In this document: positions 1 to 40,612 of the stretch, one piece after another
How the letters are laid out: the number at the start of each line of letters is the position of its first letter
How positions within the stretch are numbered: the first letter of the stretch is position 1
Source of the DNA: Chloroflexota bacterium
GTDB lineage: Bacteria; Chloroflexota; Anaerolineae; Ardenticatenales; JAADHH01
DNA length: 40,612 bases
NCBI GenBank assembly: GCA_013151955.1
Contig: JAADHH010000082.1
Span: forward strand, 1 to 40,612
Direction of reading: 5' to 3'
The notes under the pieces: model-generated
Told to the model about the DNA's origin: nothing
Seen by the model: only the letters and a program-made list of their open reading frames with translations
The model's database searches: none
Translations under genes and position numbers: made by a program

Positions 1-48
1 TAACAAAGAAAGTGTGATGTAGGGATGCTGCGCCCTCTACAACGTACC

Positions 49-618
49 CTACGGCTTCAACCCCAACCAACGCGTGTAGAGATCGTTGTCGAAGCCCATG
101 CGACGCAAAACCCGCCCTACCGTCTCGTTGACAATGTCATCCACCGTCTGGGGCCGGCCGTAGAAGGCCGGCACGGGCGGAAAGAGCGTCGCCCCGGATC
201 CGGCCGCCAACGCCATCAAACGGATGTGTCCCGCGTGCAGCGGCGTCTCGCGAAAGACGAGGAGCAGCGGTCGCCCCTCTTTCAGCGTCACGTCGGCGGC
301 GCGGGTGAGCAGGTCGCCGGCATAGCTGTTGGCAATGGCCGAGAGGGTCTTCACGCTACAGGGAACGACGACCATGCCGGCTGTGGCCAGCGAGCCGCTG
401 GCGATGGCCGCCCCCACGTTCTGATAGCTGTAGACGGCATCGGCCAACGCTTCCACGTCGGAGAGTCGCCGGTCGGTCTCGCTGGCGATGGTGAGACGCG
501 CAGCCGGGCTGACGACCAGGTGCGTCTCCACGTCCGGGTCCTGGCGCAAGGTCTCCAGCAACCGAATGCCGTAGATGGCCCCGCTGGCTCCCGAAATCCC
601 CACCACCAGCCTCCTCAT
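49..618 (-). CDS. ubiX: UbiX-family flavin prenyltransferase
   Basis: Translation MRRLVVGISGASGAIYGIRLLETL... is the typical UbiX N-terminus. The ATG at 618 overlaps the TGA of the upstream ubiE frame (ATGA). Confidence 0.9.
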   Translation of the reverse strand: MRRLVVGISGASGAIYGIRLLETLRQDPDVETHLVVSPAARLTIASETDRRLSDVEALADAVYSYQNVGAAIASGSLATAGMVVVPCSVKTLSAIANSYAGDLLTRAADVTLKEGRPLLLVFRETPLHAGHIRLMALAAGSGATLFPPVPAFYGRPQTVDDIVNETVGRVLRRMGFDNDLYTRWLGLKP

Positions 619-1323
619 GGCTTGACCCCCGCGTGCAGCGTCACCGTGCCCAGGCCAAAGCGGCGGTAGCGCACCTCGCGCAGGCCCACATCGGCCAACA
701 GGCGGGCCAGCTCGTCCGGCGTCACGAAGCGGTCTACCGATTGCATAGTGGTATGCCTCCGGCCGGCCACTGATGAAGCCGCCGATGCGCGGCACCAGGT
801 GGTGAAAGTAGAAGCGGAAAAGCTCGCGGAAGAGGGGAAGGGTGGGGTTCGTAATCTCCAGACAGACCACGTGCCCCCCCGGCCGGGTGACGCGGGCCAT
901 TTCGGCCAGCGCGGTACGCAAATCGGCAACGTTGCGCAGCAGGAATCCGTTGACGACGGCGTCGAACGTGTTGTCGCCGAAGGGCAGCGCCAGGGCGTCC
1001 GCAGCGGCGCAGGCGGCGCGGTCGCCGTAGGGGGCCAGTTTGTTCCGGCCGGCGGCCAGCATTTCCCAGGTGAAGTCGACACCGATCGCGTCCACATTCG
1101 GGGCGGCGCCGGCCAGGAGGGGCAGGAAGTCCCCCGTGCCGGTGCCCACATCCAGGGCGCGTCCGCCGGGCGGCAGATGGGTCAGCGCCACTGCTTCGCG
1201 GCGCCAATCGCCGTCGCGCCCACCGGTCATCAGGCGGTTCATCAGGTCGTAGCGACCGGCGATGGCCCCGAACATCTTGCGCACATAACGCGCCTTGTCC
1301 TGCGGATCGTATTTGTTTTCCAT
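615..1323 (-). pseudogene. ubiE: UbiE/MenG-type demethylmenaquinone methyltransferase, interrupted by a frameshift near 743-747
   Basis: N-terminal part (MENKYDPQDKARYVRKMFGAIAGRYDLMNRLMTGGRD..ALDVGTGTGDFL..) is in one frame. The C-terminal part (QSVDRFVTPDELARLLADVGLREVRYRRFGLGTVTLHAGVKP) is in another frame. Confidence 0.8.
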
Positions 1324-1502
1324 GTCCTCTCTCTTTATCGGGTGTCCGGCATATTTTTGCGTCTGGCCATGTGGTGAGTCGACTATTTCAAGGACAACGG
1401 CAACCCGTTGAAACGGGTTTCGCGACAACAGGCGGGCAGTTCATTGCTCGCCTCTCGCCTGGCCGCCGGAAGAAGGCTGACCCCGAAAGCAAGATTTCTC
1501 AC

Positions 1503-1552
1503 TGCGTTCGATGCGTATTACGTGTTACGCATTGCGTTTCACGCCTTACATG
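1503..1552. repeat. Heptad repeat copy R1
   Basis: gcgtatt|acgtgtt|acgcatt|gcgtttc|acgcctt|acatgca: period-7 units in the ubiE/ABC permease intergenic region. Confidence 0.75.
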
Positions 1553-1583
1553 CACGCCGGCCCCATTCCGGTGACCGTGCGTG

Positions 1584-2324
1584 TCATGTCAGATGCAGCC
1601 ACGGGCACAACCTCTTTTCCAGTTGGTCGAGCACAGCGTAGAGTATGAAACCGAGCAGGGCCATGGCGACCACGCCGGCGTACATTTCGGGATAGGCCAG
1701 CCGTCCCCACGTCTCCACGATGATGTAGTAGCCCAGGCCGGAGGTGGTGGCGAACGATTCGGCAAAGAAGAGGACGGCCACGGCCGTTCCGGCACTCACG
1801 CGCAAGGCGGTCAGCACAGCGGGCAGGCACGCCGGCAAATAGACGAAACGGAACAGCGCACGCCGTCCCGCCCCCAACGAGCGTACCGAGTGGACCAGCT
1901 CCGGGCGGATGCCGCCGGCCGCGTCCCGCACCACCACCAGGATTTGGAAGAACAGGACGAAGGCGATGATGAAAATCTTGGAAAGATTCCCAATCCCCAG
2001 GAAAAGAAGGACGAGGGGGAGAAAGACGATCTTGGGAATGGGGTAGATCAGGTAGATCGCCGGAGAGAGCAGGCGGTCCAGGCGCGCGCTTTGACCGATG
2101 GCCAGCCCCAAGGGCCAGGCCGTAGCCACGGCCAGGAGAATGCTGGCAACCACCCGAAACCCGCTGACCAGGAAATGCCGTCCCAAATCGTGCGGCAGGG
2201 CGATGAAGAAGGCTTGCAGGACCTCCGTCGGTGGGGGCAAGATGGGCATGTTCAGCAACCAGGAAACCAACTGCCAGATGAGCAGGATCGCGGCACCGGC
2301 CGTCAGGGTGTCTCGCCCTTTCAC
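1584..2324 (-). CDS. ABC transporter permease (SsuC/TauC-like, BPD_transp family)
   Basis: Hydrophobic permease with SLGAGRRALFRFVYLPACLPAVLTALRVSAGTAVAVLFFAES. A GTG start at 2324 overlaps the ATPase stop (GTGA). Confidence 0.88.
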   Translation of the reverse strand: MKGRDTLTAGAAILLIWQLVSWLLNMPILPPPTEVLQAFFIALPHDLGRHFLVSGFRVVASILLAVATAWPLGLAIGQSARLDRLLSPAIYLIYPIPKIVFLPLVLLFLGIGNLSKIFIIAFVLFFQILVVVRDAAGGIRPELVHSVRSLGAGRRALFRFVYLPACLPAVLTALRVSAGTAVAVLFFAESFATTSGLGYYIIVETWGRLAYPEMYAGVVAMALLGFILYAVLDQLEKRLCPWLHLT

Positions 2325-3088
2325 GGAGCCAGCCTTTCGCGCAGGCGGTCGCACACGGCGTGGAAGGGCGCGGACCCACGGTACGCCGGAGCGCCGGCCT
2401 GCGGGTTCTCGACGATTTGCGGCTCCTGTTCCGCGTCCTTGGGCAACACGAGGATGCGCCGGCCCAAGAAGGCCGCCTCCTCGATGCTATGGGTGACCAG
2501 GACTGTGGTCAACGCCGTTTCCTCTCGCAAAGCCAGAGTGAGGTCTTGCAATTCCTCGCGGGTGAGCGCATCTATCGAGGAGAATGGTTCGTCCATGAGC
2601 AGCAGGTCGGGGGTCATGGCCAGGGTGCGGGCGATTGCGGTGCGTTGGCGCTGTCCACCGGAGATTTGCACGGGATAGTGGTCGCGGACCCGGTCGATGC
2701 CCAGCCGTTTCAGCCAGAAGTCTACCTTTTCGGCGGGGGGTGAGACCTGCTGGCTGCGGGGGGCGTGACGGCCATCGGGGCCGTAGAACTGGCGCACGCG
2801 CAGGCCCAGGGCCGCGTTTTCGGCCACAGTGGCCCAGGGGAGCAGCCCGTAGTCTTGCAGGATCAGGCCGGTGCGCGGGCGAGGTCGCTGCAAGGGCTGC
2901 CCGTCTACGAGCACTTCGCCCTTCGTGGGGTGCAGCAAGCCGGCGAGCAGGTAGAGCAGCGTGGTTTTGCCACACCCCGAAGGGCCGATCACCGACCAAG
3001 CCTCGCCATGCGCCACGTGCCAGTGCAAGTTTTCGAAGATGGGCGTCTGGTCCGCGTAGGAGAATGTGAGACCCCGCACGATGATCAT
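2321..3088 (-). CDS. ABC transporter ATP-binding protein (nitrate/sulfonate/taurine-type)
   Basis: Walker A GPSGCGKTT, signature ISGGQRQRTAIARTL, Walker B LLLMDEPFSSID. Confidence 0.95.
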   Translation of the reverse strand: MIIVRGLTFSYADQTPIFENLHWHVAHGEAWSVIGPSGCGKTTLLYLLAGLLHPTKGEVLVDGQPLQRPRPRTGLILQDYGLLPWATVAENAALGLRVRQFYGPDGRHAPRSQQVSPPAEKVDFWLKRLGIDRVRDHYPVQISGGQRQRTAIARTLAMTPDLLLMDEPFSSIDALTREELQDLTLALREETALTTVLVTHSIEEAAFLGRRILVLPKDAEQEPQIVENPQAGAPAYRGSAPFHAVCDRLRERLAP

Positions 3089-3090
3089 GG

Positions 3091-4053
3091 TCAGGGGAGG
3101 AAGGTGGCGTCTACAGCATCTTTGTAAGAGACCGGTTTGTCAATCAGCTTCTTGCTGAGCAGCCAATCCACCACGTCTTGCCATTGCGCTTCCGTCGGCA
3201 CGCCGGCTTCCGGGAAGGGGGGCATGACGTACGTGCCCTGGATGGATTTCGGGACGCGGCCCTTTTCGATCAGCAAGTCCTGGTACTTTTCCGGATGTTC
3301 GTTGATCGCTGTGGCGGCCTTCTCCCAGGCTTTGAGGAATTTCTTGACCGTGTTCGGTTTGGTCTGCAACGTGTCCACGCTGAAGGCGAGCACGCTTTGC
3401 GCGAATTTCGTGTGGGTGCTGTCGTCCACGAGGACGGTTGCGCCGGCGGCGACGGCTCCGGAGGCCAGCGGGTCCGGCAAGGTGGCGGCCTTGATTTGCC
3501 CCTTCATCAGCAACTCAAAGCGGACCGGTATCTGGCTCACTTCCTGGACCGCGATGTCGTCTGGGGAGAGTCCCTCGGCTTCCAGCAACCGGTCTGTGAG
3601 GTATTCGATGATCGTGTTTTGGGAGATGCCGATCTTCACACCTTTGAGGTCGGTTACCGATTTGATGTTGGAATTCGGAGCGGCCAGGATACGAAATTGG
3701 GGCGAATCGGGATATGCCTTGCGGGCTGTGCGCACGATCTTGATGGTGGGCTTGTCCTTGTCGAAAAGGCCAATGGAAATCAGGTCGGTCAGCTCGCCGT
3801 CGATCTGGCCGGTTTGCATGAGCGTGTCCCGTTCCTGGGCACTTTTGACCGGCACGAACTGGACGGTGATGCCTTCTTCCTGAAAATAGCCTTCCTGCTG
3901 CGCTACGTGGAAGGGAAGGATGTCCATGATGGGCAGCAGGCCCATCTTCAAGTTGGTATCTTCCGGTTTGGTTGTGGGCGAAGTACACGCCGTGGCAAGG
4001 GCCGCAAGCAGGATCAAGATGATTCCGGTCACCAATAGATAGGGACGTCGCAT
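3091..4053 (-). CDS. ABC transporter substrate-binding lipoprotein (NMT1/SsuA-like)
   Basis: Lipobox LATAC followed by KMGLLPIMDILPFHVAQQEGYFQEEGITVQFVPVKSAQERDTLMQTGQIDG, typical of NMT1/THI5-like SBPs. Adjacent to the ATPase and permease. Confidence 0.88.
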   Translation of the reverse strand: MRRPYLLVTGIILILLAALATACTSPTTKPEDTNLKMGLLPIMDILPFHVAQQEGYFQEEGITVQFVPVKSAQERDTLMQTGQIDGELTDLISIGLFDKDKPTIKIVRTARKAYPDSPQFRILAAPNSNIKSVTDLKGVKIGISQNTIIEYLTDRLLEAEGLSPDDIAVQEVSQIPVRFELLMKGQIKAATLPDPLASGAVAAGATVLVDDSTHTKFAQSVLAFSVDTLQTKPNTVKKFLKAWEKAATAINEHPEKYQDLLIEKGRVPKSIQGTYVMPPFPEAGVPTEAQWQDVVDWLLSKKLIDKPVSYKDAVDATFLP

Positions 4054-4129
4054 GAGTTTTACCTCCGCTTCTTAGAACAGCTTGTCATCGAAATAAAGTT
4101 GGCCAAATATTAAATGCAAAGAGAGGAGG

Positions 4130-4158
4130 AGTATACCAGAGAAAGCTATACCTGTCAA
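4130..4158 (-). promoter_or_regulatory. Sigma70-like promoter for the ABC importer operon
   Basis: On the minus strand: TTGACA - 17 bp - TATACT, about 75 bp upstream of the SBP start; SD-like ggaggt precedes the ATG. Confidence 0.75.
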
Positions 4159-4183
4159 AGTTTTTGGAAATGCGCGTGTCCAT

Positions 4184-5080
4184 CTACATGAGCCATTGGA
4201 GCAGGAAGGTCAGCGTGATCATGCTGGCCAGGGTAGAAACGAACACGGTTCCGGTGACGAATGTGGGCTGTACGTCAAACTCCGTCGCCAGGATCGTCGT
4301 CATCACGGCGGTGGGCATACTGGCCTGGACGGTGGACACCTTTGCCGACAGTCCCTGAAAGCCCAGCAGGCGGACCAAGATAATCACCAGCGCCATCGCC
4401 CCGACCAGGCGCAAAGCTGTCGCTGCGGCAACGGGCTTCCACTGGCTGGCCACGGATGCGCGGCCCAACTGCATGCCCAAGACAAGCAACATCACCGGAA
4501 CGGCTGCCTGCCCCAGCAGGTTTGTGGCTCTGGCGACAGGTTCGGGCGCTTGCAGGCCGGCCACGTTCATGAACAGGCCGGCCAACACAGCGTAACCGAT
4601 GGGCACCTGAAACACCTTGCGCAGCGCGGCGCGCGAATCGGCATGGCCCCGGGCGGCAATGTATACCCCCAACGTGTTGGTCAGCAAGGAGTTGGCGGCG
4701 AAGAAAATGATGGCCAGGGCTAACCCGGGCTCGCCAAAGGCAAACAGGTTCAGGGGCAGGCCGTAGTTTCCCGAATTGACAAACAGAATGGTGAGCAGGA
4801 AGGCGCTTTTTTCCGTCCCCTGCAAGCCCATGATTCGCGCAACCCACGAAGCAATCGGCCACAACAGGAAAACCATCAAGGCGGCAATGCCGGCGATGTG
4901 CAAAAGCGCCTGACCTTGCAGGTGACTGCTGGAAAGGGATGAAAAGGCCAGACAGGGACTGAGAAGATAGAAAGTCACCCTGGAAAGGGTGCGTACATCG
5001 AGGGCCAGCAAACGGTCCAGCAGATAGCCGAGACCGGCCATGATGAAGACAGGCAGGATGATGTTGACAAAAACGGTCAA
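4184..5080 (-). CDS. AEC-family (auxin efflux carrier-like) transporter
   Basis: 298 aa, multi-TM, MTVFVNIILPVFIMAGLGYLLDRLLALDVRTLSRVTFYLLSPCLAF... typical of the AEC family. Confidence 0.85.
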   Translation of the reverse strand: MTVFVNIILPVFIMAGLGYLLDRLLALDVRTLSRVTFYLLSPCLAFSSLSSSHLQGQALLHIAGIAALMVFLLWPIASWVARIMGLQGTEKSAFLLTILFVNSGNYGLPLNLFAFGEPGLALAIIFFAANSLLTNTLGVYIAARGHADSRAALRKVFQVPIGYAVLAGLFMNVAGLQAPEPVARATNLLGQAAVPVMLLVLGMQLGRASVASQWKPVAAATALRLVGAMALVIILVRLLGFQGLSAKVSTVQASMPTAVMTTILATEFDVQPTFVTGTVFVSTLASMITLTFLLQWLM

Positions 5081-5085
5081 TAGAA

Positions 5086-6027
5086 TTACTCAAAAGAGAG
5101 TAGCAGCGATGGCCATTCACCGCTACTCAGGTCTAGCTCGGCCAGGGCCTCCTCGACTACCTCGCGCAACCCTTCATCACCCTCTCTGTGGCACCGCTCC
5201 AAGGCTTTGCGCGCATCTGTTCCCCCGATTTGTCCCAGGGACCACACAGCCATCTCTCGAATTTCGCGGTCCGGGTCATTTAGGAGGCGGATAAGTGGTT
5301 GCACAGCGAGCGGACTTTCCAGTTCACCGGCGGCACGTATAGCCTCGAAGCGTATCTCTTCGCTTTCGTTTTCCAGTTCCAGAACGACCGTTCCCTGCCA
5401 ATAGGGGTCGGCGTTCCGTCCCATGGCAAAAACTGCGCTGGCTTGCATCATTTCATCTGCGTCGTGATAGGCACGTGAGATCACGTCACGTGTCCGTGGA
5501 TCACTGGAAAACGCTACCGCTTCTACTGCTCGCCGGCGCACTTCCAGCGCCTCTCCTTTGTCCGCGATGATGGAAAACAGGGTGTCCACGATGACGGCAA
5601 GGATCTGTGAATCCAGCTCTTCTATTTCCCCCAAGTAAACATAGCTACCCAGCGATGAGGCTGCGCGCGCGCGGACGATGGGGAAGGCGTCGTTTGTAGC
5701 CATTTCCAATAACACGGGAATGAGGTCCAGATTCTCGTCTTCCCACAGGCCGTCAACGGCCTTGCTGCGAACCTCCGGCACGGGATCGGTCAAAGCCTGC
5801 CGAAACAGGGCGCTGAAGTCAGAGGCAAAATCATCCTCCGCCAATTCTACCAGCCGTGTGATCGTATGCACGCGCCGCTCCTCGTCCAGGCTAAGCCACG
5901 ATTCAGACCACGACTTCATCTGCCCAGAAGACAACCCGGACAAACGGTAAAGGAGCAGAGAACTGGCGTACCTATCACCACGCGCTATGGCCTCCAAGGT
6001 TTCGCTCAAGACATCCTCATTCATCAC
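5086..6027 (-). CDS. HEAT-repeat domain protein
   Basis: Repeated helical units such as LIRLLNDPDREIREMAVWSLGQIGG and ALTDPVPEVRSKAVDGLWEDENLDLIPVLLEM. Confidence 0.85.
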   Translation of the reverse strand: MMNEDVLSETLEAIARGDRYASSLLLYRLSGLSSGQMKSWSESWLSLDEERRVHTITRLVELAEDDFASDFSALFRQALTDPVPEVRSKAVDGLWEDENLDLIPVLLEMATNDAFPIVRARAASSLGSYVYLGEIEELDSQILAVIVDTLFSIIADKGEALEVRRRAVEAVAFSSDPRTRDVISRAYHDADEMMQASAVFAMGRNADPYWQGTVVLELENESEEIRFEAIRAAGELESPLAVQPLIRLLNDPDREIREMAVWSLGQIGGTDARKALERCHREGDEGLREVVEEALAELDLSSGEWPSLLLSFE

Positions 6028-6057
6028 AGACCCCCTGCGCTCTGCTTTGAAAACAAC

Positions 6058-6156
6058 GTGTCAGGTAAAACGTAAAACGTGATGCGTGATGCGTAAGACG
6101 CAATACGTTTCACGTCTTCACGTCCCGCGATTTTCGTCGTTGGCGGCGCGCAGTCC
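6058..6156 (+). repeat. Heptad repeat copy R2
   Basis: gtgtcaggtaaaacgtaaaacgtgatgcgtgatgcgtaagacgcaatacgtttcacgtcttcacgtcccgcgattttcgtcgttggcggcgcgc; colinear with R3. Confidence 0.9.
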
Positions 6157-6347
6157 TTTGGTTATGGCCCGGCCACACGACGAAACCACACCGTAATTGT
6201 ATCACATCGAGGGCAATTTGAAAAGAAGGTCGTCTCTCATCTGATTCTCACAATTCTCTCAGGATGCTCTAATGTTCGTGCAGTATTATATATTCAGTAA
6301 GAACAAAAAGAGACCTCCTCTCTTTCTCCTCCTTACTGTTGTACATG

Positions 6348-6392
6348 AGACCACGATGGGTAGGGGCCACCCGTCGTGGTCTTTCTTTTTTT
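6348..6392 (+). terminator. Rho-independent terminator with no plus-strand CDS upstream
   Basis: 14-bp stem AGACCACGATGGGT / ACCCGTCGTGGTCT (one T-G wobble), 7-nt loop, followed by TTCTTTTTTT. Confidence 0.85.
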
Positions 6393-6404
6393 GTTCCTCT
6401 CTGC

Positions 6405-6433
6405 TTGCCGCTATAACCAAAGTACAGTATAAT
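6405..6433 (+). promoter_or_regulatory. Sigma70-like promoter for the rmd-gmd operon
   Basis: TTGCCG - 17 bp - TATAAT, ending 42 bp before the TTG start at 6476 and just downstream of the terminator. Confidence 0.7.
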
Positions 6434-6475
6434 AGGTCATCATGAAAATCCAACCGTCGAGGAGATAGAAGCACA

Positions 6476-8463
<1,988 letters not shown>

Positions 8464-8497
8464 CGCAACAAACAACAGAACGTAATGAGGGAGAACA

Positions 8498-9922
8498 ATG
8501 ACCGATATTCACTTCGGAACCGATGGCTGGCGTGGGGTTATCGCCGAGGATTACACATTCGATAACGTGCGTCGCTGCGCGCAAGGTTTCGCCCAATTCC
8601 TGCGGGACACCGCCCAGAGTGAGCGCGGGCTGGTTGTGGGCTACGACTACCGCTTCGACTCTGAGCACTTTGCCGCCGCTGCCGCCGAAGTGCTGGCCGG
8701 CAATGGCATCCCCGTCCATCTTTGTGCGCGGGCCATGCCCACGCCGGTCATATCCTACGCCATCCTCGACCGCAAGACCGCCGGCGCGGTCAACATTACG
8801 GCCAGCCACAATCCGCCCACCGACAACGGCTTCAAAGTGCGGGCCGACTATGGCGGCGCGGTAGCTCCCGAAGACCTGAAGCAAATCGAATCGCGCATCC
8901 CGCGTGACCTCTCCGGCGTGCGGCGCATGTCCCAGGAGGAAGCCAAACGACGCGGCCTGCTGACCCTGTTCGACCCCACCGAGGCCTTCCTGGCACAAGT
9001 CGCCCGCATGATAGACGTGGAACCGGTCCGGCAAGCCGGCCTGAAAGTGGTGATGGACGCGATGTGGGGAGTCGGAACCGGCTGGTTCCCCGGCATTCTG
9101 GCAGACGGCAAAACCGAAGTCGTCGAGATTCACAACGTCCGCAACCCCATCTTCCCGGAAATGGCCCGCCCCGAGCCGATCCCCCCCAACATCGACCCGC
9201 TGCTTCGCGCAGTCGTGGCCGAAGGGGCCGACATCGGCATCGCCACCGACGGAGACGCCGATCGCATGGGGGCCGCAACCGAGCAGGGAGAATTCCTGAA
9301 CCAATTGCAAGTGTACGCCCTCATCGCCCTTTACCTGCTGGAGGTGCGTGGCTGGCGCGGGCCCATCGTCAAGACCGTCTCCACCACATCCATGCTGGAA
9401 CGCCTGGGCGAACGCTATAATGTTCCCGTTTACGAGACCAGCGTGGGGTTCAAATACGTTGCCCCCAAGATGCTGGAGACCGACGCCATGGTCGGTGGCG
9501 AAGAGAGTGGTGGCTATGCTTTTCGCGGCCACATTCCGGAGCGCGACGGCATCGTCGCCAACCTCTTCCTGCTCGATATGGTGGTGCGCATGGAGAAGAA
9601 GCCGTCGGAACTGCTGGACTATCTCTTCTCCATCGTCGGGCCGCACTTCTATCACCGCCGGGACACCGGATTCCCGGCCGATCAGCGACAGCAAATCCTG
9701 CAACGACTGGAAAACAGCAAACCCGACCGGCTGGCCGGCCTGGCCGTGCGAAACATCGTGCGCACCGATGGGTTCAAGTATATGCTGGAAGATGGCGGTT
9801 GGCTGCTGATCCGCTTCTCCGGCACCGAGCCAATCATGCGCATCTACACGGAAACAACGCGCGAAGACAAAGTGGACCCCATCCTCGATGCCGGCATGGA
9901 GCTGGCCGGGTTGGGGCAGTAG
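8498..9922 (+). CDS. Phosphoglucomutase/phosphomannomutase family protein
   Basis: FGTDGWRGVIAEDYT, NITASHNPPTDNGFK (phosphoserine loop), IATDGDADRMGA (metal loop), RFSGTEPIMRIYTE. Confidence 0.95.
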   Translation: MTDIHFGTDGWRGVIAEDYTFDNVRRCAQGFAQFLRDTAQSERGLVVGYDYRFDSEHFAAAAAEVLAGNGIPVHLCARAMPTPVISYAILDRKTAGAVNITASHNPPTDNGFKVRADYGGAVAPEDLKQIESRIPRDLSGVRRMSQEEAKRRGLLTLFDPTEAFLAQVARMIDVEPVRQAGLKVVMDAMWGVGTGWFPGILADGKTEVVEIHNVRNPIFPEMARPEPIPPNIDPLLRAVVAEGADIGIATDGDADRMGAATEQGEFLNQLQVYALIALYLLEVRGWRGPIVKTVSTTSMLERLGERYNVPVYETSVGFKYVAPKMLETDAMVGGEESGGYAFRGHIPERDGIVANLFLLDMVVRMEKKPSELLDYLFSIVGPHFYHRRDTGFPADQRQQILQRLENSKPDRLAGLAVRNIVRTDGFKYMLEDGGWLLIRFSGTEPIMRIYTETTREDKVDPILDAGMELAGLGQ

Positions 9923-9958
9923 GCAGCGACAGAGTAGATTGCGTAGTGACCATAGATC

Positions 9959-10804
9959 ATGATGGGGATTGTACCCTTGCAACTCATAGACACACACGTC
10001 CACCTGGACTTGACTGAATTCGAGAATGACCGCGAAACGGTGATCGCCCGTGCCCGTGAATCTGGCGTGACGCGGATGATTACGGTCGGAGTTACCCTGG
10101 AAACCAGCCAGGCCGCCACGTCTCTGGCAGACACGCACCCTTCAATCTATGCGGCTGTCGGCGTGCATCCCCACGCGGCGCGACATTGGGACGAAAGTGC
10201 CCGCGACACGTTGCGAGACCTGGCCGCCCACCCAAAAGTCGTCGCCATCGGGGAGATTGGCCTCGACTACTATCGCGATCGCAGCCCTCGCGCAGACCAG
10301 CGTCGCGCCTTCCGCGCACAACTGGACCTGGCCAGCGAACTTGGCAAACCGGTCATCGTACACGACCGCGAGGCCCACGACGACCTCTTGCAGATTCTAA
10401 CAGCGTGGGCTGTGGAGAGGCGATACCCTGGTCAGCGCGGCGTGGTGCATTGCTTTTCGGGTGACGGGAACATGGCGCAAGAACTGCTCGGTCTCGGATT
10501 CTACCTGGGATTCGACGGCCCGGTCACGTACAAGAACGCAAAACAGTTGCGGGCTCTGGTAGAGCAGATTCCGGCGGACCGTATTCTCGTCGAAACCGAC
10601 TCGCCCTTTCTCACACCGCATCCCCATCGTGGTCAGCGCAACGAGCCGGCCCACGTCCGCCTTGTGGCCGAAGCCATCGCCGAAATACATCAAATGGACC
10701 TGCCCGCATTTGCCGGGCAAACAACACAAAACGCTCGAAACCTGTTCGCCATGCCCACCGCGACATCGAGCGCAGAAGAGAATCCACCTGGAAGAAAAGG
10801 ATAA
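9959..10804 (+). CDS. tatD: TatD-family metal-dependent hydrolase
   Basis: LIDTHVHLDLTEFENDR, VAIGEIGLDYYRDRSPRADQRRAFRAQLDLA, VHCFSGDG, ILVETDSPFLTPHPHRGQRNEPAHV. Confidence 0.95.
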   Translation: MMGIVPLQLIDTHVHLDLTEFENDRETVIARARESGVTRMITVGVTLETSQAATSLADTHPSIYAAVGVHPHAARHWDESARDTLRDLAAHPKVVAIGEIGLDYYRDRSPRADQRRAFRAQLDLASELGKPVIVHDREAHDDLLQILTAWAVERRYPGQRGVVHCFSGDGNMAQELLGLGFYLGFDGPVTYKNAKQLRALVEQIPADRILVETDSPFLTPHPHRGQRNEPAHVRLVAEAIAEIHQMDLPAFAGQTTQNARNLFAMPTATSSAEENPPGRKG

Positions 10805-10809
10805 CCCTG

Positions 10810-11778
10810 TTGAAGGTACTACCCCTGTTTTCTACAATTGAGTCCGACCTAGAAGCCGTTGTCAAAAGGATGCGCCAGGCAGCAAAAGTTGAGTTCGATG
10901 TGCTCGGCGAAGCCATGAGCTATTTGATTGGCGGGCGAGGAAAACTTATGCGTCCGGCGCTGGTAATCCTGGCCGCTCGCATGTGGGACGTAGACCCACA
11001 GGCGATGACGGCCATGGCCGCGGCCGTGGAGACCCTGCACACGGCTACGCTCGTCCATGACGACATGATTGATCGCTCCCTGTTGCGACGGGGCAACCCC
11101 ACGCTCAACGCCATGCTCAGCCCGGGCACAGTCGTGCTCATTGGCGATTACCTCTTTGCACAGGCAGCAGACTGGGCTGCCGAAACCAAGAACGTGCGGG
11201 TCATGTCTATCTTTGCCAAAACGCTCATGGTCATCTGCGATGGAGAACTTCGCCAAATGCTCAGCAGCCGCGATTGGCAACAGTCACGCCGCAATTACAC
11301 ACAACGGATTTACGCCAAAACGGCGTCACTGTTCGCTGCGTCCACCGAATCGGGGGGCGTGCTGGCCAACGCGCCGGAGGAAGCCACGCAAGCGCTGCGC
11401 ACCTACGGCGAAAAAATCGGCATCGCCTTCCAAATCGTGGACGACGTGCTCGATTTCGATGGCGAAGAATCGATGCTGGGCAAACCGGTGGGCAGCGACC
11501 TGAGACAGGGCAATTTCACCCTCCCAACGATCTACTACCTCGAAGACCACCAGGATAGCGAGCTCGGCAAACGGATACTCTCCGAGCAAGAACTGCGCGA
11601 CGAAGAAGTGCAAGACATTGTAGCCACAATTTCTCAATCTTCGGCCATGGAACGATCCCTTACCGATGCGGTGCGCTATGCCCAAGAAGCGCAGCAGGCG
11701 CTGCTGGCCCTCCCCGATCACGAAAACCGACAAATCTTGCACGATCTGGCCGATTACGGCATCCGCCGGCGACGATAG
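10810..11778 (+). CDS. Polyprenyl (E)-diphosphate synthase
   Basis: Aspartate-rich motifs LVHDDMIDRSLLRRGNPT and IAFQIVDDVLDFDGEESMLGKPVGSDLRQGNFTLPTI. TTG start. Confidence 0.93.
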   Translation: MKVLPLFSTIESDLEAVVKRMRQAAKVEFDVLGEAMSYLIGGRGKLMRPALVILAARMWDVDPQAMTAMAAAVETLHTATLVHDDMIDRSLLRRGNPTLNAMLSPGTVVLIGDYLFAQAADWAAETKNVRVMSIFAKTLMVICDGELRQMLSSRDWQQSRRNYTQRIYAKTASLFAASTESGGVLANAPEEATQALRTYGEKIGIAFQIVDDVLDFDGEESMLGKPVGSDLRQGNFTLPTIYYLEDHQDSELGKRILSEQELRDEEVQDIVATISQSSAMERSLTDAVRYAQEAQQALLALPDHENRQILHDLADYGIRRRR

Positions 11779-11799
11779 ACAACGGGGTGGGGATGCGCA

Positions 11800-12735
11800 A
11801 TGGCCGATCCCGATCTTTCGGTCATCATCGTAAGTTGGAACGTACGCGACCTGTTGTCGCGCTGCTTACGCACTCTGTTCGCGGGCGGGGAATCTGACTC
11901 GCTCCGATTGGACGTCATTGTCATTGACAATGATTCGCAGGACGACACGGCCACACACACCAGCACACAATTTCCCCAGGTTAGACTCCTGGTCAACGAG
12001 GACAATCCAGGATTCGCAACGGCCAACAATCAGGGACTGGCCCTTGCTCGCGGACGCTATTGCCTGTTGCTCAACCCGGATACCGAAATCGTGGACGATG
12101 CCCTGGGACGTATGGTTGCCTACATGGATTCTCACCCGCAAGTGGGCGTGCTTGGACCGCAACTGCGCTACCCGGACGGGCGGCTCCAGCCTTCCCGCCG
12201 GCGATTTCCCACGCTCGCCACCGCTTTGCTGGAGAGCACACCCTTGCAGCAATTGCTGCCCGACAACCGCGTCTTGCGACATTACTACGTGGAAGATCAG
12301 CCGGCAGACGTGACACAGGAGGTGGATTGGCTGGTTGGAGCCAGTCTCCTGGTGCGACGCCAGGTAGTGGAAGCTGTCGGCGGATTGGATGAAGGGTACT
12401 TCATGTACTTCGAAGAGCTGGATTGGTGCCGGCGCATTCGGGAAGCAGGCTGGAAGGTCGTCTATTTCCCCGAAGCGGTCGTCAAGCACCACGAAGGTCA
12501 GAGCAGCAGTCAAGTTGTGCCGTTGCGGCACATCCGCTTCCAATCCAGCAAGGTACGCTATTTCACCAAGGTTCACGGACGGGCGTCTGGAGAGTTTTTG
12601 CGTTGGTTCCTGCTGGCTGTCTATGTTTGGCAAAGCGCGGTAGAGGGACTCAAGTGGCTCCTGGGACACAAGCGGACACTACGAGCGGCGCGACTGCACG
12701 CCTATCTGCAAGTACTGCGCTCTGGGCTACACTGA
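11800..12735 (+). CDS. Glycosyltransferase family 2 (rhamnosyltransferase-like)
   Basis: DLSVIIVSWNVRDLLSRCLRTLF, LNPDTEIVDDALGRM, LGPQLRYPDGRLQPSRRRFPT, FMYFEELDWCRRIREAGWKV. Confidence 0.92.
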   Translation: MADPDLSVIIVSWNVRDLLSRCLRTLFAGGESDSLRLDVIVIDNDSQDDTATHTSTQFPQVRLLVNEDNPGFATANNQGLALARGRYCLLLNPDTEIVDDALGRMVAYMDSHPQVGVLGPQLRYPDGRLQPSRRRFPTLATALLESTPLQQLLPDNRVLRHYYVEDQPADVTQEVDWLVGASLLVRRQVVEAVGGLDEGYFMYFEELDWCRRIREAGWKVVYFPEAVVKHHEGQSSSQVVPLRHIRFQSSKVRYFTKVHGRASGEFLRWFLLAVYVWQSAVEGLKWLLGHKRTLRAARLHAYLQVLRSGLH

Positions 12736-12762
12736 ATTGGCAGGTAAAGGCTGCCCGCTTTA

Positions 12763-12782
12763 GGAAAGTTGGCAACCTTCAC
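12763..12782. repeat. 20-bp dispersed repeat, copy 1 (ggaaagttggcaaccttcac)
   Basis: Identical 20-mer recurs at 34820-34839. Confidence 0.8.
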
Positions 12783-12799
12783 GAATAAAATGAAAGGAG

Positions 12800-12941
12800 G
12801 TAACTACTCAGCCCCATGAGGCAAATCAGGTGCCAGGCACTTTCGGTGGATGTCTCAAAGCCAACATCCGTCTACATGCCTTGTCACGTTCAAGCGAGAG
12901 GGCCTTCACAAGTGCCTGGCACCTAAAGACTGAGTAGTTAC
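12800..12941. repeat. 142-bp MITE/REP-like nested palindromic element
   Basis: Outer perfect IR gtaactactcag (12800-12811) / ctgagtagttac (12930-12941). Inner perfect IR aggtgccaggcactt (12828-12842) / aagtgcctggcacct (12910-12924). Confidence 0.88.
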
Positions 12942-12956
12942 GGAGACAAATATCGT

Positions 12957-13535
12957 ATGACACCCAAACAACACATCACTCAGGTAAAAGCCTTCTTCGG
13001 GTACTACCCGGGGCTGGTAGCAGTTGTCACTGTGGATACCGGCACAGAACGGAATGCGATGGCGGCCGGCTGGAACACCGCCTTGTCGTTTGTGCCCCCC
13101 CTCTACGGCGTTTCCATTGCGCCCTCCCGGCACACACACGACCTCATTCTGGCCGCCGGCGCATTTGGCGTGAACTTCCTGCCCCTGGAACACGCCCGCC
13201 TGATCGCCGCGGTTGGCGGCACATCCGGGCGAGACATCGACAAATTCGCCGATTTCGACATCGCCACAGAGCCATCCTTGCGCGCGAATGTCCCCATCCT
13301 GGCCGATGCCTACGTCTCCTACGAATGTGTGCTCCGCGACCACCACACCTACGGCGACCACACCCTCTTCGCCGGCGAAATTGTGGCCATGCACGTTGCC
13401 GAGGGCGTTTTCGCGGAAGGCGTGCTGCAACCGGACCTCTTGCAGCCGGCCCTCCACCTGGGCAAAGACCGCTACATGCGCACGGAAAAAGTGGCCGTAG
13501 AGGTACTCCCGCGCGGAGCGGAGAGCTTCAGGTAA
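12957..13535 (+). CDS. Flavin reductase-like (FMN-binding split-barrel) protein
   Basis: NAMAAGWNTALSFVPPLYGVSIAPSRHTHDLILAAGAFGVNFLP is typical of the flavin reductase domain. Confidence 0.88.
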   Translation: MTPKQHITQVKAFFGYYPGLVAVVTVDTGTERNAMAAGWNTALSFVPPLYGVSIAPSRHTHDLILAAGAFGVNFLPLEHARLIAAVGGTSGRDIDKFADFDIATEPSLRANVPILADAYVSYECVLRDHHTYGDHTLFAGEIVAMHVAEGVFAEGVLQPDLLQPALHLGKDRYMRTEKVAVEVLPRGAESFR

Positions 13536-13538
13536 AGC

Positions 13539-15614
13539 GTGCCACGACTGTTTCTCGAAGGCCCGCCTGGCAGCGGTAAACACGCCCGCCTGGCAGAACA
13601 CATCCAGCAACTGCTGCAGGCCGGTACGGATGCCTACAGCCTGCTCGTTCTCGTACCGGACCGGTCCATACGTGACCGCCTGCAACACACGCTTTCGGCT
13701 GCCTTGCGCGGCCAGCACCGGATGCCGGACTTGCACACGTACTACAGCCTGGCCCAGGGGATGATCACGCGGTTCTGGCCGATTATTGCCGGGCCGGCCG
13801 GATTCACAGAATCATCCTTGCCGCCGACGTTTCTCACCTACGAAACAGCCCAGCATCTGATGAGCCGCATCGTCACCCCCTTGCTCGAACAAGGGTACTT
13901 CGAGGGACTCTCTATCCGCCGCCAACGCCTCCTCTCGCAATTGCTGGACAACCTGAACAAAGCGGCCATCAACGGCTATGCGCACACAGAGATCGGCCAC
14001 CGCCTGGGAGCGGCCTGGGCCGGCGATGAGACCCGCCGGCAAGCCTACCTTCAAGCGCAAATCTGCGCCGACCGTTTCCGCCGGCATTGCCTGGAACGAA
14101 ACCTCCTCGACATTTCCCTGACGATTGCCCTCTTTCATCGCCATCTGGTCGAAGATGCCATCTTTTGGCAATACTTTACAGGACGGTACCGGCACTTGGT
14201 CGTGGCCCATCTCGAAGAAAGTGTCCCCGTCGCCCAGGACTTGATCCGCCGCCTGATTCCATTCACGGAAAGCACACTGCTCACCTACGAGACGGGCGGG
14301 GGCTACCGCGTTTTCATGGGCATTGACCCAACCGGCGCGAAACAACTGGCCGACCTCTGCGCAGACCAAGAATCGCTGCCTGCACCGCCCGACACCAATC
14401 CCAACATAGTCGCCCTGGACCTGGCGCTGGGCCAACGCCTGGGCCAGGTGCCAAAAGGCCCCCTGCCCGGCGACCCGCAGGCCGCGCTGGATCAGCACAT
14501 CATCCAAAAACGGTATCGTAGCGAAATGATCGAAGCCGTCGCCCAGGAGATCGGCCGCCTGGTGCGCGACGAGGGTGTCTCCCCAGACGAAATAGCCGTC
14601 GTAGCGCCCTATGCCGATGGCGTGTTGCGCTTTGTGCTCCGCGAGAGTTTCCAGCGTGCCGGCGTGCCCTTTCGTGTGATCCGGCGCTTCGAGAGTCTGC
14701 GCGAAGACCCGGTCGTCCGGGCCTGCCTGACGGCCGCGGTGCTGGCCCATCCGGCATGGCCGACCCCCTGCCCGCCACCCGATGTGGCCGAGGCATTGAC
14801 GCTGATTGTGGCCGGCTTGGATTTTGTGCGGGCGACGCGCCTGGCCGGCGCGCTGTATGCCCCCGAGGAGCGTCATCTCCAGCCCGCAGAAACGCTATCC
14901 GCCGCCGACCGCGAGAAAATTGGCGCCGACGCCTTGGACTGCTACGAAGTTTTGCGAGAATGGCTGGAGACGTTTCGCTCCGCCGAGAACACCATTCCGA
15001 TAGACCTTTTCTTCCAACAGTTCTACGCCGAAATCCTGGAGCGTTCCGGATTTGGCGCAGCCGATGATGCCGGCTATGCTCCCTCGGTGACCCGTCTGAT
15101 CGAATCGGCACGGCGGTTTCGCGAGGTGGCTCCCTCCCTCGGCGAACAGGATGCAGACATCGGCGCAGCGTACTGGCAGATGGTCTATAGCGGCGTGGTA
15201 GCGGCCCAATACCTGCTGGACGAAGCGTACGGCACAACCGGCAGCGAGGCGGTGACACTCGTCGCCCCGGTCTACACCTATCTGCTGGCCGGCCGCCGCG
15301 TGCGCTATCAGTTTTGGCTCGATGTCGGGGCGATTGGCTGGTGGGAACCACCGTACCAGCCCCTGACCAACCCCTATGTCCTCTCCCGAAACTGGCCGGC
15401 AGGCGACAGGTGGACCGACGACTTCGATTTCCACATCCGCAACGAGACGTTGTATCGTCTGGTGCATGGTCTCTGTGCGCGTTGCCGCAATGCCCTCTAT
15501 CTGTGCAGCAGCGACCTGGAAACAGGCGGCAACTTGCAAGACAGTCCGCTCCTGCGTGCAGCCCTATCGGTAGCCAACCACCAAAGGATTCGTGATGATC
15601 ACGCTGCGCACTGA
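13539..15614 (+). CDS. Degenerate UvrD/AddB-like superfamily 1 helicase homolog (pseudo-helicase)
   Basis: Walker A remnant GPPGSGKHAR. Motif II position reads LVVAHLEESVPVAQDLI. Motif VI-like RLVHGLCARCRNALYLCSSD. 2A-like VSPDEIAVVAPYADGVLRFVLRESFQRAGVPFRVI. GTG start 3 bp after the previous stop. Confidence 0.75.
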   Translation: MPRLFLEGPPGSGKHARLAEHIQQLLQAGTDAYSLLVLVPDRSIRDRLQHTLSAALRGQHRMPDLHTYYSLAQGMITRFWPIIAGPAGFTESSLPPTFLTYETAQHLMSRIVTPLLEQGYFEGLSIRRQRLLSQLLDNLNKAAINGYAHTEIGHRLGAAWAGDETRRQAYLQAQICADRFRRHCLERNLLDISLTIALFHRHLVEDAIFWQYFTGRYRHLVVAHLEESVPVAQDLIRRLIPFTESTLLTYETGGGYRVFMGIDPTGAKQLADLCADQESLPAPPDTNPNIVALDLALGQRLGQVPKGPLPGDPQAALDQHIIQKRYRSEMIEAVAQEIGRLVRDEGVSPDEIAVVAPYADGVLRFVLRESFQRAGVPFRVIRRFESLREDPVVRACLTAAVLAHPAWPTPCPPPDVAEALTLIVAGLDFVRATRLAGALYAPEERHLQPAETLSAADREKIGADALDCYEVLREWLETFRSAENTIPIDLFFQQFYAEILERSGFGAADDAGYAPSVTRLIESARRFREVAPSLGEQDADIGAAYWQMVYSGVVAAQYLLDEAYGTTGSEAVTLVAPVYTYLLAGRRVRYQFWLDVGAIGWWEPPYQPLTNPYVLSRNWPAGDRWTDDFDFHIRNETLYRLVHGLCARCRNALYLCSSDLETGGNLQDSPLLRAALSVANHQRIRDDHAAH

Positions 15615-17823
15615 CCAACAAGGGGTCGTGGACTACACCGGCGGGTATATGGCCGTTTCCGCAGTGCCGGGCAGCGGCAAAACGACGACGCTGGCCCTCC
15701 TGGCCGCACGCCTCATTGCCGAAGCGCTGCCCGAAGATGGGTACGTGCTGGTCGTCACCTACCAAAACGCCGCCGTGGAAAACTTTCGCGCCAAAATCGC
15801 GCGCTTTCTGGCCGAAGACGACCTGCCGCAAACCGGTTACGAAGTACGCACCCTACACAGCCTGGCGTACCAGATCGTGCAACAGAACCCGGGCCTGGCC
15901 GGCACAACCCCCGGCTTCAATGTACTGGACGAGCGACAGGCTACCCACCACCTGGAAAATGGGGTCAATGCCTGGCTGAACGAGCACCGCGACACCTGGG
16001 AATCGCTCCGCCCGGACGATTGGTCCGTGGAGGGCTGGCGCCGCCGCTGGAACTACACCAGTCTGGAAACGGCAAAGCTGATCATTCAGACGGCCAAGAA
16101 TCACCGGGCCTCGCCCGCCGGCATCAGCAGCAGGCTGCTCCCCACGTCCGGTAGCCCCCATTTCGGCGACATCTTTTTGCAGATGGCCCTGGAAGTGTAC
16201 CGCTTCTACCAACAACAAATGGCAACGCTGGGTGAGCTCGATTTCGATGACTTGATCCGCCTGGCCGTAGATGTGTTGGTCGAACACAGCGACTACCGTG
16301 ACCGCTTGCGCCGGCGATGGCCCTACATCCTGGAGGACGAAGCCCAAGACAGTGTGCCCCTTCAACAGGAATTGCTCTCCCTCCTGGCCGGCCCCACCGG
16401 CAACTGGGTGCGCGTTGGTGATCCCAACCAGGCCATTATGGGCACCTTCACGGCGGCCGATCCGCGACAATTCCGCGACTTCATCAACCGGCCAGACGTG
16501 GAGCACCGCTCGCTGCCAGTGTCGGGGCGCAGCGGCCGGCCCATTATTCGCCTGGCCAACCGGTTGGTGGATTGGGCTGTGCAGGAACACCCGGTGCCGG
16601 AGATTCGGGAGCGCGCTTTTTTGCCCTTACACATCGTGCCCACACCGCCCGGCGACCCCCAACCGAATCCACCGGACGAAGAGAGCGGCGTGGATATGCC
16701 CATTTATCGCCACGTGGACATCGAGTTGCCCACGATTGCCCAACGCGCCATTCGCCGCGCCGCAAGCCATCCCCAACAGACTCTGGCCATTCTGGCCCGC
16801 GACAACCGGACCGGTCAGAGGATTATTGATTGCCTGCGGGACATAGACGAGGATGTGGCGTATGATGATTTGTTGCGGGGCAATGTGCGCTCACGAGATG
16901 TGGCCCAGTTGCTCCACGCTGTGCTGGAAGTCCTGGTCTCGCCGCTGGCAGCGTCCGCACGGGTTGCGGCTTATTCGTCTTTGGCGGAGGAGGGGTATGG
17001 CAATCTGGGCACAGAAGAAGACCAGGCCCGTGTGGCGATCTTGTTGCGCAGTTGTCCGGCACCCGAACAGGCCATCTTTCCGGCCGCAGGAACCGATTGG
17101 CGCGATGCGTTTGCTCCGGTGCCCGGCATAACTGCCGCAGACTGGCAGGCCGCGCATACGATGGTGACGCTGCTGCAACGGGCGTTCCTGGCCCGCACAT
17201 TGCCGGTGGACGAGTTGGTCATGACCCTGTCACAGGAAATATTCGCCACCCCCGGCGATCTGGCAACCGCCCAAAAGCTGGCCGGCTACCTGCGCGCACT
17301 GGCAGAGAACAACCCCGCCTGGCGTTTGGGGGAACTGAACCAGGAGCTGGGCCTGATTGCCCGCGGACGGACGCGATTCTTGGGGCCGGAAGAGTCCTCG
17401 CAGGGGTTCACCCCCCGCCCTGGCGTCATCACCGTTTCGACCATGCACAGTGCCAAGGGCCTGGAGTGGGACACGGTGTACCTGGTAGGCATAGACGATT
17501 TCTGGTTTCCCGGGGATCTGGATGCCCAGTTCATCGGCACCTATCCCGAGTTGGGGGGCAGTCCCATGAACGAGGCCAAGGCGCGGTTGGAGGCCATCCT
17601 CGATGTGCAAAAGCGCGACAGCGACCCCGATCCAACGCGCGAGGCCAAGCTGGCCACCATCGCCGAGTCTTTGCGTCTGTTCTATGTGGCCATAACGCGT
17701 GCCCGCCACAACCTGGTGATCAGTTGGAGCCAAACGGTCACCGCGCGGGGCAACCGCGAGGCCAGCCGTTCGCTCACGCCCGCTTTGCGGGCATTGCGCG
17801 CGTTGTGGAAAAGCCACGATTGA
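15592..17823 (+). CDS. UvrD/Rep-family ATP-dependent DNA helicase
   Basis: AVPGSGKTTTLALLAARLI, FDDLI, YILEDEAQDSVPLQQELL, VGDPNQAIMGTF, ISTMHSAKGLEWDTVYLVG-like ITVSTMHSAKGLEWDTVYLVG, LRLFYVAITRARHNLVISWS. Starts inside the preceding gene. Confidence 0.95.
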   Translation: MMITLRTDQQGVVDYTGGYMAVSAVPGSGKTTTLALLAARLIAEALPEDGYVLVVTYQNAAVENFRAKIARFLAEDDLPQTGYEVRTLHSLAYQIVQQNPGLAGTTPGFNVLDERQATHHLENGVNAWLNEHRDTWESLRPDDWSVEGWRRRWNYTSLETAKLIIQTAKNHRASPAGISSRLLPTSGSPHFGDIFLQMALEVYRFYQQQMATLGELDFDDLIRLAVDVLVEHSDYRDRLRRRWPYILEDEAQDSVPLQQELLSLLAGPTGNWVRVGDPNQAIMGTFTAADPRQFRDFINRPDVEHRSLPVSGRSGRPIIRLANRLVDWAVQEHPVPEIRERAFLPLHIVPTPPGDPQPNPPDEESGVDMPIYRHVDIELPTIAQRAIRRAASHPQQTLAILARDNRTGQRIIDCLRDIDEDVAYDDLLRGNVRSRDVAQLLHAVLEVLVSPLAASARVAAYSSLAEEGYGNLGTEEDQARVAILLRSCPAPEQAIFPAAGTDWRDAFAPVPGITAADWQAAHTMVTLLQRAFLARTLPVDELVMTLSQEIFATPGDLATAQKLAGYLRALAENNPAWRLGELNQELGLIARGRTRFLGPEESSQGFTPRPGVITVSTMHSAKGLEWDTVYLVGIDDFWFPGDLDAQFIGTYPELGGSPMNEAKARLEAILDVQKRDSDPDPTREAKLATIAESLRLFYVAITRARHNLVISWSQTVTARGNREASRSLTPALRALRALWKSHD

Positions 17824-17848
17824 ATTCGACGGTTGTTATGCAAATAAC

Positions 17849-17970
17849 GTGTCAGGTGTCAGGTGTCAGGTAAAACGTAATGCGTGATGCGTGATGCGTA
17901 AGACGCAATACGTTTCACGTCTTTACGTTTCACGTCCCGCCATTTTCATCCTTGGTGGCGCGCGCCCCTA
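17849..17970 (+). repeat. Heptad-periodic intergenic repeat copy R3 (with gtgtcag x3)
   Basis: gtgtcag x3, then ..taaaacgtaatgcgtgatgcgtgatgcgtaagacgcaatacgtttcacgtctttacgtttcacgtcccgccattttcatccttggtggcgcgc. Shared with 6058-6156 and, inverted, 25488-25580. Confidence 0.9.
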
Positions 17971-18014
17971 ACTTGCTCGGAGCGGACGACAGTACGCGTC
18001 CCTAACGGCCTGTT

Positions 18015-19160
18015 CTACGGCCTCTGCCAGGGATCGAAGAGGCGACGATATTCCTGCAAGGCGTACCGGTCGGTCATGCCGGCGATGTAATCACAGACCA
18101 CCCGGTAGAGGTTGGTTTCGTCCAACCGGTACTGTGTTTCGGTGGGCAATTGTTCCGGTTCGGCAATGTAGGCCCCGAAAAGCTCGCTCAGAAAACGCTC
18201 CGCTTTGACCGCCATGCGCACCACACGATAGTGACGATAGAGCCGGCGGTAGAGGAAACTCTTCAGGTTTTGGTTGCGTTCCTGCATTTCCGGCGAGGGC
18301 CTTACCAGCAAAGTCGGATATTCGCGCACGTCTTGCACGGACGCGATTCCGGCTCGCTGCAACTGCTCCTCGGTGTGCTGGATGAGGTCTGTGACTTCCC
18401 GGTTGATCAGGTAGCGGATGATACGGTGCCGTGTCATCTCGGAAAATGGTTCGGGGATTTGGGCCGTGGCCTCTTTCCAAAGGATGATTCCTTCCTCTTC
18501 CAAATCATCCGGGCCGATCAGGCCGGAACGCAGTCCATCATCCAAGTCATGCGTGTTGTAGGCAATCTCATCGGAAACATTGACCACTTGGGCTTCGAGC
18601 GAGGGGCGCAGCTCCGGTTCAAAGCCGCTGGCATCTGCGGCGTCGTATTCCGTTTCGTGCTTGACAATCCCCTCTCGCACCTCCCAGGTCAAATTGAGGC
18701 CCCGAAAACGGGGATAGCGACACTCCAGGTCCTGGACGATACGTAGCGTCTGCTCCGTGTGGTTGAAGCCGCCGTGGTCGCTCATCAGTTTGTGCAATGT
18801 TGCCTCGCCGGCGTGACCGAAGGGGGTGTGTCCCAGGTCGTGGACCAGGGTGGTGGCTTCCGCCAGGTCTTCGTTCAGGCGGAGCGCCCGGGCAATGGTG
18901 CGCGCGATTTGGGTCGCTTCCAGCGTGTGTGTGAGGCGCGTCCGGTAATAATCGCCTTCATAGTTGATGAAAACCTGTGTCTTGTATTCCAGGCGGCGGA
19001 AGGCCGTGGTGTGAATAATCCGGTCCCGGTCTCGTTGAAAGGGGGAACGATAGGGATGCTCTACATCTGGATGTTGGCGTCCGCGGGTTTGGCCGCTCTT
19101 GACGGCGTATGGAGCCAGCCGCTCTTCCTCGAATTGAGCCCAAGCTTCTCGATCTAACAT
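18015..19160 (-). CDS. dgt: Deoxyguanosinetriphosphate triphosphohydrolase-like protein (HD domain)
   Basis: YRSPFQRDRDRIIHTTAFRRLEYKTQVF, LVHDLGHTPFGHAGE, GGFNHTEQTLRIV, VNVSDEIAYNTHDLDDGLRSG. Confidence 0.95.
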   Translation of the reverse strand: MLDREAWAQFEEERLAPYAVKSGQTRGRQHPDVEHPYRSPFQRDRDRIIHTTAFRRLEYKTQVFINYEGDYYRTRLTHTLEATQIARTIARALRLNEDLAEATTLVHDLGHTPFGHAGEATLHKLMSDHGGFNHTEQTLRIVQDLECRYPRFRGLNLTWEVREGIVKHETEYDAADASGFEPELRPSLEAQVVNVSDEIAYNTHDLDDGLRSGLIGPDDLEEEGIILWKEATAQIPEPFSEMTRHRIIRYLINREVTDLIQHTEEQLQRAGIASVQDVREYPTLLVRPSPEMQERNQNLKSFLYRRLYRHYRVVRMAVKAERFLSELFGAYIAEPEQLPTETQYRLDETNLYRVVCDYIAGMTDRYALQEYRRLFDPWQRP

Positions 19161-19281
19161 GGAAACACCTCCTCGTGTTTGCGGAAACCCTTGCGAAACC
19201 GACTGTCGTCGGTTGGCTTACGGATAAGCTACAAGAATTATACCACAAAACCAAAAAAGTCGTAAAAGTTCGCGGAGAAGG

Positions 19282-19325
19282 AGAAGTTCGACTTCTGGCA
19301 GAAGTCGAACTTCTGTCGAACTTCT
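19282..19325. repeat. Perfect 15-bp inverted repeat related to the hairpin-B core
   Basis: agaagttcgacttct ggc agaagtcgaacttct followed by gtcgaacttct. Shares the gaagttcgactt/aagtcgaacttc core with 29336-29425 and 34718-34807. Confidence 0.8.
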
Positions 19326-19354
19326 GTCTTCTGTCTGTGAATCGGGGGGCCGCG

Positions 19355-22300
19355 TCAGTCTGCCAGGGCATCGTCGATGGCCGCGATAAGTTCGTCACGA
19401 CCGAATGGCTTGGAGAGGGACGGACGACCGGTAACGGTCAGGAAGTTCGCCGTTTCCTCACTGATCACATCACCGGTTACAAACAGAACGCGTCGTGCAA
19501 TCTTGGGGCGGGAAAGCACCAATTGTTTGTAAACTTCGGTGCCGGGCAAACCGGGCATCTTGATGTCAAGGAGAATCAGATCGTAGGTCTCCCCTTCGTG
19601 CAGCAAGTGTTCCAGGGCATCTTTGCCGTTATCCAGGGTTGTGGGGTTGGCGCCGGCCGTGAGCAACAACTGTTCAATCAGCTCGCGCGCGGCAAGCTCG
19701 TCGTCCACGACCAGCACTCTCCGATCCATGAGGTCCGGAGCGGTAAGGTGGTCTGTTCCCCTCCCCTTTTTCTCGGCGGCAGCAGCCCGGGCCGGTGCCT
19801 CATAGGAAACGGGCAGAGACAAGCAGAAAGAGGTTCCTTGCCCCACAGCACTGTGGACGGTCAAATTGCCGCCCAACTCCCTGGCGATGCGATGGCTAAT
19901 GGAGAGGCCCAGCCCGGTTCCTTGTCCGGGCGGCTTCGTGGTAAAGAAGGGGTCGAAGATACGCGAAAGCACGTCCGCAGGGATACCGGGGCCGTCGTCT
20001 TCCACGATGACCCGTACGGAGTCTGCGCCGGCCGCCTCTGTACGCACAACGATACCCGAGCCTGTGCCACTTTCATAGATGGCGTCCCGGGCGTTTTGCA
20101 ATAGGTTGAGGATGATCTGGCCGACGCCGCCACTATCTGTGGTGACCCAGGGGAGGTGCGTGTCAAACTCTTCGGTGACATCGATGCCGTCCAGTTCTAT
20201 TTGCCGGCGCACCAAGGCAATCGTCTGGGCGACCAGGTCGTTTATGTCCGAACGATCCGTTTCGCGTGTCTGCAATCCGCGTGAGAATTGGAGAAGGCCC
20301 TGGACGATCTTGCGTGTTCGTTGACCGGCGGTAGAGATGCGCTCGATCATGTGCCGTTGTTCCTCGTTTTCGGTGCGTTTGAGGAGGAGTTCGCAGAAAC
20401 CGATCACAACGGTGAGGGGATTGTTGATTTCATGGGCCACGCCGGCCGCCAGTTCTCCGACCGAAGCCAGTTTACTCGCCTGGAATAGTTGCTCTTGCGT
20501 GTGGCGTTGGCGGGTAATGTCGGTGATGCGGATCAGCAAGCCGGGCAGGCGTTCTCCCCGCTCATAGACGGGCCGTGCTTGCAGGTCAAAGACGAGCGGT
20601 TGCGTACCCACAACGATTTCGGCTTTGAAGGTGTCATCGTTTTCGACAGACGAAAGGATTTCCTCCAAGCTGTGGTTACCAAATCGCTCCACATGTCCTT
20701 CCTTGTCCAGGTCTGCCAGCAACGAGATCATCTCCTGGGCGGTCGGGCTGGCGACGACCACTTTCCCCTGTTCGTCCAACAAGACCAGGCCGTCCGGCGT
20801 GCTATCCAGGATCGCCTGCAACCGGCTGCGTTGACGGCTTTCCTGGGCCTCGAGACGGACCAGCGCATTACTGGCCTGTTGCGCTACCGCTTTGATGTAA
20901 CGTTCATCCTCTTCGCCAAAGATGTCTGCTCCCCGGCTGTATGCACAGAGCAAGCCAACGACGCGGCTGCCACTGCGCAACTCCGCATGTATGCTGGATG
21001 GGATGGGCCACTTCAAAGAAAGCATGGGGGCAGTCGTTAGGGGTGGGGAAACGTCCAGAACGTTCAGTTCTGCGTTCGCGGCCAGTTGGCCGCCGATGGA
21101 AACATAGGTGCCGCGAAGCTGGTCGAGTATGCGAAGCCTGGCCTCGAAATCCAAAGAACCTTTGATCGCAATTGTCGAAGTGTAGGGGTTTTGGGAGAGG
21201 AGGCATACCGCGGCATCGGGCGAAAGCAATCCGTAAACTGCATTCATCATCACGGCGGTCAATTCTTCCTGAGAGAGGACACCGGCCAGTTTCTGTCCCA
21301 AATCCATCAAAGTGCGCAGCTCTTCGGTGCGTGCCTGGACACGCTGCTCTAAAGAGCGATTCAAGTCGGCCATATTCTGGTACAGGTTTGCGTTGCCGAT
21401 AGCGATGGCGGCGTGGCCGGCCAACATGTTGAGCAGCCGCACCTCTGATTCCGTGAAGGTGTGCGGCTCATCGAATGCTGCATTCAGCACGCCGACCACA
21501 CGATCGCCCAGTTTAATAGGGAAGCCGGCGATAGCATGCACAGACCAGGTCCGGGACCGCTCATCCTGAAAGAGGTTATGCCCGGAGACCTGATTCACGA
21601 TGATTTCTGTGCCTGTTTGAGCCACTGTTGCGGTCAAACCGGAACGCCGTGGCGTGATCGTCTGTTTTGGGTGTTTGGCATCGGGGGACCAGGCACTGAT
21701 TCCGAATGAAAACATTTCCTTTTCCTGGTCATACATGAACAGGTGTGCGTCCGTGGCCCCAATGGTCTCGCGCGCGCGTTTGGCGACGGTCTCCAGCACG
21801 GTGGGCAGATCAAGTGAGCCGGTAATTTGCATACTGACCTCGCGCAAGGCCTCCAGTTCCGAAGCGCGGCGGTGTTCTTTGGCAAGGGTACGCGAATGTT
21901 CAATGGCCGAGGCGGCAACATGGGCAAAAGACATGGCCGTGTCGATTTCATCGTCAGAAAAGTGCCTGGGTCGATCAAAATAAAGAGAGAGCGCACCGAT
22001 TATGCTGCCTTTGTAGTGCAGGGGGAAAAAGGTGATGCCATGAAATCCCTCTTGCTCTACAAAAGAGCGAAACGGACGGTAAGCGGGGTCGGTCATAGCA
22101 TCGGTAACAATCAACGGCTTTCCTGTAATCATCAACCGGGAACCGGGGGTACTCTCGACTTGAGCCAGCATGTTTTCAAGGTAATGTGCGGAAAGGCCCC
22201 GGGAAACCGGGCAAACCACCGCATTGCTCCCCTCTTGCATCAAGTAGATCGCACAGCGGTCGGCATCCAGAACATCCATGCTTTCGGTGACGATGTCTTG

Positions 22301-23044
22301 CAACACCCGTTCTTGATCCAGTCCGATGCTGATCCGTTCAATGGCGCGGCTGAGGGAAAAGAACCGTCTGGCCTGGCCCTGAACGCGTTCCACCAGGTCG
22401 GCTTTCTCGTCCAGGGCAGCCCGCAGTTGGTGACGGCCTTCGGCCATGACCATGACCAAGCTGCCCACGGCAATAAACATACCCAGGACGTTGCCCAGCC
22501 AGAAGCCGATGGGAGCGAACCAGACGATGGGACGGAGGAAGGGAAAATCGAGTTTGTGTAGCCCCCACAAGAAGAAGGCCGAGCTTACCAGTCCGGCACC
22601 GGCCAGGTGGCGTTTTCCCCGGTCGCGCCAGATGACATAGCCGGCGAGGATATAGGCCAGCCCCATGATGCTGAACAGCGGGATTGTCGTCCACAAGAAA
22701 TCTTGCAAGCCAAATATCCCGACCAGCACCCAGCCAGATAGCAAACCGATTGCCAGAAACCGTTCATGATCGGGGCGGTGAAGTTCTGCGAACTCCAGCG
22801 TACCGAACAACAAATAAACAGCATTGAGCCCGGCCAAAATCCATTTGAGCGATTCCAGAACAGGCTGATGGGGTGAGGAGAGGGTCGCCAGGGTCACTAC
22901 CATGCGCAGGGCGTAGTATGCCCAGGCAAGGGTCCATAACCGCATGGCCACAGAAGGTGCGTAGCGGTAAACGTAAAGAAAGGAAACAAATAGAGTTAGT
23001 GTGACTAGTAATGCGCCGACGACAGAGGGGACTAGCCAATCCAT
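19355..23044 (-). CDS. Hybrid sensor histidine kinase (N-terminal TM region, about 3 GAF domains, PAS, HisKA, HATPase_c, C-terminal receiver)
   Basis: Hydrophobic N-terminus; three GAF-like blocks; PAS-like AILDSTPDGLVLLDEQGKVV; H-box ASVGELAAGVAHEINNPLTVVIGFCELLL; N/G boxes ..NLLQNARDAI.., DDGPGIPADVLSRIFDPFFTTKPPGQGTGLGLSIS; receiver RRVLVVDDELAAREL..LILLDIKMPG. Confidence 0.93.
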   Translation of the reverse strand: MDWLVPSVVGALLVTLTLFVSFLYVYRYAPSVAMRLWTLAWAYYALRMVVTLATLSSPHQPVLESLKWILAGLNAVYLLFGTLEFAELHRPDHERFLAIGLLSGWVLVGIFGLQDFLWTTIPLFSIMGLAYILAGYVIWRDRGKRHLAGAGLVSSAFFLWGLHKLDFPFLRPIVWFAPIGFWLGNVLGMFIAVGSLVMVMAEGRHQLRAALDEKADLVERVQGQARRFFSLSRAIERISIGLDQERVLQDIVTESMDVLDADRCAIYLMQEGSNAVVCPVSRGLSAHYLENMLAQVESTPGSRLMITGKPLIVTDAMTDPAYRPFRSFVEQEGFHGITFFPLHYKGSIIGALSLYFDRPRHFSDDEIDTAMSFAHVAASAIEHSRTLAKEHRRASELEALREVSMQITGSLDLPTVLETVAKRARETIGATDAHLFMYDQEKEMFSFGISAWSPDAKHPKQTITPRRSGLTATVAQTGTEIIVNQVSGHNLFQDERSRTWSVHAIAGFPIKLGDRVVGVLNAAFDEPHTFTESEVRLLNMLAGHAAIAIGNANLYQNMADLNRSLEQRVQARTEELRTLMDLGQKLAGVLSQEELTAVMMNAVYGLLSPDAAVCLLSQNPYTSTIAIKGSLDFEARLRILDQLRGTYVSIGGQLAANAELNVLDVSPPLTTAPMLSLKWPIPSSIHAELRSGSRVVGLLCAYSRGADIFGEEDERYIKAVAQQASNALVRLEAQESRQRSRLQAILDSTPDGLVLLDEQGKVVVASPTAQEMISLLADLDKEGHVERFGNHSLEEILSSVENDDTFKAEIVVGTQPLVFDLQARPVYERGERLPGLLIRITDITRQRHTQEQLFQASKLASVGELAAGVAHEINNPLTVVIGFCELLLKRTENEEQRHMIERISTAGQRTRKIVQGLLQFSRGLQTRETDRSDINDLVAQTIALVRRQIELDGIDVTEEFDTHLPWVTTDSGGVGQIILNLLQNARDAIYESGTGSGIVVRTEAAGADSVRVIVEDDGPGIPADVLSRIFDPFFTTKPPGQGTGLGLSISHRIARELGGNLTVHSAVGQGTSFCLSLPVSYEAPARAAAAEKKGRGTDHLTAPDLMDRRVLVVDDELAARELIEQLLLTAGANPTTLDNGKDALEHLLHEGETYDLILLDIKMPGLPGTEVYKQLVLSRPKIARRVLFVTGDVISEETANFLTVTGRPSLSKPFGRDELIAAIDDALAD

Positions 23045-23251
23045 GTTAATCCCTTTTTATGAGATTGTGAGGTGAAGACGCATGGGGCAAGAGCTTTTCC
23101 AGCCCGTTTCTACAATTGTACGCCAAATCCATGCTGAGGTCAAATTGCAGGGAGAGGGCGTCAATTTGTATGATGGGCGGGCCGTGCCGGAATAGGGATT
23201 CCGGCGCTACGGTCATGCGCAACCCTGCGGCAACCGCCGGAGAAAGAGTAC

Positions 23252-23280
23252 TTGCCAAAACAGGGAACCTATGGTATAGT
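23252..23280 (+). promoter_or_regulatory. Sigma70-like promoter for rpsF-rpsR
   Basis: TTGCCA - 17 bp - TATAGT, about 124 bp upstream of the rpsF ATG. Confidence 0.72.
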
Positions 23281-23403
23281 ACGCGCGGTTAGAACAATAG
23301 CAAAGGTTGCACGCGCTTTCTGCTCCGGGAAGACAGAGAACCTCTCACAAGCTGTCATTTCCGGGGCCTCTAGTGAAGAGACCAAAGAAAGGAGATTCCC
23401 ACG

Positions 23404-23871
23404 ATGGGCAAACTACGTAGTTATGAGCTTTACGTTGTGCTTCGTCCCGAGTTGGACGAAGAGGCAATTCAGGCATTTACGGACCACCTCACCCAACTGG
23501 TCACCGATCACCAGGGTTCTGTGGCCAGCATCCAAGTCAAGAACGTGCGCAAGTTGGCCTATGCCATCGAGAAGACATTAGAAGGGCGCGATATTATCCT
23601 CCAACTCCGCCTGCCCCCCGGCCCGACGAAAGAGATCGAACGCCTACTTCAACTGAACGAGACCGTGCTTCGTTATCTCACGACCCGAATCCCGGATCTT
23701 CCGGAGCCGGAAGAAGAAGAAACAACGAGCGATGATTCTTCTCCGGCCAAGGAAATAGAAGAGGTAGTCGAAGAAGAACCCACTTCGCCCGATGCACCGG
23801 AAGCTGCCATAGAAACAGAGGCTGTAGATTCAGCCTTAGAAGAGCCCGAAGAAGAGGAGATACAACAGTGA
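23404..23871 (+). CDS. rpsF: 30S ribosomal protein S6 with acidic C-terminal extension
   Basis: [64 protein letters not shown]..., followed by an E/D-rich tail. Confidence 0.93.
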
Positions 23872-24149
23872 GCAACCATACCCGTCCCAGTACGTACAAG
23901 AAGAAACAACGCCGGCGGCCTTTCCGAAGGAAATATTGCATTTTCTGTGCAGAGAAAGCCAAGGGCATAGACTATAAACAACTCGACTTGATTCGCCAAT
24001 TTACGGACGATCGTGGGAAAATGATACCTCGCCGTAAAGCAGGAACCTGCGCAAAGCACCAGCGCCAACTTGCGCTGGCCATAAAGCGTGCCCGATTTCT
24101 GGCCTTGCTCCCATACGACGCAGAACACGTTCGCATTTATGGTCGATAG
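23868..24149 (+). CDS. rpsR: 30S ribosomal protein S18
   Basis: [72 protein letters not shown] start overlaps the rpsF stop (GTGA). Confidence 0.97.
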
Positions 24150-24152
24150 CCA

Positions 24153-25463
24153 ATGGCCAAGAAATCTCGCAACCGGAAACCGTCACCAAAGGGACCAGAT
24201 GTCTCTCGAAAGCAACGGGCTCGTAGCCTCCGTGAACAAAAGCAACGCCGGCAAGTTCTGATCGGGCTGGCCATTGTCGGGGCATTGTTGGTCATCGTCT
24301 TTGGCGTAGGGCTGGCCCAAGAATTTATCCTGAAGGGAGCCGAGCCCATCGCTGTGGTCAACCAACAGGAAATACGAACCGACACCTACCAACACAGAGT
24401 CCAATTTCAGCGATACCAACTTCAAGGCTACATCAATCAGTTGACCGGCCAGCTTGGACAGCTCGACCCGACCGACAAGAGCACCGACTTTCTGCGCCAA
24501 TACTTCCAGCAAAACCTTCAGCAGCTCCAGTCCCGGTATACAAACATTGCCACACAAGTACTCAACGATATGATCGATGAGAAGCTGATTGCCCAACGCG
24601 CGCAGGAACTGGGCATCACCGTAACCGATGCCGAAGTTGATCAAGAAATTCAACGGCAGATGGCCGCACAGGCGCGGTCGGTCATCGCGCCCGATGCGAC
24701 AGCTACAGCGACTGCCGCAGTTGCTGCGTCCGCGACCGCAGCCTTGTGGACGCCGACACCGTTACCGACCGCCACTCCCACCCTGACGGCAACGGCGGTA
24801 GTGACAGACACGGCAACGCCCACGGTACCAACCGAGGCCGGGCCACCGCCCCCCGCCCCCACGACACATGTCTACACGGCCGATGAGTTCCAAAAGGACT
24901 ACGCGACCTTCCTGTCGAGTTTGAAAAACAATGTCAACCTGAGCGAGCAGGAGTTTCGCGATATGGCTCGGGCCAGCTTACTGCGCCAAAAGGTGCAAGA
25001 TTACCTGGCGCAGCAAGTACCAACCGAGGCCGAACAGATTCATGCCCGGCATATCCTGGTGAAGACAAAAGAGGAAGCCACGAAAGTCATAGAGCGCCTC
25101 AAGGCCGGCGAGGATTTTGCCGCTGTGGCCAAGGACGTCTCCACCGACACCGGGTCAAAGGATAAGGGCGGAGACTTGGGCTGGTTTCCGCGCGGCCAAA
25201 TGGTGAAACAGTTTGAGGATGCGGCCTTCGCGCTGAAGCCGGGGCAAATTAGCGACCCGGTGCAAACAACTTTCGGCTTCCACATCATCGAGGTGCTGGA
25301 GGGGCCCGAGACTCGACCTTTAGATGCGGCTACGCTGCAAAGCAAACGCCAAGCGGCCCTGACCGATTGGCTAAAAGAAGCGCGCTATGGCCCGAACGTG
25401 GAACGCAGGTGGTCCGAGGACAAAGTGCCGCCTGATCCATTCGGGACGCCGACCGGGGGGTAA
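24153..25463 (+). CDS. Membrane-anchored SurA/PpiC-type peptidylprolyl isomerase
   Basis: TM segment VLIGLAIVGALLVIVFGVGLAQEFIL, SurA_N-like region, low-complexity T/P/A linker, rotamase core IHARHILVKTKEEATKVIERLKAGEDFAAVAKDVSTDTGSKDKGGDLGWFPRGQMVKQFEDAAFALKPGQISDPVQTTFGFHIIEVLE. Confidence 0.93.
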   Translation: MAKKSRNRKPSPKGPDVSRKQRARSLREQKQRRQVLIGLAIVGALLVIVFGVGLAQEFILKGAEPIAVVNQQEIRTDTYQHRVQFQRYQLQGYINQLTGQLGQLDPTDKSTDFLRQYFQQNLQQLQSRYTNIATQVLNDMIDEKLIAQRAQELGITVTDAEVDQEIQRQMAAQARSVIAPDATATATAAVAASATAALWTPTPLPTATPTLTATAVVTDTATPTVPTEAGPPPPAPTTHVYTADEFQKDYATFLSSLKNNVNLSEQEFRDMARASLLRQKVQDYLAQQVPTEAEQIHARHILVKTKEEATKVIERLKAGEDFAAVAKDVSTDTGSKDKGGDLGWFPRGQMVKQFEDAAFALKPGQISDPVQTTFGFHIIEVLEGPETRPLDAATLQSKRQAALTDWLKEARYGPNVERRWSEDKVPPDPFGTPTGG

Positions 25464-25487
25464 TCCACAACAGTCACCATGAGTGCG

Positions 25488-25580
25488 TGCGCGCCACCAA
25501 TCATGAAAATGGCGGGACGTGAAACGTATTGCGTATTGCGTCTTACGCATCACGTTTTACGGATTACGTGACACATGACA
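25488..25580 (-). repeat. Heptad-periodic intergenic repeat copy R4 (inverted relative to R2/R3)
   Basis: Reverse complement reads ..cgtaaaacgtgatgcgtaagacgcaatacgcaatacgtttcacgtcccgccattttcatgattggtggcgcgc.., matching R3. Confidence 0.9.
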
Positions 25581-25596
25581 CTTATTTTCAAAACAG

Positions 25597-27798
<2,202 letters not shown>

Positions 27799-28087
27799 CG
27801 CCACGACTCCCCGCCAGGCAATCAGAAAAACCGTGGCGCCTTTGCCAAAAGGGGGACACGACCGGCAGAATGGACAAATCGGCCCAGTGCCCCTATAATC
27901 TCTATGGCGGTAGATGGGCGGTTCGACGGTGTCACACAAACATCAATCGAGTCCCTTTTTTCCGGTGCTCGCGGCTCCTGTCCTCGGGAGCGTCTCCGGT
28001 GATCTCTATTCGGGAAACGCGCCTCACATCATCCGCCATCTGTTGCCTATTCAGTATACACCGATTTTATTGAAATCGCAAGCTGCT

Positions 28088-29230
28088 GTGAACACGACCA
28101 ACGAAGACGGACAATCTCTGCCCAAAAGGCTCTTTGATTCTCTGTGGGCCACTCTGGGATCGCCAAAGACAACGGGGTACCTCCTGGCGGGCATCCTGTT
28201 GGGTTGGGGTGCGACGTGGCTGGTGCCCCAAATGCCGGCCTCCGTGGAACAAGATTCCCGTCTGGCGGCACAGTGGGTGGCAGACAGGCTCCAGGGCGGG
28301 GGGCTCGCCGGTAAATTGCTGGCGTATGCCGGCATTTTCGACATCCGTCACGCCTTCTGGTTTACCCTGCTGTGGGCGGGACTGGCTGCTGCGCTCTCCA
28401 TCGGCTTGGCCGATAGCTGCATGGAACTGTTGTGGCAATGGCGAAGTGGACACAGCCGCTCTTGGGCGGGCACGGCCCGCAGGGTAGGACGGACTCTCTT
28501 CTACGCCGGTGCGCTGTTTGCCCTGGCCGGCCTTTACTGGGGGGACCAACATAGTTTCTCCACTCGCGTGTCGCTCCTGCCTGGGCAACAGATAGCGATT
28601 GGGCATAACCTGCCCTGGTCGCTGCGCTTCGATGGGTTCGATGCGCCTCCGGCCACGGTCGGGGAGGGGCGAGAGCTCCGTGGCCGGGCCACCCTCCTCG
28701 ATTTCGACGGAACGGCGCGCGTCAGCGCGAATCTTTCGGCCCGGCAGCCCCTGCAATTCGAGAACCTCACCGTCCGGCCCATCTGGTTTGGCCGGCGTGT
28801 ACGCCTTTCGGTGCGCGATGAGCAGGGGGCGAGCATACGCTTGCGCGTGGGAAAGGAGGGGCCTTCGAGCGACGAAGCCATCCTGTTCTTTGGCCAAGAC
28901 GAAAAGCAAGAAGTTCTCTTGCCCGCCAAGGGCTGGCGGTTGACGCTGGACTACCATTTGGACTCACAGGCCGTGCTCGTCGAAATGCACCGCCCCCCGC
29001 TTGGGGAAGGGGATGAATCGGCCCGCACCGATCGTGTGGCAGTCGTTTCTCCCGCCACATTCCTCCTGGCAGGTGTTACCGTTCACATCGAGAGCGACAC
29101 GTACGCCACATTGGCCACGCATTACCAGCCCGGCCGCAAGCTGTTGTTCCGGGGCCTGGGATTGGCCGTACTGGGGTTGGTGGTTCTCGCACTGGCCCGT
29201 ATTTTCCTGCCTGAGCAATTTCGTGTATAA
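28088..29230 (+). CDS. ResB-like cytochrome c biogenesis membrane protein
   Basis: LGSPKTTGYLLAGILLGWGATWLVPQMP and LLAYAGIFDIRHAFWFTLLWAGLAAALSIGLAD resemble the ResB N-terminus; C-terminal single TM. Start tentatively GTG at 28088 (the ORF extends upstream). Confidence 0.6.
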   Translation: MNTTNEDGQSLPKRLFDSLWATLGSPKTTGYLLAGILLGWGATWLVPQMPASVEQDSRLAAQWVADRLQGGGLAGKLLAYAGIFDIRHAFWFTLLWAGLAAALSIGLADSCMELLWQWRSGHSRSWAGTARRVGRTLFYAGALFALAGLYWGDQHSFSTRVSLLPGQQIAIGHNLPWSLRFDGFDAPPATVGEGRELRGRATLLDFDGTARVSANLSARQPLQFENLTVRPIWFGRRVRLSVRDEQGASIRLRVGKEGPSSDEAILFFGQDEKQEVLLPAKGWRLTLDYHLDSQAVLVEMHRPPLGEGDESARTDRVAVVSPATFLLAGVTVHIESDTYATLATHYQPGRKLLFRGLGLAVLGLVVLALARIFLPEQFRV

Positions 29231-29308
29231 TGGCAGGGGAGCTGAACAGCAACGATTTGTGCTAGGCGCTTAGGGCGTCAACATCGACAAAAAGTTGTCT
29301 ATGTCTCT

Positions 29309-29335
29309 GTAGGACACAGATTCTCACAGAAAAAC
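29309..29335 (+). repeat. 27-bp module A, copy 1
   Basis: gtaggacacagattctcacagaaaaac; exact reverse complement of 34691-34717. Confidence 0.92.
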
Positions 29336-29425
29336 AGTATCTTCTCAATATTCCGGGGCGAAGAAGTTCGACTTTTGGTAAAAGTTGAACTTCTGGGTCG
29401 CCCCACCCCGTTTTATTGAGAAGAT
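29336..29425. repeat. Hairpin element B, copy 1 (nested inverted repeats)
   Basis: tatcttctcaata..tattgagaagata outer arms; ggggcga..tcgcccc and gaagttcgactttt..aaaagttgaacttc inner arms; loop GGT. 86/90 identical to 34718-34807. Confidence 0.92.
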
Positions 29426-29559
29426 ACGAAAAACAGAGATAAAACATTCAGAAAAATCTGTGTGCGAAGCCTGCGGGAATCTGTGTCCCCTGCCCTTTTG
29501 TCAACTGCCCCACAAGGGGCCACATTTTCTGAGCGAAGTCTCGGGAGGAGATAGAATCT

Positions 29560-30183
29560 GTGAGGAAACTGGTTGTCGGTGTGGCCGGGGGTACCGGTTC
29601 GGGAAAAACTACCATCTCGCAAGAGATCCTGCGACGGGCTGGCGCGAACAACATAGCATACATCCAGCACGACAGCTACTATCGAGACCGCAGCCACCTA
29701 CCTCCTGCCGAGCGAGGCAAAATCAACTTTGATCACCCGGACGCGCTGGAAACCGATCTGCTCGTACAACACATCCACCTCCTCAGGCAGGGGAAAACCG
29801 TCCAGGTCCCGATTTACGATTTCACCACCCATACGCGTCGCCCGCAGACAAAAACCCTGGAGCCACGGCCCATTCTCCTGGTAGAAGGAATTCTGATCTT
29901 CGTTGAGCCGGCGCTGCGAGACGTCTTTGACATCAGAATTTTCGTGGACACCGATGCCGACATACGCTTCATTCGTCGTTTGAAGCGGGACATCTCCGAA
30001 CGTGGTCGCACGCTGGAATCCGTTGTGCAACAGTACCGGGAAACGGTGCGGCCCATGCACCTGGAATTCGTGGAACCGAGCAAACGCTACGCAGACATGA
30101 TCATCCCGGAAGGGGGCTATAACAGCGTGGCGCTGGACATGGTTACGGCACGCATCGAGAAGATGTTGAACGGGGAGGGATGA
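29560..30183 (+). CDS. udk: Uridine kinase
   Basis: VVGVAGGTGSGKTTISQEIL, HDSYYRDRSHLP, NFDHPDALETDLL, VPIYDFTTHTR, ILLVEGILIFVEPALRDVFDIRIFVDTDADIRFIRRLKRDISERGRT. Confidence 0.97.
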   Translation: MRKLVVGVAGGTGSGKTTISQEILRRAGANNIAYIQHDSYYRDRSHLPPAERGKINFDHPDALETDLLVQHIHLLRQGKTVQVPIYDFTTHTRRPQTKTLEPRPILLVEGILIFVEPALRDVFDIRIFVDTDADIRFIRRLKRDISERGRTLESVVQQYRETVRPMHLEFVEPSKRYADMIIPEGGYNSVALDMVTARIEKMLNGEG

Positions 30184-30245
30184 AGATGGGGCAGCGTACG
30201 TCCCCCCTGTCGGGTGGCCGTCATTTTTTTGCGTTTTGGGCTGCC

Positions 30246-30275
30246 TTACTTGCTCGCAGCGGACGACATACGCGG
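30246..30275 (+). repeat. Short dispersed repeat (acttgctcg[c/g]agcggacgaca), copy 2
   Basis: acttgctcgcagcggacgacatacgcg matches acttgctcggagcggacgacagtacgcg at about 17971-17998. Confidence 0.75.
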
Positions 30276-30312
30276 GCTAATTCTATTTGCTGCGCAAGCC
30301 CCCCGTGCACAC

Positions 30313-30341
30313 TTGACACACAGAGAGTGGCAGCGTATAAT
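30313..30341 (+). promoter_or_regulatory. Consensus sigma70 promoter
   Basis: Perfect TTGACA - 17 bp - TATAAT, about 36 bp upstream of the ATG at 30377. Confidence 0.85.
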
Positions 30342-30376
30342 ACCGGTACCAGTTGATAGAGGTCTGTGATAACAAT

Positions 30377-31021
30377 ATGCGTGAAATACTCGTCGAACAG
30401 GAATGGGGGCGCCATCGCCTATTGCTCTTGTTAGCAGCCGCAATACTTGTGATTTGGTTGTCTCCACTGGATATAGTTCTGGGTGACATCTCTCGTCTGG
30501 CCTATTTGCACGGAGCCATGGTGTGGGTCGCCCTCATTTGCTTGACGGCAGGCAGCCTATTCGGGCTGATACACCTGCGCACCCATCGCCTCGCGTGGCA
30601 CCGGCGCTCCCAGGCCCTGATACGAGCCGGCCTGGTATTCTGGATCGGGTATCTGCCATTGAGCATGTGGACAGCACACCTGGCCTGGTCTCGCGTGTTT
30701 CTGGCCGAACCTCGCTATGGCATGGCCGTGGTGATAGCCATCGCCGGCCTGTCGTTCCAGGTCGGGGCCAGCTTGTTGGAAAGCCGCCGGCTGGGCAGCC
30801 TGCTGAATGCAGCGCTTGGCCTCTTCGTGTGGACCATGTTGGTACGTACCCCCCTGGTCATGCACCCAGAAGCACCCATGCGCACATCACCGTCGCCGGG
30901 CATCAAACTGTTTTTTCTCGCCCTGGTAGTCATCGGTTTGCTCATCGCTGTGCAAGTGGGATACTATTTGACCCCCATCAAGGGCCAGCAGGCGACGAAA
31001 ACGCAAACAACCCAGGCATGA
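30377..31021 (+). CDS. Multi-pass membrane protein, tentatively CcmC/CcsA-like
   Basis: About 6 hydrophobic segments; ISRLAYLHGAMVWVALICLTAG resembles the CcmC/CcsA N-terminal His-containing segment. ATG at 30377 preferred over the TTG at 30353 because of promoter position. Confidence 0.4.
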   Translation: MREILVEQEWGRHRLLLLLAAAILVIWLSPLDIVLGDISRLAYLHGAMVWVALICLTAGSLFGLIHLRTHRLAWHRRSQALIRAGLVFWIGYLPLSMWTAHLAWSRVFLAEPRYGMAVVIAIAGLSFQVGASLLESRRLGSLLNAALGLFVWTMLVRTPLVMHPEAPMRTSPSPGIKLFFLALVVIGLLIAVQVGYYLTPIKGQQATKTQTTQA

Positions 31022-31047
31022 AGAAAGTGAGGAGGACCTGATTTACC

Positions 31048-31836
31048 GTGGACACAACATACAAAACAAATTCTGCAGCCTATTGGGAGAACCTACCGCT
31101 AGACGAGACCGACCAGGATCAACTCTACGCATTTGCGTTGTCTGAGGGAAAACCTTGCCACCTCGACAAGTTTGTTCATCCAATCGTCGAAGCGCACTGC
31201 CAGCGGGAACTAGAGCGCATAGTGGCCCTGCAAAAAGAAGGGCTTCCCTACCAGCCCGCCGAAAGTTATTCCGTCGGTCAAGATCTCCGCTTTGCCGCCT
31301 TGGGCCACCGCCTGGGAACGATTAAAAGCATTCGCAAAGGCCACAACCCAAGATTTGGCCCATTCACAGTGATTGCCGTTGAACTGGAAAGCCCGACTGA
31401 ACTCCGGGAATTCGTCAGTGATTTTCCGGCAGCCCACGCATTGAACCTCCCTGTGGCCCCCGAAGACAAAGCACCGAAAGTCGACACAGTCATTCAATTG
31501 TACGGACAATACATACGGGAACAGGTGGCTGAGGCCTTGCTGTCGAACCAGGAATTTGTTTCCTACAACGGGTTATGGCTCCTCAAAGACTTACTGCTGG
31601 AGGTCCATGTAGGGCACCTGAATATTGCCGAAGCTATGATCGACGTGGCCGGGGCACCGATTGCTCCAGAAGAGCTACTTGCAGAGATGGATTTTCCAGA
31701 AGATGCCGACCCCTCGCTCCAAGCATTTTCCCTAAATTACGCCTTAACACAAGACGCGCGCTTTTCCAATACCGGGACCGACGAGAAACCACTGTGGCAC
31801 CTGGTACGCCTGTTGCAGGAAGGAGAAAACACGTAA
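31048..31836 (+). CDS. Conserved-looking uncharacterised protein with a possible SH3-like domain and C-terminal winged-helix-like domain
   Basis: 262 aa; YSVGQDLRFAALGHRLGTIKSIRKGHNPRFGPFTVIAVELE and C-terminal PEELLAEMDFPEDADPSLQAFSLNYALTQDARFSNTGTDEKPLWHLVRL (HARE-HTH/RNAP-delta-like pattern). GTG start. Confidence 0.7.
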   Translation: MDTTYKTNSAAYWENLPLDETDQDQLYAFALSEGKPCHLDKFVHPIVEAHCQRELERIVALQKEGLPYQPAESYSVGQDLRFAALGHRLGTIKSIRKGHNPRFGPFTVIAVELESPTELREFVSDFPAAHALNLPVAPEDKAPKVDTVIQLYGQYIREQVAEALLSNQEFVSYNGLWLLKDLLLEVHVGHLNIAEAMIDVAGAPIAPEELLAEMDFPEDADPSLQAFSLNYALTQDARFSNTGTDEKPLWHLVRLLQEGENT

Positions 31837-31837
31837 C

Positions 31838-32269
31838 ATGCTTTACCTAAGAGCAGATGTCAATACAGAATTTCAAATTGACTGGTCGAAGATCGAGCGG
31901 CCAGACCTCAACCGTACCCAAGTCATGGAAGAATACCTGTGTGCCTCTTGCCGTGAAGAGTTGGAAAAACACCCCGATTCGCAGGAAATGGTAGACGGAG
32001 TTGACATGGTTACCGGAGAAGTCCACCGGGTCAGTCTGGTACATGAACACCTCGTGATTTGCTGTAGTGCCCAACCCGATTACATCACGCCGACGACCCC
32101 CCTTAGCACGGCACTATTTCGAGCACTACTGGCCACCTGGAACCATCGCCTGACCCCTCTGGAACTACAGAAGCAACTAGGCGTGCGCCGTAGCAATCCA
32201 GAAGCAATATTGCGCCTCCTCACCCGTGGCCCGGTGCGCGAAAGCATTATCCCGGTACCAACAGCTTAG
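31838..32269 (+). CDS. Uncharacterised protein, partner of the preceding gene
   Basis: 143 aa ORF beginning 1 bp after the preceding stop; CxxC motif (CASCREEL) and possible C-terminal HTH (LTPLELQKQLGVRRSNPEAILRLLTRGPV). Confidence 0.7.
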   Translation: MLYLRADVNTEFQIDWSKIERPDLNRTQVMEEYLCASCREELEKHPDSQEMVDGVDMVTGEVHRVSLVHEHLVICCSAQPDYITPTTPLSTALFRALLATWNHRLTPLELQKQLGVRRSNPEAILRLLTRGPVRESIIPVPTA

Positions 32270-32280
32270 GAGAAAATCTC

Positions 32281-33564
32281 ATGAATGTTCATTCCCTACC
32301 TGGCCCTGAAAACATTGCCCGCCGGCAACTCCCCAATGGAATTGTCGCGCTGGCCCGTGAGAATCATACCAGCCCGGCGATCGTCATCGAAGGATACGTT
32401 GCCGCAGGTAGCGCGGACGAACAGGCAGACCAGAGTGGTTTGTCGGCATTTACGGCAAGCCTTCTACTACGCGGTACGACAAAATATACCTTTGAACAGA
32501 TCAACGAATTGGTCGAAGGGGTCGGTGCCAGAGTCAGTGTATCTGGCGGCCTCCACAAGACTCATTTCAGTGCCAAGTGCCTCGCCGAGGACTTTCCACT
32601 CATCCTGAACGTGCTGGCCGAAGGCTTGCTCCATCCCGTCTTCCCCCCGGACCAAACAGAAAAGGTGCGCGGCGAGATACTGACCCGATTGCGTGAAAGG
32701 GATAACGACACCCGCCAGGTGGCACGGCTGACTTTCCGCTCCCTGGCCTATCCCCCCGCGCACCCCTACAGCCGCAGCATGAGTGGCTACCGGGAAACTA
32801 TCGAGGGGCTCACACGCAACCAACTGGCCAACTTCTACCAAACCCACTATGGCCCTCGAGAGATGCTGATCACCGTGGTGGGAGCGATTGACCATGACGC
32901 CGCGATCGAGGCAGTCGAGCGCACCTTCGGCACCTGGAAAAACGAGAAACAGGCCACGCCGGCTTCGCTTCCCGCTCTCGACCCCATACTCGACGTTCGC
33001 CGGCAGTTCAAACCCCTCGCCGGGAAGACCCAGACCGACATCGTCCTGGGATACTTGGGACCACCGCGCCGCGATCCAGACTATCTGGCCGGCAGCGTGG
33101 CAAACATGGTCCTGGGGGGATTCGGACTCATGGGCCGGCTGGGCGACACAATCCGCGACGAACAAGGTCTCGCCTATTACGTCTATAGCCGGTTGGAGGG
33201 TGGACTGGGTCCCGGACCCTGGGCCACAGTCGCCGGCGTAAATCCGCGCAGTGTAGAGCAATCCGTCCAAGGCATCCTGGCGGAAATCGAGCGACTGGTC
33301 GAGACCCCTGTATCCCCCGAGGAACTCTCAGATGTCAAGGCCTACATGACCGGGTCACTCCCCCTCCGGCTGGAAACAAACGAAGGCGTGGCCATGACAA
33401 TCCTGGACATGGAACTATATCAACTCGGATTGGATTACTTGCAACGCTACTCTGACCTCATTCAAGCGATTACCGCTGAAGATGCGCAACGTGTTGCCAG
33501 CCAATATTTACGTACCGATGGGTATGCCCTGGCCATCGCCGGTCCACCGAACGATGAACCATAA
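32281..33564 (+). CDS. M16-family peptidase homolog lacking the HxxEH zinc motif
   Basis: M16 fold sequence (VIEGYVAAGSADEQADQSGLSAFTASLLLRGTTKYTFEQINELVEGVGARVSVSGG...YGPREMLITVVGAIDHDAAIEAVERTFG..LGYLGPPRRDPDY). HxxEH position reads SAFTAS. Confidence 0.85.
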   Translation: MNVHSLPGPENIARRQLPNGIVALARENHTSPAIVIEGYVAAGSADEQADQSGLSAFTASLLLRGTTKYTFEQINELVEGVGARVSVSGGLHKTHFSAKCLAEDFPLILNVLAEGLLHPVFPPDQTEKVRGEILTRLRERDNDTRQVARLTFRSLAYPPAHPYSRSMSGYRETIEGLTRNQLANFYQTHYGPREMLITVVGAIDHDAAIEAVERTFGTWKNEKQATPASLPALDPILDVRRQFKPLAGKTQTDIVLGYLGPPRRDPDYLAGSVANMVLGGFGLMGRLGDTIRDEQGLAYYVYSRLEGGLGPGPWATVAGVNPRSVEQSVQGILAEIERLVETPVSPEELSDVKAYMTGSLPLRLETNEGVAMTILDMELYQLGLDYLQRYSDLIQAITAEDAQRVASQYLRTDGYALAIAGPPNDEP

Positions 33565-33943
33565 AATTCCGCTCTCCACCGGTGTGGACATCGTAGAGAT
33601 AAGCCGTGTGGACCAGGCCATTGCCCGCTGGGGATCGCGCTTCCTGGAACGCGTCTTTACGCCCCACGAACAATCGCAATGTGCCGGGCGATGTAAATCC
33701 TTGGCCGCCCGTTTCGCAGCCAAGGAGGCAGCAGCAAAGGCCCTGGGCACCGGCATCGGCATCGTATCCTGGCGAGAGGTAGAGATTCTTGCTGACCGGC
33801 GTGGCAAGCCCCACCTGCACCTCCACGGAAACGCAAGCCTGATTGCAGCCCGGCAGGGCTTGCAACAATGGGCCGTGAGTCTCTCCCATTCACGGGAATA
33901 TGCCATCGCCACCGTCGTCGCCTCCACCGCAAGCGGCCCGTAG
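33554..33943 (+). CDS. acpS: Holo-[acyl-carrier-protein] synthase
   Basis: LSTGVDIVEISRVDQAIARWGSRFLERVFTPHEQSQCAGR..AARFAAKEAAAKALGTGIG..VSLSHSREYAIATVV. Overlaps the M16 gene end by 11 bp. Confidence 0.95.
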   Translation: MNHKIPLSTGVDIVEISRVDQAIARWGSRFLERVFTPHEQSQCAGRCKSLAARFAAKEAAAKALGTGIGIVSWREVEILADRRGKPHLHLHGNASLIAARQGLQQWAVSLSHSREYAIATVVASTASGP

Positions 33944-33958
33944 ACAAAGACAGGAACA

Positions 33959-34609
33959 ATGGAACAATTCAAAGACCGGCATGATGCCGGACAGAAACTC
34001 GCACAAGCACTCGGTTTCATACAAGCAAAAGATGATGTGTTGGTACTGGCGATTCCTCGCGGTGGCATCGTCGTTGGCTGTGAGGTTGCCGCGGCCCTGA
34101 AAGCACCCATTGATGTCGTACTCGTCCGGAAGATCGGCGTGCCCGGCAACCCCGAACTGGCCATGGGCGCGATTTCCGGTGACGGCACGGTTTACCTGGA
34201 CCAAGACTTGATCTCTCAACTGCGTATTCCCTTGTCGTACGTAGAAGAAGAGCAAAAGCGACAGAAAGAAGAAATCACCCGACGGCTAGCCATCTACCGA
34301 AGCAATTGCCCCCCCCTGGAAATCGAAAACCGCTGCATTGTATTGGTAGATGACGGCATAGCGACCGGATCCACCGTAGAAGTCGCGCTTCGTTCTCTGC
34401 GGAAATACAACTTACGCGAGCTGATCCTGGCTATCCCGGTTGCCCCTCCGGCTTCCTTCGCCCGCCTCTCCCGCCTTGTGGACCGGGCCATCTGCCTCCG
34501 TTCCCCAGAGCTTTTCTGGGCCGTCGGCTCGTTCTACGAATCGTTCGACCAGACGACAGACGACGAAGTTGTGGCCCTCCTGTCCCAGGCTCGCAAGGCG
34601 TTCCCCTAG
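33959..34609 (+). CDS. Phosphoribosyltransferase-domain protein
   Basis: VLAIPRGGIVVGCEVAAALKAPIDVVLVRKIGVPGNPELAMGAI and PRPP loop CIVLVDDGIATGSTVEVALRSL. Confidence 0.92.
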   Translation: MEQFKDRHDAGQKLAQALGFIQAKDDVLVLAIPRGGIVVGCEVAAALKAPIDVVLVRKIGVPGNPELAMGAISGDGTVYLDQDLISQLRIPLSYVEEEQKRQKEEITRRLAIYRSNCPPLEIENRCIVLVDDGIATGSTVEVALRSLRKYNLRELILAIPVAPPASFARLSRLVDRAICLRSPELFWAVGSFYESFDQTTDDEVVALLSQARKAFP

Positions 34610-34629
34610 CAGCTTGTCGGAGAAAGAAT
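34607..34629 (+). repeat. 23-bp repeat overlapping a stop codon, copy 1
   Basis: tagcagcttgtcggagaaagaat; 21/23 match to 40491-40513. Confidence 0.75.
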
Positions 34630-34690
34630 CATGGTACACAGATTTGCAGGATAAACACAGATTTTCCGATGATTTGGCCTAAACATCTGT

Positions 34691-34717
34691 GTTTTTCTGT
34701 GAGAATCTGTGTCCTAC
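34691..34717 (-). repeat. 27-bp module A, copy 2 (inverted)
   Basis: gtttttctgtgagaatctgtgtcctac; exact reverse complement of 29309-29335. Confidence 0.92.
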
Positions 34718-34807
34718 AGTATCTTCTCAATATTCCGGGGCGAAGAAGTTCGACTTTTACCAAAAGTCGAACTTCTGGGTCGCCCCACCCCGTTTTATTG
34801 AGAAGAT
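34718..34807. repeat. Hairpin element B, copy 2
   Basis: Same nested arms as 29336-29425; loop ACC instead of GGT; followed by a short duplication tgagaagat. Confidence 0.92.
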
Positions 34808-34819
34808 TGAGAAGATACT

Positions 34820-34839
34820 GGAAAGTTGGCAACCTTCAC
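34820..34839. repeat. 20-bp dispersed repeat, copy 2 (ggaaagttggcaaccttcac)
   Basis: Identical to 12763-12782. Confidence 0.8.
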
Positions 34840-34882
34840 AGTCCCCCCGTTTCTGAATAACGCAAGTTTGTGGTAAAATATG

Positions 34883-34920
34883 CAGTCACCATGAACGGTT
34901 GCGCGCCGCCAGCGTCGAAA
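34883..34920 (+). repeat. Partial copy of the R4 terminal module
   Basis: cagtcaccatgaacggttgcgcgccgccagcgtcgaaa versus cagtcaccatgagtgcgtgcgcgccaccaatcatgaaa near 25472-25508. Confidence 0.6.
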
Positions 34921-34965
34921 CCCGCAGCGTAACGGCCGGCGGCTATTCTTGTCAAAGGAGAGGAT

Positions 34966-36204
34966 GTGCTGGACCTTTCAGTGGTCGAAAACATGCTCGA
35001 TTCGTTGGGGAACCGCCCCCCACAGGTTGAGCCAAAAACGTGCTTGAACAACCGGCACAAAGACGCGGGCTGCCGGCGTTGCGTGGATGCCTGCCCCTCC
35101 ACGGCGCTCAGCCTGAACGAGGTCACCGGTCCCACCGCCGGCACCACCGATGTCATCGTTCTGGACGTGGAACAGTGCGTCGGATGCGGGTTATGCCTGC
35201 GCATTTGCCCGACCAACGTCTTCCAACAACGCTCTTCCCCCGAAATCAAACTGCTCGATGCCTTCCACAATCTCCGTTCGAGCGAACCGGTTGAGCTGAC
35301 CTGCCCGCAAAACGAACAGCCACACCGGAGCAGAGTCCCAAACTCGACGGTGGTAGGTGCCCCCCGTTGCCTTTCGGCACTCTCCGTACCGTTGCTGCTG
35401 GCGCTGCAAAAGAATTCCTCCGCGTTGTGGCTCAATGACGCGGTTTGCGAATCTTGCCCGATCGGTCAGACGCAGCCCTACATCGCAGACTCGGCAATCG
35501 CCGCGAACATGATTCTGGCGGCATTTGGCCGGCCGGCCACATTGCGCACGTACACCGGCGACAGCGAAGCGTTAGGCCCACCGGCCGAGAGACCTGTCCT
35601 TTCGGGAGAAGAACCGGTCTATTCCCGCCGGGACTTCTTTGGCTCGTTGGGACGCCTGACGCGCCAGGCCGCCGTCGCCGTCCTGTCCGAGAGCCTGACG
35701 CTGCCTGAACCGGGTGGCCCACGTCCGGTAGACCAACGCTTGCCGCACCAACTGCCGGAGAACCGCCGCCAATTGCTCACCGCGCTGCGCGCACTCGGTG
35801 CGCCGACCGAAACACAGATAGACCTGCACAAGATTTCCGCCGCCACGGTTCTTATAGACGGAGACAAATGCTCCGCTTGCGGACTCTGCGCGCGCTTTTG
35901 CCCGACCGGAGCTCTGGAGTTTCTATCCGATGAATCGCATTTTGTGATCAATTTCTTGCCGGCCGCCTGTGTAGATTGCGGAATCTGCGACCTGATCTGC
36001 CCGGACGATGCCGTTTCTTTCGCGTACCAAAACTCCATTGCGCCCATAATCGAAACGGAGCCAGGCCATCTGCAGGCAGGAAACCTGGTTCCCTGTGCCC
36101 GTTGCAAGCAACCCGTGGCCGGCACACCCGACACGCCGGTCTATTGCTATGTCTGTAGTACCCCACGCCCGCAGGAAGCCCTGTTGCGCAGCCTGCCGAT
36201 GTGA
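34966..36204 (+). CDS. Polyferredoxin-like 4Fe-4S protein with C-terminal zinc-ribbon-like motif
   Basis: CRRCVDACP, CVGCGLCLRICP, CSACGLCARFCP, CVDCGICDLICP cluster motifs; C-terminal CARCK...CYVC. GTG start. Confidence 0.9.
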   Translation: MLDLSVVENMLDSLGNRPPQVEPKTCLNNRHKDAGCRRCVDACPSTALSLNEVTGPTAGTTDVIVLDVEQCVGCGLCLRICPTNVFQQRSSPEIKLLDAFHNLRSSEPVELTCPQNEQPHRSRVPNSTVVGAPRCLSALSVPLLLALQKNSSALWLNDAVCESCPIGQTQPYIADSAIAANMILAAFGRPATLRTYTGDSEALGPPAERPVLSGEEPVYSRRDFFGSLGRLTRQAAVAVLSESLTLPEPGGPRPVDQRLPHQLPENRRQLLTALRALGAPTETQIDLHKISAATVLIDGDKCSACGLCARFCPTGALEFLSDESHFVINFLPAACVDCGICDLICPDDAVSFAYQNSIAPIIETEPGHLQAGNLVPCARCKQPVAGTPDTPVYCYVCSTPRPQEALLRSLPM

Positions 36205-36231
36205 CCATGAAATAGGTGACGGAGAACTGCC

Positions 36232-36858
36232 GTGAGTAACAAAGAACTGAAAGCTCTGGCCGAAGTGCTGCACATTGTCGCCTTTGAGTCCATTTACGAA
36301 ACAGCCGCCAGCAAGTATGGGGAACGCCTAGCCACCCCCCTCCTCGCCGAGATCATGGCCACGGCGTTCCACAAAATGGCCGAGAGAGAATTGGTACCAT
36401 TCGATATCAGCAACGGGTATGCGGAAGTGTTCGCAACCTGTTATACCCTGTTGCAATCTTGTGGGTTTGTCTTCGAAGAAGAAGTCCTTCGCGATGATCC
36501 TACTTGTTTCTCTGCGCGCATCACAGAATGTCCGCACATCACGTATACCCGGCGGGAGCAGCATAACTGCGCGGCCTGCTTGGGGATCAAAATGGGCGCG
36601 TTTCGGATTGTGACCGGCAAGCAGCCCGCATACCTGGTCAACGAGATCAACCTGGATGATGACTTGCCACTGGAAGAGAAGGAAGCCAGAGTGGAAGAAG
36701 AGTTCGTAGAAAAACATAGCGCGAGGGGGCGGGCCGTCATTGGCGTGCTTCAACGCATGGCTACCGGCAGCCCAGACTGCCGATTCTACATTCGCCTGCC
36801 GGCTCCGCAGACTACGCGTGGAGTGGGGGGCGACGGCGAAACGATGAACGGAAAGTAA
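36232..36858 (+). CDS. Uncharacterised Cys-containing protein in an iron/ferredoxin gene neighbourhood
   Basis: 208 aa; ITECPHITYTRREQHNCAACLGIKMGAFRIVTGK. GTG start, follows the ferredoxin by 27 bp. Confidence 0.7.
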   Translation: MSNKELKALAEVLHIVAFESIYETAASKYGERLATPLLAEIMATAFHKMAERELVPFDISNGYAEVFATCYTLLQSCGFVFEEEVLRDDPTCFSARITECPHITYTRREQHNCAACLGIKMGAFRIVTGKQPAYLVNEINLDDDLPLEEKEARVEEEFVEKHSARGRAVIGVLQRMATGSPDCRFYIRLPAPQTTRGVGGDGETMNGK

Positions 36859-36927
36859 TACGTGATGCGTGATACGTAAAGGCTTCACGACAAACAGCCT
36901 TACGCAACACGCATTACGCATTACGGC
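36856..36927. repeat. Heptad repeat copy R6 forming a hairpin
   Basis: taatacgtgatgcgtgatacgtaaaggc ... gccttacgcaacacgcattacgcattacg; the two arms are imperfect inverted repeats with 7-bp periodicity. Confidence 0.82.
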
Positions 36928-36960
36928 AATCCAAAATCGGAACACCTGAGACCCAACATA

Positions 36961-38931
36961 ATGAATTGTCACGGAGAAAACAACACACCCGACGACTGGC
37001 CGGCAGGCGAATCTGTTATCCTCGTCGGTCACCCTAACGTGGGCAAGTCGGTCATTTTCGGCGTGCTCACCGGACACTACGTCACCGTTTCCAATTATCC
37101 CGGCACCACCATCGAGGTGATTCGCGGACGAGTATCGGTGGACGGACGAACCGACCCCATCATCGATACCCCCGGCGTGAACAGCCTGTTCCCCATCTCA
37201 GAGGACGAGCGGGTCACCCAACGCATTCTGTTGGCCGAACCGCCGCACATCGTTGTGCAGGTCGGCGATGCCAAGAATCTGCCACGCACCTTGATGCTCA
37301 CGCTGCAATTGGCCGAAATGGAAGTGCCCTTCATCCTGGACCTGAATATGGCCGATGAAGCGCAGCAACGGGGCATCTCCATTGACACGACGCAATTGGG
37401 CCAGACGCTGGGCACGCCGGTCTTTTGTACCAACGCCGTCAAGGGAGAAGGAACGGCGCAGTTGGTGACCGCGTTAGAGACTCCCCGTCGTTCCACGCTG
37501 CGGGTATCCTACGATCCGGAAATCGAAGAGTCGCTCCTGGCCATCGCCCCCTGGTTGCCGGCCACACACATCGGCGCGCGCTATGTGGGCAGCGCCCTCC
37601 TGGCCGGCGACGACGAGATCGCCACCTGGGTCACCGCCGCGCGTGACGAAGAAGCACTGGCCCAAATCTGGCAAATTCGGGACTCGTTGCAAGCGCACTA
37701 TAACCGCCCGCTTTCCTACGTACTCAATGAACAACGATTGCAATTCGCGTACCGGCTGGCCGACCAAGTCAGCCGGCAAGACTCGTCTGCCGGTTCCTCC
37801 TGGGGCGAAACCCTGGGGCGGTGGACAGTTCATCCCATCGGCGGCATCCCCTTCATGCTGCTGGTCCTCTACATTACGTACAAGTTCGTCGGCGAGCTGG
37901 GGGCGCAAACGATGGTGGACCTCCTGGAGACTCGCCTGTTTGGTGGCCTGATCAACCCCTGGATTGCCGGATGGGTTCATGCCTGGATACCCATTCCCAT
38001 CGTCCAGGATTTTCTTGTAGGGCCGTATGGCTTGGTGCCCATGGCCCTCACCTACAGCTTTGCCATCGTCCTGCCCATCGTCAGCACATTCTTCCTCGTC
38101 TTCAGTTTCCTGGAAGATTCCGGCTACCTGCCTCGCCTGGCGGTCATGGTCAACCGCCTGTTCAAAACCATGGGCCTGAACGGGAAAGCGGTCCTGCCCA
38201 TGATCCTGGGGCTGGGTTGCGACACAATGGCCACCATGACCACCCGCATCCTGGACAGTCGCAAGGAGCGCTTGCAGGTGACGTTGCTGCTGGCACTGGG
38301 CGTACCCTGCTCTGCCCAACTGGGTGTGATCCTGGGCATGATCGCCTTCCTGGGGCCGCGCGCGGCCTTGATCTGGGGCGGCGTGATCATTGCCACGATG
38401 CTCGGCGTGGGGTATCTCTCTGCGCGTGTGATTCCCGGCCGCGGGTCGGACTTCATCCTCGAATTGCCGCCCATTCGCTGGCCACAACTTTCCAACATTT
38501 TGGTCAAAACACTGGCCCGATTGGAGTGGTACCTGCGCGAAGTCGTCCCCCTCTTCATCCTGGGGACCGTGATTCTGTTCGTGCTGGACAAGCTGACCAT
38601 CCTCCAGCTCATTCAACGCCTGGCCTCGCCACTGGTTGTCGGATTCCTGGGATTGCCGGCCGCGGCAACCGACGCCTTCCTCATCGGTTTCCTGCGACGC
38701 GACTACGGTGCAGCCGGTCTCTTCGCTCTGGCCCGCGCGGGGGCCATGACCCCTGACCAAATCCTGGTCAGCCTGGTGACGATCACCCTGTTCGTTCCCT
38801 GCATCGCCAATGTGCTGATCATTGCCAAAGAGTATGGCAGGCGTACCGCGCTGGCAATGTCCGCATTCATCTTCCCCTTCGCCTTTCTGGTCGGAGGGAT
38901 CTTACACTTTGCGTTGAGGATGTTCGCATGA
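36961..38931 (+). CDS. feoB: Ferrous iron transport protein B
   Basis: G1 GHPNVGKS, SNYPGTTIEVIRG, G3 DTPGVNSLFPISEDERV; Gate domains MILGLGCDTMATMTTRILDSRKERLQVTLLLALGVPCSAQLGV. Confidence 0.96.
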   Translation: MNCHGENNTPDDWPAGESVILVGHPNVGKSVIFGVLTGHYVTVSNYPGTTIEVIRGRVSVDGRTDPIIDTPGVNSLFPISEDERVTQRILLAEPPHIVVQVGDAKNLPRTLMLTLQLAEMEVPFILDLNMADEAQQRGISIDTTQLGQTLGTPVFCTNAVKGEGTAQLVTALETPRRSTLRVSYDPEIEESLLAIAPWLPATHIGARYVGSALLAGDDEIATWVTAARDEEALAQIWQIRDSLQAHYNRPLSYVLNEQRLQFAYRLADQVSRQDSSAGSSWGETLGRWTVHPIGGIPFMLLVLYITYKFVGELGAQTMVDLLETRLFGGLINPWIAGWVHAWIPIPIVQDFLVGPYGLVPMALTYSFAIVLPIVSTFFLVFSFLEDSGYLPRLAVMVNRLFKTMGLNGKAVLPMILGLGCDTMATMTTRILDSRKERLQVTLLLALGVPCSAQLGVILGMIAFLGPRAALIWGGVIIATMLGVGYLSARVIPGRGSDFILELPPIRWPQLSNILVKTLARLEWYLREVVPLFILGTVILFVLDKLTILQLIQRLASPLVVGFLGLPAAATDAFLIGFLRRDYGAAGLFALARAGAMTPDQILVSLVTITLFVPCIANVLIIAKEYGRRTALAMSAFIFPFAFLVGGILHFALRMFA

Positions 38932-39425
38932 AATGTCCGTTGTGTGGCTACGAATTCGATGAATCGGAACTTGGTTGTGAGGCCGAGTGCCCTTTGAGTA
39001 CCGATTGCCAGATGGTCTGTTGCCCCCATTGCGGCTTCCAGGGAATCGACCCCAATAGCTCTGCGGTCGTAGGCTGGTTCCAACGCATCCGAAAACGGCT
39101 GCGCCGCGAGGGAAGCCCGGAAGTGCAAAATCCTCCAGGCGAGAAGCACGCGGCAGTGCCGCTATCCCAATTTCCAACGGGGCACTGGGCACGAGTCACC
39201 CACCTGGCATCGACACGCGGCTCCCGGCTGCAACGGCTCAGCGCATTGGGGATCGCGCCGGGCAGTCGCGTGCGGCTGCAACAACACCACCCGGCCTACG
39301 TCGTACAGGTCGGCAACCTGGAGCTGGCCCTGGACGCCGAAATCGCCGGCGAAATCTTTGTCACGGCGGAGGGGGGGAACGAGGGAGTCGGAAGTAGGGA
39401 GTCGGAAGTAGGGAGTCGGGAGTAG
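38928..39425 (+). CDS. feoA: FeoA-domain protein with N-terminal zinc-ribbon-like region
   Basis: MKCPLCGYEFDESELGCEAECPLSTDCQMVCCPHCGFQ followed by SH3-like FeoA core HLASTRGSRLQRLSALGIAPGSRVRLQQHHPAYVVQVGNLELALDAEIAGEIFV. ATGA overlap with feoB. Confidence 0.88.
   Translation: MKCPLCGYEFDESELGCEAECPLSTDCQMVCCPHCGFQGIDPNSSAVVGWFQRIRKRLRREGSPEVQNPPGEKHAAVPLSQFPTGHWARVTHLASTRGSRLQRLSALGIAPGSRVRLQQHHPAYVVQVGNLELALDAEIAGEIFVTAEGGNEGVGSRESEVGSRE
39383..39424 (+). repeat. 14-bp tandem repeat x3 (gggagtcggaagta) at the feoA 3' end
   Basis: gggagtcggaagta gggagtcggaagta gggagtcgggagta. Confidence 0.9.
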
Positions 39426-39428
39426 GAA

Positions 39429-40493
39429 ATGAAACGCAACACACGAGACCCGTCACACGAAAAGCAAGACCCGAACATCGGAAATCGGCACAAGCTGTAC
39501 GACACGCTGGGCCGGCAGATCACCTATCTGCGCGTTTCGGTGACAGACCGCTGCAACCTGCGCTGTTTGTACTGCATGCCACCCAAAGGCGTACGCTTCA
39601 AACCGCGCGCGGAGATTTTGACCTACGAAGAGATCGCGCGTATCGTGCGCGTCAGTGCGACCCTCGGTGTGCGGAAGGTTCGCCTCACCGGCGGCGAGCC
39701 GCTGGTGCGCTCGGACGTGGTTGAGTTGGTATCGTCGCTGGCCGGTACGCCAGGCATCGCAGAGGTGAGCTTGACCACCAACGGCATACTCCTCGACCGC
39801 TACGCCGGATCGTTGGCCCGCGCCGGATTGCGCCGGGTGAACGTCAGCCTGGATACGCTGCGCCCCGACCGGTTCCAAAGAGTCACCCGAGGGGGCGACC
39901 TGGAGCAAGTGTGGGCCGGCATCCGCGCCGCGGAGGAAGCGGATCTACGCCCAATCAAACTGAACGTTGTTGTCGTGCGCGGCCTGAACGACGATGAACT
40001 GTGCGACCTGGCCCGCCTGACTCTGGATCACGACTGGCACATTCGCTACATCGAGTTGATGCCCTTCCGGGAGGAAACGGATTGGGATGCCGACATGCCC
40101 TCTGCCGGCCAGCGCTATGTCCCGCTGGCGGAGATGCTGGAGCGGATGGAGCCTTTGGGGGAACTGTTGCCGGTCAAAAATGAAGTGAACGGAGCCGGCC
40201 CGGCGCGTTACCACCGCATACCCGGCGCGCGGGGTACGCTGGGCTTCATCAGCCCCATCGGTTTGCACTTCTGCGATAGCTGCAACCGTCTGCGCCTGAC
40301 CGCCGACGGGCACATTCGCCCCTGTCTGCTGGGGGACGAAGAATTGGATGTGCGAGCGGCCCTACGCGCCGGCGCCAGTGATGAAGAATTGCTGGCACTT
40401 TTGCAAGAGGCCACCCACATCAAGCCACCCAGCCACCTGCTGGCCGAACACGTCGTGCCACACGAGCGGCCCATGTCTGCGATTGGGGGCTAG
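39429..40493 (+). CDS. moaA: GTP 3',8-cyclase (molybdenum cofactor biosynthesis protein A)
   Basis: Radical SAM motif SVTDRCNLRCLYCMP, RLTGGEPLVRSDV, C-terminal FCDSCNRLRLTADGHIRPCLLG, C-terminal GG. Confidence 0.97.
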   Translation: MKRNTRDPSHEKQDPNIGNRHKLYDTLGRQITYLRVSVTDRCNLRCLYCMPPKGVRFKPRAEILTYEEIARIVRVSATLGVRKVRLTGGEPLVRSDVVELVSSLAGTPGIAEVSLTTNGILLDRYAGSLARAGLRRVNVSLDTLRPDRFQRVTRGGDLEQVWAGIRAAEEADLRPIKLNVVVVRGLNDDELCDLARLTLDHDWHIRYIELMPFREETDWDADMPSAGQRYVPLAEMLERMEPLGELLPVKNEVNGAGPARYHRIPGARGTLGFISPIGLHFCDSCNRLRLTADGHIRPCLLGDEELDVRAALRAGASDEELLALLQEATHIKPPSHLLAEHVVPHERPMSAIGG

Positions 40494-40513
40494 CAGTTTG
40501 TTGGAGAAAGAAT
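40491..40513 (+). repeat. 23-bp repeat overlapping a stop codon, copy 2
   Basis: tagcagtttgttggagaaagaat; matches 34607-34629 at 21/23. Confidence 0.75.
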
Positions 40514-40612
40514 AAACGGGACGTTACTACTCAGGCTTCCGTGGCTAGCGGTTGAAACCACGCCTACCACCGCAAAGTCGGCCTTCACCGACTGAAGATC
40601 GAACCGACGGCG

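Follow-up and report, generated by a model that had tools for sequence, protein, structure and literature searches.

AddA, AddB, AdnA, AdnB and RecB carry their nuclease as a C-terminal domain. RecBCD is built of three polypeptides with a single nuclease, where RecC is a dead helicase fold without ATP-binding motifs. AddAB pairs one active SF1A motor with a dead SF1-fold subunit that holds few catalytic motifs (PMC4824097), and UvrD and Cas4-like (pfam12705) genes have been described in one predicted operon, mostly in Clostridiales, with a suggested role in repair (PMC5704561). Here we analyzed a 40,612-nucleotide stretch of a Chloroflexota genome (the window), which encodes two adjoining helicase-fold proteins. 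We consider it probable that these genes specify two subunits of a split three-subunit DNA-end processing enzyme of the AddAB/AdnAB/RecBCD class, in which the nuclease is a separate protein.

The two reading frames, on the + strand as are all features given below, occupy 13539..15614 (691 residues, GTG start) and 15592..17823 (743 residues, GTG start, with an alternative ATG 3 nt inside it). The former encodes an AddB/RecC-like dead SF1 helicase, hereafter the pseudo-helicase, and the latter an active SF1A (UvrD/PcrA-like) helicase, and both frames are intact and open over their full length. They overlap by 20-23 nt (15592..15614), in agreement with the about 23 nt of the original prediction, and this overlap suggests that the two genes may be translationally coupled. 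A contaminant origin of the contig was rejected; it fits its genome because the neighboring phosphomannomutase is 60-66% identical to those of many genomes of the same class.

The 743-residue protein matches the Pfam families UvrD-helicase (E=2e-42) and UvrD_C (E=1.6e-20), and retains, as anticipated, every canonical SF1 motif, among them Walker A (AVPGSGKT, residues 24-31, 15661..15684), motif II (DEAQD, residues 249-253, 16336..16350), the motif V region (TMHSAKGLEWDTVYLVGIDDFWFP, residues 617-640, 17440..17511) and motif VI (LRLFYVAITRARHNL, residues 694-708, 17671..17715). Across its family, no variation was seen in motifs I, Ia, II, III, IV, V and VI. By both sequence and fold comparison, the best relatives of this family are PcrA, Rep and UvrD, followed by AddA, AdnB and RecB. 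While UvrD, PcrA and Rep provide the best matches, the active subunit represents a distinct family that is encoded together with a dead paralogue. It falls below the cut-offs of the equivalog models (rep, 134 bits versus 951; pcrA, 122 versus 911; uvrD, 96 versus 1144), and in one and the same search members of its family reach 274-914 bits while ordinary UvrD-like proteins stay at about 75-100. The AddA and AddB models of NCBIfam and Pfam similarly remain below cut-off for the window pair (addA_Gpos, 76 bits versus 708; ADDB_N, E=0.21).

The 691-residue protein is recognized by the Pfam UvrD-helicase model at E=6e-4 only. Its AlphaFold model (pLDDT 90) displays a complete UvrD-type fold that matches UvrD, AddB, AdnA and RecB along the whole length, with the AddB structure 3u44_B recovered at E=3e-17; by sequence alone, it is nearer to UvrD/PcrA than to AddB. 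Profile-profile comparison of the pseudo-helicase and helicase families yielded 98% probability and placed HLEESVPVAQD against DEAQDSVPLQQ, reproducing a motif II alignment previously made by eye, and the proposal of a diverged UvrD-fold paralogue is thereby borne out. The degenerate Walker A, GPPGSGKHA (residues 8-16, 13560..13586), has a T to H replacement that is unique among 108 relatives. The motif II equivalent, VAHLEESVPVA (residues 222-232, 14202..14234), has lost the DE pair, and the EE behind it shows no variation in the family (E226/E227, 108/108). In the equivalent of motif VI (HGLCARCRNALYLC, residues 643-656, 15465..15506), G644, L645, R648 and C649 are conserved in the family, the latter two in 105 of the 108 members.

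Neither window protein contains a PD-(D/E)XK nuclease domain as judged by Pfam and the structure models, congruent with the original prediction, and a cryptic domain was rejected on the basis of Pfam and the confident full-length models. The accompanying claim of no nuclease gene holds for the window, where no PD-(D/E)XK gene adjoins the pair, but not for the relatives, as most genomes encode a separate PD-(D/E)XK nuclease, either overlapping or directly behind the helicase gene, or elsewhere. A single-protein query returned no matches in the search for related loci, whereas the alignment query did. Three families were defined here, the nuclease (A1), the pseudo-helicase (A2) and the helicase (A3), and the window proteins score 878 and 913 bits against A2 and A3, being themselves rows of those alignments. 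The nucleases comprise about 280 residues, match PDDEXK_1 at E 1e-24 to 1e-29, and share invariant H56, D122, D136-W-K138, Q154, Y158 and Cys 20/234/237/243; in the PDB they come closest to the nuclease domain of AdnB and to MGME1. Judged from its sequence, the third partner is a predicted Fe-S PD-(D/E)XK nuclease of the AddB/AdnB/Cas4 type.

The pair is conserved across related genomes, as had been expected: among 249 genomes from this class, 137 carry it and 122 harbor all three genes. Complete operons occur, for instance, in Anaerolinea thermolimosa and Longilinea arvoryzae. All 48 named loci with the complete set have the genes on one strand, the pseudo-helicase first, the helicase second and the nuclease third, with RecJ encoded next in 31, and where the nuclease gene does not adjoin the pair it was located elsewhere in the genome (11/11 named genomes checked). 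Within Cyanobacteriota, the family was found in 167 of 194 sampled genomes. All 19 loci examined there encode a single fusion protein of about 1290 residues, in which the pseudo-helicase spans about residues 3-620 and the helicase about 635-1275, and the nuclease gene comes directly behind. Because the helicase parts are fused and the nuclease gene adjoins them, there is strong evidence that the three proteins would form one complex. Several genomes with all three genes also encode full-length helicase-nuclease pairs of about 1000-1200 residues; thus, mutual exclusion with full-length AddAB/AdnAB was not seen within the class, and the triple is not in every genome the only system for processing DNA ends.

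The architecture echoes AddAB, as originally proposed: an active SF1A helicase with all motifs is joined by a subunit with a dead SF1 fold that matches AddB, and an Fe-S type PD-(D/E)XK nuclease belongs to the system. In the Bacillus subtilis type AddAB, however, AddA and AddB both possess a C-terminal nuclease domain, while here neither helicase subunit does, each spanning only about 700 residues, and one nuclease is encoded separately. Mycobacterial AdnAB likewise has two SF1A subunits, fold comparison places AdnA and AdnB among the top matches, and the AdnB nuclease domain is the top PDB match of the separate nuclease, but both AdnAB subunits contain motor and nuclease domains (as do, for the nuclease, both subunits of an AdnAB-like pair in Chloroflexota, locus L061). 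With no nuclease fused to either protein, the window pair is outside AddAB and AdnAB as defined. RecBCD shares the single nuclease per complex, the dead helicase-fold subunit and the three polypeptides, yet its nuclease is fused to RecB, whereas here the nuclease is a polypeptide of its own, the third; no RecD-like second 5'-3' motor was detected among the conserved neighbors of the pair, to which this comparison was confined. The UvrD/Cas4-like operon, compared by its description only, similarly places an unfused UvrD helicase beside a PD-(D/E)XK nuclease, but a dead-helicase subunit is not described there (PMC5704561).

In the window genome, the assembly of which is 86% complete, a profile search with the nuclease family recovered nothing at E<=10. 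The sole match to PF12705 was a short Cas4-like gene, which was not counted as the partner because solo-Cas4 is reported from many Chloroflexi (PMC5704561). Here the nuclease gene either falls within the approximately 14% that the assembly misses, or it has been lost. Moreover, in one Chloroflexota genus, five genomes that are 95-99% complete possess the pair but no nuclease gene, although those of sister genera are easily detected, and the third gene appears to have been lost there, leaving a truly nuclease-less state. Together with the intact window frames, these findings would fit a derived state of this lineage, with a two-subunit helicase that would unwind DNA or clear RecA filaments and leave any degradation to RecJ or general nucleases. 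We nevertheless regard this as unlikely for the window pair, given that members of the family usually do have the nuclease, behind the fusion or elsewhere in the genome, and given the incomplete assembly. The original proposal of a nuclease-less two-subunit helicase is therefore retained for one genus and possible in the window genome, but wrong as a general rule.

Less probable still is a decaying remnant, in which a horizontally acquired system has lost its nuclease and its dead subunit is eroding. The T to H exchange of Walker A, D223A and N224H of the window pseudo-helicase, found in no other of the 108 relatives, would fit such a scenario, as would the absence of all three genes from the other six of the seven genomes of the order and the closest relatives of the pair being in Latescibacterota/Gemmatimonadota. 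Both frames are however open and full-length, and the helicase has every motif. Walker A of the pseudo-helicase follows a stepwise series, intact in most relatives, GKH in the window and absent in Latescibacterota/Gemmatimonadota, and its loss is tolerated without decay, since this sister clade has lost it altogether and yet maintains an intact operon and nuclease. The predicted erosion of catalytic motifs applies to the window protein, but it marks a member of a conserved family rather than a decaying gene.

An anti-phage helicase pair, Gabija-like or related, is very improbable. Two PADLOC models, GajB and RTasHel, do score on the active helicase (E down to 1e-44), but they match any SF1A helicase and the pseudo-helicase marginally; the partner nuclease is PDDEXK_1, matching Cas4/DruK models and not GajA (an OLD-family nuclease); and the genes lie in housekeeping neighborhoods, not a defense island, and are carried by more than half of the class and by most sampled Cyanobacteriota, unlike patchy defense islands. 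AddAB/RecBCD-class enzymes also degrade phage DNA, and a side role of the system against phage is possible by analogy.

The split three-subunit enzyme, our preferred reading, is supported by the folds and motif states, by the operon order and co-occurrence of the genes, by the fusion with the nuclease gene behind it, and by the separate nuclease with its catalytic and Fe-S residues; complex formation, polarity, the choice of strand for cutting and an involvement in break repair we infer. The 743-residue protein would serve as the 3'-to-5' SF1A motor, with the 691-residue dead helicase as the second half of the complex; by analogy with AddB and RecC, the dead subunit most likely holds, guides and perhaps reads the unwound strand. 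The Fe-S nuclease of about 280 residues would join as the third protein, and RecJ, often encoded next, may help to degrade the 5' strand, so that a 3' overhang for RecA would be the product.

Taken together, the genes probably belong to a three-part relative of AddAB and RecBCD that is widespread and, it appears, undescribed. No description of the three-gene system was found in the literature searched, which mostly excluded subscription journals and is weak evidence of novelty. It is about evenly balanced whether this represents both an overlooked RecBCD/AddAB/AdnAB-class architecture of several phyla, with dead helicase, motor and separate nuclease, and the resection enzyme so far missing for double-strand breaks in cyanobacteria, the majority of which reportedly lack RecBCD, with some lineages reduced to a working nuclease-less pair. 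As the nuclease is covalently fused to a helicase in AddAB, AdnAB and RecBCD, a version with a detachable nuclease, alongside natural helicase fusions, allows the purpose of the tether to be tested. The natural Walker A series runs from a subunit potentially capable of ATP binding to one that would be scaffold only, a contrast that recalls AddB and RecC. Finally, because the family is present in 167 of the 194 sampled Cyanobacteriota genomes and cyanobacterial model strains are reported to be without recB, recC or recD (PMC5101192), how cyanobacteria process broken DNA ends becomes directly testable by gene deletion.

The two ORFs of the pair lie on one strand at 13539-15614 (691 aa, the pseudo-helicase) and 15592-17823 (743 aa, the helicase), overlapping by 20-23 nt, in line with the original prediction, and a flavin reductase gene ends 3 nt ahead of the first. 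An HD-domain dGTPase-like gene (18015-19160, minus strand) is convergent with the pair. By its Pfam matches (UvrD 2e-42, UvrD_C 2e-20) the 743-aa protein is a canonical SF1A helicase. It scores far under the equivalog cut-offs for UvrD, PcrA, Rep, AddA and RecB, and motif VI is its last domain feature, no nuclease domain being present, congruent with the earlier proposal. The 691-aa protein is barely seen by sequence (UvrD 6e-4, ADDB_N 0.21). Its suspected UvrD fold is borne out by a UvrD-type predicted model of mean pLDDT 90.1, aligning end to end with chains of UvrD, AddB, AdnA and RecB, and by profile-profile comparison of the pseudo-helicase and helicase families (98% probability).

In nine of the first loci retrieved, a ~280-aa gene adjoins or sits near the helicase gene, mostly overlapping it. 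The product is a PD-(D/E)XK nuclease (PDDEXK_1 1e-24 to 1e-29), a family that keeps all catalytic residues as well as an AddB/Cas4-type Cys quartet (C20, C234, C237, C243), and the RecJ gene often comes next. Among 80 named loci, the 48 holding all three genes are uniform: the pseudo-helicase comes first, then the helicase and the nuclease, all on the same strand, with RecJ next in 31. Where the nuclease does not adjoin the pair, it is encoded elsewhere in 11/11 genomes tested, leaving out a twelfth (L104) serving as positive control. The assertion that there is no nuclease gene hence stands for the search of the window's own genome, but not for most relatives, where a separate PD-(D/E)XK gene is adjoining or elsewhere.

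Motif states were read from 108 relatives of the 691-aa protein. Walker A is intact as a rule (GPAG-GKT), motif II has N-[VIL] followed by an invariant EE in place of its catalytic DE, and G255, W593, W601 and L645 are new invariant positions; the pseudo-helicases are pseudoenzymes that form a conserved family. Most relatives read GKT and NVEED where the window protein has GKH and HLEES. Its sister group, drawn from Latescibacterota/Gemmatimonadota bins, has lost Walker A (GPLVAGQR) but still has the helicase and nuclease genes downstream, so some of the family can do without ATP binding by the pseudo-helicase.

The pair is conserved in relatives, as anticipated, with both genes in 137 and, discounting four weak nuclease matches, all three in 122 of 249 genomes of the window's class (pseudo-helicase 142, helicase 144, nuclease 135). 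Co-occurrence odds ratios are 140-390, although the genomes are related and P-values overstate independence. RecBCD is reportedly missing from most cyanobacteria outside marine Prochlorococcus/Synechococcus (PMC5101192); the pseudo-helicase family occurs in 167/194 Cyanobacteriota genomes. In those of 3-8 Mb it is a ~700-aa protein, mostly apart from the other two genes, and the helicase family is also present (274-515 bits, in a search that gave ordinary UvrD about 75-100); one genome has a complete unfused operon (L293). Genomes of 1.6-2.3 Mb and 30-35% GC, which may be Vampirovibrionia, instead encode a ~1290-aa fusion, the pseudo-helicase half spanning about 3-620 and the helicase half about 635-1275 (L241:2640-7143, L242:7389-11948 and L276-L292). 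In 19/19 loci examined, the overlapping or abutting next gene encodes a ~210-aa PD-(D/E)XK nuclease; this scores near the Cas4 cut-off. The nuclease family was found in two Cyanobacteriota genomes (G522, G546) and the fused loci. As the fusion keeps the operon order, it provides strong evidence that the parts act together.

The window's order includes six other genomes, and profile searches detected none of the three genes in any of them. The closest counterparts of the window proteins, at 48-50% and about 46% identity, are those of Latescibacterota/Gemmatimonadota, with which the window protein forms one clade (98% SH-aLRT, 18-row set), and the neighboring phosphomannomutase is typical of the window's class. 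The pair was likely acquired horizontally, although bin taxonomy can be wrong. The locus nearest by tree path, L103:7959-16253, has a pseudo-helicase without adjoining helicase and recJ about 4 kb downstream, with helicase and nuclease elsewhere in the genome.

The nuclease profile gave no match at E<=10 in the window's genome, but the assembly is 86.5% complete and the gene may lie in the missing part. The sole PF12705 match there is a Cas4-like nuclease gene (L001:523-1311, contig C2). It adjoins a dnaN-looking gene and seems to be divided between two overlapping ORFs, both of which contain a hydrophobic stretch; most of the class genomes searched have short PF12705 matches of like size. True nuclease loss seems to have occurred in one Chloroflexota genus, where five genomes (G152, G402, G420, G484, G502; loci L057, L246, L247), 95-99% complete and two of them in one and five contigs, have the pair with no nuclease found, while sister genera possess it.

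In AddAB, unwinding is driven by a single SF1A motor, Chi is sought along the strand by AddB's dead helicase domain, and the nuclease domains cut both strands (PMC4824097). We propose that the three-gene system works like AddAB/RecBCD: the 743-aa protein would pull the 3'-ended strand, the 691-aa protein would be a channel or scanner, the separate Fe-S nuclease would cut, and RecJ might extend 5' degradation. The parts, motif states, order, co-occurrence and fusion observed here support this proposal; by analogy, we infer complex formation, polarity, strand choice and Chi-like regulation. AddAB and AdnAB by definition require fused nuclease domains, which were looked for in both subunits and not found, placing the system outside either. 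The nearest published note, an unfused UvrD and Cas4-like operon in Clostridiales (PMC5704561), differs in being without a dead-helicase subunit; the literature search, with subscription journals mostly outside it, returned no description of the three-gene system. Another Chloroflexota family encodes a full-length AdnAB-like pair (L061:1081-7307, also L062 and L064; 1055 and 1021 aa, PDDEXK_1 in both), which is useful as an outgroup to the split system, and the pair-only genus offers a natural experiment on a pair lacking its nuclease.
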